A stretch of DNA of 64,000 nucleotides from Marivita lacus (GTDB lineage: Bacteria; Pseudomonadota; Alphaproteobacteria; Rhodobacterales; Rhodobacteraceae), in assembly GCF_014637725.1 (NCBI RefSeq), contig NZ_BMFC01000004.1, forward strand, positions 186,001 through 250,000, given 5' to 3'. Positions 1 to 64,000 of the stretch are shown one piece after another (the stretch's first letter is position 1; each line of letters opens with the position of its first letter). The position numbers and the translations under genes are program-made. The notes beneath the pieces were generated by a model. That model had not been told where the DNA came from. It did not search any database and was given only the letters and a program-made list of their open reading frames with translations.

Positions 1-92
1 TGGAACAGCGCCTGCACCGCGTAAAGCCGCGAGGCAGACCGCTTCTGGCGTTTTTCTTCCACCTTTTTCGGAGGCTTGGCAGCATGGCTCAT
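1..92 (-). CDS. nusB: Transcription antitermination factor NusB, N-terminal fragment (runs off the window)
   Basis: The first 30 codons read M-S-H-A-A-K-P-P-K-K followed by RSASRLYAVQALF, the typical alphaproteobacterial NusB N-terminus (basic tail, then first helix). NusB works with NusE and BoxA RNA in antitermination of rRNA transcription. The ATG overlaps the ribH stop as ATGA, so translation is probably coupled to ribH, and a ribH-nusB arrangement is common in bacteria. The rest of the gene lies beyond the left edge. Confidence 0.85.
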   Translation of the reverse strand, partial: MSHAAKPPKKVEEKRQKRSASRLYAVQALF

Positions 93-643
93 GCGTTTTT
101 CGGACCTTTGGAATCAGCAGCGATCTGGTACTCGTCCCGTGCCGGAACGAACCCCACGCCTTTGCGGGCAGCGCCCCATTTACGGCTGAGCGCGATCAGG
201 TGCAAGGCAGCAGCCGCAGCCCCACCGCCTTTGTTCTGACCGGCCGCCTGCGCACGCGCCTCGGCCTGTAGCATGTTCTCGACCGTGAGGATGCCATTGC
301 CGATGCACAGCCCCTGCAAGCCCAGCAACGAGAGCGCCCGCGAGCTGTCGTTGCAGACCGTGTCGTAATGCGTGGTCTCACCGCGGATGATGCAGCCCAA
401 CGCGACATAGCCATCGAAATTCGACATGCGTTCTGCAATGCCGATTGCCGTCGGGACTTCCAAGGCGCCCGGCACCTCGATCAGGTCATGTGTGCCGTCA
501 CAGGCCTCGATCTCTGCCCGCGCACCGGCGATCAACTGGTCCGCGATATCCTTGTAGTAAGGCGCAACCACTATCAAAAGCTTAACCGGCTTGTCGAATG
601 TCGGCCGCTCCAGCGTGTAATGTTCAACAGATGCCGCCATCAT
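89..643 (-). CDS. ribH: 6,7-dimethyl-8-ribityllumazine synthase
   Basis: RibH condenses 5-amino-6-ribitylaminouracil with 3,4-dihydroxy-2-butanone 4-phosphate, the penultimate step of riboflavin synthesis, usually as a multimeric capsid in the cytoplasm. The 184-residue product has the family motifs PGALEVPTAI (about residues 58-67) and ALGCIIRGETTHYD (about 81-94). The 3' half is extended by a Gly/Ala-rich stretch (NKGGGAAAAALHL). It overlaps the upstream ribB reading frame by 4 bases and the downstream nusB start by 4 bases, so ribB-ribH-nusB look like one operon. Confidence 0.96.
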   Translation of the reverse strand: MMAASVEHYTLERPTFDKPVKLLIVVAPYYKDIADQLIAGARAEIEACDGTHDLIEVPGALEVPTAIGIAERMSNFDGYVALGCIIRGETTHYDTVCNDSSRALSLLGLQGLCIGNGILTVENMLQAEARAQAAGQNKGGGAAAAALHLIALSRKWGAARKGVGFVPARDEYQIAADSKGPKNA

Positions 644-1767
644 CCCAACTCCGAGATCTTGCGCGTGCCGACGATCTCGAGCCCGTAGGCATCAAGCCCG
701 ACCACCTTGGGTGTCGGTGAATTGGTCAGCAGCGTCAGTTTCGACAGGCCCAGCGACGACAGGATCTGCGCCCCCAGACCGTATTGCCGCAGCGTCTTGG
801 GTGACACCTCGTCACCCACATCCAGTTTCATCGACGTGTCGCGCAGCAGAACGACCACGCCGCGCCCCTCTTCGGCAACCGCCTGCATCGCATGCTGAAA
901 TTCGTCCGCGCGCCCTTTCGGCCCGGTGCCGACCACATCCAGCATCGGGTCCATCGCGTGCATCCGCACCAGAACCGGCTCATCGCCCGACAGGTCTCCC
1001 TTGGTCAGCACGATATGTTCGTCGCCATGGGTTTCGTCGGTGTAAATCCGCATCAGCCAGTCACCGCCGAATTCCGACGTGATGGTTTCCTCCTTGCGCA
1101 CGCGCACCAGATTGTCGTTGCGGCGGCGATAGGCGATCAGGTCGCTGATCGTGCCGATCTTGAGGTTGTGCCGCTGGGAAAAAGCCACCAGTTCCGGCAG
1201 CCGCGCCATCGAGCCGTCGTCGTTCATGATCTCGCAGATCACCCCGGCGGCATTCAGCCCGGCCAGTCGGCTCACATCGACAGCCGCTTCGGTATGGCCC
1301 GCACGCACCAGCACGCCGCCATCCTTGGCGCGCAGCGGGAACACGTGGCCCGGCGTCGCGATGTCCTGCGCGCCCTTGGTGCCGTCGATGGCCACCGCCA
1401 CGGTCCGCGCGCGGTCCGCTGCGGAAATGCCCGTGGTCACACCTTCGCGCGCCTCGATCGACACGGTGAACGCGGTTTCGTGGCGCGAGGAATTGTTCGT
1501 CGACATCAGCTGCAGGCCAAGGTCCTCGATCCGCTTGGAGGTCATCGCAAGGCAGATCAGCCCACGCCCATGCGTCGCCATGAAGTTGATCGCGTCCGGC
1601 GTCGCCCATTGCGCGGGAATCACCAGATCGCCCTCGTTCTCGCGATCCTCGTGGTCGACCAGAATGAACATCCTGCCGTTGCGCGCATCCTCGATGATCT
1701 CTTCCACCGAAGAAATCGCGTCTTTCCAGTTTTCCTCGACCGGACCGGGGGTTTCGTATGTCGTCAC
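640..1767 (-). CDS. ribB: 3,4-dihydroxy-2-butanone 4-phosphate synthase with a degenerate GTP cyclohydrolase II-like C-terminal domain
   Basis: The N-terminal half (about residues 15-205) is a complete DHBP synthase, with DHEDRENEGDLV, THGRGLICLAM and the RAGHTEAAVD region; it makes the four-carbon unit used by RibH. The C-terminal half (about 210-375) aligns with GTP cyclohydrolase II (LVRMHAMDPMLD, then AVAEEGRGVVVLLRD and LTNSPTPKVVGL). However, it has none of the three zinc-binding cysteines of active RibA (motif SEC...RCDC) and the RQEGRGIGL loop is replaced, so this half is probably not a cyclohydrolase. The chosen GTG start (1767) has GGAGG seven bases upstream. A longer in-frame reading to 1797 has no such site. 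Confidence 0.9.
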   Translation of the reverse strand: MTTYETPGPVEENWKDAISSVEEIIEDARNGRMFILVDHEDRENEGDLVIPAQWATPDAINFMATHGRGLICLAMTSKRIEDLGLQLMSTNNSSRHETAFTVSIEAREGVTTGISAADRARTVAVAIDGTKGAQDIATPGHVFPLRAKDGGVLVRAGHTEAAVDVSRLAGLNAAGVICEIMNDDGSMARLPELVAFSQRHNLKIGTISDLIAYRRRNDNLVRVRKEETITSEFGGDWLMRIYTDETHGDEHIVLTKGDLSGDEPVLVRMHAMDPMLDVVGTGPKGRADEFQHAMQAVAEEGRGVVVLLRDTSMKLDVGDEVSPKTLRQYGLGAQILSSLGLSKLTLLTNSPTPKVVGLDAYGLEIVGTRKISELG

Positions 1768-1842
1768 GCGGGCGCCTCCGTCATTGCACCTGCGCACTTA
1801 GAACACGGCGCTGGAATTGACCAGTGAAACGTCCCGTTGAGA

Positions 1843-2172
1843 TCAGTCGAAAATGTCCTCGATCACGTCGATTGCCTCTTCGAAGAACCGCCGCGCCAGC
1901 GTCTTGCGCTTCTTGGGTTTCTTGCGCTTCGATCCGCCGTCATCGCGGTCCCAGGCGGCAAACGGGGCACCGCCGGTGTTTTTCGGCTGTTTGACCGGAC
2001 GATGCTGCGTCGGGACCTGTTTCTGCGCCACCTCCGCGCGCAACATCTTCATGTCATGCAACGGCGCGCCACAGGCCGAACAGCTCAGCTCGTGGCGTGT
2101 GTCGCCCCTGAGAACAAGCGCCGCACGTGTTCCGCAATAACAGCACGTGGCGATCTTTGTTCCGTGGGGCAT
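1843..2172 (-). CDS. Small zinc-ribbon protein of unknown function
   Basis: A 109-residue protein with two CxxC knuckles near the N-terminus (CCYCGTRA and SCSACGAPLHD), as in TFIIB/zinc-ribbon folds. A lysine/arginine-rich linker follows (SKRKKPKKRK), and the C-terminus is acidic and amphipathic (ARRFFEEAIDVIEDIFD). The start at 2172 has GGAGAC just upstream. It lies between rlmB and ribB on the same strand. The basic linker would suit nucleic-acid binding, but no function is assigned; it resembles conserved hypothetical proteins of Rhodobacteraceae. Confidence 0.75.
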   Translation of the reverse strand: MPHGTKIATCCYCGTRAALVLRGDTRHELSCSACGAPLHDMKMLRAEVAQKQVPTQHRPVKQPKNTGGAPFAAWDRDDGGSKRKKPKKRKTLARRFFEEAIDVIEDIFD

Positions 2173-2221
2173 GGTGTCTCCTTCGGCAAGGATATTGGGA
2201 CGCAGGACCCCGGACGCAAGT

Positions 2222-3001
2222 TCACGCCCGTGCGGCGTAAAGCGCCACCGCCGCCGCGTTCGACACGTTGAGCGATCCGAACCCCTGCGCAAAGGGGATT
2301 TTCACCAGCGCATCACAGGTGTCCTTGGTCTTGGGCCGCAGCCCCGGCCCCTCGGCCCCCAGCACCAGCGCAATCGGCCTGTCACGGACGGGGGCAATGG
2401 CGTCGTCGATGGTCTGCTCGGCCTCACCGTCCAGCCCGAAGATCATGTACCCCATGGACCGCAAACGCTCCATCGCGTCTGCAAGATTGCGCTCGCGCAG
2501 ATAGGGTTGCCGCTCCAGCGCGCCCGAGGCGGTTTTCGCCAAGGCACCCGTTTCCGGGGCCGAATGGTGCAGGGTGCCGATGACGGCAGAGGCGCCGAAC
2601 ACCTCGGCAGAGCGCAGAATCGCCCCCACGTTGTGCGGATCGGTCACCCGGTCGAGCAGCACCACGCGGGGCGGGCCGTCGCCCGGCCCAAGCGCCACAT
2701 CCTCCAGTCGCCCCCAGTTCAGCGGCTTCACCTCAAGCGCCGCGCCCTGGTGCACGGATTGCGGATCAATGGGTGCCGCGAACCGGCGCGGATCGCTCAT
2801 TTCCGGTTCCATCCCGGCCACTTCGATCGCATCGGCCAGCTTGTCCATCGCGTTGCGCGTCACCACCAGCCGCAGCCTCTCGCGGTTGGGGTTGACCAGC
2901 GCGTCGCGCACGGCATGCAGCCCGAAGAGCCACACGGTTTCCGCCGCAGAAGCCTTTCTGGACTGTTCCTTGGCCACCACCCAGCTTGGTTTCTTGACCA
3001 T
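2222..3001 (-). CDS. rlmB: 23S rRNA (guanosine-2'-O-)-methyltransferase RlmB / TrmH-family SPOUT methyltransferase
   Basis: A SpoU/TrmH-type RNA 2'-O-ribose methyltransferase of 259 residues. The N-terminal substrate-binding domain begins VWLFGLHAVRDAL. The knotted SAM-binding domain has the three class motifs: LDRVTDPHNVGAILRSAEVFGA (motif 1), LVLGAEGPGLR (motif 2) and IPFAQGFGSLNVSNAAAVALY (motif 3). In E. coli RlmB methylates G2251 of 23S rRNA. ATG 3001 is preferred because AAGGGGGC lies just upstream; ATG 3019 is an alternative. It diverges from the tRNA-Tyr gene. Confidence 0.92.
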   Translation of the reverse strand: MVKKPSWVVAKEQSRKASAAETVWLFGLHAVRDALVNPNRERLRLVVTRNAMDKLADAIEVAGMEPEMSDPRRFAAPIDPQSVHQGAALEVKPLNWGRLEDVALGPGDGPPRVVLLDRVTDPHNVGAILRSAEVFGASAVIGTLHHSAPETGALAKTASGALERQPYLRERNLADAMERLRSMGYMIFGLDGEAEQTIDDAIAPVRDRPIALVLGAEGPGLRPKTKDTCDALVKIPFAQGFGSLNVSNAAAVALYAARA

Positions 3002-3121
3002 CACAGCCCCCTTTTCCATCCTGCCAAAACGCTGCCCGCTTGATGGGATTTTCCTGTTGACGCCGCAAGGGGGCAATTGTAATCACCCGCTCACGCCAAA
3101 GACAGGGTCTTGGGCGAAAGT

Positions 3122-3205
3122 GGGCGACAGGCCGCAAGGTGTGGCAGGGGACTGTAACTCCCTCGCGGAGACGCACGCCTGGTTCGATTCCAGGGTCGCC
3201 CACCA
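3122..3205 (+). tRNA. tRNA-Tyr (anticodon GTA)
   Basis: A complete class II tRNA can be folded by hand: acceptor arms GGGCGAC / GTCGCCC, a D-arm GCC/GGC, anticodon stem GGGGA/TCCCT with loop CTGTAAC (GTA, Tyr), long variable arm with stem GCG/CGC, T-arm CCTGG TTCGATT CCAGG, discriminator A and encoded CCA. The long variable arm is expected for bacterial tRNA-Tyr. Confidence 0.95.
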
Positions 3206-3296
3206 CTTTCTCCTTGCAGGCGAAATCTGAAAGCGTTGCATCAGCTCTGCTGCGCAAGCATTTGACTTTCATGGTATTTGCAGCCCTAATCCTCTC

Positions 3297-4562
3297 ATGA
3301 CCAAGATCGACACGCTTCGCACCAAGGCCCGGCTCCTGTTCGACGCAGCCGTCACCGCCGCCGACCCGGCGCGCGCCGTACGACGCGGGCTCGATCAATC
3401 GCCGCTGCCGCCGCAACAGCCCGGTGGACGCACGTTCCTCATCGCCATCGGCAAGGCCGCACCCGCCATGCTGGGCGAGGCGATGAAGGCCATCCCCGAC
3501 GCATACGCGGCCCTTGCGGTGACCCATCACGAGAACGATGCGACCCTGATGGGTGCAGAACTGCTCCGCGCGGGCCATCCCGTCCCCGACGAGGCCGGTG
3601 CCCGCGCCGCGCGCCGTGTCATGGACCTCCTGGCCGAGGCGACCGAAAAGGACCGCGTCGTTGCCCTGATCTCGGGAGGAGGCTCCGCGCTTTTGCCCGC
3701 GCCACCCCCCGGCATCAGCCTAAGCGACAAGGCGCGGCTCAACGATCTGCTGCTCTCGGCCGGGCTGGACATTGTTCAGATGAACCTTGTGCGCCAACAG
3801 GTCAGCCTGCTCAAGGGCGGCGGCTTCGCGCAGCAGGCGGCCCCGGCCCCGGTCTTTGCCTATATGCTGTCGGACGTGATCGGCGACGATCTGCGCGCCA
3901 TCGCCTCGGGCCCCACGGTCAGCCCGATCGGCACCGCGTCCGACGCGATCGACACGCTCAAGAGCGCCGGCATCTGGGCCAGTACCCCTGACCCGATTCG
4001 CAGCCATCTGGAAAAGGCGCAGCACGACACGCCGCCGCCTCTGCCCGAGGCGACGAACACCCTTGTCGGATCGAACCGCCTGTCGCTCGAGGCGATGGCG
4101 AAAAAGGCCCAAGAGCTCGAACTCACGCCCCGGATCGTCAACGACGCCCTTACCGGCGACGTCGGGGACGCGGCCCAAAGCATCCTCGACGAGTTGATCG
4201 CGCGGCCCGAACCGACGGCCCTGCTCTTCGGCGGCGAAACCACCGTGCGGCTCACCGGCACCGGGCGCGGCGGGCGCAACCAGGAACTGGCCCTGCGGGT
4301 CGCTGCCCAAGCCCCGCACATCAACGGCACATGGGTCTTCCTGTCCGGCGGCACCGATGGGCGCGACGGCCCGACCGATGCGGCGGGCGGCGTGGTCGAT
4401 GCGGGCACCCTGCCCCGGATCGTGGCGGCAGGTCAGAACGTGGCTGCCCTTCTGGCCAACAATGACAGCTACGCGGCCCTGTCCGCCGCAGGGGATCTGC
4501 TGATGACCCGCGCCACCGGCACCAATGTGGCGGATGTTCAGGTCTTGCTGATCGCGCCCTGA
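3297..4562 (+). CDS. ttuD: Glycerate 2-kinase (DUF4147/MOFRL family; historically TtuD hydroxypyruvate reductase)
   Basis: A 421-residue protein with the two-domain layout of class II glycerate kinases: N-terminal DUF4147 Rossmann-like domain (LIAIGKAAPAML; ALISGGGSALLPAPPPGISL) and C-terminal MOFRL domain (GRGGRNQELALR; FLSGGTDGRDGPTDAAGG). Such enzymes phosphorylate D-glycerate to 2-phosphoglycerate in the serine cycle, glyoxylate or tartrate metabolism. Many are annotated hydroxypyruvate reductase after TtuD, but kinase activity is the better-supported family role. The 3' end overlaps the convergent pxpA gene by 25 bases, leaving no room for a separate terminator. Confidence 0.88.
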   Translation: MTKIDTLRTKARLLFDAAVTAADPARAVRRGLDQSPLPPQQPGGRTFLIAIGKAAPAMLGEAMKAIPDAYAALAVTHHENDATLMGAELLRAGHPVPDEAGARAARRVMDLLAEATEKDRVVALISGGGSALLPAPPPGISLSDKARLNDLLLSAGLDIVQMNLVRQQVSLLKGGGFAQQAAPAPVFAYMLSDVIGDDLRAIASGPTVSPIGTASDAIDTLKSAGIWASTPDPIRSHLEKAQHDTPPPLPEATNTLVGSNRLSLEAMAKKAQELELTPRIVNDALTGDVGDAAQSILDELIARPEPTALLFGGETTVRLTGTGRGGRNQELALRVAAQAPHINGTWVFLSGGTDGRDGPTDAAGGVVDAGTLPRIVAAGQNVAALLANNDSYAALSAAGDLLMTRATGTNVADVQVLLIAP

Positions 4563-5320
4563 CGGCCTTCGAACCGTTGCAACGACACACCTGCCTCTGC
4601 CAAGGCACGGCGCACCGTTTGCGCGATCTGAACAGCCGTTGCCCCATCGCCATGCAGGCAGATCGTGTCCACCGCCGCCGGAATGTGCCTGCCGCTTTCT
4701 GTGATGATCGCGCCTGCCTTGACCATCTCGACCATGCGCCGCCCAGCCAGATCCGCATCGTGGATTACCGCTCCGGGCTGGCTCCGGTCCACCAAGGTTG
4801 CATCGTCGTTATAGGCGCGGTCCGCGAATATCTCGCCCGCCCAGCGACAACCCAGCGCCTCGACCGCGGTTTGCTGCTGCGTCGCGGCGAGCACCATGAT
4901 GATGATGTCGGGATCGACCGACAACGCGCCCTCGTAGCACGCCTTTGCCAGCGCCATGTCCTCGGAAGTCATGTTCGACAAGGCGCCATGCAGCTTGAGA
5001 TGCCGCACCGTTCCACCCACGGACCGCGCCATAGCCTGTGCCGCACCCAGTTGATATCGCACGAGATTGCGCAGACTGTCCGGACTCATCTGCATCCTGC
5101 GTCGCCCGAAGCCCTGCAGGTCGGGAAAGCCCGGATGCGCGCCGATCCCCACGTCATGCGCCACCGCCAACGCCATCGTCTGCGCCATCACATCCCAGTC
5201 GCCCGCGTGAAAGCCGCAGGCGACATTGGCCGAGGTGATGACCTGCAACAGCGCCGCGTCCGATCCCATCGGCCAGGGACCAAAGCTTTCGCCCATATCG
5301 GCGTTCAGATCGACATGCAT
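4538..5320 (-). CDS. pxpA: 5-oxoprolinase subunit PxpA (LamB/YcsF family)
   Basis: A 260-residue LamB/YcsF protein, with the N-terminal signature VDLNADMGESFG, then ANVACGFHAGDW, IGAHPGFPDLQGFGRR and KLHGALSNM, all family landmarks. PxpA acts with PxpB and PxpC in ATP-dependent conversion of 5-oxoproline (pyroglutamate) to glutamate. It is the last gene of the pxpB-pxpC-pxpA run, starting 3 bases after pxpC. Confidence 0.94.
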   Translation of the reverse strand: MHVDLNADMGESFGPWPMGSDAALLQVITSANVACGFHAGDWDVMAQTMALAVAHDVGIGAHPGFPDLQGFGRRRMQMSPDSLRNLVRYQLGAAQAMARSVGGTVRHLKLHGALSNMTSEDMALAKACYEGALSVDPDIIIMVLAATQQQTAVEALGCRWAGEIFADRAYNDDATLVDRSQPGAVIHDADLAGRRMVEMVKAGAIITESGRHIPAAVDTICLHGDGATAVQIAQTVRRALAEAGVSLQRFEGRQGAISKT

Positions 5321-5323
5321 CGC

Positions 5324-6346
5324 CTATTCCTTCGTTCCGGGGGCATCGCCAGCCGTGACGCCACTGATCAGTTGATACCCCAGAAGATCCCGGATCTGCG
5401 ACGGATCTCTGACCAAAGGCTGGCGTGATCGGGTCAGGTTGCGCAGATACTCCTGCATCCGCGTCTGCGCCTGCAACGCCTCATCCCGCGACACGAACCT
5501 GAACCGCAAGCGCCCCCAAGCAGGCGTCTGTACAGCGCGCGGCAGATCAGCGGGAATGACCGTCCCGATCCTTGGATAGCCCCCGGTCGTCTGGCTTTCG
5601 CCCAGCAGAAGGTAGGGCGTGCCATCGCCGGTGACCTGAATATCCCCCGGCAGGATCGATTCCGACAGGATGTTCAACCCACCCTCGGGCGCAAACCCGT
5701 CCACGCCAGACTCAAGCCGCAGCCCCATCCGATTGGCCCGCGCATCGCGGGTGAAAACCGTCTCGGCAAACTGCGCCCGCGTCGGCTCATTGAAAAGCCC
5801 GGTCTGAAAGCTCTCGACCATGCGCAGCGTACCGCCGTCAAACCGGGTGTCCGGCGGCAGGCACAGGCCCGTTTCGCTGCGTGTGTCCTCGCCCACGGGC
5901 AGAACCTCACCCGCCTGCACCACCGCCCCGATTCCCGCCGCCAGATGCGCCGCACGTGACCCAAGCCGCAGCGGCACATCGAACCCGCCGCCCACATGCA
6001 GGTAGCCATAGCTGCCTGCCGTGGCACCGCCGATCTCGATCCGCGCATTCGCTGGCACGGCATGGGACGCGTTCCAGACCAGCGGTGCTCCGTCCAAAGA
6101 CGCCCGCATCGGCGCGCCGGTCAGGGCGATGCGCAGGGGTGCTGTCGCCTCGAAGACGCCGCCCGATCCCGGCAGTTCCAGCGCTGCGCAGTCGGTGGAT
6201 TGCCCGAGCAACGCCGCCCCTTCGGCCAGCGCCAGCCTGTCCGCCGCGCCCCCCCTCGACACACCGAACGCGCGATACCCGCTGCGGCCCATATCCTGCA
6301 CAGAGGATCCGGGCGCGATGCGGTGCACGATCAGACCGCGTGTCAT
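5324..6346 (-). CDS. pxpC: 5-oxoprolinase subunit PxpC (biotin-dependent carboxyltransferase-like / KipA family)
   Basis: A 340-residue protein opening with GLIVHRIAPGSSVQDMGRSGYRAFGVSRGGAAD, the standard N-terminus of the KipA/PxpC family (allophanate hydrolase subunit 2 fold). The region ILPGDIQVTGDGTPYLLLGESQTTGGYPRIGTV is also typical. It overlaps pxpB by 4 bases (ATGA), consistent with translational coupling and a PxpB-PxpC complex. Confidence 0.93.
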   Translation of the reverse strand: MTRGLIVHRIAPGSSVQDMGRSGYRAFGVSRGGAADRLALAEGAALLGQSTDCAALELPGSGGVFEATAPLRIALTGAPMRASLDGAPLVWNASHAVPANARIEIGGATAGSYGYLHVGGGFDVPLRLGSRAAHLAAGIGAVVQAGEVLPVGEDTRSETGLCLPPDTRFDGGTLRMVESFQTGLFNEPTRAQFAETVFTRDARANRMGLRLESGVDGFAPEGGLNILSESILPGDIQVTGDGTPYLLLGESQTTGGYPRIGTVIPADLPRAVQTPAWGRLRFRFVSRDEALQAQTRMQEYLRNLTRSRQPLVRDPSQIRDLLGYQLISGVTAGDAPGTKE

Positions 6347-7089
6347 CGGATCGCCTCGATCACTGCACCACCATCGGGGTCATCGGCATGACGCGACATC
6401 ACATCCGGCGAAACCTGTACGAACTGCACCTCGTCACCGGGACGCAGGAAAAACGGCGTGTCGCTGTCGGGCCGGAAGAGTTTGAGCGCGGTCTGGCCCA
6501 CATGCCGCCACCCCGTCGGGCTGGACACCGAAAACAGCACGAATTGCCGGATCGCCACAACCAGCGCGCCTTCGGGCACTGATTTGGTCAGCGCGGTCTG
6601 GCGCGGAATGTCCCAAGCCTCGGGCAAGAGGCCCAGATAGGGCTGACCGGGCGCAAAGCCGATGGTCTGCACCCGCACGCGCGCCTCGGAAAGTTGCGCA
6701 ATGGCCTGTTCGACCGATAGCCCCGCAGCCTCGGCTGCCTCGCCCAATTGTGGCGCGATATCAGTGCCATAGACCGTCGGCACGCGAATGAACCGCCGCC
6801 CCTCCGGCATGGGTGCCGCGTACCAGTCCCGATCCTGCAACAACGCGGTCAACCGCGCGGCCAGCCTATCGTACCCCAAATGCACCGGATCGAATTGTAC
6901 AAAGACCGACACCAGCGACGGCGCGCATTCCTCGACCCCGTCGATTCCGGCACGCGCAACCGACGCCGAAAAAGCCAGCGCTGCCCGGTTGGCAGGCTCC
7001 GACAACGCGTCGCCAAAGCTGACCAACACGCCATCCAGACCCGCCGGGCGGATCACAGGCTCAAAGGATCGGGACGTCAGATCGTTCAT
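6343..7089 (-). CDS. pxpB: 5-oxoprolinase subunit PxpB (KipI family)
   Basis: A 248-residue carboxyltransferase domain subunit 1 (KipI-like) protein. The family blocks are VSFGDALS near the N-terminus, VPTVYGTDIAPQLGE in the middle, and TIGFAPGQPYLGLLPE followed by PEGALVVAI toward the C-terminus. It is the first gene of the 5-oxoprolinase set. ATG 7089 is used; an in-frame TTG two codons earlier is less likely. No strong ribosome-binding site is evident upstream. yacG precedes it on the same strand after a short gap. Confidence 0.92.
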   Translation of the reverse strand: MNDLTSRSFEPVIRPAGLDGVLVSFGDALSEPANRAALAFSASVARAGIDGVEECAPSLVSVFVQFDPVHLGYDRLAARLTALLQDRDWYAAPMPEGRRFIRVPTVYGTDIAPQLGEAAEAAGLSVEQAIAQLSEARVRVQTIGFAPGQPYLGLLPEAWDIPRQTALTKSVPEGALVVAIRQFVLFSVSSPTGWRHVGQTALKLFRPDSDTPFFLRPGDEVQFVQVSPDVMSRHADDPDGGAVIEAIR

Positions 7090-7127
7090 GACCAAGCCGT
7101 ATCATGACGACTGATCGAGACAAGGTG

Positions 7128-7319
7128 CTAGTGCAGCTTGTCCGCCGCTGCTGCCGCCTGCTCGACCGCCTCGATCGCCGCTTCGATGTCTTCGGGATCA
7201 TCGGACGGCACGGCGTAATTCCCGTTCAGCCACCGCGCCAGATCGACATCGGCGCAGCGTTTGCAACAGAACGGACGAGTCTCGGGCTTGGCGTCCTTGC
7301 CGCAGATGGGACAGCTCAT
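7128..7319 (-). CDS. yacG: DNA gyrase inhibitor / zinc-ribbon protein YacG
   Basis: A 63-residue protein with the four-cysteine YacG signature CPICG then FCCKRCADVDLARWLNG and the usual acidic tail. In E. coli YacG binds zinc and inhibits gyrase by contacting GyrB. The ATG overlaps the stop of the upstream RNase E/G gene by 4 bases, and yacG behind an RNase E/G-like gene and maf is a conserved alphaproteobacterial arrangement. Confidence 0.93.
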   Translation of the reverse strand: MSCPICGKDAKPETRPFCCKRCADVDLARWLNGNYAVPSDDPEDIEAAIEAVEQAAAAADKLH

Positions 7320-8338
7320 GTCAGCACCTCGCTCAGGGACAGTCGGTCCCGTTTGCGTTGCAATTCGATATGCCCCAGCGGAGTCCACCCCACGAACACG
7401 GTTTCCACGCTGTCGCGTTTCAACGACGCCCGCAGCGCGCTTTCGATCTGCCGGCGGTCTTTCTTGGCCGTGGGAGCCGGGTCAATGACGATCTGCCCGC
7501 CAAGACCCCGCAGCCGCAACTGGCGCGGCAGGTCTTTGACAGCGGCCAGATTGGCCTTGAGACCAGCCGCCGGGCTGGTATCGCCGCCAGTGTTCACGTC
7601 GACCGCCACAAGCGCCCGCGTCGGCTCGATCGCCATCGATGCCGGCCCCCCCAGCGGCACATCGCGCGCTTGCAGCCCGTCCAGCACATCCAGAATACCA
7701 TGTCGGTCGAAACTGCCATCGGCGCTGTCGATCTCGGCATCCTCCGTCCATTCGCGCCACGCCAGCAAATGCGGCCCGTCGCCAAGGGTCAGCGTTTCCG
7801 CATCCCCCGTGGCATCCGCCATCACCTTGGCCGCCAGATCGGCCATCGCCGCGATGTCATCGGCGATCTCGCCCGTATCCGCACCCTCGCACGAGGATCG
7901 CAGGATCAGGCCGAAGCCTTCCAAATCCATGATATCATGCGCGATTTCCAAAAGGCTCTCGCGCGCATCCTCGTCCTTGATCCGGCGTGAGACGTTGATC
8001 CCCGGAGCCTCGGGCGTGACGATGGCATAGCGGCTCTTGAACAGCACCTTGTGCGTGACGGGAATCGCCTTGCCCGGTTCGCCGTAGCCGGTGACCTGCA
8101 CCAGAATCGCCTGACCGGGGGCCAGCCCCTTGACCTGCCGCACAAAAGCGGAGCCATCGGGCGTGCGCAGGAACATCCCGCCTTGCCCCTTCATCGGGCG
8201 GTCGACAATGGCGCGGTAAATCGTGCCCGGAGCGGGCTGGTCGGTGTCGAAGAACAGGTCCTCGACCACACCATCCACCATCAGCGCCGCCGCCTCGCGA
8301 CCGCCAATATGATCCAGCGCAATCAACCGCCCCTTCAT
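7316..8338 (-). CDS. Short ribonuclease E/G-family protein
   Basis: A 340-residue RNase E/G homologue. An S1-like N-terminal region (about 30-110) precedes the catalytic domain. The metal-binding residues equivalent to E. coli RNase E D303, N305 and D346 are all present, in [10 protein letters not shown] and GGQIVIDP. It ends before the zinc-link CPxC of RNase E/G and has no degradosome scaffold tail, so it is much shorter than RNase E. The ATG at 8338 overlaps the maf stop by 4 bases and its own stop overlaps yacG, suggesting a coupled maf-rng-yacG unit. It is probably a minor endoribonuclease distinct from the main RNase E. Confidence 0.87.
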
Positions 8339-8913
8339 GCCGACACCTCGTAAAGCGGATAGCCCGCCGCCACCAACAGGCTCGCGGTCTCGGCCAAAGG
8401 CAGGCCCACAACGGCGCTGAAACTGCCGCTGATCCACGGCACAAACGCGCCTGCCGGCCCTTGGATCGCGTAGCCACCCGCCTTTCCGCGCCAGTCTTCG
8501 CTGGCAAGATAGGCGTTCACCTCGGCATCGCTCAAGCGTTTCATCTTCACCTGCGTGACCACGTCGCGTTCCCAAATCTGATCCCCGCGCCGCACGGCCA
8601 CCGCCGTCACAACGCGGTGCCTGCGGCCCGACAGCGCATACAGAAACTGCGCCGCCTCGGCCACATCCGCGGGCTTGCCCAGAATGCGCCGCCCCAAAGC
8701 GACAGTGGTGTCTGCCGACAGAACGATCTCGTCGTCACTTGCGGGAATCGCCCAGGCCTTTTCGCGCGCAAGCCGCACGCAATAGGGTCGTGGCAATTCA
8801 CCGGGGCGCGGGTCTTCGTTGATGTCGGGCGGGCGGATGTCATCCGCCTCCACCCCGATCTGAGCCAAAAGCTCTCGTCGCCGGGGGCTGCCGGAGCCGA
8901 GGATCAGCTTCAT
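8335..8913 (-). CDS. maf: Maf-family nucleoside triphosphate pyrophosphatase
   Basis: A 192-residue Maf/ASMTL-family protein. The N-terminal phosphate-binding motif is [14 protein letters not shown], followed by [16 protein letters not shown] and [21 protein letters not shown]. Family members hydrolyse non-canonical or canonical NTPs (dTTP/UTP or m7GTP, depending on subgroup) and are linked to cell-division arrest. It follows infA and overlaps the RNase E/G gene. Confidence 0.93.
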
Positions 8914-8920
8914 GAATCGC

Positions 8921-9139
8921 TTACTTGAAGCGGTAGTTGATCCGACCCTTGGTCAGATCGTAGGGAGTCATTTCGACTTGCACCTTGTCGCCTGCAAGAA
9001 CCCGGATACGGTTCTTGCGCATCTTTCCTGCCGTGTGCGCGATGATCTCATGGCCGTTTTCAAGCTCGACCCGAAACGTCGCGTTAGGCAGGAGTTCCTT
9101 GACGACACCGGGAAATTCGAGCGTATCTTCCTTGGCCAT
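8921..9139 (-). CDS. infA: Translation initiation factor IF-1
   Basis: A 72-residue OB-fold protein that is unmistakably IF-1: [20 protein letters not shown], the [25 protein letters not shown] core, and [13 protein letters not shown] at the end. It binds the 30S A site during initiation. A strong Shine-Dalgarno TTAGGAGAAACC sits directly before the ATG. The following maf gene starts 7 bases after its stop. Confidence 0.98.
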
Positions 9140-9218
9140 GGTTTCTCCTAAGTTGTTCGCCCCTTACTTCGAGACGCGCTCTTAAATGGGGCCAAACGTG
9201 CGGTTTATCAAGGCCTAT

Positions 9219-10103
9219 TCAGCCGAGTTTCCGCGCCGCGGCAATACTGTCGCGTCCCGATTGCTCGTCCCAGTGCCGCCGATTGAGCACCACGCCATCA
9301 GCCCGCACATGTGCAATCTGCTCCAGATCGACCTCTGCATAGGTCCAGCCGGGTTGGTTCAATCGGCCCTCAGCAATCACGCCCGTAGGCGGAAACCCGG
9401 TATCGGGAGGCCCGAAAATGCCGCCCATTCCGGTGTTTTCGTCAACAGCCTCTGACCAGTCGCAGGCTCCTACGGTTGACGACATGACCGTAACACACTG
9501 ATTTTCCAGCGCCCGCGCCATCGCACCAATGCGCACACGCGAATAGCCAGCCAGCGCTTCGGTGCAGGACGGCACGAGAATCAGATCCGCCCCCGCGACC
9601 GCCCGGCCCAGCAGCGGAAACTCGCTGTCATAGCAGATCAGGATGCCGATCTTGCCAAGCGCCGTGTCGAACAGATGCAGTGGCCCACCGCCGATGACAC
9701 CCCAGACCTCGCGTTCGAATCGCGTCATGATCTGCTTGTCCTGCGCGCCCATGTCGCCGTTCGGTGCAAAGAATCGCGCCCGGTTCACCGGCCGATCCCC
9801 CAGATCCGCATCGAACACCGGGGCCGAGGCCGCAAGGATGTGAACTCCGAACTCCTGCGCCAGCCGGGCGTGCAGCCCATCCGCCTCAGGTATCCGGTCC
9901 GACACCGCACGCAGCGACGCCTCCAGATCCCGTGCCACATCGCGCCCTGCCAGCGTCGCAAGCTCCATCGCGCCATATTCGGGGAACACCAGGAGATCCG
10001 CCCCCGAACCTGCCGCCTCGCTCACCCATCGGGTCAACTTGTCGTCGTAAGCTTTCCACGAATCAAGGAAATCCATCGGATAGGCTGCGGTTGCAATTTT
10101 CAT
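9219..10103 (-). CDS. Carbon-nitrogen hydrolase (nitrilase superfamily)
   Basis: A 294-residue nitrilase-superfamily amidohydrolase with the Glu-Lys-Cys triad visible: Glu in LLVFPEYGAME, Lys in GAQDKQIMTRFE, Cys in IGILICYDSEFP. The substrate cannot be told from sequence. The start MKIATAAYPMDF at 10103 fits the family N-terminus. It lies directly downstream of a GNAT acetyltransferase and a SnoaL-like gene on the same strand, suggesting a small pathway acting on an amide or nitrile. Confidence 0.86.
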   Translation of the reverse strand: MKIATAAYPMDFLDSWKAYDDKLTRWVSEAAGSGADLLVFPEYGAMELATLAGRDVARDLEASLRAVSDRIPEADGLHARLAQEFGVHILAASAPVFDADLGDRPVNRARFFAPNGDMGAQDKQIMTRFEREVWGVIGGGPLHLFDTALGKIGILICYDSEFPLLGRAVAGADLILVPSCTEALAGYSRVRIGAMARALENQCVTVMSSTVGACDWSEAVDENTGMGGIFGPPDTGFPPTGVIAEGRLNQPGWTYAEVDLEQIAHVRADGVVLNRRHWDEQSGRDSIAAARKLG

Positions 10104-10113
10104 CGACTTGTCC

Positions 10114-10689
10114 TCACAATGTGCGCATCCATCCCTGCAGACGGTGCGCCGTCTCTTCCGCCTCACCCACATCCTGCCAGTGAAAGGTGGCGATCACGCC
10201 CTCGGCGGGCGCATATCCGCGCTTGCGCCAGAACGCGTCAAGAGGGCGATACTCAACAGGACGCGCCGGGTGATCTTCGGGACGTATCACGCTGAAGAAA
10301 AGCGCATATTTGAAGCCGGCCTCCCGCGCCGCCGCCTCTCGCTCATCAAAGAAGGTATGACCGATGCCGCGCCCGCGATACTCGGGCAGAAGCACGCTTT
10401 CAGCACAGTAGAAGATCTCATCCTTCGGCGGCAGCGTGCCAGCAGCCTGCAACGCGTCGGCATGGCTGGCAAACGGCATGCCCGTCGCCGCGCCCACGAC
10501 CTTGTCGTCATCCCGCGCCACGACAATCACCGCTTCCGCGTTGTCCCGATAGGACCGCATATAGCTGCGCTCATAGCCGAGATCCCCGTCGTAAAGGTAT
10601 GGAAAATCGCGAAAAACTGCGATCCTGAGATGTGCAAGATCGTCAAGCGCGCCGTCCAGCGCGTCGGGATGCAGACGCTCGACCTTCAC
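10114..10689 (-). CDS. GNAT-family N-acetyltransferase
   Basis: A 191-residue protein with the acetyl-CoA-binding GNAT motif A in AESVLLPEYRGRGIGHTFF (R/Q-x-x-G-x-G/A pattern) and a preceding beta-strand block VIVVARDDDKVVGAATGMP. The acceptor substrate is unknown. The GTG start at 10689 overlaps the stop of the SnoaL-like gene as GTGA, so the two are probably translationally coupled; longer upstream readings simply run into that gene in another frame. The nitrilase gene follows 10 bases later. Confidence 0.85.
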   Translation of the reverse strand: MKVERLHPDALDGALDDLAHLRIAVFRDFPYLYDGDLGYERSYMRSYRDNAEAVIVVARDDDKVVGAATGMPFASHADALQAAGTLPPKDEIFYCAESVLLPEYRGRGIGHTFFDEREAAAREAGFKYALFFSVIRPEDHPARPVEYRPLDAFWRKRGYAPAEGVIATFHWQDVGEAEETAHRLQGWMRTL

Positions 10690-11081
10690 GAGACCTGCTT
10701 GATCCAGTCGTTGAGGTTGTAATAGGTCACCACGCGGCTGATCTTGCCGTCCTGCATCGAAAAGAACGACCCGGCAGGCAGGCGGTACCCTTGCCCACGC
10801 GCCTCCGGCAGGCCCGCATCGGTGGCAAGGTACGTTCCGTTGACCATGTACTCCGCCGCCCCGCGCGCACCGTCCTCGGCGGCGAACACCACCAGTTCGG
10901 TCAGCGTCTCGTCGTAGCACTCTGACATGTGGGCGCAAAACGCCTCGAACGCGTCGCGCCCGATCCGCACATTTCCCTCGTTCACGTGATGCGCCACGTC
11001 CTCGGACAGACAGTCCAGCATGGCGGGAATGTCCTTGGCGTTGAATGCTTCGAAATACCGCTCGATGGTTGCACGGCTCAT
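10686..11081 (-). CDS. SnoaL-like / ketosteroid isomerase-related protein
   Basis: A 131-residue NTF2-fold protein: SRATIERYFEAFNAKDIPAMLDCLSEDVAHHVNEG is the usual SnoaL/ketosteroid-isomerase N-terminal helix-strand block, and the C-terminus gives PAGSFFSMQDGKISRVVTYYNLNDWIKQV. The pocket may be catalytic or only binding. It leads a three-gene set with the GNAT and nitrilase genes and is separated by one base from the phosphatase gene upstream. ATG 11081 is used; the in-frame region before it belongs to the phosphatase gene. Confidence 0.82.
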   Translation of the reverse strand: MSRATIERYFEAFNAKDIPAMLDCLSEDVAHHVNEGNVRIGRDAFEAFCAHMSECYDETLTELVVFAAEDGARGAAEYMVNGTYLATDAGLPEARGQGYRLPAGSFFSMQDGKISRVVTYYNLNDWIKQVS

Positions 11082-11082
11082 G

Positions 11083-11526
11083 TCAGCCTCCCCATTTCCG
11101 TTTGAGTTGTTCGACCAATTGGTCGCGTGTCTGCCGATAGGCATTGAGCTTCTGCTCACGGGTCTCGCCAAGGCCGGTCGGGTCCATGATCGGCCAGTAT
11201 TCTACCGTCAGATGATAGAACCGCGTCAGATCCAGCGCCCGCCGCTGCGATGCGGGCGACAGCGCCACAATGAGGTCAAACCCCGAAAGCGCCTCGCCGG
11301 TTTCCTCCATCTCGTCGAAACTGCGCGACTGGTGACGGTCCATCTCGACCCCGATCTCCTTGCAGACCGCGATGGCGAACCCGTCGATCTCCAGATCGTT
11401 CATCACACCCACCGATTGCACATAGGTCTCGAAGCCGTAGAGCTTCTTCGTGATCCCTTCCGCCATCGGTGAGCGAACAGCGTTGTGATCGCAGCAAAAC
11501 AGAATCGACTGCGGCAGCGCTTTCAA
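11083..11526 (-). CDS. Low-molecular-weight protein tyrosine phosphatase / ArsC-like
   Basis: A 147-residue LMW-PTP fold protein. The phosphate loop is C12-D-H-N-A-V-R18-S (CX5R), and a C-terminal acid loop appears in YWPIMDPTGLGE, as in LMW phosphatases and thioredoxin-type arsenate reductases. Start codon choice is uncertain: TTG 11526 is the only in-frame start close to the P-loop, with GAGG immediately upstream. The gene follows UPF0262, a pairing seen across alphaproteobacteria. Tyrosine phosphatase versus arsenate reductase activity cannot be settled by reading. Confidence 0.82.
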   Translation of the reverse strand: MKALPQSILFCCDHNAVRSPMAEGITKKLYGFETYVQSVGVMNDLEIDGFAIAVCKEIGVEMDRHQSRSFDEMEETGEALSGFDLIVALSPASQRRALDLTRFYHLTVEYWPIMDPTGLGETREQKLNAYRQTRDQLVEQLKRKWGG

Positions 11527-11529
11527 TCC

Positions 11530-12009
11530 TCAGCCCCCGAAATGCAGCACGCAGACCAGCGTGAACAACCGCCGCGCGGTGTCATCATCCACGGTCACCT
11601 TGCCCTCGAGCCGTTCCTGCAGGATGCGCGCGCCTTCGTTGTGGATGCCGCGCCGCGCCATGTCGATCGTCTCGATCTGGCTCGGCGGCAGGGTCTTGAC
11701 CGCATCGAAATAGGATTTGCAGATCTGGAAATAATCTTTCACCACCTGCCGGAACGGCGACAGGGAAAGGTGAAATTCCGCTGCCTTGTCATGGCTTTCC
11801 GTGGTCACGTCAAAGACAAGCCGCTTGTCGCGGATCGAGAGCCCCACATTGTACGGCCCAGACGGCACCGGTTTTCCGTCGCGCGCAGGCAATTGAAACG
11901 TGTTGTGCTCCATGAGGTCGAACATCGCGACGCGGCGTTCCTGTTCGATCTCGGGGGTTGGCGGAGGCAGGTTGCCGTCGTCCAGCTTGATATGGGCAAT
12001 GCGTGTCAT
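11530..12009 (-). CDS. UPF0262 family protein
   Basis: A 159-residue conserved alphaproteobacterial protein recognised from TRIAHIKLDD at the start, IEQERRVAMFDLMEHN, and IDMARRGIHNEGA-ILQERLEGK near the end. No function is known for the family. The start at 12009 agrees with the family N-terminus. It usually sits between hisD and an LMW phosphatase gene; here the downstream neighbour is conserved, but an FrhB-like gene occupies the upstream place. Confidence 0.88.
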   Translation of the reverse strand: MTRIAHIKLDDGNLPPPTPEIEQERRVAMFDLMEHNTFQLPARDGKPVPSGPYNVGLSIRDKRLVFDVTTESHDKAAEFHLSLSPFRQVVKDYFQICKSYFDAVKTLPPSQIETIDMARRGIHNEGARILQERLEGKVTVDDDTARRLFTLVCVLHFGG

Positions 12010-12076
12010 GGGTGGTCTTCCTTGGTCTGCGCACCTCCCTAACGCGCGTTCAGATATGGCGCAATTGACCTTTGGC

Positions 12077-13297
12077 CTAACTGCGCGTCTCGTCATTGTC
12101 GGGCATCAGACCATAGCGCGCGGCAATCCGCCAGACATGCGCAGGCACCATGTTCTTGATCCGTGCCGGATGCACCCGCCGCAGGTGCAAAATTGTCTCT
12201 ATCGCCTTCATCTCGACACGCGCCCGCGCAAACTCGAGCCCCCTCGGCCCGGTGCGCGGCTGCAACCACGCCACGATGGGCCGCACCCAGTCCGGCATGC
12301 GCCGCAACGGCAGGCCACCCGCCGCCCGTTCGGTGTTGGCCATGAAGCCTTTCACGGCGGCCTCGCGCTTGCCCTTGTCGGTCAAGGCGCGCCGCACCAC
12401 CCGGTCGCCCAACCGGTCCAGCACTGCCGCCCCGCGCGCATTGCGCACGATCAGCCACTGGTCGCCGTCACCACCCATGTAGCCCACGGTGATATCCGCC
12501 AGCCGGTTGGTGTAATCGACACAGGTCTTGCAGGTCATCGGAAAGAAATCCGCAGGCAGGTCGGACAGCGGCAGCTTGAGAAACGGCACGAAGCGCGGCT
12601 TGCGCCCATCGTCGAACCGCAGTTCCACACGGTAGTCCGCCCGGAACTCGAGATACGACACGGTCTCGGGCCGGTCATCCAGCCGCGCCAGAAACGCATG
12701 GAAATTCTCGGTCGTGGTGTTGTCGGAACAGGGCGTGCCGATCACCGTGATCTCGTCGAACCCCAGCTCTGCCTCCAGCGCCCGCAGCGCATAGACCTGG
12801 CAGGGAATGCCCACCACCGCGATCCGCCGATGCCCGGCCGCGCGCGCAGGCTCCAGCAGCGCCAGAAGCGGCCCGTAGCCCATCCGCATGCCCCGGCACT
12901 GCGCCATCTGCTCGGCATCCGTCACGATCACTGGCAGCGGCTTCCACCGGTCCTCGGGGTCGGGTGCCGTCGCGAGCACCGCATCCACAGCGCCAGCGCG
13001 CAACAATTCCGCCGCCAGCGCCGTGGTCAGGCCGGTCCATTGCGCCCCCTCCGCCGCTGGCTCCAGCCGTGCACGGTACATGGCGTGTGTCACCCCGAAA
13101 AACGCCTCGTCCCCCGTCCCGGCCAGACGCCCGTGGACCGACACCTCAAGGCTCTCGTAATCCGGCTGGATGAACTGGCAGGCCCGCCCGCAGGCGCGGC
13201 CATCCCCCATGCGCGACACACCGCAATCGGTACAGAGCCCAGCGCGCGGCGCGCCGCCGATCTCGGGCACCGTCAGGCCAACACGACCACCATCCAT
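12077..13297 (-). CDS. Coenzyme F420 hydrogenase/dehydrogenase beta-subunit-like (FrhB family) flavo/iron-sulfur reductase
   Basis: A 406-residue FrhB-type protein. Near the N-terminus are CTDCG and ACGRAC cysteine clusters for an iron-sulfur centre. The middle has VGIPCQVYALRALE and VIGTPCSDNTTTENFHAFL, and a further pair lies in MTCKTCVDYTNRLADITVGYMGG. The family includes F420-reducing subunits, 7-hydroxymethyl chlorophyll a reductase and the ferredoxin-dependent divinyl reductase BciB. No photosynthesis or F420 gene is visible here, so the substrate is unknown. The ATG at 13297 has AAGGGAG upstream. The 130 bases to mraY contain the dispersed TTTCCAAATA-type repeat. Confidence 0.8.
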   Translation of the reverse strand: MDGGRVGLTVPEIGGAPRAGLCTDCGVSRMGDGRACGRACQFIQPDYESLEVSVHGRLAGTGDEAFFGVTHAMYRARLEPAAEGAQWTGLTTALAAELLRAGAVDAVLATAPDPEDRWKPLPVIVTDAEQMAQCRGMRMGYGPLLALLEPARAAGHRRIAVVGIPCQVYALRALEAELGFDEITVIGTPCSDNTTTENFHAFLARLDDRPETVSYLEFRADYRVELRFDDGRKPRFVPFLKLPLSDLPADFFPMTCKTCVDYTNRLADITVGYMGGDGDQWLIVRNARGAAVLDRLGDRVVRRALTDKGKREAAVKGFMANTERAAGGLPLRRMPDWVRPIVAWLQPRTGPRGLEFARARVEMKAIETILHLRRVHPARIKNMVPAHVWRIAARYGLMPDNDETRS

Positions 13298-13361
13298 GCC
13301 AACTCTCCCTTGCGCCAATGTGTCAAGTTTAATTGACAGTATCACCGAAAGCGAGTCCGCA

Positions 13362-13383
13362 CTTCTTCTTTTTCCAAATATGC
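13362..13383 (+). repeat. Dispersed short repeat (TTTTTCCAAATATGC family), copy 1
   Basis: A 22-base string identical to positions 39412-39433. It lies between the mraY 3' end and the FrhB-like gene. Shorter relatives with the core TTTC(C/G)AAATA occur near 50451 and 54234. Its role is unknown; two of the four copies lead directly into strong terminator-like hairpins. Confidence 0.75.
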
Positions 13384-13427
13384 CAAAGCAACGCCAACGC
13401 CCGTGCAACGGCTGGCACTGGCCCGTG

Positions 13428-14510
13428 TCAGCGCACCTTCAGCGTCGCAAGTCCGATCAGCGCGAGAATGAGCGAGATGATCCAGAACCGGATCACGATC
13501 TGCGGCTCGGCCCAGCCCTTCTTCTCGTAATGGTGATGGATCGGGGCCATCAGGAACACGCGCTTGCCCGTCCGCTTGAAATAGAGCACCTGGATGATCA
13601 CCGACAGCGCCTCGACGACGAACAGCCCGCCGACGATGGCCAGCACGATCTCGTGCTTGGTGGCCACGGCGATCGCGCCCAAAGCGCCGCCAAGGGCAAG
13701 CGATCCGGTGTCACCCATGAACACGGCCGCAGGTGGCGCGTTGTACCACAGGAACCCCAACCCGCCACCGAACAGCCCGGCGGTAAAGATCAGGATCTCG
13801 CCCGTTCCCGGCACATAATGCACGTCAAGGTAGTCGGTGAAATCGACCCGGCCGACCGCGTAGGCGATCACGCCCAAAGCTCCCGCCGCGATCATCACCG
13901 GCATGATCGCCAGCCCGTCAAGCCCGTCGGTCAGGTTCACTGCATTGGCGGCACCGACGATGACGATCACCGAAAACGGCACGAACAGGTAGCCAAGGTT
14001 CAGCAGCATGTCCTTGAAGATCGGAAAGGCCAGCTGGTTGGTCAGCTCTTCGGGATGATACTGCGCCGCCCAGTAGCCCGCGATGGCCGCGATCACGAAG
14101 CCCAGCAGCAACCGGACCTTGCCCGACACACCGGCAGTGTTCTGCTTTTTGACCTTCGCGTAGTCATCGGCAAAGCCGATCATCGCAAAGCTCATGGTGA
14201 CGAACAGCACCATCCAGATGAACGGGTTGTCCAGCCGCGCCCAGAGCAGGGTCGAGGTCAGCAGCGCGCCGACGATCAGCAGCCCGCCCATGGTCGGTGT
14301 GCCCGCCTTGGAAAAATGCCCCTCCGGCCCGTCGCTGCGAATGGGCTGACCCTTGCCCTGCCGCTTGCGCAGCACGTTGATCAGCGGCCTGCCAAAGAAG
14401 AATCCGAACAGGAGTGCGGTCAGGAACGCGCCCCCGGCGCGGAAGGTGATATAGCGAAAGAGGTTGAAGAAATCGCCCCCGTCCGACAGCGCGGTCAACC
14501 AGTACAACAT
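13428..14510 (-). CDS. mraY: Phospho-N-acetylmuramoyl-pentapeptide-transferase MraY
   Basis: A 360-residue polytopic membrane enzyme (about ten membrane segments) that transfers phospho-MurNAc-pentapeptide to undecaprenyl phosphate to form lipid I. Landmarks are [14 protein letters not shown][10 protein letters not shown], [33 protein letters not shown] and the C-terminal [12 protein letters not shown]. It is the last dcw gene in this window, 7 bases after murF. Confidence 0.98.
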
Positions 14511-14517
14511 GAACGTT

Positions 14518-15960
14518 TCATCCTTCCGCTTCGTCGCGCGCGCTGCCTTGGCCCATATTCAGGATGGCGTCAACCACGCGGGCCAGCCCCATCGACAGCG
14601 ATCCCTTCACCAGCACGACATCCCCGGCATCAAGCTGGCGGGGCACGCGTGCGGCCAGTTCATCGGCGGTTGCGACCCACAGACCGCGCCGCTCGGCGGG
14701 CAGAGCCTCGTGCAGGTGCCGCATCAGCGGCCCGACGCAATGCACCTTGTCCAGCACCCGCGTCGCATCGAGATCGGCAAGCGCCGCGTGCAGGTCCGGC
14801 CCGGTCGGCCCCAATTCCTTCATGTCGCCCAGGATGGCGACCCGCCGCCCCCGGCTCAGCCGTCCGACATCGTTCTGCACCGGGGCTGCGGCCAGCACTT
14901 CGAGCGCCGCCGCGACCGAGGCCGGGTTGGCATTGTAGGCATCGTCGAACAGCGCAAGCGTCGCGTGCGGATCGGCCTCGTCGAGGGTGATCGCCACATG
15001 CGCTCCGCGCCCTGCACCGGGATTCCAACGCGCCAGATCGTTCATCACCATGGCGCGGTCCAGCCCAAGCGCGGTCGCCACAGCCACCACACCCATGCCA
15101 TTGACGCCGAAATGCCGCCCCGGCGCATTCACCTTGAACAGGATCGGAATGCGCCACGCGCGCCCCTCGACAACCACCATGTCCGGGTGCGGCGTGACCG
15201 CAATCGCCCGGTGATGGCAGCCTCGGCTTTCCCCGAACGAGATCGACCGCGCGGCATGGCGCGCCGCCACCTCGCGCAGGATCGGGCTGGTCTGGACATC
15301 GCCGTTGAACACCGCCGTGCCCTTCGGCTCCAGCCCCTCGAAGATCGACGCCTTTTCATGCGCGATGCCTTCGATGCTCTCGAAGGCCTCCAGATGCGCC
15401 GGGGCAACCGTCGTGACCATCGCCACGTGCGGGCGCGCCATGCGGCTCAGCGGAGCGATCTCGCCGGGATGGTTCATGCCGATCTCGATCACCGCGAACT
15501 GCGTGTCGCGCGGCATCCGCGCCAGCGTCAGAGGCACTCCCCAATGGTTGTTGTAGCTGGCTTGTGCCGCATGGGTGATCCCGTGCGAGGCCAGCACCGT
15601 GCGCAGCATCTCCTTGGTCGAGGTCTTGCCCACCGACCCGGTCACACCGACCACCTTGGCGCGTGTCCGCGCCCGCGAGGCCCGTCCAAGCGCCTCCAGC
15701 CCGGTCTGCACGTCGTCCACGATCAACAGCGGCGCATCCTCCGCAACGCCCTTTGGCAGGCGGCTGACGAGGGCCGCCGCAGCGCCCTTTTCCAGCGCCT
15801 GCGCCACGAAATCATGCCCGTCCCGCGCCGCCGTCAGGGCGACGAACAGATCGCCCGGCTGGATCGTGCGCGTGTCGATGGACACGCCATGTGCCTCCCA
15901 GGCGGCGGTCACCCGACCGCCTGTCGCCTCTGCCGCCTCTGCACTTGTCCAAAGGGTCAT
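14518..15960 (-). CDS. murF: UDP-N-acetylmuramoyl-tripeptide-D-alanyl-D-alanine ligase MurF
   Basis: A 480-residue Mur ligase. The ATP-binding P-loop is [17 protein letters not shown]. The central domain includes [12 protein letters not shown], and the C-terminal domain has [12 protein letters not shown] and [14 protein letters not shown]. It adds D-Ala-D-Ala to UDP-MurNAc-tripeptide in the cytoplasm. It overlaps murE by 4 bases in the conserved dcw order. Confidence 0.97.
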
Positions 15961-17441
15961 GCCAGTTTCCCGTCCAGAGCCGCCACCGCCACGCTGGCCT
16001 GTTCCACATCGTCGAACGGATAGACCGTGTCGCCCACGATCTGCCCGGTCTCGTGCCCTTTGCCGCAGATCAGAAGCGCATCGCCCGGCCCAACCGCATC
16101 GACGCCGCGCAGGATCGCCTCGGCGCGGTCCCCCACCTCGGTGGCCTCGGGTGCGCCCTCCAGAACGGCGGCACGGATCGTTGCGGGGTCTTCGCTGCGC
16201 GGATTGTCGTCGGTCACGATCACAAGGTCCGCGAACTCGGCCGCAGCAGCCCCCATCAACGGGCGCTTGCCCGGATCGCGGTCACCGCCCGCACCGATGA
16301 TCGCCACCAGCCGGCCCATCACATGCGGACGGATTGCCCGGCAGGCGGTCGCCACCGCATCGGGCGTATGCGCGTAATCGACATAGACCGCAGCACCACT
16401 GCTGCGCGTCGCGGCCAGCTGCATCCGGCCCCGTACGGTCTCGAGCTCGGGCAACACCGCAAACACCCGGTCCGGCGCGGCACCGCTGGCGATGACAAGC
16501 CCCGCCGCCACCATGACGTTTTCGGCCTGAAAGCCACCGACAAGGTTCAGCCGCGTCTGAAAGGTCTCGCCACCGAACTTGATCCGCACGTCCTGCCCGG
16601 TGGCGTCGAACCGCTGCGCGAGCAGCGCCATGTCGGCCCCGCCATCCTTGCCGACGGTCATGATCTCCTGCCCGCGCGCCCGCGCGATGGCCAGCATGTC
16701 CACGCCCCGTGCGTCGTCGATATTGATCACCGCAATCCCGTCCTCGGGCAGCACCCGTGCAAAAAGCCCCGCCTTGGCGTCGAAATACGCCTCGAAGCTT
16801 TCGTGGTAATCCAGATGGTCCTGCGTGAAATTGGTGAACCCCGCCGCGCGCAGGTTCACCCCGTCCAGCCGCCGCTGTTCCAACCCGTGCGAGGAGGCCT
16901 CCATCGCCGCGTGGTCGATCCCGGCCTCCACGGCGCCGGCCAAGGCCCGGTGCAGCGTGATCGGTTCGGGCGTGGTGTGCAGAAGCGGTGCCTGCCAATC
17001 GCCCTCGACCCCTGTGGTGCCCAGATTGACCGCCGGATGGCCCAGCAATTGCCAGATGCGCCGCACGAAACTGGCCACGCTGGTCTTGCCGTTGGTGCCG
17101 GTCACGGCAACCACCGTATCGGGCTGCTTTTCGAACCAGAGTGCTGCGCAAAAGGCCAGCGTCTGTCGCGGATCGGCTGCGATCACCACGGCTGCCGTCG
17201 ATCCGGCCAGTTCCTCGCGGGCAATCTCTGCGCCGTCCATGTCGGTGAGAATCGCCGCAGCACCCATGCGCAGCGCATATTGGATGAATTCGGCACCGTG
17301 CATCCTTGTGCCCGGCAGCGCCGCGAAAAGGTAGCCGTCCTTCACGTCACGGCTGTCCACCGCAAGCCCGGAGACGATCGCATCCGTGCCACCGCGCGCC
17401 GTCAGACCCAGCTCGCTCAGGCGTTTGCCCCCTGCTGCCAT
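15957..17441 (-). CDS. murE: UDP-N-acetylmuramoyl-L-alanyl-D-glutamate-2,6-diaminopimelate ligase MurE
   Basis: A 494-residue Mur ligase with P-loop VAVTGTNGKTSVASFV and the DNPRSEDP motif that marks meso-diaminopimelate-adding MurE (as opposed to the Lys-type). It therefore predicts a Gram-negative meso-Dap peptidoglycan. It lies 43 bases after ftsI and overlaps murF. Confidence 0.97.
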   Translation of the reverse strand: MAAGGKRLSELGLTARGGTDAIVSGLAVDSRDVKDGYLFAALPGTRMHGAEFIQYALRMGAAAILTDMDGAEIAREELAGSTAAVVIAADPRQTLAFCAALWFEKQPDTVVAVTGTNGKTSVASFVRRIWQLLGHPAVNLGTTGVEGDWQAPLLHTTPEPITLHRALAGAVEAGIDHAAMEASSHGLEQRRLDGVNLRAAGFTNFTQDHLDYHESFEAYFDAKAGLFARVLPEDGIAVINIDDARGVDMLAIARARGQEIMTVGKDGGADMALLAQRFDATGQDVRIKFGGETFQTRLNLVGGFQAENVMVAAGLVIASGAAPDRVFAVLPELETVRGRMQLAATRSSGAAVYVDYAHTPDAVATACRAIRPHVMGRLVAIIGAGGDRDPGKRPLMGAAAAEFADLVIVTDDNPRSEDPATIRAAVLEGAPEATEVGDRAEAILRGVDAVGPGDALLICGKGHETGQIVGDTVYPFDDVEQASVAVAALDGKLA

Positions 17442-17484
17442 GACGACCCCCTTGTGTCCTGTGTCTCGTTCCGGGCTGCTGCCC

Positions 17485-19272
17485 TCAGTTCGAGGTGTTG
17501 ATGATGCCCGTCAAATGCCGCGTTTCGACCTCGGGACGCAAGCCCAGAAGCGGCGCGATGCGGCGGATCATTTCGGCCGCCACAGGAACAGCTGTCCATC
17601 CAGCCGTCCGCCGCGGCTTGGTGCCGCTGGTCTCGACCGGTTCGTCCAGCGTGACGATCAGCACGTATTTCGGATCATTGCTTGGAAAGACCGACGCGAA
17701 GGTGTTGATCACCTTGTCATCGTAATAGCCGCCACCCCGCGCCTTGGGCTTGTCCGCCGTGCCGGTCTTGCCGCCCACCGCGTAGCCCGGCACCTCGCCA
17801 AAGCTGGCGGTGCCTTCTGTCACGACCTTGCGCAGCATGTCGACGGATTGCCGCGCGGTTGTCTCGGACATCAGGCGCGGTCCAAGGCGTGGGCCGGTCT
17901 GCCGCAGCAGCGTGGGTTCCACCTTGAAGCCGCCATTGGCAATCGCCGCATAGCCCGCGGCAAGGTGCATCGGGCTGGACGACAGCCCGTGACCATAGGA
18001 AATGGTCACCGTCGACAGTTCGGTCCAGCGCTTCGGCAAAAGCGGCTTGCCGCCCTGCGCCTCGACGATCTCCAGCGGCGTCGCATCAAAGAACCCCAGC
18101 CCCTTGAGGAATTCCTGCTGCCGCTCTGCACCGATCGCCAGCGCCAGACGCCCGGTCCCCCGGTTCGAGCTTTTGACGATGATATCCGACACCGACAGGG
18201 GCCCGTAATTCTTGTTCTGGAACTCCCCGATCGGAAACCCGCCCACCCGCATGGGACCAGAGGTGTCGATCACCGTCTCCGGACCGACCAGACCCAGTTC
18301 AAGCGCCTGTGCCGACGTGAATACCTTGAAGGTCGATCCCAGCTCGTAAACCCCCTGCACCGCACGGTTGAACAGCGGGCTGTCGGCTGCTTCGCCTTGG
18401 GTCAAGGGGCGTGGCCGGTCGTTCGGATCGAAATCCGGCAGCGAGGCAATCGCGATCACCTCGCCGGTGTAGATGTCCATCAGGATGCTCGCCGCACCCT
18501 TGGCATTCATCAGGTTCATGCCGCCCTGCAGCACGCGCTCGGTCGCCGCCTGAATGGTCAGGTCCAGCGACAGCACCAGCGGCGCGCCTTCACGGGCGGG
18601 ATCACGCAACTGTTCGTCAAAGAACTTCTCGACCCCCGCGGTGCCGATAACTTCAGCAGAATGAACACCTTCACGGCCAAAGCTCGCGCCGCCCAGCACA
18701 TGCGCCGCCAGGGCACCATTGGGATACAGCCGCATCTCGCGCGGCCCGAAAAGCAGCCCCGGCTCGCCGATGTCATGCACGCGCTGTTTCTGCTCGGGGC
18801 TGAGTTTTTTGCGCACCCACAAGAACTTGCGCTTGCCAGTGAAGTCTTCACGCAAACGGTCTTCGTTAAGCTCTGGAAAAATCTTGACCAATTCCGCTGC
18901 GGTGCGGATCGGGTCCACCATCTGCTGCGGATGCGCGTAAAGCGAAAAGGTCTCCATGTTGGTCGCAAGAATGCGTCCCTGCCGGTCCACGATATCGGCG
19001 CGGCTGGCGATGATCGACGCACCCGACGCCTGCGCGCGCGGCTCTTCCGGCTCGGACGCGGCCAGCGTGCCCATGCGCGCACCGACAACGACAAAAGCGC
19101 AAAAGAACATCACCGCCATGACCAGCAACCGCCCCTCGGCCCGCGACCGCGCCCTGTCGCGCATCTGTTCGTGGCGGATGCGCAGGTTCTCGCGCTCGAT
19201 GGCGTCGGGGTTTTCCCCCTTGCGCCGCGCGTCGAGGATTTGCGCAAGCGGTCGAAGCGGCGTGCGGATCAT
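17485..19272 (-). CDS. ftsI: Septal peptidoglycan transpeptidase FtsI (PBP3 class)
   Basis: A 595-residue class B penicillin-binding protein. One N-terminal membrane anchor (LLVMAVMFFCAFVVVGARMG, about residues 48-67) is followed by the pedestal domain. The transpeptidase motifs are S-T-F-K (near residue 315), S-S-N (near 367) and K-T-G-T (near 501). It cross-links septal peptidoglycan with FtsW in the divisome. The start overlaps the ftsL stop by 4 bases. Confidence 0.96.
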   Translation of the reverse strand: MIRTPLRPLAQILDARRKGENPDAIERENLRIRHEQMRDRARSRAEGRLLVMAVMFFCAFVVVGARMGTLAASEPEEPRAQASGASIIASRADIVDRQGRILATNMETFSLYAHPQQMVDPIRTAAELVKIFPELNEDRLREDFTGKRKFLWVRKKLSPEQKQRVHDIGEPGLLFGPREMRLYPNGALAAHVLGGASFGREGVHSAEVIGTAGVEKFFDEQLRDPAREGAPLVLSLDLTIQAATERVLQGGMNLMNAKGAASILMDIYTGEVIAIASLPDFDPNDRPRPLTQGEAADSPLFNRAVQGVYELGSTFKVFTSAQALELGLVGPETVIDTSGPMRVGGFPIGEFQNKNYGPLSVSDIIVKSSNRGTGRLALAIGAERQQEFLKGLGFFDATPLEIVEAQGGKPLLPKRWTELSTVTISYGHGLSSSPMHLAAGYAAIANGGFKVEPTLLRQTGPRLGPRLMSETTARQSVDMLRKVVTEGTASFGEVPGYAVGGKTGTADKPKARGGGYYDDKVINTFASVFPSNDPKYVLIVTLDEPVETSGTKPRRTAGWTAVPVAAEMIRRIAPLLGLRPEVETRHLTGIINTSN

Positions 19273-19616
19273 GGTTCTTGCGCTCCCGCGCTGGAAATCT
19301 CGACCGGGTCGGTGATGGGCAGCTCGGGTGGCTGCGGGAACGCGATCTGGTCAACGCGCCCGAACTGGTCCGGCTCGAACGGCATCAGCCCCAGCCGCTC
19401 GAAATTGACCTCGGCCAGATCACGCAGCCGGTCCGGGCGGTTCAGATAGGCCCATTCGGCCCTGAGCACTGCAAGGCGCGCCCGCGCCTGACCGATCTCG
19501 GCCCGCACCGCCTGCGCTTCGCCCAAAGCGGCCTGCGTCTTGTAATTCTCGTGATACGCCCAGAACGCCGCCGCGATGACGGACAGGAATGTCAGGACAT
19601 ACAGCAGGGAACGCAT
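19269..19616 (-). CDS. ftsL: Cell division protein FtsL
   Basis: A 115-residue bitopic protein: one membrane segment at residues 2-20 (RSLLYVLTFLSVIAAAFWAY), then a periplasmic coiled coil (AALGEAQAVRAEIGQARARLAVLRAEW) and a LNRPDRLRDLAEVNFERLGLMP block. The size and position between rsmH and ftsI match FtsL, which bridges FtsB and FtsI/FtsW. It overlaps rsmH by 1 base and ftsI by 4. Confidence 0.9.
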   Translation of the reverse strand: MRSLLYVLTFLSVIAAAFWAYHENYKTQAALGEAQAVRAEIGQARARLAVLRAEWAYLNRPDRLRDLAEVNFERLGLMPFEPDQFGRVDQIAFPQPPELPITDPVEISSAGAQEP

Positions 19617-20605
19617 CAGCGGTCTTCCTTCAATTGCGGCAGGGCGATCTGCCCTGCGTCGATCTCGCCCGAGGGGGCATCCGTACGCCGCGCCACGCGC
19701 AGCTTGGCCGATCGCGACCGCGGATTGACAGCCAACTCGTCATCATCCGGACCCACCGCCTTGCGGGTCACGATCTGGAACGCCGGGGTGTCTTCCTCGA
19801 TTTCGGGCGCATAGCGGTTGGCCCGCCCCGATTGTCCGCCGCGCGCCTGCAGGAACCGCTTGACCATCCGGTCCTCGACCGAATGAAAGCTGACCACCGC
19901 AAGCAATCCGCCGGGTTTCAACGCCCGCTCCGCCGCCATCAGCCCGCGCATCAGCGCGCCGTATTCGTCATTCACCGCGATCCGCAGCGCCTGAAAACTC
20001 CGCGTTGCCGGGTGCGACTGCCCCGGCTTGGGACGCGGCAGGCAGGATTCCACGATCCGCGTCAGCTCCAGCGTCCGGGTGATCGGCGCCACCTTGCGCG
20101 CCGCGACAATCGCCTTGGCGATCCGCCGCGACGCACGTTCTTCGCCGTAGGTATAGAGAATGTCAGCGATATCGAACTCGTCCGCAGTGTTCACGATATC
20201 CGCAGCCGATGGCCCGTCCTGCCCCATCCGCATGTCCAGAGGGCCGTCGCGCATGAAGGAAAACCCGCGCTCTGCCAGATCAAGCTGCATCGACGACACA
20301 CCGAGATCCAGAACCACACCGTCCACATCCGACGCGATCTGGTCCATCTCGGCAAAATTCGCGCGGTGCAACTCGATCCGGCCATCAAACTCCGGCAACC
20401 ACGCCGACGCCATCTCATGCGCCAGCGGATCACGGTCGATGCCGATGACCTTGTCAGCCCCCGCCCCGATCAGCCCGCGCGCATAGCCGCCCGCGCCAAA
20501 GGTGCCGTCCACCCAGACGCCTTCGACCGGCGCCACCGCCCGCAGGAGCGGCGCAAGAAGGACGGGAATGTGAGGGTCGGCGGAAGGGTTGGAAGCGGCA
20601 GACAT
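19616..20605 (-). CDS. rsmH: 16S rRNA (cytosine-1402-N4-)-methyltransferase RsmH (MraW)
   Basis: A 329-residue SAM-dependent methyltransferase: [10 protein letters not shown] at the N-terminus, SAM motif [25 protein letters not shown], then [21 protein letters not shown] and the [20 protein letters not shown] block. It methylates N4 of C1402 in the 30S P site. It is the second gene of the dcw cluster, 6 bases after mraZ. Confidence 0.97.
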
Positions 20606-20611
20606 GTCTGA

Positions 20612-21121
20612 TCAGCCCCCCGGCTGCTGATCCAGGAAGATGAGCGGATCGACATCGTCGGGCAACTCGTCGAGCCACTCGTCGGTCGCAGCCTGCTCCT
20701 CTGCCTCGAAGATTTCGGGATTCCAGATCTGGAACGTGTCGCCCGCACCGATAAAGAACGCCTCGGTCGACAGCCCGATCTTCTCGCGCAGCTTGGCGGG
20801 CAGCACCAGACGCCCGGTCTCGTCAACGCTGGTCGCGTGTGATTGCCCGTTGAACAGGCGTTGCAGCATCTTGCGCTCGACCGACCCACGCGGGAGCGCC
20901 TCGATCTTCTCGTCCACCTCTTCGATGGCCGCGACGGTATAGCATTCAAGGTATTTGCGGCGCTTGTCGCCATAGACGATGACCAGTTCGGGGTGCTGAC
21001 CTTCGGTAAACGCCGGATCGCCAGCCTCAAGCACACGGCGAAACGAGGCCGGGATAGACACCCTGCCCTTGCCATCAACCTTGTGATGACTTTCACCTCT
21101 GAACCTTAGCCTGCGGCTCAC
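20612..21121 (-). CDS. mraZ: Transcriptional regulator MraZ
   Basis: A 169-residue protein with two SpoVT/AbrB-like repeats: RGESHHKVDGKGRVSIPASFR near the N-terminus and ATSVDETGRLVLPAKLREKIGL in the second half. MraZ binds direct repeats upstream of its own operon and regulates the dcw genes. GTG 21121 (V-S-R-R-L-R-F-R-G-E-S) matches the family N-terminus; a reading from 21187 would start within the loop of a large hairpin. An acidic tail (about 145-169) is longer than in E. coli MraZ. Confidence 0.92.
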   Translation of the reverse strand: MSRRLRFRGESHHKVDGKGRVSIPASFRRVLEAGDPAFTEGQHPELVIVYGDKRRKYLECYTVAAIEEVDEKIEALPRGSVERKMLQRLFNGQSHATSVDETGRLVLPAKLREKIGLSTEAFFIGAGDTFQIWNPEIFEAEEQAATDEWLDELPDDVDPLIFLDQQPGG

Positions 21122-21154
21122 TGCCCTACCGGTCCTTTCACCACGATGATCCCT

Positions 21155-21217
21155 GGAAACGGAAACGGCGGGTTGATCTGCTGCCACTGATCAACCCGCC
21201 GTCCGTGTCCCGTTTCC
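21155..21217 (-). promoter_or_regulatory. Large inverted repeat in the mraZ leader
   Basis: Arms 21166-21178 and 21189-21201 (CGGCGGGTTGATC and its exact reverse complement) flank a 10-base loop. A second outer pair, 21155-21162 and 21210-21217 (GGAAACGG / CCGTTTCC), extends the structure. It ends 34 bases before the mraZ start. It could be an operator or a leader hairpin; no U-run follows on the mraZ strand, so it is not a simple terminator. Confidence 0.7.
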
Positions 21218-21800
21218 GGGAAGTCCGACTGCGCGCGCCACCTGGGGGGATGTCTGCTCGCCCGCGCGCCGGATCTCTGTCGTCAGATGAAAGCGGGTGC
21301 CTGTATGAAACCTGCTTTTTTTATAATTTGGATACCGCGTCGAGGTCTGTGCGCCTCGTTTGCCGTTCCTGCTCTCATCTCGTAAGACAGGGATGCCATG
21401 GGAAAGCATGGGTCGCAACAGTTTTTTTATGGGAATTCACGCCTACATGCTGCTAGCAAAGTCTGGCTGGAACCACATCTGGTAGTAAATTATTTCAATT
21501 TCGTCAAAATACACCGCATGATGCGAATTCGACCACAACATATAGCGCATCCATTGGCGCAGGATCAATGCCCATAATTTCCCACAGCCGCAAGAAACAA
21601 ACCAAGAACATTACAAATCCGAAACAAACTTACCCGTCAAAATCGCTCATTTTCAGGGAAATCCATCCGAATCACTCATTTGGTTCGACATGTCGCAGGC
21701 CCGTGGCCCCACCCGTCCCATCAATTCCCATGCCCATCCCGTCCCTGCCCTCGGATCGGCAATGCTTGCAATGCATGTCGCCCGGTTGTACGCCAAAACC
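21218..21800. other. Intergenic region between mraZ and the cobalamin riboswitch, no gene seen
   Basis: This stretch is more AT-rich than its surroundings and should hold the divergent promoters for the dcw cluster (minus strand) and the B12 operon (plus strand). I find no convincing ORF, RNA gene or clear promoter boxes. A weak hairpin (GCGGGT...ACCTGC followed by seven T, near 21289-21322) has no obvious upstream transcript to stop. Confidence 0.6.
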
Positions 21801-21957
21801 GTCATGGTCCGGGCAATCCCCGGTGAAAAGGGAACGTGGTGCAACGCCACGACTGCCCCCGCAACTGTAAGCGGCGAGCGTGTTCGGCATATGCCACTGG
21901 GAAACCGGGAAGGCCCGAGCCACGCAAAGACCCGCAAGTCAGGAGACCTGCCGTGAC
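21801..21957 (+). promoter_or_regulatory. Cobalamin riboswitch
   Basis: An adenosylcobalamin-type aptamer. P1 pairs GTCATGG (21801-21807) with CCGTGAC (21951-21957, one G-U). Conserved core strings include GGTGAAAAGGGAAC (21822-21835), CGACTGCCCCCGCAACTG (21850-21867) and the B12 box AGTCAGGAGACCTGCC (about 21937-21952). Downstream hairpins (GACGGT/ACCGTC, then CTTTGGG-TAGG-CCCAAAG at 22025-22042) lie before the Shine-Dalgarno of btuC and could form the switching platform. It should repress the btuCDF-exbBDD-tonB operon when B12 is plentiful. Confidence 0.95.
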
Positions 21958-22075
21958 AGATCACCCTACACTCGCGCGGGGCGCGCGGGATGTGACGGTA
22001 CTCCGGCGTGGTGACAGTCACCGTCTTTGGGTAGGCCCAAAGGCATGATATGTTGTTCGCGCGGGAGGCAGAGCG

Positions 22076-23056
22076 GTGAAGCTCTTTATTGCGCTGACGG
22101 GTCTGACGGGGGGGATGTTCCTGGCATCGCTCTTTGTCGGCTACGCGGCGATTTCGGTGCCCGAAGGTCTTGCCGCGCTGTTCGGACAGGGCAATCCTCT
22201 TCATGTCACCGTCATGCAAGACATCCGCCTGCCCCGCACGCTGCTGGCCGCGATGATCGGCGTGTCGCTGGGTCTGTCCGGTGCCGCGATGCAGGGCTTT
22301 CTGCGCAATCCACTGGCCGAACCGGGGCTGATCGGCGTGTCCGGTTCTGCCGCCCTTGGCGCCGTGATCGCCCTGCAAACCGGGTTTGCCGCTGCATTCT
22401 TCCTTGCCTTGCCGATCACCGCGCTTGGCTTTGCCGGGGTGGCAGTCGGGCTGATCCTGCTGCTTGCCGGTCCGCGCGGATCGTCGCTCACCCTCATTCT
22501 TGCAGGCATCGCCGTGTCCGCCTTTGCCGCAGCCCTCACCTCATTGACGCTGAACCTGTCGCCCAACCCCTACGCCGCGTCCGAGATCATGTTCTGGATG
22601 ATGGGTTCCGTCGCCAACCGCGCGATGAGCCATGTCTGGCTGGCACTGCCGATCATGGCACTGGGCTGGCTGGCGCTGGCGGGTCTGGGGCGCGGCCTTG
22701 ACGCGCTGACGCTGGGCGAAGATGCCGCCGAGGCAATGGGCATCTCGCTCTCTGGCCTGCGCGTGCAACTGCTCTTCGGTACCGCCGCCGCTGTCGGGGC
22801 CGCCACTGCCGTTGCTGGCGCGGTTGGCTTTGTCGGGCTGGTGGTGCCGCATATCCTGCGCCGCTTTGCCCATGGCCGCCCCTCCACACTGCTCTGGGCC
22901 TCCGCTCTTGGCGGCGCCGCCATGCTTCTGGCCGCCGATCTGGTGACCCGGCTGGTGCTGCCCGAACGTGACCTCAAACTCGGCGTCGTCATGGCCCTGA
23001 TCGGCGCGCCGCTCTTCCTGCACCTCATATACAAGACACGGAGGGAGTTTGCATGA
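22076..23056 (+). CDS. btuC: Cobalamin ABC transporter permease (FecCD/BtuC family)
   Basis: A 326-residue polytopic permease of the FecCD family (about ten membrane helices), with RLPRTLLAAMIGVSLGLSGAAMQG and the C-terminal VPHILRRFAHG plus LGVVMALIGAPLFLHL blocks. The family alone cannot separate B12 from siderophore transport, but the cobalamin riboswitch immediately upstream makes B12 (or cobinamide) the likely substrate. GTG start at 22076, preceded by GGGAGGCAGAGCG. It overlaps btuD by 4 bases. Confidence 0.9.
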   Translation: MKLFIALTGLTGGMFLASLFVGYAAISVPEGLAALFGQGNPLHVTVMQDIRLPRTLLAAMIGVSLGLSGAAMQGFLRNPLAEPGLIGVSGSAALGAVIALQTGFAAAFFLALPITALGFAGVAVGLILLLAGPRGSSLTLILAGIAVSAFAAALTSLTLNLSPNPYAASEIMFWMMGSVANRAMSHVWLALPIMALGWLALAGLGRGLDALTLGEDAAEAMGISLSGLRVQLLFGTAAAVGAATAVAGAVGFVGLVVPHILRRFAHGRPSTLLWASALGGAAMLLAADLVTRLVLPERDLKLGVVMALIGAPLFLHLIYKTRREFA

Positions 23057-23811
23057 CGCTCCTGTCGGTGCAGAACCTCACCGTGCGGCGCGGCGAATGT
23101 CCCGTGGTGGATGCGGCTTCGTTCAGCATCGGCCCGGGCGAATGTGTCGGCCTGATCGGCCCCAACGGCGCGGGCAAGACCTCGCTTCTGCGCGGCGCTC
23201 TGGGCCTCTTGCCGTTTGAGGGGACCAGCAGCCTTGCAGCCCTCCCCCCCAGACAGCGCGCCGCGCAGGCCGCATGGCTTCCGCAGACCCGCGAAATCGC
23301 GTGGCCCATGTCGGTCGAACGCATCGTGGCCCTTGGCCGTCTGCCCTACCTCGCCCGTGGCGCGCGCCTCAGCCCTGCGGATCAAGGCGCGGTCGATGCC
23401 GCCCTCAGCCGCATGGGGTTGCAGAATTTCCGCACCCGCCTGGCCACCGCCCTCTCGGGGGGCGAACAGGCCCGCGTGTTGATCGCACGCACCTTGGCAC
23501 AGGACACGCCGCTCCTGATGGCGGACGAACCCATCGCAGGGCTCGACCCCGCCGCCCAGATCGCCACGCTTCAGGTGTTCGAGGCCCTGGCGCAGGAAGG
23601 CCGCGCCGTGCTGACCTCGCTGCATGACCTGTCTCTGGCCGGGCGCTACTGCACCCGGCTCATCATGATGGGCGCAGGCCGCATCGTCGCCGATGGCCCG
23701 CCTGACAAGATCCTGACCGCCGAAAGGCTGGCCGAGGTGTTTCACCTGCACGCCAATATCGTGCCAACGCCACACGGCCCGCTGGTGCAACCGCTCGGAG
23801 TGATCGCATGA
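23053..23811 (+). CDS. btuD: Cobalamin ABC transporter ATP-binding protein
   Basis: A 252-residue ABC ATPase: Walker A GPNGAGKTSLL, Q-loop LPQTREIAWPMS, signature LSGGEQARVLIARTLAQ, Walker B LLMADEPIAGLD, and H-loop LTSLHDLSLA. It powers import with BtuC. It overlaps both btuC and btuF by ATGA junctions. Confidence 0.92.
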   Translation: MTLLSVQNLTVRRGECPVVDAASFSIGPGECVGLIGPNGAGKTSLLRGALGLLPFEGTSSLAALPPRQRAAQAAWLPQTREIAWPMSVERIVALGRLPYLARGARLSPADQGAVDAALSRMGLQNFRTRLATALSGGEQARVLIARTLAQDTPLLMADEPIAGLDPAAQIATLQVFEALAQEGRAVLTSLHDLSLAGRYCTRLIMMGAGRIVADGPPDKILTAERLAEVFHLHANIVPTPHGPLVQPLGVIA

Positions 23812-24596
23812 CTGCCCCGCAGCGCATCGTTTGCCTGACCGAGGAAACGGTCGAAACGCTCTACCTGCTGGGGCAGGAAGACCGGATCGTCGGCGTCACA
23901 GGCTATGCCGTGCGCCCCAAACGCGTGCGGCAGGAAAAGCCCCGCGTCGGTGCCTTCACCTCTGCCGACATTCCCAAGATCCTCGCGCTGCGCCCCGATC
24001 TGGTGCTCACCTTCTCGGACCTGCAAGCCGACATCGCCGCCCAGTTGATCCGCGAAGGGGTCGAGGTCATGGCCTTCAACCAGCGCGATGTGGCGGGCAT
24101 CCTGCGGATGATCCGCATGCTGGGCCGCCTGACCGATTGCACCGACCGCGCCGAGGCACTGGCCCAAGGCTTCGAGACCCGCATCGCGGAGTTGCGCGCC
24201 AACGCGCCCGCACACCGCCCCCGCGTCTATTTCGAGGAATGGGACGAGCCGATGATCACCAGCATCGGCTGGGCCTCCGACCTGATCGACATCGCAGGTG
24301 GCACCGATTGTTTCGCTCATCTGCGCCACCAGGCGTCGGCAAAGGACCGTATTGTGACGTCTGAAGACGTGATCAAGGCCGCGCCCGACGTCATTGTCGC
24401 CTCATGGTGTGGCAAGAAGGTGAGACCCGAAAAGATCGCCGCGCGCCCCGGGTGGGACGCGATCCCGGCGGTGGCATCGGGCCGCATCGTCGAAATCAAG
24501 TCCCCCCTGATCCTGCAACCCGGCCCCGCCGCCCTGAGCGACGGGCTTGACGCCATGATCGCCGCAATCTTCCCCAAGGACGTCCCGCCATGCTGA
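23808..24596 (+). CDS. btuF: Cobalamin-binding protein (BtuF-like) without a signal peptide
   Basis: A 262-residue cluster A-II periplasmic-binding-fold protein: RIVCLTEETVETLYLLGQEDRIVGVT at the start, PDLVLTFSDLQADIAAQLIREG, and the C-terminal APDVIVASWCGKKVR block. BtuF presents B12 to BtuCD in the periplasm, but this reading begins directly at the mature-domain strand with no hydrophobic leader, and the ATGA overlap with btuD leaves no space for one. Either export is unusual or the protein acts in the cytoplasm. It overlaps exbB by 7 bases. Confidence 0.85.
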   Translation: MTAPQRIVCLTEETVETLYLLGQEDRIVGVTGYAVRPKRVRQEKPRVGAFTSADIPKILALRPDLVLTFSDLQADIAAQLIREGVEVMAFNQRDVAGILRMIRMLGRLTDCTDRAEALAQGFETRIAELRANAPAHRPRVYFEEWDEPMITSIGWASDLIDIAGGTDCFAHLRHQASAKDRIVTSEDVIKAAPDVIVASWCGKKVRPEKIAARPGWDAIPAVASGRIVEIKSPLILQPGPAALSDGLDAMIAAIFPKDVPPC

Positions 24597-25219
24597 CCCG
24601 GATCACCGATTTCCTGAACATCGGCGGCCCCGCGCTCTGGGTCATCGCCGGGCTGAGCGTGGTGACACTGGGCCTCATCCTGTGGAAACTCTGGCGGCTG
24701 ACGCTCATGGGCGCATGGCGGCGCGGCGCGACCGAGGCCGCGGTGGGTCAGTGGCAGATCGGCCAATATGACACTGCCCTTGCCAGTTTGCACAATCGCA
24801 CCGGCCTGCGCGCCCGCGTCGTCAAGACCGCAATGCAGGCCGCGCGCACCCTGCCCGTCGAAGATGCCCGCGACGAGACCGCCCGCGTCGCGCGTGGCGC
24901 GCTGATGGACGCGGGCAGCGGCTTGCGCGCACTCGACCTGATCGCCACGATCGCGCCGTTGGTCGGTCTGCTCGGTACCGTTCTGGGCATGATCGACGCG
25001 TTCCAGGCGTTGCAGGACAGCGGCGCGCGCGCTGATCCATCAGCCCTCGCCGGTGGCATCTGGGAGGCGCTTCTGACGACCGCCGCAGGCATGGCCGTGG
25101 CGATCCCGGCGTCCATGGCGCTCAGTTGGTTCGACAGCATCAATGACCGCCTCGCGCATGATTTCGACGATCTTGCCACCCGCGTTCTTATCCGCGCAAA
25201 CAGGGGAAGCGATGCTTGA
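24590..25219 (+). CDS. exbB: ExbB/TolQ/MotA-family proton channel protein
   Basis: A 209-residue membrane protein with three predicted helices: about 13-33 (ALWVIAGLSVVTLGLILWKL), 123-145 (LDLIATIAPLVGLLGTVLGMIDAF) and 163-185 (WEALLTTAAGMAVAIPASMAL). The second and third carry the ExbB family core GLLGTVLGM and LLTTAAGMAVAIP. It forms the pentameric proton channel that energises TonB. Position 3' of btuF under the cobalamin riboswitch indicates a TonB motor dedicated to B12 uptake. Confidence 0.9.
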   Translation: MLTRITDFLNIGGPALWVIAGLSVVTLGLILWKLWRLTLMGAWRRGATEAAVGQWQIGQYDTALASLHNRTGLRARVVKTAMQAARTLPVEDARDETARVARGALMDAGSGLRALDLIATIAPLVGLLGTVLGMIDAFQALQDSGARADPSALAGGIWEALLTTAAGMAVAIPASMALSWFDSINDRLAHDFDDLATRVLIRANRGSDA

Positions 25220-25586
25220 GCTGAACCACCAGACACGCCGCCGCCGCATCGGGTTGACCCCGATGGTCGACGTGGTGTTCCTCTTGCTGGTCTTCTTCAT
25301 GCTCGCCGCGCGGTTCGGCGTGACGGACGCGATCCCGGTCACGCTCTCGGGCGGCGCGGCGCAGTCCTATGACGGCCCGCCCCGACTTGTGACGGTCCTG
25401 CCCGACGCGCTTCGGGTCAACGGCATCGACGTGGCCGATCCGGTGGCGGCCTTGACCCCGCTGATGGGCACCCCGACCGACATCATCCTGTTGCGCCCGC
25501 GCGACGGTGCGTCCGTGCAACACCTGCTGGACGCGATGGGCAGTCTGCGTGCGGCGGGCTGGTCCAATCTCGTGGTGCTGGAATGA
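25212..25586 (+). CDS. exbD: ExbD/TolR-family protein (first copy, Asp present)
   Basis: A 124-residue single-pass protein. The membrane helix LTPMVDVVFLLLVFFMLAARF carries the conserved proton-relay Asp (D20). The periplasmic domain ends with VQHLLDAMGSLRAAGWSNLVVL, typical of ExbD. MLELNHQ at 25212 is preferred to a longer reading that lies inside exbB, giving an 8-base overlap. Confidence 0.88.
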   Translation: MLELNHQTRRRRIGLTPMVDVVFLLLVFFMLAARFGVTDAIPVTLSGGAAQSYDGPPRLVTVLPDALRVNGIDVADPVAALTPLMGTPTDIILLRPRDGASVQHLLDAMGSLRAAGWSNLVVLE

Positions 25587-25972
25587 GACAGCGTCCGCTC
25601 ATCGCGCCGAGGTCTCGGCGCTCCTCGCGCGAACCGGTCGTGCCGATGATCAACGTGGTGTTCCTGCTGCTGATCTTCTTCCTGATGACCGCGCAGATCG
25701 TCCCCCCCGCGCCTTTCGACGTGACCCTGCCCCAAGCCACCGCAGACGAGGACGCAGGCCAGACCGCGCTTTACATCAGCGCCGAGGGTGAGATCGCGTT
25801 CGAAACCGCGCGCGGCGACGCCGCCCTTGCACAAGCTGTCGCCGCCAGTGGCGATGCGCCCTTGCGCCTGCACGCCGATGCCGCCTTGCCCGCCGCGACG
25901 CTCGCACGGGTGCTGGGTCAACTGACCGCGCAGGGTGCCACCCGCGTCGAGATCGTGACGGAGGGCGGCTGA
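25583..25972 (+). CDS. exbD: ExbD/TolR-family protein (second copy, Asn at the proton-relay position)
   Basis: A 129-residue ExbD homologue with helix VPMINVVFLLLIFFLMTAQ. At the position where ExbD/TolR proteins have the essential Asp (D20 in the neighbouring copy) this one has Asn (N24, codon AAC at 25652-25654). The periplasmic domain (LARVLGQLTAQGATRVEIVTEG) is otherwise normal. It overlaps the first exbD by 4 bases and tonB by 1 base. It may be a non-protonatable partner in an ExbB pentamer with mixed ExbD subunits. Confidence 0.86.
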   Translation: MRQRPLIAPRSRRSSREPVVPMINVVFLLLIFFLMTAQIVPPAPFDVTLPQATADEDAGQTALYISAEGEIAFETARGDAALAQAVAASGDAPLRLHADAALPAATLARVLGQLTAQGATRVEIVTEGG

Positions 25973-26940
25973 TGCGGATCGTGGAGATCACGACCTTTAT
26001 CGCCCTCTCCGGCGCTCTGCATGCCGCGACGCTCTACGTTGCCCCTGTGCCCGGAGGCTCGTCCAGCGGTGGCGCAGGGGGAACGGCAGATGTCACGCTA
26101 CAGGCGGCAACACCCACACTCGCCGCGATGGTGCAGAAGTGGGACCGCCCACCCGAAATCAGCGAGGCGCCCGCGCTGGCGGCGCCCGAGATGACACCCC
26201 CCCCCGAGCGTCCGACGCAGGATGCGCCTGTGGCCGAGCGCCCGGAGACGACTGCCCTTGCCACGCCCAGCCCCGCACCGGACCTGCCCCAGGCCGAAAC
26301 CCGTCTGCCCGCGCCCCCCGTGCCCTTGGCCCAGACCACACCCGGCGTGCTGCCTCTGCTGGACATGCCCGCGGTAGACGCGCCCGATCTGCCTTCCGAG
26401 CAAACCGCCCAGCGCCCGGAACCGCCGCAGCAACCAAGAGAGACCGACACCGCGCCCTCAGCGCCGCAAGTGGATACGACGCCCGCCGCACAGCGCACGG
26501 CCCCCACTGCGTCGCTGCGTCCGGAGCCACGCCCCGAACGTCCTGAACCCGCGCAAACCCGGCCGCAGCCGGCACAAACCGCCAAGGGCGCGGGACCGCA
26601 GCAAACGGCCAGCCCGAAACCAGCCCCCAAGGCGCAAGCGCCACGAGGACCGTCACAGGCACAACTCGCGCGGCTGGAGCAGCAATGGGGCGCGGGCATC
26701 ACCTCGGCCCTGCGCCGCGCGCACCGACCGCCGCGCGGGGCGCAGGGGTCGGTCACGCTGGTGATTGCGATTGCGCCCTCGGGTCAGGTCGCGGCTGTGT
26801 CGGTGGCGGCGTCCTCGGGCAACGACAGGCTGGATCAATCCGCACTGGCCACCGTGAAACGCGCCCGGTTTCCACGCGCACCCGACGGGCTGACGCAAGC
26901 CAGCTACCGGTTCAGCCAGCGGTTGACCGTCGCGCGGTGA
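25972..26940 (+). CDS. tonB: TonB-family energy transducer
   Basis: A 322-residue protein: N-terminal hydrophobic anchor (about residues 6-24), a long Pro/Ala/Gln-rich periplasm-spanning linker (about 55-225), and a C-terminal TonB domain (RRAHRPPRGAQGSVTLVIAIAPSGQVAAVSVAASSGNDRLDQSALATVKRARFP, about 245-300). It is the last gene of the riboswitch operon. No TonB-dependent receptor gene (btuB) lies in the window, so the receptor must be encoded elsewhere. Confidence 0.9.
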   Translation: MRIVEITTFIALSGALHAATLYVAPVPGGSSSGGAGGTADVTLQAATPTLAAMVQKWDRPPEISEAPALAAPEMTPPPERPTQDAPVAERPETTALATPSPAPDLPQAETRLPAPPVPLAQTTPGVLPLLDMPAVDAPDLPSEQTAQRPEPPQQPRETDTAPSAPQVDTTPAAQRTAPTASLRPEPRPERPEPAQTRPQPAQTAKGAGPQQTASPKPAPKAQAPRGPSQAQLARLEQQWGAGITSALRRAHRPPRGAQGSVTLVIAIAPSGQVAAVSVAASSGNDRLDQSALATVKRARFPRAPDGLTQASYRFSQRLTVAR

Positions 26941-26961
26941 CGCTCGGTTGACCCAGCGTCT

Positions 26962-26979
26962 CGATGCGTCGACGCATCG
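26962..26979. terminator. Palindrome between convergent tonB and mrp
   Basis: A perfect 18-base palindrome, CGATGCGTCGACGCATCG, sits 21 bases after the tonB stop and 10 bases from the mrp stop. It could act as a bidirectional transcription barrier; there is no T-run. The same CGATGCG half-site recurs in the hairpin at 54311-54330. Confidence 0.55.
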
Positions 26980-26988
26980 TCGCCCGGC

Positions 26989-28056
26989 TCAGGCCATGCC
27001 ACCTTCGATCAAACGAGAAGCCAGCACCGCGTAGGCATCCGCCATCGGCCCGTCGCCCGCCGCGATCGGCACGCCGCCATCGCCGGCCAGCCGGGTATCC
27101 AGATCCAGCGGCAATTGCGCCAGCAGCGGAATGCCCCGCGCCTCGGCCTCGGCCACGGTGCCGCCCGACCCGAAGATATGGCTTTGCCCGCCGCAATGCG
27201 GACAGGTGAACACGGCCATGTTCTCGATCAGCCCCAGCACCGGGGTCTTGAGCGTGTCGAACATGTCGAGCGCCTTGCGCGCATCCAACAGCGCCACATC
27301 CTGCGGCGTGGACACGACAATGGCCCCCGACACCTGCGCCTTTTGACAGAGCGTCATCGCCACGTCGCCGGTCCCCGGTGGCAGATCAACGATCAGCACG
27401 TCCAGATCGCCCCAGGCCACCTGCCCCAGCATCTGCTGCAACGCGCCCATCAGCATCGGCCCGCGCCAGACCACGGCCTTGTCCTCGGGCAGCATCAACC
27501 CGATGGACATGAGCGTGACACCATGCGCGGTCAGCGGAAGGATCGTCTGGCCATCCGGACTTTCGGGTTTTTGCGAAACGCCCATCATGCGCGGCTGGCT
27601 CGGGCCGTGGATATCGCCATCCAGCAAGCCGACCCGCCGACCGGCCCGCGCGAGCGCCACGGCAAGGTTCGAGGACACGGTGGATTTGCCGACGCCGCCC
27701 TTGCCCGACCCGATCGCGAGGATGCGCGCCACCCCCGGCGGCTTGAGCGATCCGGCCTGCGGCTTCGGGTGACCGCCGATCTTCAAGCCCTTCGGCGGTG
27801 CCGCCGCCGGACCATGCGCGGTCAGCGCCGCCGACGCCTGCGTCACGCCGGGCAAGTCGGCCACAACGGCCTCAGCGGCCTTGCGCACAGGCTCCATCAG
27901 CCGCGCGATCTCGGGCGACGGGGCCTCGATGACAAAGCGCACCACCGACCCATCCACCTGAATCGCCCGCACGAGATCGGCCGAAATCAGGTCTTTGCCA
28001 TCGGGAATCGCCACGCGGGACAAGGCTTCGCGAATCAGTTCCGGGGTGACGGACAT
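26989..28056 (-). CDS. mrp: Iron-sulfur cluster carrier protein Mrp/ApbC (P-loop NTPase)
   Basis: A 355-residue Mrp/NBP35-family ATPase. An N-terminal DUF59-like domain (about 1-75: VTPELIREALSRVAIPDGK) precedes the deviant Walker A AIGSGKGGVGKSTVSSNLA, then DLDVLIVDLPPGTGD and the cluster-binding CPHCGG. It is thought to assemble and transfer Fe-S clusters. ATG 28056 matches the family start. It stands alone, convergent with tonB. Confidence 0.94.
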   Translation of the reverse strand: MSVTPELIREALSRVAIPDGKDLISADLVRAIQVDGSVVRFVIEAPSPEIARLMEPVRKAAEAVVADLPGVTQASAALTAHGPAAAPPKGLKIGGHPKPQAGSLKPPGVARILAIGSGKGGVGKSTVSSNLAVALARAGRRVGLLDGDIHGPSQPRMMGVSQKPESPDGQTILPLTAHGVTLMSIGLMLPEDKAVVWRGPMLMGALQQMLGQVAWGDLDVLIVDLPPGTGDVAMTLCQKAQVSGAIVVSTPQDVALLDARKALDMFDTLKTPVLGLIENMAVFTCPHCGGQSHIFGSGGTVAEAEARGIPLLAQLPLDLDTRLAGDGGVPIAAGDGPMADAYAVLASRLIEGGMA

Positions 28057-28159
28057 GCCCAACCTTTCATCTTTGTGACCCACAGATGACAGCCACGCCG
28101 CGATGCTTCAACCGCCTGCCCGGGAATCGGGCCTGTTAGCGCAAAACGCACAAATTTGA

Positions 28160-28188
28160 ACCAATTGGTCTATGCAATTGCTGCATAG
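28160..28188. promoter_or_regulatory. Adjacent palindromes upstream of the DUF1127 gene
   Basis: ACCAATTGGT (28160-28169) abuts CTATGCA-ATTGC-TGCATAG (28170-28188, perfect 7-base arms). They lie about 95-120 bases before the DUF1127 start and are candidate operators. In Rhodobacter sphaeroides the equivalent locus is under RpoHI/RpoHII; I could not identify a convincing heat-shock-sigma promoter here. Confidence 0.45.
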
Positions 28189-28282
28189 CAGCGTTGAGGC
28201 AATTAACCATTGTGCATGCGCAGCATTTGCCTATCTTTGTATCAACCGAACGGAAACAAACAAAAGCGAACAGAGCAGACAG

Positions 28283-28501
28283 ATGGCATACGAAACAAAC
28301 AGCCTCGGCGCGGTCAGCACCGGCATCATGGATCGGGTCAACACACTGATCGCAGGATATCGGGTCAAAGCCGCCCGCCGCAAGATTTACCGTGACACGG
28401 TGCGCGAACTCAGCGCGCTGTCACACCGCGAACTGTGCGACTTGGGATTGAACGAATCCGAGATCAAGCGCGTTGCGTACCAAGCAGCTTACGAAAGCTG
28501 A
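28283..28501 (+). CDS. DUF1127 small protein (CcaF1-like), host gene of the sRNA array
   Basis: A 72-residue protein whose C-terminal 40 residues (RKIYRDTVRELSALSHRELCDLGLNESEIKRVAYQAAY) are the DUF1127 arginine-rich motif. In R. sphaeroides the DUF1127 protein CcaF1 is encoded just upstream of, and co-transcribed with, the CcsR1-4 small RNAs and is an RNA-binding protein affecting their maturation. The same arrangement is seen here, so I infer a CcaF1-like role. ATG 28283 is chosen over the longer reading because the residues before it are unlike the family. Confidence 0.88.
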   Translation: MAYETNSLGAVSTGIMDRVNTLIAGYRVKAARRKIYRDTVRELSALSHRELCDLGLNESEIKRVAYQAAYES

Positions 28502-28547
28502 CGAAATTCGGTGAGCATGGCCTTCGGGCCCCTCACCACACGGTCTC

Positions 28548-28619
28548 GGCATCCTCTCCTCCTCCCTGGATGTCGTGAACTTGACGGTGGCACCTCTCCT
28601 CCTCCCTGGTGTCACCGTC
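28548..28619 (+). ncRNA. CcsR/cuckoo-type small RNA, copy 1
   Basis: Two consecutive hairpins, each with the loop TCTCCTCCTCCCT that contains the CCUCCUCCC anti-Shine-Dalgarno motif: 28548-28574 (GGCATCC / GGATGTC) and 28583-28619 (GACGGTGGCACC / GGTGTCACCGTC, one G-U pair). This is the structure described for alphaproteobacterial CcsR (cuckoo) sRNAs. Ends are those of the hairpins; the mature RNA may extend a few bases. Confidence 0.85.
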
Positions 28620-28651
28620 ACACTTATTCGGGCTTCGGCCCACACGAGCTC

Positions 28652-28723
28652 GGCATCCTCTCCTCCTCCCTGGATGTCGTGAACTTGACGGTGGCACCTC
28701 TCCTCCTCCCTGGTGTCACCGTC
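28652..28723 (+). ncRNA. CcsR/cuckoo-type small RNA, copy 2
   Basis: An almost exact repeat of copy 1 displaced by 104 bases: hairpins 28652-28678 and 28687-28723 with the same CTCCTCCTCCC loops. The linker to copy 1 includes GGGCTTCGGCCC, a C(UUCG)G tetraloop hairpin that may help separate or process the units; before copy 3 the tetraloop is TTTG instead. Confidence 0.85.
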
Positions 28724-28755
28724 ACACTTATTCGGGCTTTGGCCCACACGAGATC

Positions 28756-28830
28756 GGCGCCCTCTCCTCCTCCCTGGGTGCCGTGAACTGGAACGGTGGT
28801 GCCTCTCCTCCCTTGGCACCACCGTTTTTT
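28756..28830 (+). ncRNA. CcsR/cuckoo-type small RNA, copy 3, ending in a rho-independent terminator
   Basis: First hairpin GGCGCCC (28756-28762) / GGGTGCC (28776-28782) with the CTCCTCCTCCC loop. Second hairpin AACGGTGGTGCC (28792-28803) / GGCACCACCGTT (28815-28826), with a shorter loop still containing CTCCTCCC, followed by T residues. The second stem is perfect here while those of copies 1-2 carry a wobble, so the last unit doubles as the terminator of the DUF1127-sRNA transcript. Copy 3 differs from the other two in the stems but keeps the loops. Confidence 0.85.
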
Positions 28831-28976
28831 GTTTTTTGGAGGTCCGCGCAGCTCTTGACCCGTGGCTCCACATTTTCCCGCATTGTTTGGTTTTCCTTTG
28901 CCCCCCCTTTCGCTAGATGAGGCGCAACGGAACATCTGCGGCCCGAGAGGGCGGCACAGAAGCGGGAATTGACCCC

Positions 28977-31913
<2,937 letters not shown>

Positions 31914-32273
31914 TCGGCACAGGGTCGGACGGGCTGACCCCTGCCCGGCCCACGACGAACGCCCGGTCGGGCCGAAACCCGCCGGGAGCATTCTGTCATT
32001 CGGGATGCGTGTGATCCCTGATCACGTGGAAAGCGGCGCCGCCCCGAAGGTCTGACATCTGCTTTTCGCTGTCGGACCTTGGCCCGAACCCTGTGACCTC
32101 GCAAAAGGCCCTGTTGACCGGTCTTTCACGGGTGTCCCCTGGTGGGGCGTGAAAGCAAACGTCATGTGGTGTCGCGGTGTGGGAGTGACCCTCTCCGCTC
32201 GATGCGCGTCGTGCGGAGGGTTTTGACGGTGGGGCGTTAAGACTTCGTCAAGGCACCGCGCGGGCTTGGCACG
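31914..32273 (+). other. Structured intergenic region after valS; possible 3'-UTR or small RNA
   Basis: No ORF is convincing. Three hairpins occur on the plus strand: 32047-32080 (AAGGTCTGAC / GTCGGACCTT, 10 bp with one wobble), 32123-32155 (CTTTCACG / CGTGAAAG enclosing CCCC-TGGT-GGGG), and 32189-32224 (ACCCTC-T-CCGC / GCGGAGGGT then TTTT), the last resembling a rho-independent terminator for valS. I could not match the first two to a known RNA family. Confidence 0.6.
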
Positions 32274-33866
32274 CTATCCGGCCAGCGCGCGGGTCATGCG
32301 GATCAGCGTCGGGCCCTTGGCGGTGAGGGCGTCGATCACCGCCTGTTGCAGCGCCTTGAGGCTGTTCGGCTCGACCGCACCCGCCCCGTAGGCCTTTGCC
32401 AGAGCAAGGAAATCCGGGTTCCGCGCCACCACGGCATTGGGCGCGATCTGGTTACGCACCATGCTGTCCTCGATTTCGCCCAGCTTGCCATTGTCCCAGA
32501 CAAGGATCGGCAGCGGCAGGCCCAGTTCGACCGCCGTGCCCAGTTCCTGGATGGTGTATTGCAGCCCGTAATCCCCCGCGATGGCCAGCGTCGGCTTGCC
32601 CTGTCGCGCCACGGCCCCGCCGATGGCGGCAGGCAACGCATAGCCCAGCGTGCCAAAGCCGTAGGGATGGTGCCAATGACCGGGGCGCGGCATGTCCCAG
32701 ACCTCTTTCGCGCCGTAGGCAAACTGCGTCATGTCGGAATAGATCATCGTGTCGTCGGGCAGCACGGCGCGCAGCGCGTCGCAGACCGGCACGATGCCGG
32801 GGCGTTCGATCTCCACCTCGGCGCGCCACGCAGCGCGCTTGCGTGCCACTGCGGCCGCGTCCCATTTCGGCGGCTGGTCCCCGGTGCGGGCGGGAATGGC
32901 GATGGTCATGGCGCGCAGGATCGCGCCCGCATCCCCGAGGATCGCGCGGTCCTGTGGTCCCATGCCGCTGAAATTTTCAGGGTCGATGTCCACCCGGATC
33001 ATCGGCGCGTCATGGCCGAGCCTTGGTCGCCAGAGATCGACCTCGGACAGCGTGGTTCCCACGGCGATCACAAGATCGGCCTGTGCCGCGATCTCGGCGC
33101 TGTCGGGACGGGCCAGATAGCTGCCGAAAAAGAGCGGCTGATCTGCGGGCACAATCCCGCGCGCCGCATAGGTCACGAACGAGGCCGCACCGGTCTGGCG
33201 CAGCAGGTCGGGCACCGCTTCCGCAGCCGAGACCGCGCCACCGCCAAACACGAAAAGCGGTTTTTCGGCAGCCAGCACGGCGGCGACCAGATCGTAGACC
33301 TCCGCATGGGACGCAGCCGGCAGAGCGGGGCGCACGGGACGCGGCGGCGCGGGATCGGCCTGCGCACCCAGAGTGGCGATCGGCACCTGCAGATGACAGG
33401 GGCGCGCACGGGCACTGGCGAACAGATCGAACGCCCGGTCGATCAGGGTATAGGCGGCGGAGGCAGTTCGCGCCTCTTCGGACCATGCACAGACCGTTTC
33501 CGCCGCCGCACGCTGGTCGCGCATCTGATGCAATTGTCCGCGCCGGGCGGCTGTTTCGTCAAGGCAGGACGAGATCGCCAGAATCGGCACCGAGTCGGAA
33601 TAAGCCTGCCCCAGCGGCGTCAGGATGTTGGTCAGCCCCGGCCCGGTGATGACATAGGCCACGCCGGGTTTGCCCGAGGCGCGGGCGTAACCGTCAGCCA
33701 TGAAGCCCGCGCCCTGTTCGTGGCGGGCCAGCACATGGGTGATCCCGGCCTGATCTATGCCGCGATAAAGCTCGATATTGTGGACACCGGGGATGCCGAA
33801 GATCGTGTCGACGCCACGATCACTGAGCATGTTCGAAATCTGCGCGCCAAAGGGCTGTCGGGACAT
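32274..33866 (-). CDS. Thiamine-diphosphate-dependent decarboxylase, possibly 5-guanidino-2-oxopentanoate decarboxylase-like
   Basis: A 530-residue ThDP enzyme of the acetolactate synthase/benzoylformate decarboxylase superfamily. The N-terminal PYR domain has FGIPGVHNIELYRG and LARHEQGAGFMADGYARASG (catalytic Glu region), and the C-terminal PP domain has the cofactor motif AIAGDYGLQYTIQELGTAVELGLPLPILVWDNGK (GDX... with Asn-Gly). The substrate is not fixed by sequence; close relatives in Rhodobacteraceae are often called 5-guanidino-2-oxopentanoate decarboxylase (arginine transaminase pathway), which I adopt tentatively. It overlaps trkH by one base (TGATG). Confidence 0.75.
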   Translation of the reverse strand: MSRQPFGAQISNMLSDRGVDTIFGIPGVHNIELYRGIDQAGITHVLARHEQGAGFMADGYARASGKPGVAYVITGPGLTNILTPLGQAYSDSVPILAISSCLDETAARRGQLHQMRDQRAAAETVCAWSEEARTASAAYTLIDRAFDLFASARARPCHLQVPIATLGAQADPAPPRPVRPALPAASHAEVYDLVAAVLAAEKPLFVFGGGAVSAAEAVPDLLRQTGAASFVTYAARGIVPADQPLFFGSYLARPDSAEIAAQADLVIAVGTTLSEVDLWRPRLGHDAPMIRVDIDPENFSGMGPQDRAILGDAGAILRAMTIAIPARTGDQPPKWDAAAVARKRAAWRAEVEIERPGIVPVCDALRAVLPDDTMIYSDMTQFAYGAKEVWDMPRPGHWHHPYGFGTLGYALPAAIGGAVARQGKPTLAIAGDYGLQYTIQELGTAVELGLPLPILVWDNGKLGEIEDSMVRNQIAPNAVVARNPDFLALAKAYGAGAVEPNSLKALQQAVIDALTAKGPTLIRMTRALAG

Positions 33867-35314
33867 CAGGCTCTCCAGAAGGTGGGAAGGAAGAGGACGA
33901 TCACGGCCACCAGCTCCAACCGGCCCATCAGCATGGCAAAGGACAGGATCCATTTCGCCGTGTCCGAGAAGTTTTCGAGCGATCCCGAGGGCGTGATCAT
34001 CGTGCCGAAGGCGGGGCCGATATTGAACACCGATGTCCATGCGGCTGTCAGCGATTCGAGAAACGGCAGACCGGTGAAGGACAGCAGGATCGCCACGGCG
34101 GTGACGGTGACCGCAAAAAGCGTGAACATCGAGATCACCGAGGCCATGACCTCGTAGGGCACGACACGCCCGTCGATCCGGACGGTCACGACCCGGTGCG
34201 GATAGGCGATGCGCTTGAGCTGTGATGTCAGCGCGGCAAAGAACACCTGGTAGCGGAACACCTTGATCGAACAGCCGGTCGACCCGGTGCAGCCGCCAAT
34301 CGCCCCGACGAAGAGAAGCACGGTAAAGGCCATGCCGCCCCACAATGTCACATCCGCACTGCCGTAGCCGGTGCCGGTAAAGAACGACACCGTGTTGAAG
34401 GCGATCGACCGCAGCGTCGCCAGATCGTAGCGCGCATTCACCAGCCATTGCGACAGGCTGACCGCCGCCACCGCCAGCGTCAGCAGGAGCAGATAGGTGC
34501 GGATCTGGCTGTCGCGGTAGATCGGCTGCACCTGCCCCCGACTGAGTTGGAACAGGCGGATGAAAGGCAGGCTGGCAAGGACCATGAACAGCACCCCTGC
34601 CCATTCCGCCGAGCCCACGAACTTGGCGAACGACATGTCCGAGGTTGAAAACCCGCCTGTGGACACCGTTGTCAGCGCATGCACAGTCGCATCGAACACG
34701 TCCATGCCCAGCACGAAATAAGTCAGCGCGCAGATCATTGTCAGAAGGATGTAGATCTCGAACAGCCCGCGCGAAATATCCAGCGCGCGGGGCAGAACCT
34801 TGCCCAGCGTGTCGAACCCTTCGGATTTGAAGAACTGCATCCCGCCCACGCGCATCACGGGCAGAAACAGCATGGCGACGATCACGATCCCCAAACCACC
34901 CAGCCATTGCAGGATGCCGCGCCACAACAGGATGCCCTTGGGCAGCTCATCAAGCCCCGAAATGACGGTCGATCCGGTGGTCGTCATCCCCGACATCGCC
35001 TCGAAATAGGCATCGACAAGGCGCAGGTCGGTGACCCCGATCATCATCGGCATCGCACCGAACATCGGCAGGACAGCCCAGACCCCGGTGGTCAGCAGGA
35101 AGACCTGCTGCAAGGACAGGTCACGCCGCACCCCATTGGCCGAGGCCAGCGCGATCAGCCCGCCGGAAAACATTGTCAGAACAGAGCTTTGCAGGAACAC
35201 GTGCCATTCGCCGCGACCTTCGGCCAGATCGACCAGCATCGGCAAAAGCATCGTCGCCCCGAGAACAGCGACCAGAAGGCCGATCACATAGGATACGGGA
35301 CGGATGTCGAACAT
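33866..35314 (-). CDS. trkH: Trk-type potassium uptake protein TrkH
   Basis: A 482-residue polytopic membrane protein. TrkH/KtrB selectivity-filter-type segments are visible: AMSGMTTTGSTV, ALTTVSTGGFSTSDMSF, NTVSFFTGTGYGSADV and FNIGPAFGTM, each with the filter Gly. It forms the K+ pore with the NAD-binding regulator TrkA, not seen here. It starts 33 bases downstream of a small DUF1127-like gene and overlaps the ThDP-enzyme gene, suggesting a three-gene transcript. Confidence 0.93.
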   Translation of the reverse strand: MFDIRPVSYVIGLLVAVLGATMLLPMLVDLAEGRGEWHVFLQSSVLTMFSGGLIALASANGVRRDLSLQQVFLLTTGVWAVLPMFGAMPMMIGVTDLRLVDAYFEAMSGMTTTGSTVISGLDELPKGILLWRGILQWLGGLGIVIVAMLFLPVMRVGGMQFFKSEGFDTLGKVLPRALDISRGLFEIYILLTMICALTYFVLGMDVFDATVHALTTVSTGGFSTSDMSFAKFVGSAEWAGVLFMVLASLPFIRLFQLSRGQVQPIYRDSQIRTYLLLLTLAVAAVSLSQWLVNARYDLATLRSIAFNTVSFFTGTGYGSADVTLWGGMAFTVLLFVGAIGGCTGSTGCSIKVFRYQVFFAALTSQLKRIAYPHRVVTVRIDGRVVPYEVMASVISMFTLFAVTVTAVAILLSFTGLPFLESLTAAWTSVFNIGPAFGTMITPSGSLENFSDTAKWILSFAMLMGRLELVAVIVLFLPTFWRA

Positions 35315-35347
35315 GGCGCAAAGCGTTGAACCCGGATCGTAGGGGTG

Positions 35348-35605
35348 TCAAGCGCCAGACCACCGCTTTGGCGGTGCCGTGTCGGCAAAACAATCCTCGA
35401 AGACGAAAGGCAGGATGTCCTCGCGCGTCAGGCCGCATCGCGCCAAATCCGCATCGCTCATCGCGTCAAGCCGCAGGATGCTGCCAAGGCGCGGGCGGAT
35501 ATAGGCAGCGGCGTTGAAGCCCTGCCCCCGTTCGGCAAAGTAAAGATCGATCCGGTTGCGCAATCCGGGCGTGACAAACTGCACGTGCAGCGGGTCTATC
35601 GACAT
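35348..35605 (-). CDS. Small DUF1127-like protein
   Basis: An 85-residue protein whose second half (GSILRLDAMSDADLARCGLTREDILPFVFEDCF) resembles the DUF1127 helix pair but with an acidic rather than basic end. The start MSIDPLHVQFVTPGL at 35605 is the first ATG that excludes an unrelated-looking extension. It directly precedes trkH on the same strand. Function unknown; a small RNA-binding or regulatory role is only a guess. Confidence 0.65.
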   Translation of the reverse strand: MSIDPLHVQFVTPGLRNRIDLYFAERGQGFNAAAYIRPRLGSILRLDAMSDADLARCGLTREDILPFVFEDCFADTAPPKRWSGA

Positions 35606-35829
35606 TGGAAACCTCGTTGCGGTTGGCGGTTTCCTCCCGATGCTCAGTCTAGGACGCGCTGCGAGCCGATGCGTGACGAAGCGGCGGCGCCGGGCGATTC
35701 CCGGCCGGCCTGTGGGATTGTAACGACACCTTGCCCGGCATGTGGTGGCCCCCTGCCCGATGAAGCGGCACAGCGGCGAGGATTTCATCACATCGCAGAG
35801 TCCGCCGCCTTGTCCGCACGCAACACAGA

Positions 35830-35855
35830 AAAACGGCGACCGAAGCCGCCGTTTT
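35830..35855 (-). terminator. Rho-independent terminator downstream of folE2
   Basis: Arms AAAACGGCG (35830-35838) and CGCCGTTTT (35847-35855) are exact reverse complements around an 8-base centre, giving A and T runs on both sides. It lies 26 bases past the folE2 stop and could work in both directions. Confidence 0.75.
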
Positions 35856-35881
35856 GCACACGCAGGTTTCAGACCGGCACA

Positions 35882-36979
35882 TCAGCCAACATGGAACAGC
35901 GTCGAGAAGAGCTTGGGATCAAGGCTCTGAGCCGCGAAGAGATCACCCTCGGTCAGCACCGACACGGCGTCGTGGCTGTGCAGGCTTTCCTGGTGGCTGG
36001 CCAGAACGCGGTAATCGCCGATCCGTGCGTCTGCCTGCAACTGCTCGGCGAAAAGTCGCGCCGCGTCTTCGACGAAGATCGGATTGGCGGCGTTCAGTTC
36101 GGCAAAGGCCTGTTCATCCTCGCGCTTGACCATGACCTGCGTCTCGGTCGGCACGGCGCGGCGGCACATGTCGATCAGGTCTTCGAACCACAGGCACTTG
36201 CCCTCGTTCAGTTCGACCGAGATCCGCGCAACCGAACGCTGCGAATGCGGTGTGGCCAATTGGCCCCTCTCGCGGCGCGCGTGTTCCGACAGTTCCAGCG
36301 AACAGGGGCAGGTCGAACTGTAGACGTAATCCAGATGCATGATCTTGCGGCGCACACCCGCGATTTCGACCAGTTCGAGGGCGATGTCGTAATACTGGTA
36401 GCCCGACAGGCCCGAGCGCAAGCTCGACACCTTCATCGGGAAGGACAGGCGCATGTTGATGCGCGCGTCAAAGGATTCGAGGTCAGATTTGTAATCGTCC
36501 AACGCCGCTTCGATCACGTTGAAGCTGAAGGTCTTTTCGGCATGCACATAGAAGGACCGCATGATGCGGCTCATGTTGATGCCCTTCTTGTCGGCATCGA
36601 GGCTGACCGTGCCGGTCACGCTGGTTTCCAGCGTCAGATCGCCATTGTCGCGCGTGTGATAGCTGATCGGCAGGCGGAAATTGGAAATGCCAACATGCTG
36701 GATGCCACGATTGGCGCCCCGGATCAGGGCAGACGGGCCGTTCTGCAGATCAGGCAGCGTATCCTTGTAAGCCGCATCGACAGCAAACCCATCGGGATAG
36801 GCGCGCGACAGGACCGGGTAGCTGTCCGAATCCCCGTCAACCAGACGCCGCAGGACCGGATCGACCATGTCGATCTCGGCGTCATGCGATTTTCCGGCCC
36901 ATTGGCGCAACAGCGCAAGCGCTGCCTCTGCTTCGGAACGGCTCGGTTTGCGGTCGATCTCAGGTGTATGGATGTTCAT
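35882..36979 (-). CDS. folE2: GTP cyclohydrolase FolE2 (type IB)
   Basis: A 365-residue type IB GTP cyclohydrolase, which opens GTP to 7,8-dihydroneopterin triphosphate for folate (and queuosine-type) synthesis. Visible blocks: ISNFRLPISYHT, SLDADKKGINMSRIMRSFY, FPMKVSSLRSGLSGYQYYD and YVYSSTCPCSLELSEHARR with the active-site Cys. FolE2 enzymes are not strictly zinc-dependent and often replace FolE under zinc limitation. ATG 36979 has GAGGGGGCC upstream. No clear Zur box was found. Confidence 0.94.
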   Translation of the reverse strand: MNIHTPEIDRKPSRSEAEAALALLRQWAGKSHDAEIDMVDPVLRRLVDGDSDSYPVLSRAYPDGFAVDAAYKDTLPDLQNGPSALIRGANRGIQHVGISNFRLPISYHTRDNGDLTLETSVTGTVSLDADKKGINMSRIMRSFYVHAEKTFSFNVIEAALDDYKSDLESFDARINMRLSFPMKVSSLRSGLSGYQYYDIALELVEIAGVRRKIMHLDYVYSSTCPCSLELSEHARRERGQLATPHSQRSVARISVELNEGKCLWFEDLIDMCRRAVPTETQVMVKREDEQAFAELNAANPIFVEDAARLFAEQLQADARIGDYRVLASHQESLHSHDAVSVLTEGDLFAAQSLDPKLFSTLFHVG

Positions 36980-37110
36980 ACTCAGGCCCCCTCGCCCGTA
37001 GGACATGCCCTGAAGATAGGCACCCGTCCGATCATTTCCATCTACCCTGTATACGGCAGCCCCCCACAATCGGACCACTCTTGCGGGGAAATTTCTCGGT
37101 CATTTCACAC

Positions 37111-38289
37111 TCATGCAGCATCGAGTGCGGTCAGGATATCCTCGATCAGGTCATCCGTATCCTCGATACCGACCGAAAGACGCACCAAACCGTCGGTAAT
37201 GCCAAGGATCTCGCGCTGTTCCGCGCTCAGACGCTGATGCGTCGTGGTCGCGGGGTGGGTGACGATGCTTTTGGCGTCCCCGAGATTGTTCGAGATCACG
37301 ATCACCTCGAGCGCGTTCAGGAAGGCAAAAGCCGCCGCCTTGCCGCCCGCAAGCTCGATGGCGAGCATCGTGCCGCCCGAGCCGGTCTGACGTGCCGCCA
37401 GCGCCGCCTGTTTGTGCGACGGAAGCCCCGGATAGATCACCTGCTTCAGCTTGGCATGGCCCTCAAGCGTCTCTGCGATGGCCTGCGCCGAGTCTGCCTG
37501 TGCGCGCACGCGCAGATCCAGCGTTTCAAGCCCCTTGAGCTGCACCCATGCAGTAAAGGGCGACATCGACCCGCCTGTATGCTTCATGTAGGGCTCGACC
37601 ACCTTGCGGATATGGTCGCGTGTGCCAAGGATCACGCCACCCAATGTGCGCCCCTGCCCGTCGATATGCTTGGTCGAGGAATAGATGATCACATCCGCGC
37701 CTTGCCCCAATGCATCCGAAAACACCGGGGTCGAGAACACGTTGTCCACCACCACAAGCGCGCCCTGGGCATGGGCGATCGCGGACACCGCCTCGATGTC
37801 GACGAGTTCCAGCGTCGGGTTCGACATCGACTCGAAGAACACCGCCTTGGTGTCCGGGCGCACAGCCGCGCGCCACTGGTCCAGATCGGATCCGTCGACC
37901 AGAGTCACCTCGACGCCGAACCGCGGCAGGATGTCCTCGACAATGTAGAGACACGACCCGAACAGCGCGCGCGCCGACACAAGGTGATCACCCGCCTTGA
38001 GCATCGACATCAGCGCGCCATTGACGGCCGCCATACCGCTTGCCGTGGCAAAGGCGTCCTCGGCCCCTTCGAGCATCGCGATGCGTTCCTCGAACATCGC
38101 GACGGTGGGGTTGCCGTAGCGGGCATAGATATATTCGTCCGGCCCGGGTTTGATGAACCGCTGCTCGGCCTGTTCGGCGCTGTCATAGACAAAGCCCTGC
38201 GTGAGAAAGATCGCTTCGCTGACCTCGCCCCACTGGCTGCGCTTGGTGCCGCCGTGCACCAGTTTCGTTCTCGGCTTCCTGTCTTTCAT
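37111..38289 (-). CDS. metZ: O-succinylhomoserine sulfhydrylase MetZ
   Basis: A 392-residue Cys/Met-metabolism PLP enzyme: TKLVHGGTKRSQWGEVSEAIFLTQGFVYDSAEQAE at the N-terminus, YARYGNPTV, and the PLP-lysine block IIYSSTKHIDGQGRTLGG. It makes homocysteine from O-succinylhomoserine and sulfide. A SAM-II riboswitch with its own terminator precedes it, which supports a methionine-pathway role. Start is ambiguous: ATG 38289 (M-K-D-R-K) is chosen; ATG 38301 is in frame 4 codons earlier. Confidence 0.93.
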   Translation of the reverse strand: MKDRKPRTKLVHGGTKRSQWGEVSEAIFLTQGFVYDSAEQAEQRFIKPGPDEYIYARYGNPTVAMFEERIAMLEGAEDAFATASGMAAVNGALMSMLKAGDHLVSARALFGSCLYIVEDILPRFGVEVTLVDGSDLDQWRAAVRPDTKAVFFESMSNPTLELVDIEAVSAIAHAQGALVVVDNVFSTPVFSDALGQGADVIIYSSTKHIDGQGRTLGGVILGTRDHIRKVVEPYMKHTGGSMSPFTAWVQLKGLETLDLRVRAQADSAQAIAETLEGHAKLKQVIYPGLPSHKQAALAARQTGSGGTMLAIELAGGKAAAFAFLNALEVIVISNNLGDAKSIVTHPATTTHQRLSAEQREILGITDGLVRLSVGIEDTDDLIEDILTALDAA

Positions 38290-38316
38290 GTCTTCACCCA
38301 TTTGGGCCACCACCCA

Positions 38317-38354
38317 TCAAAAAAGCCCCGTTCCGGCCAAGCGAAAGGGGCTTT
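38317..38354 (-). terminator. Intrinsic terminator of the SAM-II riboswitch (attenuator)
   Basis: On the minus strand AAAGCCCC (38354-38347) pairs with GGGGCTTT (38329-38322), followed by a T-run to 38317. It sits between the aptamer and the metZ start and so should be the expression platform or leader terminator. Confidence 0.85.
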
Positions 38355-38361
38355 CGACTGA

Positions 38362-38413
38362 CCTTTTAGCGGCATGTTTAACGTGGCCCGCAATCCGGTA
38401 ACAAATCGCCACG
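38362..38413 (-). promoter_or_regulatory. SAM-II (SAM-alpha) riboswitch upstream of metZ
   Basis: On the minus strand the sequence begins CGTGGC-GATTTGTTACCGGATTGC, closes P1 with GCCACG, and ends TTAAACA...GCTAAAAGG. This is the P1 stem, conserved loop and pseudoknot tail of the SAM-II aptamer found before met genes of alphaproteobacteria. High SAM should lower metZ expression. Confidence 0.92.
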
Positions 38414-38531
38414 ACGCTGCGATACTGGCCGCAAAGGCACAGGTCAAGCCTGACATATCGCTGTCACACGGACGTCACCGCAATGTTGCGGAAGAGACTT
38501 AGCCCTGCCCCAACATGTGGTGGGGCGATCC

Positions 38532-39476
38532 ATGGCTCTTGTGCAGATCAGCAGCGACGGGACCGGCTTTTGGCAGGGTGATCTGCATCCCCTGCCCGCA
38601 TCCGCACCGGTCGTCATCATGCTGCACGGCTACAAGTACCGCCCCGGCTCGGCGACGGACTGCCCGCACACGAGCCTTTTTGCCCGTCACTCGAACCATC
38701 CCGCGCTGCGCAGCAGGCCCTGGCCCGTGCGGCTGCGCATCGGCACGCCGCGCATCTCGGCCGTAGGCTTTGGCTGGCCCGCACGCGGATCGCTCTGGAC
38801 AGCCTGGCGTCAGGCCGAGATCGCGGGCAGCGCGCTGGCCGACCTGATCGCCCGGCTGCAGCATGACGCGCCAAAGCGCCCCATCCACCTGTTGGGCCAT
38901 TCGCTGGGCGCGCGGGTCGCACTGACCGCGCTGCGCCACAGCGCACCGGGCGCGGTGCGCACCGCGATCCTTCTGAACGGCGCGGATTTCGACCGGCACG
39001 CGACCTGTGTCGCGGATCACCACCGGGGCACGCCGTTTCACCTGATCAACGTGACCAGCCGCGAAAACGCGGTGTTCGACGCGCTGACCGAGCTTTGCCT
39101 GCTGGCCCCGATGCGGTCCGAACGCGCCATAGGTCGTGGGCTGAGCGGGCCGAACACCGTGACCCTGCGGCTGGATCATGCCGAGGATCGCAAGCGGCTG
39201 GTCGGACTGGGCTTCGACGTGCCGCCACCGGACCGGTCGATCTGCCACTGGTCGACCTATCTGCGGCCGGGCACAGGCGCGCTTTACCGTGCGCTCTTTG
39301 ACGGCTCGCTGCCCGCGCACCGGCTGCGCGCCGCATTGTCCGACACCCAACGCGGCAGCGCCCCACCCGCGCCGGACCTCGCTGCGCAGGCCATCCAGGC
39401 GCAGTCTCCAGCTTCTTCTTTTTCCAAATATGCACACGCAACAGCCCCCAAAGGCACATCGCCTGTCATGTCTTGA
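38532..39476 (+). CDS. Alpha/beta hydrolase
   Basis: A 314-residue alpha/beta hydrolase with oxyanion block VIMLHGYKYRP and nucleophile elbow LLGHSLGAR (G-H-S-L-G). The substrate is unknown. ATG 38532 is chosen as the start. The last 30 or so residues are low-complexity and read through a dispersed 22-base repeat (SSFSKYA), so the annotated C-terminus may have grown by repeat insertion. It is convergent with the helicase gene. Confidence 0.8.
   Translation: MALVQISSDGTGFWQGDLHPLPASAPVVIMLHGYKYRPGSATDCPHTSLFARHSNHPALRSRPWPVRLRIGTPRISAVGFGWPARGSLWTAWRQAEIAGSALADLIARLQHDAPKRPIHLLGHSLGARVALTALRHSAPGAVRTAILLNGADFDRHATCVADHHRGTPFHLINVTSRENAVFDALTELCLLAPMRSERAIGRGLSGPNTVTLRLDHAEDRKRLVGLGFDVPPPDRSICHWSTYLRPGTGALYRALFDGSLPAHRLRAALSDTQRGSAPPAPDLAAQAIQAQSPASSFSKYAHATAPKGTSPVMS
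39412..39433 (+). repeat. Dispersed short repeat (TTTTTCCAAATATGC family), copy 2, inside a reading frame
   Basis: Identical over 22 bases to 13362-13383 and in the same orientation. Here it is translated as S-S-F-S-K-Y-A near the C-terminus of the alpha/beta hydrolase. Confidence 0.75.
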
Positions 39477-39533
39477 GGACCGATCGCCAGAGGCACCAGA
39501 AACCTGCATGCGCGTCAGCGCATTCACCCTGCT

Positions 39534-41897
39534 TCAGAAGGGCACGTCATCGGCGGCACAGATGAACCGTGCGACCACTTTCTTGGTGCCCGCCTTGTCG
39601 AACTCGATCTCGAGCTTGTCGCCCTCGATCCCCATCACGGCACCATAGCCGAATTTCTGGTGAAACACCCGTTCGCCCAGCGCGTGGGAGCTGATTGCGG
39701 TGGCGTCGATCACCGTGTTGCGCGCCTCGGTCGGCTGGCTGACCGGGCGCTGCTGCGACCGCGCCTGCAAGCGTCGCCAGCCGGGGGAATTGTAGACATT
39801 CGCGTCCGCCGCCTTCTGGTGCAGATCGGACCCGGCCATCATCTGGGTCGCGGGCGACGCCATGCCCGCAGCCCCGTAGCCGCCGCCATAAAGCCCCGGT
39901 GGGGTCAGCACGTCGACATGCTCTTCGGGCAGCTCGTCGATGAACCGCGAGGGCATGGCCGATTGCCATTGGCCGAAGACCCGGCGATTGGCGGCAAAGG
40001 ACACCGTGCAAATCTCTTTGGCCCGCGTGATGCCGACATAGGCCAGACGGCGTTCCTCTTCCAAACCCTTGAGACCGCTTTCGTCCATGGAGCGCTGCGA
40101 CGGAAACAGCCCGTCCTCCCAGCCCGGCAGGAAGACGGCGGGAAATTCCAGACCCTTGGCCGCGTGCAGCGTCATGATCGACACCTTCTCGCCGTCGCCG
40201 CCCTTGTCATTGTCCATGATCAGGCTGACATGCTCCAGAAATCCTTGCAGATTCTCGAATTCCTCCAACGCCTTGACCAGTTCCTTGAGGTTCTCGAGCC
40301 GCCCCGGCGCCTCGGGTGTCTTGTCGTTCTGCCACATGCCGGTATAGCCGCTCTCGTCCAGAACGATGCCTGCAAGTTCGGAATGATCGGTGTCTTCGGC
40401 CATGCGCCCCCAGCGGTCCAGATCGCGCACAAGCTGGCCCAGTTCGGATCCGCCCTTGCCCTTGATCAAGCCCTGTTCCACCGCCAGTCGCGCACCTTCG
40501 ACAAGGCTCACGCCATTGGCGCGGGCGACGGTCTGGACGGTCTGCTGTGCCTTGTCGCCAAGACCGCGCTTGGGGGTGTTGACGATCCGCTCGAAGGCCA
40601 GATCGTCGTCCGGGCTGGTGACGAGGCGGAAATAGGCCATCGCATCGCGAATCTCCATCCGCTCGTAGAAGCGCGGGCCGCCAATGACGCGGTAGGGCAG
40701 ACCGATGGTCAGGAACCGGTCCTCGAAGGCGCGCATCTGGTGCGAGGCGCGGACAAGGATGGCCATTTCGTCGAGCGATACCGCGCGCATGCCGCGCGTG
40801 CCGGACTGCATCGCCTCGACCTCTTCACCAATCCAGCGGGCCTCTTCCTCGCCGTCCCAATGGCCGATCAGACGGAGTTTCTCGCCCTCCTGCGCGTCGG
40901 TCCAGAGCGTCTTGCCCAGCCGTCCCTGATTGCCCGCGATCACGCCGGACGCCGCCGCCAGGATATGCGGCGTGGAGCGGTAATTCTGTTCAAGCCGCAC
41001 CACATGCGCGCCCTCGAAATCCTTTTCGAATCGCAGGATGTTGCCCACTTCGGCGCCGCGCCAGCCATAGATCGACTGGTCGTCATCGCCCACGCAGCAG
41101 ATGTTCTTGTGCGCGCTGGCCAGCAGACGCAGCCAGAGGTACTGCGCGACGTTCGTATCCTGATACTCGTCCACGAGGATGTATTTGAACCAGCGTTGAT
41201 ACTGGTTCAGCACATCGGGATGCGCCTGAAAGATCGTGACGACATGCAGCAGCAGGTCACCGAAATCCACCGCGTTCAGTTCCTTGAGCCGCGCTTGATA
41301 AAGCGCGTAGAGCTTTGGCCCCTGATGGTTGTACGCCCCCGCATCGGCGGCAGGTACCTTGTTGGGGGTGATCGCGCGGTTCTTCCAACCGTCGATGATG
41401 CCCGCCAATTGCCGCGCAGGCCAGCGTTTGTCGTCGATGCCGGCGGCCTGCACCAATTGCTTGAGCAGCCGCAGCTGGTCGTCGGTGTCCAGAATCGTGA
41501 AGTTCGATTTCAGCCCCGCCAGTTCGGCATGACGGCGCAGCAGCTTGACGCAGATCGAATGGAAGGTGCCGAGCCACGGCATGCCTTCGACGGTCTGGCC
41601 CAGAAGCCGCCCGACCCTGTCCTTCATCTCGCGCGCGGCCTTGTTGGTGAAGGTCACGGCCAGGATCTCGTTTGGGCGCGCCCGCCCGGTGTTCAAGAGA
41701 TGCACGATTCGCGTGGTCAGCGCCTTGGTCTTGCCGGTGCCGGCCCCGGCCAGCATCAGGACCGGGCCATCCATCGTCTCGACCGCCTGGCGCTGTGCCG
41801 GGTTGAGATCATCCAGATAGGGCTGCGGGCGCGCGGCCATCGCGCGGGCGGACAGCGAGGCGTTTTCGAACGCCTCCATTTCATCGAAACTGCTCAT
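39534..41897 (-). CDS. uvrD: UvrD/PcrA-type superfamily 1 DNA helicase
   Basis: A 787-residue SF1A helicase with motif I LMLAGAGTGKTKALTTRI, motif Ia AVTFTNKAAREM, motif II ILVDEYQDTN, motif III CCVGDDDQSIYGWRGA, motif IV LEQNYRST, motif V SIMTLHAAKGLEFP, and motif VI RRLAYVGITRAKE. It unwinds DNA in nucleotide-excision and mismatch repair. The C-terminal tail ends with a Tudor-like domain (GERVFHQKFGYGAVMGIEGDKLEIEFDKAGTKKV), as in UvrD/PcrA that contact RNA polymerase. ATG 41897 is the first ATG; an earlier TTG is less likely. Confidence 0.95.
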   Translation of the reverse strand: MSSFDEMEAFENASLSARAMAARPQPYLDDLNPAQRQAVETMDGPVLMLAGAGTGKTKALTTRIVHLLNTGRARPNEILAVTFTNKAAREMKDRVGRLLGQTVEGMPWLGTFHSICVKLLRRHAELAGLKSNFTILDTDDQLRLLKQLVQAAGIDDKRWPARQLAGIIDGWKNRAITPNKVPAADAGAYNHQGPKLYALYQARLKELNAVDFGDLLLHVVTIFQAHPDVLNQYQRWFKYILVDEYQDTNVAQYLWLRLLASAHKNICCVGDDDQSIYGWRGAEVGNILRFEKDFEGAHVVRLEQNYRSTPHILAAASGVIAGNQGRLGKTLWTDAQEGEKLRLIGHWDGEEEARWIGEEVEAMQSGTRGMRAVSLDEMAILVRASHQMRAFEDRFLTIGLPYRVIGGPRFYERMEIRDAMAYFRLVTSPDDDLAFERIVNTPKRGLGDKAQQTVQTVARANGVSLVEGARLAVEQGLIKGKGGSELGQLVRDLDRWGRMAEDTDHSELAGIVLDESGYTGMWQNDKTPEAPGRLENLKELVKALEEFENLQGFLEHVSLIMDNDKGGDGEKVSIMTLHAAKGLEFPAVFLPGWEDGLFPSQRSMDESGLKGLEEERRLAYVGITRAKEICTVSFAANRRVFGQWQSAMPSRFIDELPEEHVDVLTPPGLYGGGYGAAGMASPATQMMAGSDLHQKAADANVYNSPGWRRLQARSQQRPVSQPTEARNTVIDATAISSHALGERVFHQKFGYGAVMGIEGDKLEIEFDKAGTKKVVARFICAADDVPF

Positions 41898-41966
41898 GGG
41901 GGCCAAGATAGCGCCGGTGACGCCAGAGATAAAGATGTTCCGATAATGTTCACTTCATCACGGGGC

Positions 41967-42035
41967 GATTTCCAGTTGGGGAAATCATCGAATTTTCGAA
42001 AAATCCGCTTCTGGACAATTCCCCTCTTCTGTCCA
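41967..42035. promoter_or_regulatory. Inverted repeats in the uvrD-lldD divergent promoter region
   Basis: GATTTCC-AGTTGG-GGAAATC (41967-41986, perfect 7-base arms) and TGGACA...TGTCCA (42012-42017 / 42030-42035) lie between the divergent uvrD and lldD starts. Either could bind a regulator of lldD; no regulator gene is adjacent. Confidence 0.4.
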
Positions 42036-42048
42036 CAAATGCGCCTCT

Positions 42049-43221
42049 ATGGATCATCACGCAAAATACCCCGCCATCCAGGATCTGAAAGCGCGCGCAG
42101 AGCGGCGCATTCCGAAATTCGTCTGGGAATATCTCGACAGTGCAACCGGCAAGGAAGCCACCTTGCGGCGCAATCGCGCGGCGCTGGACCGGGTGCTGTT
42201 CACCCCGTCCATCCTGCATGGCGAATTGCCCGTGGACCTGAGCACGACGCTCTGCGGCAAAGACTATGCCTTGCCCGTCGGCATCAGCCCGGTGGGCATG
42301 TCCGGCCTGATCTGGCCCGATGCCGAACGCAAGCTGGCGCGGGCCGCGACCAAGGCGGGCATTCCCTACAGCATCTCGACCGTGGCGACGCGCACCCCCG
42401 AAGAGGTTGCGCCGCATCTGAACGGCAATGGCTGGTTCCAGATGTATCCGCCCCGCGACGAGGGCATCCGGACCGACATGCTCAGGCGGGCCAAGGAGGC
42501 CGGGTTCTCGACGCTGATCCTGACCGTGGACGTGCCCGTGCCATCACGGCGCGAACGTCAGGTGCGGTCCGGCCTGACCACACCGCCGAAGCTGACGCCG
42601 CGCCTGCTGGCACAGATCGCGATGTGTCCGACATGGGCGATGGGCACTGCGACGCTTGGGATGCCGCGGATGCGGCTGATCGACGATTACGCGGGCAAGG
42701 TGACGGGGCTGAGTTCGACCCAGCACGCGGGCTACCTGCTGCGCACCTCGCCCGATTGGGACTACGTGCGCTGGCTGCGCGATGCGTGGGACGGCACGTT
42801 CTTCGTCAAGGGCGTTCTGAACCCCGACGATGCGCCGCGCCTTGAATCGGCGGGTGTCGATGCGATCTGGCTGTCGAACCATGCTGGGCGGCAGTTCGAT
42901 GCCTCCCCCGCCCCGATCGAGGTCCTCCCCGCGATGCGCGACGCCACCACCCTGCCGCTGATCTTTGACAGCGGCATCGAAGGCGGGTTGGACATCCTGC
43001 GCGCCATCGCGCTGGGGGCGGATTTCGTCATGCTGGGCCGTGCGTGGCACTATGCGCTTGGCGCGCTGGACACCGAAGGGCCGGCGCATCTGATCGACAT
43101 CCTGCAAAAGGACATGACCGCGAATATCGGTCAATTGGGCGTCACCCGACCGACCGATCTGCGCACGAAAGCCCGGATTGACGGGCTCGAGACCTTCGGA
43201 CCACCGAGGCCGACCAGTTGA
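42049..43221 (+). CDS. lldD: FMN-dependent alpha-hydroxy acid oxidase/dehydrogenase (L-lactate dehydrogenase-like)
   Basis: A 390-residue FMN-dependent enzyme: ARRRIPKF-like N-terminus RRIPKFVWEYLDSATGKEATLRRN, GISPVGMSGLIWPDAE, LTVDVPVPSRRERQVRSG, GVDAIWLSNHAGRQFDASPAPIEVLP (active-site His and Arg) and DSGIEGGLDILRAIALGADFVMLGRAW. It oxidises an L-2-hydroxy acid, most likely L-lactate, to the 2-oxo acid. The next gene, pyruvate carboxylase, would use the pyruvate formed. Confidence 0.86.
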   Translation: MDHHAKYPAIQDLKARAERRIPKFVWEYLDSATGKEATLRRNRAALDRVLFTPSILHGELPVDLSTTLCGKDYALPVGISPVGMSGLIWPDAERKLARAATKAGIPYSISTVATRTPEEVAPHLNGNGWFQMYPPRDEGIRTDMLRRAKEAGFSTLILTVDVPVPSRRERQVRSGLTTPPKLTPRLLAQIAMCPTWAMGTATLGMPRMRLIDDYAGKVTGLSSTQHAGYLLRTSPDWDYVRWLRDAWDGTFFVKGVLNPDDAPRLESAGVDAIWLSNHAGRQFDASPAPIEVLPAMRDATTLPLIFDSGIEGGLDILRAIALGADFVMLGRAWHYALGALDTEGPAHLIDILQKDMTANIGQLGVTRPTDLRTKARIDGLETFGPPRPTS

Positions 43222-43278
43222 GACATTGACAAATCCTTTATAGTTTCCCTGAAGACCCAGAACGTCAGGACTCCTGCC

Positions 43279-46200
43279 ATGCCAGACTTCAAGAAAATCC
43301 TCATTGCCAACCGGGGCGAAATTGCAATCCGCATCATGCGGGCCGCCAATGAGATGGGCAAAAAGACGGTCGCCGTCTATGCCGAGGAAGACAAGCTGGG
43401 CCTGCACCGATTCAAGGCGGACGAAGCCTACCGCGTCGGAGAGGGTCTGGGACCGGTCGCGGCCTATCTGAGCATCGACGAGATCATCCGCGTCGCCAAG
43501 AAATCGGGCGCGGACGCGATCCATCCGGGCTACGGCCTCCTGTCGGAGAACCCGGCCCTCGTGGATGCCTGCGTTGCCAACGGCATCACCTTTATCGGCC
43601 CGCGCGCCGAGACCATGCGCGCGTTGGGCGACAAGGCCAGCGCGCGGCGTGTGGCGGTCGAGGCCGGTGTGCCGGTGATCCCGGCAACCGAGGTGCTGGG
43701 CGACGATTTCGACGCCATCAAAAAGGAGGCCGAGGCGATAGGCTTTCCGCTGATGCTCAAGGCGTCCTGGGGGGGCGGCGGTCGGGGGATGCGCCCTGTC
43801 AACAACGCCAAGGAGCTTAAGGAAAAGGTGCTCGAGGGTCGCCGCGAGGCCGAGGCCGCGTTCGGCAATGGCGAAGGCTATCTCGAGAAGATGATCATCC
43901 GCGCCCGCCATGTCGAGGTGCAGATCCTCGGCGACAAGCAGGGCAACATCTATCACCTCTACGAGCGCGACTGCTCGGTCCAGCGCCGCAACCAGAAGGT
44001 GGTGGAGCGTGCCCCTGCCCCCTACCTGTCGGAAGCGCAGCGCGAAGAGCTGTGCGAACTGGGCCGCAAGATCTGCGCGCATGTGAATTACGAATGCGCG
44101 GGCACTGTCGAATTCCTGATGGATATGGATGACGGTAAATTCTACTTCATCGAAGTGAACCCCCGCGTGCAGGTGGAACACACCGTCACCGAGGAAGTGA
44201 CCGGCATCGACATCGTGCAGGCGCAGATCATGATCGCCGAGGGCAAGTCGCTTTCCGAGGCAACGGGCAAGGCCTCGCAATACGACATCCGCCTGAACGG
44301 CCACGCGCTCCAGACCCGCGTGACGACCGAGGATCCGCAGAACAACTTCATCCCGGATTACGGCCGGATCACCGCCTACCGCTCGGCCACGGGCATGGGC
44401 ATCCGTCTGGATGGTGGCACGGCCTATGCAGGCGGCGTGATCACGCGCTATTACGACTCGCTGCTGACAAAGGTGACCGCCTGGGCGCCGACCCCGGAAA
44501 AAGCGATTGCGAGGATGGACCGCGCGTTGCGCGAATTCCGGGTGCGGGGTGTGTCGACCAACATCGCGTTTGTGGAAAACCTGCTCAAGCACCCGACCTT
44601 CCTGAACAACCAGTACACGACCAAGTTCATCGACGAGACACCGGAGCTGTTCCAGTTCCGCAAGCGTCGCGACCGGGGCACCAAGGTGCTGACCTATATC
44701 GCCGACATCACAGTGAACGGCCATCCCGAGGTGGCGGGCCGTGCCAAGCCGCATCCCGATCTGAAGCCCGCCCGCGCGCCGAAATCGCGGGTGGACACGC
44801 CGCCGCCGGGCACCAAGACGCTACTGGACGAAAAGGGCCCGCAGGCGGTGGCCGATTGGCTGGCGGCGCAGACCGAAGTGTTGATCACCGACACGACGAT
44901 GCGCGACGGGCACCAGTCGCTGCTGGCAACGCGGATGCGGTCGATCGACATGATCACCGTGGCCCCGGCCTATGCCGCGAACCTGCCGCAGCTCTTCAGT
45001 GTCGAATGCTGGGGCGGTGCGACCTTTGACGTGGCCTACAGGTTCCTTCAGGAATGCCCGTGGCAGCGCCTGCGCGACCTGCGCGCGCGGATGCCCAACA
45101 TCATGACGCAGATGCTGCTGCGCGGCGCGAACGGCGTGGGCTACACCAACTACCCCGACAACGTGGTGCAGTTCTTTGTCAAACAGGCCGCCGAGACCGG
45201 GGTCGATGTGTTCCGCGTGTTCGACAGCCTCAACTGGGTCGAAAACATGCGCGTCGCGATGGATGCGGTGCTGGACACGAACCGCGTTCTGGAAGGCACG
45301 ATCTGCTACACCGGCGATCTGAACGATCCGGCGCGGTCCAAGTACGACCTGAAATACTATGTCTCGATGGGCAAGGAACTGCGCGACGCCGGATCGCACA
45401 TCCTCGGGCTGAAAGACATGGCCGGGCTGATGAAACCTGCCGCCGCCGGGCCGCTGATCAAGGCGCTGAAGGAAGAGGTCGGCCTGCCCGTCCACTTCCA
45501 CACCCATGACACGTCCGGCGCGGGCATCGCCACGATCATGGCCGCCGCCGCTGCGGGCGTCGATGCGGTGGACGCGGCGATGGATGCGCTGTCGGGCAAC
45601 ACGTCCCAGCCGACGCTGGGATCGGTGGTCGAGGCGCTGCGCCACACCGAGAGGGAAACGTCGCTGGATATCTCCGCCATTCGCGAGATCAGCAATTACT
45701 GGGAAGCGGTGCGCGGGCAATACGCGGCCTTCGAAAGCGGCCAGCAGGCCCCGGCGTCCGAAGTCTACCTGCACGAGATGCCTGGCGGGCAATTCACCAA
45801 CCTCAAGGCGCAGGCGCGGTCGCTTGGTCTGGAAGAGCGCTGGCACGAGGTGGCGCAGACCTATGCCGACGTCAACCAGATGTTCGGCGATATCGTCAAG
45901 GTCACGCCGTCCTCCAAGGTGGTGGGCGACATGGCGTTGATGATGGTGTCACAGGGTCTGACCCGCGCCGATGTGGAGGACCCCGAAAAGGACGTGTCCT
46001 TCCCCGATTCGGTGGTGGACATGATGCGCGGCAATCTGGGCCAGCCTCCGGGCGGGTGGCCCTCGGCGATCCAGAAGAAGATCCTCAAGGGCGAGACAGC
46101 CTTCACCGACCGCCCCGGCTTGCATGCCGCCCCGGTGGACATCGAGGAAACCCGCGCGAAGGTCATCAAGGAGCTGGAAGGCAAGGCGATCGACGACGAG

Positions 46201-46722
46201 GATCTCGCCGGATATCTCATGTATCCCAAGGTGTTCCTCGATTACATGGGACGCCATCGCACCTACGGCCCGGTGCGGGTGCTGCCGACGCACACGTTCT
46301 TTTACGGCATGGAACAGGGCGACCAGATCAGCGCCGAGATCGACCCCGGCAAGACGCTCGAGATTCGCCTGATCGCGGTGGGCGACACGCAGGACGATGG
46401 CGAGGTGCGGGTGTTCTTCGAGCTGAACGGCCAGCCGCGCACGATCCGCATTCCCGACCGCAAGGCCAAGGCCACCACGGCGGCGCGACCCAAGGCGGAA
46501 GTGGCCAACCCCAACCACATCGGCGCGCCGATGCCGGGGGTCGTGGCCTCGGTCGTCGTGACGGCGGGGGCGAAGGTCAAGGAGGGCGACCTGCTGCTGA
46601 CCATCGAGGCGATGAAGATGGAAACCGGCCTGCACGCCGAGCGCGACGCGGTGGTGAAGGCGGTGCATGTGCAGGCGGCGGCGCAGATCGACGCGAAGGA
46701 TTTGTTGATCGAGTTGGAGTGA
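43279..46722 (+). CDS. pyc: Pyruvate carboxylase
   Basis: A 1147-residue single-chain enzyme. Biotin carboxylase domain about 1-455 (KILIANRGEIAIRIMRAA; MLKASWGGGGRGMR; FIEVNPRVQVEHTVTEEVTG). Carboxyltransferase/HMGL-like domain about 535-1000 (LITDTTMRDGHQSLLATRMR; KDMAGLMKP). C-terminal biotinyl domain with the attachment Lys in TIEAMKMETG. It converts pyruvate, ATP and bicarbonate to oxaloacetate. An AGGA site precedes the ATG. GC is about 67 percent in a hand count of one line, against about 40 percent for the next gene. Confidence 0.98.
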   Translation: MPDFKKILIANRGEIAIRIMRAANEMGKKTVAVYAEEDKLGLHRFKADEAYRVGEGLGPVAAYLSIDEIIRVAKKSGADAIHPGYGLLSENPALVDACVANGITFIGPRAETMRALGDKASARRVAVEAGVPVIPATEVLGDDFDAIKKEAEAIGFPLMLKASWGGGGRGMRPVNNAKELKEKVLEGRREAEAAFGNGEGYLEKMIIRARHVEVQILGDKQGNIYHLYERDCSVQRRNQKVVERAPAPYLSEAQREELCELGRKICAHVNYECAGTVEFLMDMDDGKFYFIEVNPRVQVEHTVTEEVTGIDIVQAQIMIAEGKSLSEATGKASQYDIRLNGHALQTRVTTEDPQNNFIPDYGRITAYRSATGMGIRLDGGTAYAGGVITRYYDSLLTKVTAWAPTPEKAIARMDRALREFRVRGVSTNIAFVENLLKHPTFLNNQYTTKFIDETPELFQFRKRRDRGTKVLTYIADITVNGHPEVAGRAKPHPDLKPARAPKSRVDTPPPGTKTLLDEKGPQAVADWLAAQTEVLITDTTMRDGHQSLLATRMRSIDMITVAPAYAANLPQLFSVECWGGATFDVAYRFLQECPWQRLRDLRARMPNIMTQMLLRGANGVGYTNYPDNVVQFFVKQAAETGVDVFRVFDSLNWVENMRVAMDAVLDTNRVLEGTICYTGDLNDPARSKYDLKYYVSMGKELRDAGSHILGLKDMAGLMKPAAAGPLIKALKEEVGLPVHFHTHDTSGAGIATIMAAAAAGVDAVDAAMDALSGNTSQPTLGSVVEALRHTERETSLDISAIREISNYWEAVRGQYAAFESGQQAPASEVYLHEMPGGQFTNLKAQARSLGLEERWHEVAQTYADVNQMFGDIVKVTPSSKVVGDMALMMVSQGLTRADVEDPEKDVSFPDSVVDMMRGNLGQPPGGWPSAIQKKILKGETAFTDRPGLHAAPVDIEETRAKVIKELEGKAIDDEDLAGYLMYPKVFLDYMGRHRTYGPVRVLPTHTFFYGMEQGDQISAEIDPGKTLEIRLIAVGDTQDDGEVRVFFELNGQPRTIRIPDRKAKATTAARPKAEVANPNHIGAPMPGVVASVVVTAGAKVKEGDLLLTIEAMKMETGLHAERDAVVKAVHVQAAAQIDAKDLLIELE

Positions 46723-46723
46723 G

Positions 46724-46748
46724 GGTGGGGTGTGGGTGGGGTGTGGGG
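46724..46748 (+). repeat. G-rich tandem repeat / potential G-quadruplex after pyc
   Basis: Two 11-base units (GGGTGGGGTGT) plus a further G4 run directly follow the pyc stop codon, giving at least four runs of three or more G separated by 1-3 bases. This is the classic G-quadruplex pattern on the coding strand. Confidence 0.75.
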
Positions 46749-46780
46749 CTCGAATCAACCATTCCTTTGGGAAGCAAAAA

Positions 46781-46808
46781 TTGAATGCAGATGCTGCTGA
46801 GCATTCAA
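46781..46808 (+). promoter_or_regulatory. Inverted repeat in the leader of the SIR2-like gene
   Basis: TTGAATGC (46781-46788) and GCATTCAA (46801-46808) are perfect reverse complements separated by 12 bases, which contain a smaller GCTGC/GCAG pairing. The repeat ends 28 bases before the ATG. It could be an operator overlapping the promoter or an RNA hairpin limiting expression of a toxic product. Confidence 0.6.
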
Positions 46809-46836
46809 AAAGAACTTTTCTGAAAAGGATAAGTTG

Positions 46837-48438
46837 ATGATTAACTTGCAAGAGGAGACACAGAAACTTCTCAAATCAAAGTCTGGATCTCCATTTCTTT
46901 TTGTTGGTTCGGGCTTCTCTCGAAGATATATCGGAATAGAAGATTGGAGAGGATTACTAACCCGATTTTGTGACGATATATTGGAATTTGATTACTACTC
47001 CGCGACAGCGAACGGAAACCTTCCAAAAGCAGCGACTCTCTTGGCGAAGGATTTCCATGAGATATGGTGGAAGGAAGCAAAGTATGAGAACTCCAGAAAA
47101 AAATACAAAGACAGCACAACTTCGATTTCCGACGCCTTAAAAAACGAAATTTGTGAGTACATTGGAAGCGTAGACACCACTGGGAACTCAGCTAAAAATA
47201 TTCAGGCGGAACTCTCAATCCTAAAAGAGATAAACGTTGACGGGATTATAACGACAAATTGGGACTTTCTTCTTGAGGAAGTATTTCCTGAGTATAGAGT
47301 TTTTATCGGACAAGAAGAGTTACTTTTCTCAAATCCACAAGCGATTGCAGAGATATACAAAATCCATGGATGCGCGAGCAGACCAAGTAGTTTAGTCCTC
47401 ACTGAAGAAGATTACGAAGATTTCGAAGGTAAGAACCCATACCTGGCCGCTAAGCTCATCACGCTCTTTATCGAACATCCTATATTTTTTATCGGATATT
47501 CAGTCACCGACCCACATATACAAACAATTATTTTCTCAATTGCCCAATGCCTCACAGAAGAGAAATTAGAGAAATTCAGCGAAAACCTCATTTTTGTTCG
47601 AAGGGCAAACGGTGAAAAGGAGTCCATGCAAAAACTAAACTTCAGCACAGCTGGTCGAAACATAATTGCTACTGTACTCGTAACCGATGACTTCTCAAAA
47701 ATATACTCAGCAATAAACGAGAATAAACGCAAGATTCCTGCCCGAATACTGAGATACTGCAAGGAGCAAATGTATGAGCTTGTCAACTCAGAAGAACCAG
47801 AGAAAAAACTTTCAGTAATCGACATCGATGAACTCGACACTAGCGATGAGGTGGAGTTTTTAGTTGGCGTGGGCGTCGCCCAAGCGCACTCTGAAGAACA
47901 AGATAAACTTGTTGTACAAACGGAAAAGGCGCTTGCTGAAAGCGGGTATCAGGGCGTGAACCTGTCAGATATATATACAGATTTCACAAAAGCAAAATCA
48001 GTTTTCGACGCCGAAAAGCTATTGAAACTCGCCTTTCCTGTGTTTCGACGATCAAATACAACTTTTATTCCTGTATTCAGGTACCTCCATGAAGTAGGAA
48101 TAACCAATGCTCACGAACTTGATAAGTCAACTTACACCTCGGCCAAGATCATTTGCAAGAAGATGGCCAAAAAGAAATACGCGCTTTCATCTTATAAAAG
48201 TCAATACGACAATTATTGGTCGAGCAAATCCACATCTGAAATAATCCGTGAAGCTGATCCACAAAAGGTGGCAATATTTGTCACTCATCAAGACCCGAAG
48301 GACGTTGAACTTGACGCACTCAAGGAGTTCTTGTCGGTACACAAGCCAGATGACTTTGGAGACCCGTACTCATCATACTACCGAAAGCTTTGTTCCTTTT
48401 ACGACAGGCTGGCGTACGGGTTTGATCTCAAGGCTTAA
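46837..48438 (+). CDS. SIR2-like domain protein, candidate stand-alone anti-phage NADase
   Basis: A 533-residue protein. Residues about 15-240 are a SIR2-like fold: FLFVGSGFS (G24-S28), DGIITTNWDFLLEE (T139-N141-W-D143), YKIHG with H177, LTEEDYEDF (D192), and FFIGYSVTDPHI (G220-S222). These correspond to NAD-binding and catalytic positions in SIR2 NADases of defence systems. Residues about 260-295 (LVTDDFSKIYSAINE) match the usual end of that domain. The C-terminal 230 residues, helical and charged, are not recognised and may be the phage sensor. AAAAGGAT precedes the ATG. It is AT-rich (near 40 percent GC in two lines), stands alone between pyc and two tRNA-Gly genes, and so looks horizontally acquired. 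Confidence 0.78.
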   Translation: MINLQEETQKLLKSKSGSPFLFVGSGFSRRYIGIEDWRGLLTRFCDDILEFDYYSATANGNLPKAATLLAKDFHEIWWKEAKYENSRKKYKDSTTSISDALKNEICEYIGSVDTTGNSAKNIQAELSILKEINVDGIITTNWDFLLEEVFPEYRVFIGQEELLFSNPQAIAEIYKIHGCASRPSSLVLTEEDYEDFEGKNPYLAAKLITLFIEHPIFFIGYSVTDPHIQTIIFSIAQCLTEEKLEKFSENLIFVRRANGEKESMQKLNFSTAGRNIIATVLVTDDFSKIYSAINENKRKIPARILRYCKEQMYELVNSEEPEKKLSVIDIDELDTSDEVEFLVGVGVAQAHSEEQDKLVVQTEKALAESGYQGVNLSDIYTDFTKAKSVFDAEKLLKLAFPVFRRSNTTFIPVFRYLHEVGITNAHELDKSTYTSAKIICKKMAKKKYALSSYKSQYDNYWSSKSTSEIIREADPQKVAIFVTHQDPKDVELDALKEFLSVHKPDDFGDPYSSYYRKLCSFYDRLAYGFDLKA

Positions 48439-48569
48439 CTGATAAATACATAAGAGAGAATCTGAGGCGCGTGACGAGAATGGCTACGGACTAGCCTCCC
48501 CCACCCCCAAATTTTCCTCTTGCACCCTGCCCCGACACACACTAAATCCGCCCATACCAGATTGGCAGC

Positions 48570-48644
48570 GCGGGCGTAGCTCAGGGGTAGAGCATAACCT
48601 TGCCAAGGTTAGGGTCGGGCGTTCGAATCGCCTCGCCCGCTCCA
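48570..48644 (+). tRNA. tRNA-Gly (anticodon GCC), copy 1
   Basis: Acceptor GCGGGCG / CGCCCGC, D-arm GCTC...GAGC, anticodon stem TAACC / GGTTA with loop TTGCCAA (GCC, Gly), T-arm GGGCG TTCGAAT CGCCT, discriminator T and encoded CCA. Confidence 0.96.
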
Positions 48645-48665
48645 ATCCGGTACGACGATGGCAGC

Positions 48666-48740
48666 GCGGGCGTAGCTCAGGGGTAGAGCATAACCTTGCC
48701 AAGGTTAGGGTCGGGCGTTCGAATCGCCTCGCCCGCTCCA
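48666..48740 (+). tRNA. tRNA-Gly (anticodon GCC), copy 2
   Basis: Identical in sequence to the copy 96 bases upstream, including the TGGCAGC bases just before the 5' end, so the pair is a recent tandem duplication. It lies 93 bases before hisB. Confidence 0.96.
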
Positions 48741-48833
48741 TCGTCCTTTCTCCTTCCGTGTGGTGCATCTCCCCCCTTTTCGGGGCGCGCGGTGCTGCCT
48801 ATAAGGCCGCAACCCAGCCCAAGGAGAGGCGAT

Positions 48834-49421
48834 ATGCGCAGCGCCACGATCACCCGCACCACAGCCGAGACAAAGATCACCGCAACGGTCGATCTGGACG
48901 GCACCGGGAGCTATGACAACCAGACAGGCGTGGGCTTCTTCGACCACATGCTGGACCAGTTGGCGCGCCATTCCCTGATCGACATGACAGTGCGCTGCGA
49001 GGGCGATCTGCATATCGACGATCACCACAGTGTCGAGGATGTGGGCATCGCGCTGGGTCAGGCGCTGAGCGAGGCCATGGGCGACAAGCGCGGGATCGTG
49101 CGCTACGGCGCGTGCCTCCTGCCGATGGACGACGCGCTGGTGCGCGCGGCGCTGGACCTCTCGGCGCGGCCGTTCCTCGTGTGGAACGTGGCGATGCCGA
49201 CCGCCAAGGTGGGCACATTCGACACCGAACTGGTGCGCGAATTCTTCCAGGCGTTCAGCACCCATGGCGGCATCACGCTGCATGTCGACCTGCTGCACGG
49301 TGTGAACAGCCACCACATCGCCGAGGCCACGTTCAAGGCGGTGGCGCGCAGCTTGCGCGATGCATTGGAGGTCGATCCCCGCAAGGGCGATGCGATCCCG
49401 TCCACCAAGGGGGCGCTGTAA
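48834..49421 (+). CDS. hisB: Imidazoleglycerol-phosphate dehydratase
   Basis: A 195-residue monofunctional HisB: two-fold repeated His-rich metal sites [16 protein letters not shown] and [12 protein letters not shown], plus [16 protein letters not shown]. It catalyses the sixth step of histidine biosynthesis. AAGGAGAGG precedes the ATG at 48834. hisH begins 3 bases after its stop. Confidence 0.97.
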
Positions 49422-49424
49422 CCC

Positions 49425-50060
49425 GTGCTGACAGCGATCATCGACTACGAGAGCGGCAATCTGCACTCTGCCGAGAAGGCGTTTCAGCGCATGGCTCTGG
49501 AGGTCGGCGCGGGATCGGTCGTGGTCACGGCCGACCCCGAGGTGATCGCGGGCGCCGACCGGATCGTGCTGCCCGGCGACGGCGCCTTCCCGGCCTGTGC
49601 TGCGGCGCTGCGCGCGTCAGGGGCGTTCGCGGCGATGATTGAGGCGGTCGAGGTCAAGGCCCGCCCGTTCCTCGGAATCTGCGTCGGCATGCAGCTCATG
49701 GCGCGTCAGGGTCTGGAATACGAGGCGACGGATGGTCTGGGCTGGATCGACGGCGTGGTCGAACGGATCACGCCCGAAGGTGCGGGCATGAAGGTGCCGC
49801 ATATGGGCTGGAACGATCTGGTGATCGACGCGCCCCACCCGGTGCTGGAGGGGGTCGAGACCGGCGAACACGCCTATTTCGTGCATTCCTACCAGATGCG
49901 CGTCGATACCCCGCACCAGCGTGTGTCCCATGTCGACTACGGCGGCGACGTCACTGCCGTCGTGGCGCGCGACACCATGGTCGGCTTCCAGTTCCACCCC
50001 GAGAAAAGCGCGGCCACCGGCCTGCGGATGATCGCCAACTTCCTGCGGTGGGCGCCGTGA
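49425..50060 (+). CDS. hisH: Imidazole glycerol phosphate synthase, glutamine amidotransferase subunit
   Basis: A 211-residue class I glutamine amidotransferase: VLPGDGAFPAC, the nucleophile elbow FLGICVGMQLMA (Cys), and the His-Glu pair in QFHPEKS. It supplies ammonia to HisF. It starts with GTG 3 bases downstream of hisB. Confidence 0.96.
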   Translation: MLTAIIDYESGNLHSAEKAFQRMALEVGAGSVVVTADPEVIAGADRIVLPGDGAFPACAAALRASGAFAAMIEAVEVKARPFLGICVGMQLMARQGLEYEATDGLGWIDGVVERITPEGAGMKVPHMGWNDLVIDAPHPVLEGVETGEHAYFVHSYQMRVDTPHQRVSHVDYGGDVTAVVARDTMVGFQFHPEKSAATGLRMIANFLRWAP

Positions 50061-50139
50061 CGCGCTGAACCCGCAGGAACCGGATCGCCCCGGCACCGGA
50101 ACAGGCGCAAGCTGATGTCCTGACACAAGGGACATCCCC

Positions 50140-50399
50140 ATGACCGAACCCGTCCTCGCCCTGCTGATCTTTCTGTTCCCGCTGGCCTACAGCCCCGGCC
50201 CCGGCAACATGCTCTTCGCCGCCAATGGCGCAGTTTTCGGGCTCCGTGCCACCCTTCCCGCCAGCGCCGGCTATCACCTGGCCACATGGGCGGCGACCGG
50301 CTTGCCCGCGCCTTCCGCGACGACCAAAGCGCTGTCTGGCTGAACCGGGGCTTTGCGGCGGTGCTGGCCGGGGTGGCGGTCTGGATGCTGCTGGTCTGA
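50140..50399 (+). pseudogene. LysE-family exporter remnant with a large internal deletion
   Basis: The first about 49 codons encode a normal LysE/RhtB N-terminus (LALLIFLFPLAYSPGPGNMLFAANGAVFGLRATLP-SAGYHLATW). At about 50290 the frame shifts, and in the next frame DRLARAFRDDQSAVWLNRGFAAVLAGVAVWMLLV, the usual LysE C-terminus, reads to a stop at 50399. About 110-130 middle residues are missing compared with the roughly 200-residue family. A short 67-residue product could be translated but would have only one membrane segment, so the gene is probably dead. Confidence 0.85.
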
Positions 50400-50450
50400 G
50401 GCATGTGCAGGGCTCACGCCCGACCGACATGCTCCAGTCCGATCTTCTTC

Positions 50451-50525
50451 GGTTTCGAAATACCTTGGGGGGTCTGGGGGGCAAAGCCCCCCAGCGTGTC
50501 GCGGGGGCGCTGCACCCGCGACACG
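50451..50525. terminator. TTTCGAAATA-type repeat followed by two strong hairpins
   Basis: A repeat-family core (TTTCGAAATACCTT) leads into CTGGGGGGC-AAA-GCCCCCCAG (50474-50494) and CGTGTCGCGGG / CCCGCGACACG (50495-50505 / 50515-50525). It separates the LysE remnant from the convergent DUF2147 gene and probably stops transcription from both sides. Confidence 0.7.
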
Positions 50526-50529
50526 CAGA

Positions 50530-50916
50530 TCACTTCACCCGCGTCCAGGTCTGGCCGCGACAGATGCCCAGCACGCAGCCTTCGACCTCGAGCTGGTTGC
50601 CGCTGAGCGTCATCTTGGAATTGTAGGTCTTGTCGCGGTCCGGGGCCCAGATCTTGCCACCCCCATACGCGCCACCGCCCTGCGGTTTCATCGCCCAGAT
50701 CATCTGTCGTCCGATATTGGGCGAGGCGATCTTGTTGCCGCTGGCATCATAGCCCTGCCCCAGCACGCCACAGATCTCGGCACCGCAGGGGCTGATGGTG
50801 ACCAGCCCGTAATTGCCGTCATCACCGGGCTGGGTTTTCCACGTGCCTTCGACCGGATCGGCAAAGGCGGCGGTTGCAGCAAGGACAAGTCCTGCGGCGA
50901 GTGTCATCAGTTTCAT
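50530..50916 (-). CDS. DUF2147 secreted protein
   Basis: A 128-residue protein with a signal peptide ([19 protein letters not shown]) and the DUF2147 pattern PVEGTWKTQ at the start of the mature protein, [13 protein letters not shown], and a C-terminal [14 protein letters not shown]. Members are small periplasmic beta-barrel-like proteins of unknown function. GGAGGAGAC precedes the ATG. It is inserted, on the opposite strand, between hisH and hisA. Confidence 0.85.
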
Positions 50917-51053
50917 CTCTGTCTCCTCCCTCAGAGTGGTGCGGAAACTCTGACCCACGGAGTTCGAACCGATCAAGATTGACGCGAGGTCGCGTTGCAT
51001 GTGCCGTTCCGTCATGTCAAAGCGCGAGGCGACATCTGACCGGAGACCGCGCC

Positions 51054-51776
51054 ATGATCCTTTACCCCGCCATCGACCTCAAGGACGGACAGGCCGTGCG
51101 CCTTTTGCGTGGTGACATGGAGAAGTCCACCGTGTTCAACGACGACCCGGCCGCACAGGCGATGGCCTTCGTCGAGGCCGGCTGCGAGTGGCTGCATCTG
51201 GTTGATCTGAACGGCGCTTTTGCCGGAGAGCCGGTGAACGCGGCAGCGGTCGAGGCGATTCTCGAGCGCTGCAAGGTGCCCGCGCAACTGGGCGGCGGCA
51301 TTCGTGACATGGCGACCATCGAGCGCTGGCTCCACAAGGGCTTGCAGCGGGTGATCCTTGGCACCGTAGCGGTCGAGAACCCCGATCTGGTGCGCGAAGC
51401 GGCAAAAGCGTTTCCCGGCCATGTGGCTGTCGGCATCGACGCCCGCAATGGCCGCGTGGCGACCAAGGGCTGGGCCGAGGAGACCGACGTGATGGTGACG
51501 GATCTGGCAAAATCCTTCGAGGACGCGGGAGTGGCGGCGATCATCTATACCGACATCAACCGCGACGGCGCGATGCAAGGGCCCAACGTGGAGGCCACCG
51601 CCGATCTGGCGCGCGCCGTGTCGATCCCGGTGATCGCCTCGGGCGGTGTGTCCTCGCTCGACGATCTGATCGCGCTGCGCGATTGCGGCGCGCAGCTTGA
51701 CGGTGCGATCTCGGGCCGGGCGCTGTACGATGGCGCGCTCGACCTGACAGAGGCGTTGGCGGTGCTGCGCGCCTAG
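51054..51776 (+). CDS. hisA: 1-(5-phosphoribosyl)-5-[(5-phosphoribosylamino)methylideneamino] imidazole-4-carboxamide isomerase
   Basis: A 240-residue TIM barrel: [67 protein letters not shown] and [14 protein letters not shown]. The catalytic Asp residues (AIDLKDG; TDINRDG) are in place. It performs the ProFAR-to-PRFAR isomerisation before HisHF. It converges with and overlaps the DUF302 gene by 4 bases. Confidence 0.97.
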
Positions 51777-52225
51777 TTGCTCGCAGCGTCCGTAAACCGC
51801 GCCAACGCGCCTGCCATGGGCTGCAGATAGGCGGCATCCTCGGACACGCCGCCAAGCCTGCCCAGCATCGCGGCCGGGTCTTCATAAACCACCTTTGTGG
51901 CGCCCATTGCGTCCTGATAGACCAGCACCTTGAGCGGCAGGAACAGGCCTGCCACCGGATCGTCCTTGATCGCGGGTGTGCCCACCTTGGGCGAGCCAAA
52001 GATCAAAAGCTGCGATGCGCCGATGTCTTCGCCGATGGATTGCGCCCCGGCCCCGTGGTCGACACGAGCAAAGACGGTGATCCCCGCGCCCTCCATTGCA
52101 GCGACCATTGCATCGACAGTCTCGGTCACGCCCAGGGCGCTGGCCTTGGTGGTCATGCCATTGTCCCCGGCAGGGGCGGTTGTGGCGGCCAAGGCAAGCC
52201 CGGCGGCAAAGATCAGGTGTTTCAT
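51773..52225 (-). CDS. DUF302 domain secreted protein
   Basis: A 150-residue protein: signal peptide ([19 protein letters not shown]), then a DUF302 domain ([66 protein letters not shown]). DUF302 proteins are small dimeric periplasmic proteins of unclear role. It is on the strand opposite to the his genes. Confidence 0.85.
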
Positions 52226-52312
52226 GACTGTCCCCTCAGGTGATTTGACCGCAGGATCGGACAGGTTCCGGTCACTTGATATGCACGATGACGTGAGCGG
52301 CCCAAGGGACGC

Positions 52313-53071
52313 TCAAATCGACCCCGCTTCGACCATGTAATTGTTGGCGGTGCACATCGCCGCGTCGTCGGAGGCGAGGAACAGCACCATGCGGGCCAGG
52401 TAGACCGGTTCGATCAGATCGGGCAGGCACTGGCGGTCGCGATGTTTCTCAAGCGCCTCGGGGCTGGCCCAGAGGTCCTTCTGCCGTTCGGTCATCACCC
52501 AGCCCGGCACGACCGTATTCACACGGATGCGGTGCCCACCCAGGTCTCGCGCCATGGTGCGGGTCAGGCCATGCACGGCGGCCTTGGCGGTGGTGTAGGC
52601 GGGCATGTTGCCCCCCGCTTCCCACCAGCTGTTCGATCCCATGTTGATGATCGACCCACCGCCTGCGTCGATCATGTCGGGGGCCACGGCCTGAATGGCA
52701 AAGAACATGTGGCGCAGGTTGGTGGCTTGCCGTTCGTCCCAATACTCGGGCGTCACCTCGCGCCAGTCGTGGCGGTCATCGCGCGCGGCATTGTTCACCA
52801 GCACCTGCGCCGGACCAAGCTTGGCCTTCAGCCTGTCAAACGCCGCCTGCAACGCCGGGATGTCGCGCAGATCGGCCTGTTCCCATGCCACCGTGCCCTC
52901 GGTCGCCCCTGCCAGTGCCTGTGCGCCCTCGGCGTCCAGATCGACAAACCCCACCTTCGCCCCCTGCGCGGCAAAGGCGGTGACGATCTCGGCCCCGATG
53001 CCGGACGCGCCGCCGGTCACGAAGACGGTTTTTCCCTCGAGGCTGGGGTAGCGGGCGAATGCGTGTGACAT
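52313..53071 (-). CDS. Short-chain dehydrogenase/reductase, D-xylose 1-dehydrogenase-like
   Basis: A 252-residue classical SDR: cofactor motif [14 protein letters not shown], acidic residue FVDLDAEGA favouring [14 protein letters not shown], catalytic Ser and Tyr-x-x-x-Lys ([12 protein letters not shown]...YTTAKAA). The pattern NNA-x-x-DDRH and [12 protein letters not shown] resembles Caulobacter XylB (D-xylose 1-dehydrogenase), so a sugar dehydrogenase role is plausible. AGGAGCC precedes ATG 53071. It diverges from hisF. Confidence 0.82.
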
Positions 53072-53157
53072 GGAAGGCTCCTCTTTCATTGGCCCCAAGG
53101 CATAATGCGCAACACGCAGGCTTCACAAGCGGCGATCTTCGGGGTACGCGAAGGGCC

Positions 53158-53919
53158 ATGTTGAAGACCCGTATCATCCCCTGTCTCGATGTCGCCGATG
53201 GCCGCGTGGTCAAGGGCGTCAATTTCGTCGATCTGCGCGACGCCGGTGATCCGGTCGATGCCGCTCGCGCCTATGATGCGGCGGGCGCGGACGAGATCTG
53301 TTTCCTCGACATCCACGCGACCCACGAAAACCGCGGCACGATGTTCGACGTGGTGACCCGCACCGCCGAGCAATGCTTTATCCCGCTGACCGTGGGGGGC
53401 GGTGTCCGCACCGTGGCGGATGTGCGCGCGCTCTTGCTGGCAGGGGCCGACAAGGTGTCGTTCAATTCCGCCGCCGTCGCCAACCCGGATGTGGTGGCCG
53501 AGGCCGCCGACCAGTTCGGCAGCCAGTGCATCGTCGTCGCCATCGACGCCAAGACGGTCAGCCCCGGCAAATGGGAGATTTTCACCCATGGCGGGCGCAA
53601 ACCCACGGGAATCGACGCGGTGGATTTCGCCCGCACCGTAGTCGCCAAGGGTGCGGGCGAAATCCTGCTCACCTCCATGGACCGCGACGGCACCAGAGCA
53701 GGCTTCAACCTGCCGCTGACCCGCGCGATATCGGACGCCGTGGATGTGCCGGTGATCGCGTCGGGCGGCGTGGGCACGCTGGATCACCTTGTCGAAGGGG
53801 TTACCGAAGGGGGTGCCAGCGCAGTGCTGGCCGCGTCGATCTTCCATTTCGGCGAATACACGATCGGCGAGGCCAAGGCGCACATGGCCGCCGCAGGTAT
53901 CCCGGTGAGGCTGACATGA
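53158..53919 (+). CDS. hisF: Imidazole glycerol phosphate synthase, cyclase subunit
   Basis: A 253-residue TIM barrel: [23 protein letters not shown] (catalytic Asp in CLDV), [43 protein letters not shown], and [17 protein letters not shown]. With HisH it produces IGP and AICAR. Its stop overlaps the hisE start (ATGA). Confidence 0.97.
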
Positions 53920-54224
53920 CGCTGGACGAGCTTGAACAGATCGTGGCAGCCCGCGCCACCGCGCCCGCAGACGAAAGCTGGACCGCGAAACTGCTGGCCA
54001 AGGGCCCCGAGAAATGCGCCGAGAAATTCGGCGAAGAAGCCATCGAGGCGGTGATCGAAGCGGTCAAGGGCGACCGCGACCGCCTCACCTCGGAGGCGGC
54101 CGACGTGCTCTTTCACCTGCTGGTGATGCTGAAATCGCGGGACGTGGCCTTGGCCGACGTGATGGCCGAGCTTGACCGCCGTCAGGGCCAGTCCGGATTG
54201 CAGGAAAAAGCAAAGCGGTCCTGA
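53916..54224 (+). CDS. hisE: Phosphoribosyl-ATP diphosphatase
   Basis: A 102-residue MazG-like all-helical protein with the Glu/Asp metal motif [13 protein letters not shown] followed by [16 protein letters not shown]. It catalyses the second step of histidine biosynthesis. It is translationally coupled to hisF and is the last his gene in this group. Confidence 0.95.
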
Positions 54225-54233
54225 CCTTCTCTG

Positions 54234-54331
54234 GTTTCCAAATACCTCGGGGGAGTCGCCTGAAAGGCGACGGGGGCAGCGCCCCCACTCGTTTCCGCCT
54301 GCGGAAACGCACGATGCGTCACCGCATCGTG
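54234..54331. terminator. TTTCCAAATA-type repeat followed by a run of four hairpins
   Basis: After TTTCCAAATACCTCGGGGG come four back-to-back stems: GTCGCC/GGCGAC (54255-54271), GGGGGC/GCCCCC (54272-54286), CGTTTCCGC/GCGGAAACG (54290-54309) and ACGATGCG/CGCATCGT (54311-54330). It fills the gap between hisE and the convergent CoA-binding gene. Confidence 0.75.
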
Positions 54332-54339
54332 ACCCGGCC

Positions 54340-54807
54340 TCAGAGCTTGGAGGACAGGATACCGGTGTTGAACCCGCCCATGCGCAGTTCGCCGAAAAGC
54401 CGCTGGTATTCGATCTTGGGGCAGCGGTTCATCACGACATCCACACCGCGCGCTTCGGCCTTGGCCGCCGCGTCGGCATGCTCCACACCGATCTGCATCC
54501 ACACGGTCTGCAAATCGGGGAACTGCTCCAGCGCCTCGTCCACGATGGGCGGCACCGCCTCGGAACGCCGAAAGATGTCCACCATGTCAACGGGACCGTC
54601 GATGTCCGAGAGCGACGCCTTCACCTCCGCGCCGAAAAGCTGCTGGCCCGCATGTCCGGGATTGACCGGGATCAACGTGAACCCCTTGAGCGACAGGTAG
54701 CGCGCCACGTAGTAGGAGGGGCGCACGGGGTTCATCGACACGCCCACAACCGCCACGGTCTTGGTGCGTTTCAGGATGGTGCGCAGGAAGTCATCGGAAT
54801 AGGTCAT
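54340..54807 (-). CDS. CoA-binding domain protein
   Basis: A 155-residue CoA-binding (YccU-like) Rossmann protein: TKTVAVVGVSMNPVRPSYYVARYLSLKGF and VNPGHAGQQLFG at the nucleotide site, VDMVDIFRRSEAVPPIVDEAL, and VVMNRCPKIEYQRLFG at the end. The physiological role is unknown. Confidence 0.88.
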   Translation of the reverse strand: MTYSDDFLRTILKRTKTVAVVGVSMNPVRPSYYVARYLSLKGFTLIPVNPGHAGQQLFGAEVKASLSDIDGPVDMVDIFRRSEAVPPIVDEALEQFPDLQTVWMQIGVEHADAAAKAEARGVDVVMNRCPKIEYQRLFGELRMGGFNTGILSSKL

Positions 54808-54831
54808 GGCCCCTCTCTAGCCTGTCGCGCG

Positions 54832-54865
54832 GCAAAGAAAAAGCGCCCAAGGCAACCTTGGGCGC
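54832..54865 (-). terminator. Rho-independent terminator downstream of the DUF2235 gene
   Basis: On the minus strand GCGCCCAAGG-TTG-CCTTGGGCGC (54865-54843) is followed by TTTTTCTTT. It lies about 130 bases past the DUF2235 stop and just before the CoA-binding gene start, so it should end transcription arriving from upstream. Confidence 0.85.
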
Positions 54866-54994
54866 AAGTGTTGGAACGAGGGACAGTGAAGGTACGACGG
54901 GTGTTCCAGTCCCGCGACCCTGCATTTCAGTTAGGGTCGATTCTGAGCGTTTAAAGGGAAAAACCACCAATCCTGGTCACAGTTGCGTCAGCGA

Positions 54995-56053
54995 TCAGGG
55001 CAAAAGCGGCTCTGCCACGACCTGAGGCTCGGTGACATGCAGCGTTTCGTGTATGCGCTCGGACGGATCGTCACCCACCCGGCGCGAGCGGCGATAGAGG
55101 AACAGCTTTCCCCAGCCTTTCCAATTGCCCGAGGACGGCGCGTGCACGTTCTGCGCAAAGCGCATGCGCCAGTTTTCGGGCAGCGGCAGACCGGCGCTTT
55201 CGGCCCGGTCGAGCATCCAGACCAGCGGGATATTGGCCAGCGGCCGCGCCTCTTCATGGCCGCGCAATTGCCCGCCGATATCGCCATGCACCCCCTTGAA
55301 CCAGACCTGTTCCACATGCCCGCCCCAGCCCGGCGGGCAGGACCAGAGCACGGGCTCATAGGCCATGCGTCGTTCGTGATAGGCCAGCGCGTGAAAGCCG
55401 TGCCGGATCGAGGGGCCAAGCTGGTCGCTGTGGAATGCGTGTTTGTCATTGGTGAAGCGCCAGATCAGCGGCAGCCGTATGCCCAGCGCCTTGACCGTGT
55501 CCCAGACCCCGACAACCGTGATCTCTGGCGCGTCGTGGCAGTAGGCGCGGACAAAGGCCTGCGCGGTGCAGGCTTCGGATGCATAGCGGTAGAGGCGGTA
55601 GGCTTGGCGGACATTGCGTTCGGTCGCATGTTCGGCCCGTACCAGCCCGATCCTGTCGATCACCCCGGCCAGCGACCGCACCGCATAGGCGCCCCGGGAA
55701 TAGCCGAAGAAAAAGATCCGGTCCCCCGGTCGATAGCGCGAGGCCAGAAAGCCGTAGGCTCGGCAGATCTGGCGGTTGATCCCGCGCCCGACTGCGATGT
55801 CCGACGCGCTGCGCCAGTCCGACCATTGCAGTCCGGATTCGTAATAGACCGACAGATCGCCGCCCACCTCTTGCAGCAGGCGGTAGAGACAGCCTGCATT
55901 GCTTTCGCATCCCGGCTCGAGCGAGGACAGCGTGCCGTCAAGGATGATGACGTGATCGCGGGAGCCGCGCCGGACGGAAACCTGTGACTGGCCCGCAGAA
56001 AACCGTCTGCGGAACCAGCCAAGAATTGTGTCACTCAGCCGCGACGCGCGCAT
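54995..56053 (-). CDS. DUF2235-family alpha/beta hydrolase (Tle1-like phospholipase fold)
   Basis: A 352-residue DUF2235 protein: IILDGTLSSLEPG near the N-terminus, nucleophile elbow FFFGYSRGAYAVRSLAG (G-Y-S-R-G), VVGVWDTVKALG (acid) and VWFKGVHGDIGGQ (His-Gly-Asp). Members include type VI secretion phospholipase effectors (Tle1) but also stand-alone housekeeping hydrolases. No T6SS or immunity gene is present here. The ATG at 56053 overlaps the end of the upstream CoxL-like gene by 23 bases. Confidence 0.83.
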   Translation of the reverse strand: MRASRLSDTILGWFRRRFSAGQSQVSVRRGSRDHVIILDGTLSSLEPGCESNAGCLYRLLQEVGGDLSVYYESGLQWSDWRSASDIAVGRGINRQICRAYGFLASRYRPGDRIFFFGYSRGAYAVRSLAGVIDRIGLVRAEHATERNVRQAYRLYRYASEACTAQAFVRAYCHDAPEITVVGVWDTVKALGIRLPLIWRFTNDKHAFHSDQLGPSIRHGFHALAYHERRMAYEPVLWSCPPGWGGHVEQVWFKGVHGDIGGQLRGHEEARPLANIPLVWMLDRAESAGLPLPENWRMRFAQNVHAPSSGNWKGWGKLFLYRRSRRVGDDPSERIHETLHVTEPQVVAEPLLP

Positions 56054-58328
56054 CCTGCAACATGCCCCAGACCCGTTGCGGTGTGAACGGCATGTCGGCC
56101 TGACGCACGCCGCGTGACCACATGGCGTCCTGAACGGCGTTCGCCACGGCTGCCAGCGCACCGACAGTGCCCGCCTCTCCGCAGCCCTTCATGCCCATCG
56201 GGTTGGTTTTGGACGGCGTCGCTTCCGTGGTGAATCCGATCATGGGAATATCATTGGCGCGCGGCATCGCGTAGTCCATGAACGTTGCCGTGAGCAGTTG
56301 CCCGTCTTCGTCATAGACCACCCGTTCGGTGATCGCCTGCCCCAGACCCTGCGCCACGCCGCCATGCACCTGGCCCTCGGCCAGCATCGGGTTGATGAGA
56401 TTGCCGAAATCGTCCACGACCGTATAGCGGTCGACGATGACATGGCCCGTGTCGGGGTCGATCTCGACCTCGGCCACGTGAGCACCGTTGGGGAAACTGC
56501 GCGCGTCCAGAGTTGCGGTCGCGTCAAAGGTCAGCAGGTCCTCGCGCCCCGCCTCGCGCGCCATCTGCGCCACTTCGAGCATGGTCGGTGTGACGTTCGA
56601 CGTGCCGACGCGGAACTGTTCGTCGTCAAAGCTGATCTCGCTTTCCTCGACGCCCTGCGCGTCGGCAAGGAAGGCTGTGAAGGCGGTGAGGATCTTGTCC
56701 ACCGCCGCCAGCGTCGCGGTGTTCTGGATCGTGACAGACCGCGATCCACCCGTGCCACCGCCGCGCGCGATCAGGTCGCTGTCGCCCTGCACGAAACGGA
56801 TCTTCTCCGCCGGGATGCCCGTCTGGTCCGCCAAGAACTGCGTGAACACGGTCTCGTGCCCCTGCCCGTTGGATTGCGTGCCGACATAGATCGACGCGCC
56901 GCCATCCTCGTCGAAGGTGACCTTGGCGTCCTCGACCGGCGCACCGAGAATGCTTTCGATGTAGTAGCACAGCCCGATGCCCCGCAGCTTGCCCTCTGCT
57001 TCGGACGCAGCACGGCGGGCATCGAACCCGGCACGGTCGGCAAAGCCTTCGGCGCGGGTCAGAACGCGGTCGAAATCGCCAACGTCATAGGTCTCGCCGG
57101 TGGTTGTCTTGTAGGGAAACTGGTGCGGCTTGATGAAATTGATGCGGCGCAGTTCCCACGGATCAAGACCCAGATCGCGCGCGGCGCGGTCCATGACGCG
57201 CTCCAGAAGGTAGATCGCCTCGGGCCGCCCGGCCCCACGGTACGCATCGACCGGCGTGGTGTTGGTATAGACGCCTTCGACCTGCAGCCACGAGGTCTGC
57301 ACGTCATAGGTGCCCATCAGGACCTTGGAGAACAGGTTCGTCTGGATGGCCTGCGCGAAATGCGAATTGTACGCGCCCATATTGGCCACGGTCTGCACCC
57401 GGTAGGCGGTGATGCGGTTGTTCTGGTCAAAGGCCAGTTCAGCCGTGTGGCGCAGGTCGCGGCCCGCATTGTCCGACAGCATCGCCTCGGTGCGGTCCGA
57501 CATCCAGCGCACGGGCTTTCCCAGCATCTTGCAGGCGATGGCGGTCAGGAAATTCTCGGGATGCGGCATCGCCTTCATGCCGAAGCCACCGCCTGTGTCG
57601 GGGTTGGTGACGCGGATATCACCCTCGGCCATGTTGAGCACGCGGGCCATCTGTTTCTTGTGCTCCCAGACACCCTGCGCGTTCAACGCGAAATGCAGGC
57701 GGCCGCCCTCCATCTCGGCGTAGCAGCCGCGCGGCTCCATCGCGTTGACGATGATGCGGTTGTCCTCGACATCCAGACTGACGGTGCGGTGCGCGGTCTT
57801 GAACGCCTGTTCCGTCGCGTCCTCGTCACCCATGCCCCAGTCGAAAGCCACGTTGCCCGGTGCCTTGGAATGCAGTGCTTCACCGCCCGAGGCGAGGCCC
57901 AGATGCACCGGCTTGTCGGTATAATCGAACTCGATCAGCTCTGCGGCATCGCGCGCCGCCTGAAGACTTTCGGCCACGATGAACGCCACCGCTTCGCCGA
58001 CGTAGCGCACGGTATCCGTCGCAAGGATCGGGCGGAACGGTGCGGCCCCCATGGTGCCGTCGCGGTTCGGAACGGTGGTGCCCCAGAGCCCCTCTGTATA
58101 GCCCGCCTCGGCCAGATCGGCGGCCGTCAGGACCAGATGAACACCCGGTGCCTCGCGCGCGCCCGACACATCCAGCGTGTCGATATCGGCATGGGCCACG
58201 TTGGAGCGGAAGACGTAGCCCCGCAGAGCATCCACCGGCGCGATGTCATCGACATAGCGCCCGGTCCCGTTGAGAAAGCGAATATCCTCAACCCGTTTGA
58301 CAGGCTGTGACTTGCCGAATTTTTCCAT
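56031..58328 (-). CDS. Xanthine dehydrogenase/CoxL-family molybdopterin-binding subunit, form II type
   Basis: A 765-residue molybdopterin-binding large subunit: KRVEDIRFLNGTGRYVDDI, GGGFGMKAMPHPENFL, the form II active-site loop AYRGAGR (about 363; form I CO dehydrogenases have AYRCSFR), and the catalytic Glu in GCGEAGT (about 717). It should oxidise an aldehyde or heterocycle and is unlikely to be a true CO dehydrogenase. The FAD (CoxM) and 2Fe-2S (CoxS) partner genes are not next to it, so the subunit is an orphan in this window. Confidence 0.88.
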   Translation of the reverse strand: MEKFGKSQPVKRVEDIRFLNGTGRYVDDIAPVDALRGYVFRSNVAHADIDTLDVSGAREAPGVHLVLTAADLAEAGYTEGLWGTTVPNRDGTMGAAPFRPILATDTVRYVGEAVAFIVAESLQAARDAAELIEFDYTDKPVHLGLASGGEALHSKAPGNVAFDWGMGDEDATEQAFKTAHRTVSLDVEDNRIIVNAMEPRGCYAEMEGGRLHFALNAQGVWEHKKQMARVLNMAEGDIRVTNPDTGGGFGMKAMPHPENFLTAIACKMLGKPVRWMSDRTEAMLSDNAGRDLRHTAELAFDQNNRITAYRVQTVANMGAYNSHFAQAIQTNLFSKVLMGTYDVQTSWLQVEGVYTNTTPVDAYRGAGRPEAIYLLERVMDRAARDLGLDPWELRRINFIKPHQFPYKTTTGETYDVGDFDRVLTRAEGFADRAGFDARRAASEAEGKLRGIGLCYYIESILGAPVEDAKVTFDEDGGASIYVGTQSNGQGHETVFTQFLADQTGIPAEKIRFVQGDSDLIARGGGTGGSRSVTIQNTATLAAVDKILTAFTAFLADAQGVEESEISFDDEQFRVGTSNVTPTMLEVAQMAREAGREDLLTFDATATLDARSFPNGAHVAEVEIDPDTGHVIVDRYTVVDDFGNLINPMLAEGQVHGGVAQGLGQAITERVVYDEDGQLLTATFMDYAMPRANDIPMIGFTTEATPSKTNPMGMKGCGEAGTVGALAAVANAVQDAMWSRGVRQADMPFTPQRVWGMLQDARVAAE

Positions 58329-58406
58329 GTCCGTCCTCGCGCGATTGACCCCGTGGGCTTGAGCGGGACACTAGCCTGCGAGACCGTACTGTCCAGCCTC
58401 TTCGCG

Positions 58407-59552
58407 TCAATCGGACAGGTCGATCATGTGGCGTGTGCCATATCCGTTGAACCCGGTGACCAGCGCGAGACTGTAGGCCCCTGCCCCGGTCAGCAGGATA
58501 TGGTCCTGTTCGGCTGTATCGGCAGGCAAGGCCCATGTGCCGGGCACCCGGTCGAGGCTGTCACAGGTGGGGCCGAAGATGGTGAAGGGCTGTGCCTTTG
58601 CGCTGCGGTTTTGCCCCGAACCATCGAACACGGAATGCTGCGCAGGCACCGGCATGTCGCGCCATTCGCCCAGCGCGCCGTACAGCCCGTCATTGAGGTA
58701 AAGCGAGTCCCCGCTGCGCGCCTTGACCCGCAGCAAAAGCCAGAGCGCATCGGCCACCATCGCCCGCCCCGGTTCACACCAGAGCCGCGGCGTGTGATCG
58801 GGAAACCGCGCGGCGGTGGCGCTGCGGATGGTGTCGAAAATCCGGGCAAGCGGGTTGTCCTGCGTGTCGCTGACCGCCGGAAATCCGCCACCGACATTGA
58901 GCGCAGCAAGACGCACCCCGGCGTTCCGGGCGATGGTCGCACAGGCGGCGATGTAATCCGCCCAGCTGGACGCATCGGTACATTGCGTGCCGGGATGGAA
59001 GGTCAGCGCAGGCGTCAGCCCCCGCGACGCCACCTCTTTCAGAAGCGCAGTTGCGTCCTCGGGTGAGGCGCCGAACTTGCTGCCGAAATCATAGGCACCA
59101 CCGCTGCGGCGCAGGGTCAGGCGCACGGCGATTTCGGTGTCTGGCGGCAGATCGCCCAGTTTGTCGAGCTCTGACACGCGGTCGACGGACCAGGACGCGA
59201 TGCCCAGCGCCTTGGCCTCTGCGATCTCGGTCATGGACCGGATCGGGTTGTGATAGTGCAGCCGCGCGTTCGGACAGACGCGCCGCGCCGCCTGCATCTC
59301 GGCGACCGAGGCGACATCGAACGTGGTGATCCCTGTCTTCGTCAGAATGGACAAAATCTCGGCGGCGGGATTGGCCTTGACCGCGTAGCTGACCGTTCCG
59401 GGAAACCCACGCTGAAAGCCTTGCGCGGTGCGGATCAGCGCATGGGGCCGGAACAGCGCCAGCGGCGCGTCGGGCTGTGTTTCGCGGATCAACGTTGCAA
59501 CACGGGCCTGATCGAACCGCGCATGTTTGATGTCGTCTTCGCCTGCACTCAT
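58407..59552 (-). CDS. Ornithine/lysine/arginine decarboxylase-like PLP enzyme (alanine-racemase fold, type III)
   Basis: A 381-residue eukaryotic-type ornithine decarboxylase homologue: PLP lysine in SYAVKANPAAEIL (K59), VDRVSELDKLG, LTFHPGTQC, LNVGGGFPA, WCEPGRAM and FGPTCDSLDRVP with the active-site Cys-Asp. It most likely makes putrescine (or cadaverine) from the amino acid. A divergent Lrp/AsnC regulator sits 113 bases away with a palindrome between them, suggesting amino-acid-responsive control. Confidence 0.88.
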   Translation of the reverse strand: MSAGEDDIKHARFDQARVATLIRETQPDAPLALFRPHALIRTAQGFQRGFPGTVSYAVKANPAAEILSILTKTGITTFDVASVAEMQAARRVCPNARLHYHNPIRSMTEIAEAKALGIASWSVDRVSELDKLGDLPPDTEIAVRLTLRRSGGAYDFGSKFGASPEDATALLKEVASRGLTPALTFHPGTQCTDASSWADYIAACATIARNAGVRLAALNVGGGFPAVSDTQDNPLARIFDTIRSATAARFPDHTPRLWCEPGRAMVADALWLLLRVKARSGDSLYLNDGLYGALGEWRDMPVPAQHSVFDGSGQNRSAKAQPFTIFGPTCDSLDRVPGTWALPADTAEQDHILLTGAGAYSLALVTGFNGYGTRHMIDLSD

Positions 59553-59630
59553 CGGGGGCCTCGTTCTGCGACGGGTTATGCTCTGGTCCAAGTCTGCGGC
59601 CGGACGCCGTCAGATCCTGTCGGCAGTTCT

Positions 59631-59651
59631 TGCAAAAATGACTCTTTTGCA
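59631..59651. promoter_or_regulatory. Candidate Lrp/AsnC operator between the divergent genes
   Basis: TGCAAAA-ATGACTC-TTTTGCA is a perfect 7-base inverted repeat with a 7-base centre. It ends 14 bases before the start of the Lrp-type regulator and 79 bases upstream of the decarboxylase start, a position suited to autorepression and control of the neighbour. Confidence 0.65.
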
Positions 59652-59665
59652 CTCAAACTGACGGG

Positions 59666-60106
59666 ATGACGCTACAGATCGACGAAACAGATGCCGAATT
59701 GATCGCCCTGCTGCGACGCGATGCGCGCATGCCGGTGGCAGAACTGGCGCGCAAGCTGGGGCTGGCGCGCACAACGGTGCAGGGCCGCATCGACCGGTTG
59801 CTGGAACGCGGCGTGATCGCCGGGTTCACCCTGCGCAGCGGCGATGCGCTGGCGGCACCGATCCGGGCGACGGTGCTGGTGTCGATTGCGCCACGCACCG
59901 GGCCGGGGGTGCTGTCACGGTTGCGGGCGCTGCCCAGCGTGGAAGCGGTGTTCACCGTGTCGGGGAGGGTCGATCTGGTGGTCGAGATCAGCGCGCAGAC
60001 AACACAGGATCTGGACCGCGCGCTGGACGACATTGCCGAAGCGAAAGGCGTTCAGAGCTCCGAGAGTTTCATCCACCTGTCGACCAAGATCGACCGACGG
60101 GGATAG
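59666..60106 (+). CDS. Lrp/AsnC-family transcriptional regulator
   Basis: A 146-residue protein: winged HTH IDETDAELIALLRRDARMPVAELARKLGLARTTVQGRIDRLLERGVIAGF (about 5-55), then a RAM effector domain (VLVSIAPRTGPGVLSRLRALPSVEAVFTVSGRVDLVVEI). These regulators sense amino acids. Divergence from the decarboxylase gene with a shared palindrome makes that gene the likely target. Confidence 0.92.
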   Translation: MTLQIDETDAELIALLRRDARMPVAELARKLGLARTTVQGRIDRLLERGVIAGFTLRSGDALAAPIRATVLVSIAPRTGPGVLSRLRALPSVEAVFTVSGRVDLVVEISAQTTQDLDRALDDIAEAKGVQSSESFIHLSTKIDRRG

Positions 60107-60115
60107 GCGACGCGC

Positions 60116-60715
60116 CTAGTCTTCCTCGGCGGTGCTGTACTTCTGGATCAGCCCCGCCTGCGCGACGAAGAAGGCAAAGGTCACGCCCATTTGTCCGACC
60201 GTGTCCCACAGGACGAAAGCCTGTTCCGACATCAATTGCCAGATCGCAACGTTCAACACCGCCATCCCGAAAAAGAACCCGGTGACGCGGCGCGTCAGCT
60301 TCATCCAGCCGTCATCCTGAAGGGGCATCAGTTCTTCCATCACGTAGCGCAGCCATGATCGGCCGAAGAGCAGCCCGATGCCAAGGATGGCCCCGAAGGC
60401 ACCATAGATCAGTGTCGGCTTCAGCTTGACGAAGCGGTCATCATTGAACCACACGGTCAGCCCGCCCATGACAATCAGAACCACTGCCGTGAACACCTGC
60501 ATGCGCCCGATGGTGCCGGTGAGCCACCAGATCGCTGCCATCGAGGCAAGCAACACGGGCACGAACACTGCCGTCATCGCTACAAAGGCGCTGTAATCCT
60601 GCCCGCCAACGGTGAAAACAGTGTCCTGAAACCAGAAATAGGCTGCAAGAAAGCCCAGCACCGGACCCAGTTCGAGGGTGGATTTCACCCATTGCGGGAT
60701 GTGCCGTTGTGTCAC
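60116..60715 (-). CDS. yciB: Inner membrane-spanning protein YciB (septation protein A family)
   Basis: A 199-residue polytopic protein of the YciB/IspZ family: LELGPVLGFLAAYFWF at the first helix, VFTAVVLIVMGGLTVWFNDDRFVKLKPTLIYGAFGAILG and WMKLTRRVTGFFFGMAVLNVAIW. It has five or so membrane segments and contributes to envelope integrity or division. It starts 3 bases after the EamA gene stop. Confidence 0.9.
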   Translation of the reverse strand: MTQRHIPQWVKSTLELGPVLGFLAAYFWFQDTVFTVGGQDYSAFVAMTAVFVPVLLASMAAIWWLTGTIGRMQVFTAVVLIVMGGLTVWFNDDRFVKLKPTLIYGAFGAILGIGLLFGRSWLRYVMEELMPLQDDGWMKLTRRVTGFFFGMAVLNVAIWQLMSEQAFVLWDTVGQMGVTFAFFVAQAGLIQKYSTAEED

Positions 60716-60718
60716 TGA

Positions 60719-61621
60719 TCAGTCTCCGAATTCCACGATGACAGCCCCTAACGCGATCAGGGCCATGAGCGCAATCCTGCGCGGTCCCACGGTTTCCTTC
60801 AAGAACACCCAGCCGATGATCGCAGCGAACACGGTCGATGTCTCGCGCAACACCGCCGCTTCGCCCACATTGTCGAGGCGCGTGGCCACCATGATGGAGC
60901 CAAAACTGAAAAAAGCCACCAGCCCGCCGATCACACCTCTGACAGCCAGCGGCCCCAGAGCGGGCCTGAGCGCCATGTTGCGATAGCGCCGCGCCGCGAT
61001 GACCGGCATGACAAACCCGTCGATCATGAAGAACCACGCAAGGAAGGTGAACGGGTCGGCCGTCGCGCGGATACCGTAGGCGTCATAGGTGGTGTAAAGC
61101 GCCACGAAGAGCCCCGTGGCAATCGCCAGCATCAGCGCCACCGCAAGCGTGTCGCGTTCGGGCACGAGGTAGATCAGGTTGTAGACCGCAAGCCCGAAGA
61201 TGCCCGACAGCAGCACCGCAAGGCCAAGCCATTGCGTTGGGGAAAACACCTCTCCGAAGATCAGATAGGCACCGATCACCGCGAAAAGCGGCCCCGTGCC
61301 GCGCACCACAGGGTAGACGACCGTATAGGCGCCCTTGGTGTAGGCCTGCGCCTGCAAGAGCTTGTAGAGCAAATGAATCACGAAAGCCCCGAAGAAGATC
61401 AGCCACATATGCGGCTCGGGCCAGGGCACGACGAAAAGCGCAAAGGGTGCGGCCATCAGGCAGTAGCTCGCATCAATCGCGCCGCGCGACATCCAGGGAT
61501 CATGCCGCCCTTTCTGCAAGGCACCAAAGATGGCGTGCAGCAGCGCCGCCAGAAGCGCAAGCCAGAGGGCAAGCTGCTGACCGGCAGCCGTCCCTTCGAT
61601 CGACACAAGCCAGGCGCTCAT
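60719..61621 (-). CDS. EamA/DMT-superfamily transporter
   Basis: A 300-residue protein with ten predicted membrane helices in two EamA repeats (WLALLAALLHAIFGALQKGRHDPWMS ... YPVVRGTGPLFAVIGAYLIFGE; second repeat VIGGLVAFFSFGSIMVATRLDNVGEAAVLRETSTVFAAIIGWVFLKE). The substrate is unknown. It forms a probable operon with yciB. Confidence 0.88.
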   Translation of the reverse strand: MSAWLVSIEGTAAGQQLALWLALLAALLHAIFGALQKGRHDPWMSRGAIDASYCLMAAPFALFVVPWPEPHMWLIFFGAFVIHLLYKLLQAQAYTKGAYTVVYPVVRGTGPLFAVIGAYLIFGEVFSPTQWLGLAVLLSGIFGLAVYNLIYLVPERDTLAVALMLAIATGLFVALYTTYDAYGIRATADPFTFLAWFFMIDGFVMPVIAARRYRNMALRPALGPLAVRGVIGGLVAFFSFGSIMVATRLDNVGEAAVLRETSTVFAAIIGWVFLKETVGPRRIALMALIALGAVIVEFGD

Positions 61622-61680
61622 CTGCGGAACAATGCCTCGCGCCGGATCGTTGGGAGGTGAGACATGTCTGAGGCCACTTT

Positions 61681-62157
61681 ATGGAATTCCTGCTCGACGA
61701 CCTGACCAGCACCTTTTCGGAAGTGCCCGCAGGTGTTGCGTTCCTGCGGATCGTGAGCGCGGTGGTTCTGGCAGCCGTGATCGGTCTGGAACGGGAACGG
61801 CGAAAAAAGCCCGCCGGGTTGCGCACGCATATCCTTGTGTCCGTTGCGGCCTGCCTTTTCGTGATTTTGGGTCAGGAGATTGCCGCGCTGGATTTCGGCG
61901 GTGACGCCAAGCGGGTCGATCCGCTGCGCATGATCGAAGCGGTCACGGCCGGTGTCGCGTTCCTTGCGGCCGGTCTGATCTTTACCTCCAACGGCGAAGT
62001 GCGGAATGTCACCACGGGCACATCGCTCTGGCTGGCGGGTGCGGTGGGTCTGGGCTGTGGTGCGGGTCAGATCGCGCTCGCGGCGATGGCAACCGGGGTT
62101 GTCATGTTCGTGCTGATGCTGTTGCGCCAGTTGGAAAAACTGATGGGCACGCACTAG
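61681..62157 (+). CDS. MgtC/SapB-family membrane protein
   Basis: A 158-residue protein with four or five membrane segments and the MgtC core RIVSAVVLAAVIGLERERRKKPAGLRTHILVSVAACLFVILG plus AVTAGVAFLAAGLIFTSNGEVRNVTTGTSLWLAGAVGLGCGAG. It lacks the C-terminal cytoplasmic domain of Salmonella MgtC. The family is associated with Mg2+ limitation and control of ATP synthase, but the function of this short form is not known. It converges with ftsY, overlapping by 4 bases. Confidence 0.9.
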   Translation: MEFLLDDLTSTFSEVPAGVAFLRIVSAVVLAAVIGLERERRKKPAGLRTHILVSVAACLFVILGQEIAALDFGGDAKRVDPLRMIEAVTAGVAFLAAGLIFTSNGEVRNVTTGTSLWLAGAVGLGCGAGQIALAAMATGVVMFVLMLLRQLEKLMGTH

Positions 62158-63614
62158 TCGGTCACACCGGTGAGCGCCGCCGCGAATTCCTCGGGGTCGA
62201 AAGGCTGCAGATCGTCGATCTGTTCGCCCACACCGATGGCGTGAATGGGCAGGCCGAACTTGTCGGCCAAGGCCACCAGCACGCCACCCTTGGCAGTGCC
62301 GTCGAGTTTCGTCATCACGAGGCCGGTGACATCGGCCAGTTTCTGAAAGGTTTCGACCTGGCTCAGGGCGTTCTGGCCCGTGGTGGCATCAAGGACAAGA
62401 ATGGTGTTGTGCGGCGCGTCGGGGTCTTTCTTGCGGATCACGCGGACGATCTTGGCCAGTTCCTCCATCAGGTCGGCGCGGTTCTGCAACCGACCTGCGG
62501 TGTCGATCATCAAGAGATCCGCACCATCCGACTGTGCCTTGGTCATGGCGTCAAAGGCAAGGCTGGCGGGGTCCGATCCTTCGGGCGCGGTCAGCACCGG
62601 CACACCGGCGCGGTCCCCCCATATTTGAAGCTGTTCCACAGCCGCCGCGCGGAACGTGTCACCGGCGGCGATCACGACGTTCTTGCCCGCGGCGCGAAAC
62701 TGGCTGGCCAGCTTGCCGATGGTCGTCGTCTTGCCCGACCCGTTCACGCCCACCACCAGCACCACCTGCGGCTTGGTCGGATAGAGAGGCAGTGGTCGCG
62801 CGACAGGTTCCATGATGCGGGTCACTTCGGCGGCGAGCAATTGCTTGATCTCGCGCACGCTGAGTTTCTTGCCATAGCGCCCTTCGGCGATGTTGGCGGT
62901 GACCCGCAGCGAGGTATCGACCCCCATATCGGCTTGGATCAACAGCTCTTCGAGCTGTTCCAGCATGGCGTCGTCAAGTTCGCGCCTCAGTTCCGTGGGT
63001 GCCGCTTTCCGTCCCAGAAGGCGATCCAGGAAACCCGGCTTGCCGGCAGTTTCAGGGCGGGCTTCCTCGACAGGTGCCATGCCGCCGCGGGCGATCTCGG
63101 CAACACCGATGTCCTGCACGGCGGCCTGCCCCATCGATTGCACGGGTATTTCGGTCGGCGGGCCCGGCGGGATTTCCGATGGCGGCGACGGGGTCGGGTC
63201 ACTGGGTTGTGGTGCCTCCGACGGTGGCGGTGGCGGGCTCACCGGTGTCGGTTCGGGCGCGGGCATGTCCGGGCCGGGTGTGCTGGGCGGTTCCTGCCCC
63301 GGCACATCGGGTTCCGGCACTTCCTGCGGGCGCTCGGGCTCGGGCAGATCCGGCTGCGGCACCTCGCGCGGCGCGTCCGGGTCGGGCAGATCGGGTTCCG
63401 GCACCTCTTCGGGCGTTTCGGGCGCTGGCACGTCCGGCGGCGGCGAGGCCGGCTCCGGCTCGTTCGGAGGCGTGTCGGGGGGTGGATCGTTCGGCGGGGG
63501 TGCTTCGGGTGTGGGCGTTTCCGCGCCGCCATCCGCGACGATGGCGTCAAGCCCCTCGTCCAGCTTGGACGAGGATTTGAAAAGCTTCGATTTCAGCTTG
63601 CCGAAAAAGGACAT
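62154..63614 (-). CDS. ftsY: Signal recognition particle receptor FtsY
   Basis: A 486-residue SRP GTPase. The C-terminal NG domain (about 195-486) has P-loop VNGSGKTTTIGKLA, DTFRAAAVEQL, DTAGRLQNRADLM, and TKLDGTAKGGVLVAL. It docks SRP-ribosome complexes at the membrane. The N-terminal A region (about 30-165) is a low-complexity Pro/Glu/Asp-rich stretch with repeated PEPDLPxP/PEVP units, unlike the simple acidic A domain of E. coli. ATG 63614 (M-S-F-F-G-K-L) is used; the in-frame extension to 63632 is less likely. Confidence 0.96.
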   Translation of the reverse strand: MSFFGKLKSKLFKSSSKLDEGLDAIVADGGAETPTPEAPPPNDPPPDTPPNEPEPASPPPDVPAPETPEEVPEPDLPDPDAPREVPQPDLPEPERPQEVPEPDVPGQEPPSTPGPDMPAPEPTPVSPPPPPSEAPQPSDPTPSPPSEIPPGPPTEIPVQSMGQAAVQDIGVAEIARGGMAPVEEARPETAGKPGFLDRLLGRKAAPTELRRELDDAMLEQLEELLIQADMGVDTSLRVTANIAEGRYGKKLSVREIKQLLAAEVTRIMEPVARPLPLYPTKPQVVLVVGVNGSGKTTTIGKLASQFRAAGKNVVIAAGDTFRAAAVEQLQIWGDRAGVPVLTAPEGSDPASLAFDAMTKAQSDGADLLMIDTAGRLQNRADLMEELAKIVRVIRKKDPDAPHNTILVLDATTGQNALSQVETFQKLADVTGLVMTKLDGTAKGGVLVALADKFGLPIHAIGVGEQIDDLQPFDPEEFAAALTGVTD

Positions 63615-63678
63615 AGGGGACCGTTCGTTCAAGGGTCGTTCCCTTTCACCTAGTCCTTTCCGGGCAAAGATGGAAGGC

Positions 63679-64000
63679 TCAGACCTCGTCGGGGAAATGC
63701 TTCATGGTCAACCGGATGGGGTTCGGCGCCGCCTGTCCCAGACCGCAGATCGACGCATCCGCCATCGCCTGACAAACGTCCTCCAGAAGCGGTTTGTTCC
63801 AGCGTTCGGCCTGCATCAGCTTGACCGCCTTTTCGCAACCCACCCGGCACGGGGTGCACTGACCACAGGACTCGTCCTCGAAAAACCGCAGCATGTTGAG
63901 CGCGGCATCGCGCACGCGGTCGGTGTCGGACAGCACCACGACAGCAGCGGACCCGATGAACGACCCGTGCGGCTGCAACGTGTCGAAGTCGAGCGGAACA
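63679..64000 (-). CDS. NADH-binding NuoF/FdsB-type subunit, C-terminal part (runs off the window)
   Basis: About 106 codons are visible, open at the right edge. The motif ESCGQCTPCRVGCEKAV (three Cys of a 4Fe-4S cluster) with the fourth Cys in ASICGLGQAAPNPI is that of the NADH-dehydrogenase 51-kDa family. The ending PIRLTMKHFPDEV resembles the beta subunit of NAD-dependent formate dehydrogenase (FdsB) more than NuoF of complex I; the missing N-terminus prevents a firm choice. Confidence 0.8.
   Translation of the reverse strand, partial: VPLDFDTLQPHGSFIGSAAVVVLSDTDRVRDAALNMLRFFEDESCGQCTPCRVGCEKAVKLMQAERWNKPLLEDVCQAMADASICGLGQAAPNPIRLTMKHFPDEV

Follow-up and report, generated by a model that had tools for sequence, protein, structure and literature searches.

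An AT-rich SIR2 gene flanked by pyruvate carboxylase and two tRNA-Gly genes

The window, that is, the whole 64-kb stretch of DNA that was analysed, carries an SIR2-family gene of the PDC-S25 family at 46837..48438 on the forward strand. Translation from the ATG at 46837 gave 533 residues and ended at 48438 with the stop codon; a TTG at 46834 is an alternative start. An earlier reading made from the letters alone (the sequence-only reading) had recognised a single long ORF here, which was confirmed by ORF calling and translation. Position 46781, given there as the start, lies in a different frame from the gene, whose own frame is interrupted by a stop codon before the start. A chance ORF was excluded because a 517-position family profile covers the protein nearly end to end and full-length relatives share 35-79% identity with it. 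Between the gene and a 78%-identical relative, pN was 0.131 and pS 0.97; a dN/dS ratio could not be derived from this pair because the synonymous sites are saturated. A scan for promoters and terminators gave about as many sites as shuffled sequence.

The GC content of the gene is 41.5%, compared with 64.5% for the rest of the window outside 46723-48503, and the lowest value in any other 1.6-kb window, stepped by 100 bases across the 64 kb, was 58.1%. The sequence-only reading had estimated about 40% by hand count, close to the 41.2% measured over its interval, and about 67% next door, which was too high (flanks of about 64-65%). It was also nearly right in calling this the sole clearly foreign gene in the window, although there are two milder GC dips, to 56-57%, at 21001-22000 and 28001-29000.

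The foreign segment spans 46723..48503 (42.1% GC, no strand assigned). Upstream lies a gene for pyruvate carboxylase (43279..46722, forward strand), named from reading its translation. Downstream are two identical tRNA-Gly(gcc) genes at 48570-48644 and 48666-48740 (48570..48740, forward strand), as had been read before, and the right border of the segment is 66 bases upstream of the first of them. Comparison with the closest relative (G014) showed 94% DNA identity up to the stop codon of the carboxylase, then a break, and 96.6% identity from position 48504. Unrelated DNA thus stands in place of exactly 46723-48503 in G014, between flanks that are 94-97% identical; this gap is 860 bases long and holds no trustworthy long gene. 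Insertion at a tRNA gene as attachment site found no support: the one long direct repeat, of 82 nt, is the tRNA-Gly duplication itself. No integrase or other mobile gene was read beside the window copy, its neighbours being judged from reading.

The tRNA-Gly pair together with hisB (named by reading) was found in all 16 other genomes of the genus that were examined. Pyruvate carboxylase was inside the retrieved upstream stretch in six of these 16; in eight others, the contig ended before any upstream copy, and in G001 and G010 no copy was found in about 16 and 19 kb upstream, respectively. In the genus, both flanks are linked in seven genomes, and the content of the gap between the carboxylase and the tRNA-Gly pair varies among them (other gaps: L117, L127, L131, L132 and L138). 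The gap of G003 (L137 12298-17747) holds an AT-rich pair of genes (43% and 38% GC) with GmrSD_N and RiboL-PSP-HEPN domains; the GmrSD_N gene matches NsnA (E 3e-70) and PD-T4-2_A (E 3.6e-56), and the RiboL-PSP-HEPN gene had no PADLOC match. In G016, a 453-aa ORF of 44% GC (L127 1705-3063, forward strand) had no Pfam or PADLOC match; its PDGLI...EAK stretch reads like that of a PD-(D/E)XK nuclease. A sulfotransferase occupies the gap of G006, a 347-aa ORF without family match that of G008, and ORFs of 57-64% GC that of G015. The gap contents are not wholly different, since G003 and G016 share one gap gene of 61% GC (the same protein by reading). The place looks like a small variable site that was used at least twice for defence-type cargo, and possibly like a small defence hot spot, seven sites being few. 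The best explanation for the window gene is recent horizontal acquisition, with the gene arriving as a single-gene cassette at this variable site.

A full-length member of the candidate family PDC-S25

We searched the window protein against PADLOC-DB 2.0.0. The PDC-S25 profile PDLC04968 matched residues 3-528 at profile positions 9-515 of 517 with an E-value of 1.5e-170, and a second PDC-S25 profile matched at 6.4e-41. Nine PADLOC models in total were matched at E up to 1, with no PD- model among them; those for ThsA, LmuA and Dsr2 cover only portions of the SIR2 region. All 53 sequences of the main alignment, the window protein included, match both PDC-S25 profiles. By these profile matches, the window protein is a full-length member of PDC-S25, a single-gene candidate family of PADLOC, and in keeping with that architecture no recurring partner family was found at 42 long-subtype loci, of which some are truncated where the contig stops. 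Membership in two named families was ruled out. The best stretch of the ThsA profile PDLC00407 covers residues 118-280 (profile 87-259 of 478), and the NCBIfam scan gave only a sub-threshold Dsr2 match of 22.7 bits (E 2.2e-5, cut-off 1400), confined to residues 137-228.

In the available part of PMC10855318, the PDC systems of PADLOC are described as putative systems without experimental validation that were detected via "guilt-by-embedding". A full-text literature search, whose coverage holds no preprints and few subscription papers, returned no paper with the name PDC-S25 and no published experiment on the family. Uncharacterised SIR2 systems of P4 satellites are mentioned in the available part of PMC9122126, and a Sir2 homologue is among the validated E. 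coli systems in that of PMC9519451; either could cover a relative under another name. The word "undescribed" in the sequence-only reading therefore holds in part: the family is already catalogued as a phage-defence candidate, but the C-terminal domain matches no recognised family.

PDC-S25 comprises a long subtype of about 530 aa, the type of the window protein, and a short subtype of about 450 aa with a different C-terminus. The short subtype (L074-L092, L030, L133 and L134), with its own C-terminal domain, occurs on E. coli chromosomes and viral contigs, and its profile reaches human FAM118B at an E-value of 4.7e-4.

The SIR2 domain and its predicted catalytic residues

Codons 1-299 (46837..47733, forward strand) encode a predicted SIR2 domain of the NADase type. 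Pfam SIR2_2 was matched at residues 136-258, and structural comparison of the model showed that residues 1-299 resemble ThsA, KomC and DSR2. The motifs listed in the sequence-only reading were all located, GSGFS from residue 24, TTNWD from 139, KIHG from 175 and GYS from 220, and its numbering of N141 and H177 is therefore correct. N141 (47257..47259, forward strand), the predicted catalytic asparagine of TTNWD, aligns with TTNyD of KomC and ThsA and is invariant in all 52 sequences having a residue at that column, the window protein included. H177 (47365..47367, forward strand), the predicted catalytic histidine of KIHG, is likewise invariant (52 of 52, window protein included), and in the alignment with KomC its column is that of the residue changed in the KomC H146N structure entry.

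The zinc module of canonical sirtuins consists of two CxxC pairs. No CxxC is present in the window protein, and none of the 53 sequences has two in its first 300 residues; a canonical sirtuin deacylase was ruled out on the absence of these pairs. According to the available part of PMC12700824, ThsA and FAM118 likewise have no zinc module. The modelled SIR2 fold, the predicted catalytic Asn and His and the missing zinc module together suggest an SIR2_2-type immune NADase. A search of a viral structure library gave a Marseillevirus Sir2 protein as best match, with an E-value of 0.023. The window's own genome contains a second, distant SIR2-like match (L017, G000:C20:37281-37487) inside a 1,052-aa open frame; DSR-type proteins are of similar length.

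The connector and the C-terminal domain

The SIR2 domain is followed by a connector (codons 300-361, 47734..47919, forward strand) and a C-terminal domain (codons 362-533, 47920..48435, forward strand). A first structure model, from a shallow alignment of 11 sequences, was poor (pLDDT 63.1). Structure prediction, which the sequence-only reading had proposed, modelled residues 1-299 as SIR2 and 362-533 as all-helical. The region after the SIR2 domain, looked at for an SLOG fold, was helical in the model, with residues 324-329 and 338-367 poorly modelled (pLDDT under 50).

Conservation was assessed on 36 sequences, left from 42 after an 80% identity filter. The mean column information fell from 2.36 bits (residues 1-299) to 2.18 (300-350) and 1.69 (362-525), and the mean pairwise identity was 33% for 1-112, 41% for 113-299, 32% for 300-350 and 22% for 362-533. 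Conservation in residues 300-350 therefore comes close to that of the enzyme, although the monomer model does not fold part of them confidently, and it is lowest in the C-terminal domain. The connector was detectable in both subtypes over 48 columns (P 2.6e-4, HHalign probability 42%), and profile comparison moderately supports homology of the connector between the long and short subtypes.

For the C-terminal part, the sequence-only reading had recognised no domain, and our searches bear this out. A profile of 42 members gave four matches against PDB sequences, at E-values of 0.028 or worse and none convincing, and the search of Pfam gave four families, each in one of the 42 members and none in the window protein. 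Among the best 50 structural matches listed, none extended past model residue 309, and a single domain may account for all 50. From the pattern of conservation across the domains, we infer roles of effector, switch and sensor for the SIR2 domain, the connector and the C-terminal domain, respectively; the sensor role is proposed from two things, the position of the domain and its lower conservation.

Distribution of the relatives

The family was patchily present, as expected for a mobile accessory gene. The family profile matched at E 1e-40 in two of 385 genomes of the class and five of 398 of the phylum, the window's own genome counted in both, and of the 61 nearest genomes five had any match at E 0.001 or better, at full length only in the window's own. 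The search of genome contigs gave 11 loci, two at 78-79% identity (Phaeobacter and Pseudotabrizicola) and nine at 41-47%. The Pseudotabrizicola relative (L002 8001-9586) matches in two separate stretches, residues 1-434 and 456-529, and its open frame stops early at 489 aa, by decay or sequencing error.

Of 72,556 plasmid records, 170 matched at E 1e-5. Query coverage reached 80% in only three of these, so that many are more distant or short-subtype SIR2 proteins. Eight of 50,697 phage records matched, four being BK5-T entries and none covering 80%. The viral contigs gave 59 loci plus five of streptococcal type, and the short-subtype gene was matched in 267 of 5,426 E. coli genomes, in 254 of these over at least 80% of the query. 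An earlier viral scan with a single sequence gave nothing, and two later single-sequence scans returned the query itself only.

Genomic context of the relatives

We compared 12 hand-chosen annotated regions, eight of the long and four of the short subtype by reading. Eleven of them contain a recombinase, integrase or transposase, and six contain a restriction enzyme or a DNA methyltransferase. The relative in phage BK5-T lies between lysin and integrase, and that in SVep1 between repressor and integrase.

Placement at contig edges was counted for those 50 of the 59 loci whose viral contig is 15 kb or longer, the nine on shorter contigs being dropped. The gene was within 3 kb of a contig end, which is not necessarily a prophage end, in 30 of the 50, against 9.2 expected from random placement. 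Nine of the 30 edge cases have an identical match range and near-equal E-values and seem to be copies of a single element; counting them once, by hand, gives 22 of 42. The excess at prophage edges stems from the long subtype (26 of 36), with little in the short subtype (4 of 14). At 15 loci with a close downstream end, the longest ORF past the gene was taken; 14 had one, and the ten that were scanned comprised six tyrosine integrases, two serine recombinases, one PrkA kinase and one unmatched ORF.

No recurring partner gene was found among 816 neighbour ORFs at the 42 long-subtype loci, some of which are cut by contig ends. Five families were common to at least three loci, by reading a serine recombinase, an integrase, a repressor and two phage lysis-type genes. 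The surroundings of 11 genomic relatives comprised 120 ORFs, with matches to 61 PADLOC families at E 1e-10, a tally made without a matched control and in which some profiles may also match ordinary proteins. Shango SngA/B/C, PDC-S60, PDC-S47 and spbK were among the matches listed; Shango was not assigned to a particular locus, and the BrxD and BrxHI matches may be the same Shango proteins. A TIR/spbK-like gene is beside L003, an SMEK-domain protein matching an Aga REase profile is beside L004, PDC-S60 is near L005, and a weaker LmuA match is beside L001. Six of ten neighbours scanned one by one had no PADLOC match. A survey of homologues for defence-island context had been proposed in the sequence-only reading. 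Many relatives are indeed near integrases, recombinases and restriction-modification or defence genes, but L002 adjoins pheS and L007 adjoins recA, and isolated insertions therefore occur too. On the whole, the context of the relatives supports a defence role.

Proposed mechanism and alternatives

We consider it likely that the gene product is a self-contained abortive-infection NADase: infection would be sensed by the C-terminal domain, with the connector linking this sensing to the enzyme. The N-terminal SIR2 domain would be an NAD+-hydrolysing effector, kept inactive as long as the cell is healthy. The helical domain at the C-terminus would detect either a component of the phage or a change that the phage brings about, the conserved connector would relay the signal, probably via oligomerisation, and the activated SIR2 domain would deplete cellular NAD+ before the phage matures. 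The NADase activity with loss of NAD+, the oligomerisation, the C-terminal sensing with its trigger and the protection against phage are what we infer. The sequence-only reading had likewise proposed an NADase of SIR2 type that stands alone and acts against phage. That part is well supported by the fold, by catalytic residues that do not vary and by the prophages and defence genes in the surroundings of the relatives, and only its "undescribed" was half right.

A broader and more tentative reading, which we hold somewhat less probable than its converse, concerns PDC-S25 as a whole. The family may consist of one-polypeptide immune receptors with a constant core of SIR2 domain plus connector and an exchangeable C-terminal sensor of a previously unseen type, long and helical in proteins of about 530 aa that end in a YDxLKYG-like motif, and a different domain at the end of the short proteins of about 450 aa. 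The connector might then be an assembly switch that becomes ordered only when the sensor is triggered.

Four alternatives were weighed. The part after the SIR2 domain could, as in Thoeris, bind a small signalling molecule that the cell produces elsewhere, instead of sensing phage itself. After PDC-S25, the profiles of ThsA match best among those of named systems, one ThsA alignment continues past the SIR2 domain and through the connector to a VGVG stretch, and a TIR gene adjoins the relative L003. However, no partner recurs across the 42 loci, the ThsA profile match spans only residues 118-280 of the protein, and the model shows an all-helical C-terminal domain, whereas the SLOG domain of ThsA is alpha/beta. 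We regard this explanation as unlikely.

More doubtful still is a SIR2 domain that targets something other than free NAD+, by ADP-ribosylation or deacylation of a protein, in what would still be a conflict or regulatory enzyme. An NAD+-binding fold alone does not fix the reaction; however, the protein lacks the CxxC pairs that would form a zinc module, and the closest solved relatives by profile are labelled NADases or NAD(+) hydrolases in several entries. It is rather improbable, too, that the gene serves a mobile element instead of the host, in prophage exclusion of rivals or competition of plasmids and other elements, and persists by that benefit. Relatives at the lysin-integrase (BK5-T) and repressor-integrase (SVep1) positions and on plasmids would fit such service, but it is compatible with anti-phage activity, and the window copy has no integrase or mobile gene read beside it. 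An ordinary accessory metabolic gene without a defence role, as the housekeeping genes flanking the window copy might suggest, is hardly credible in view of the patchy distribution (two of 385 and five of 398 genomes) and the prophage-edge context of the relatives.

The self-contained NADase is thus our preferred reading. The SIR2 gene described in the sequence-only reading is real, foreign and single, and its likely role had been judged well there. SIR2 NADases recur in bacterial immunity and have vertebrate relatives (FAM118). Relatives of the window gene occur in prophages, on some plasmids and, as the short subtype, in E. coli. If the sensor sits in the same short protein, this would be a simple system for how one SIR2 enzyme is restrained and then activated, and the main interest lies in the C-terminal domain without a recognised family and in the conserved connector.

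Comparison with known systems

Compared with Thoeris ThsA, which has an SLOG C-terminus, the window protein has a C-terminus modelled as helical, and its relatives have no conserved ThsB-like partner. DSR2 and DSR1 are about 1,000 aa long as opposed to 533 aa, and their sequence likeness to the window protein is limited to the SIR2 core. The solved chain of KomC, the SIR2 NADase of the Kongming system, has 264 aa, is present in KomBC complexes and has no such C-terminal domain. The alignment with FAM118B, a vertebrate SIR2_2 protein, stops at model residue 300, so that a counterpart of the C-terminal domain is absent from it. With PDC-S25, the window protein shares both the absence of a recurring partner gene and homology over residues 3-528.
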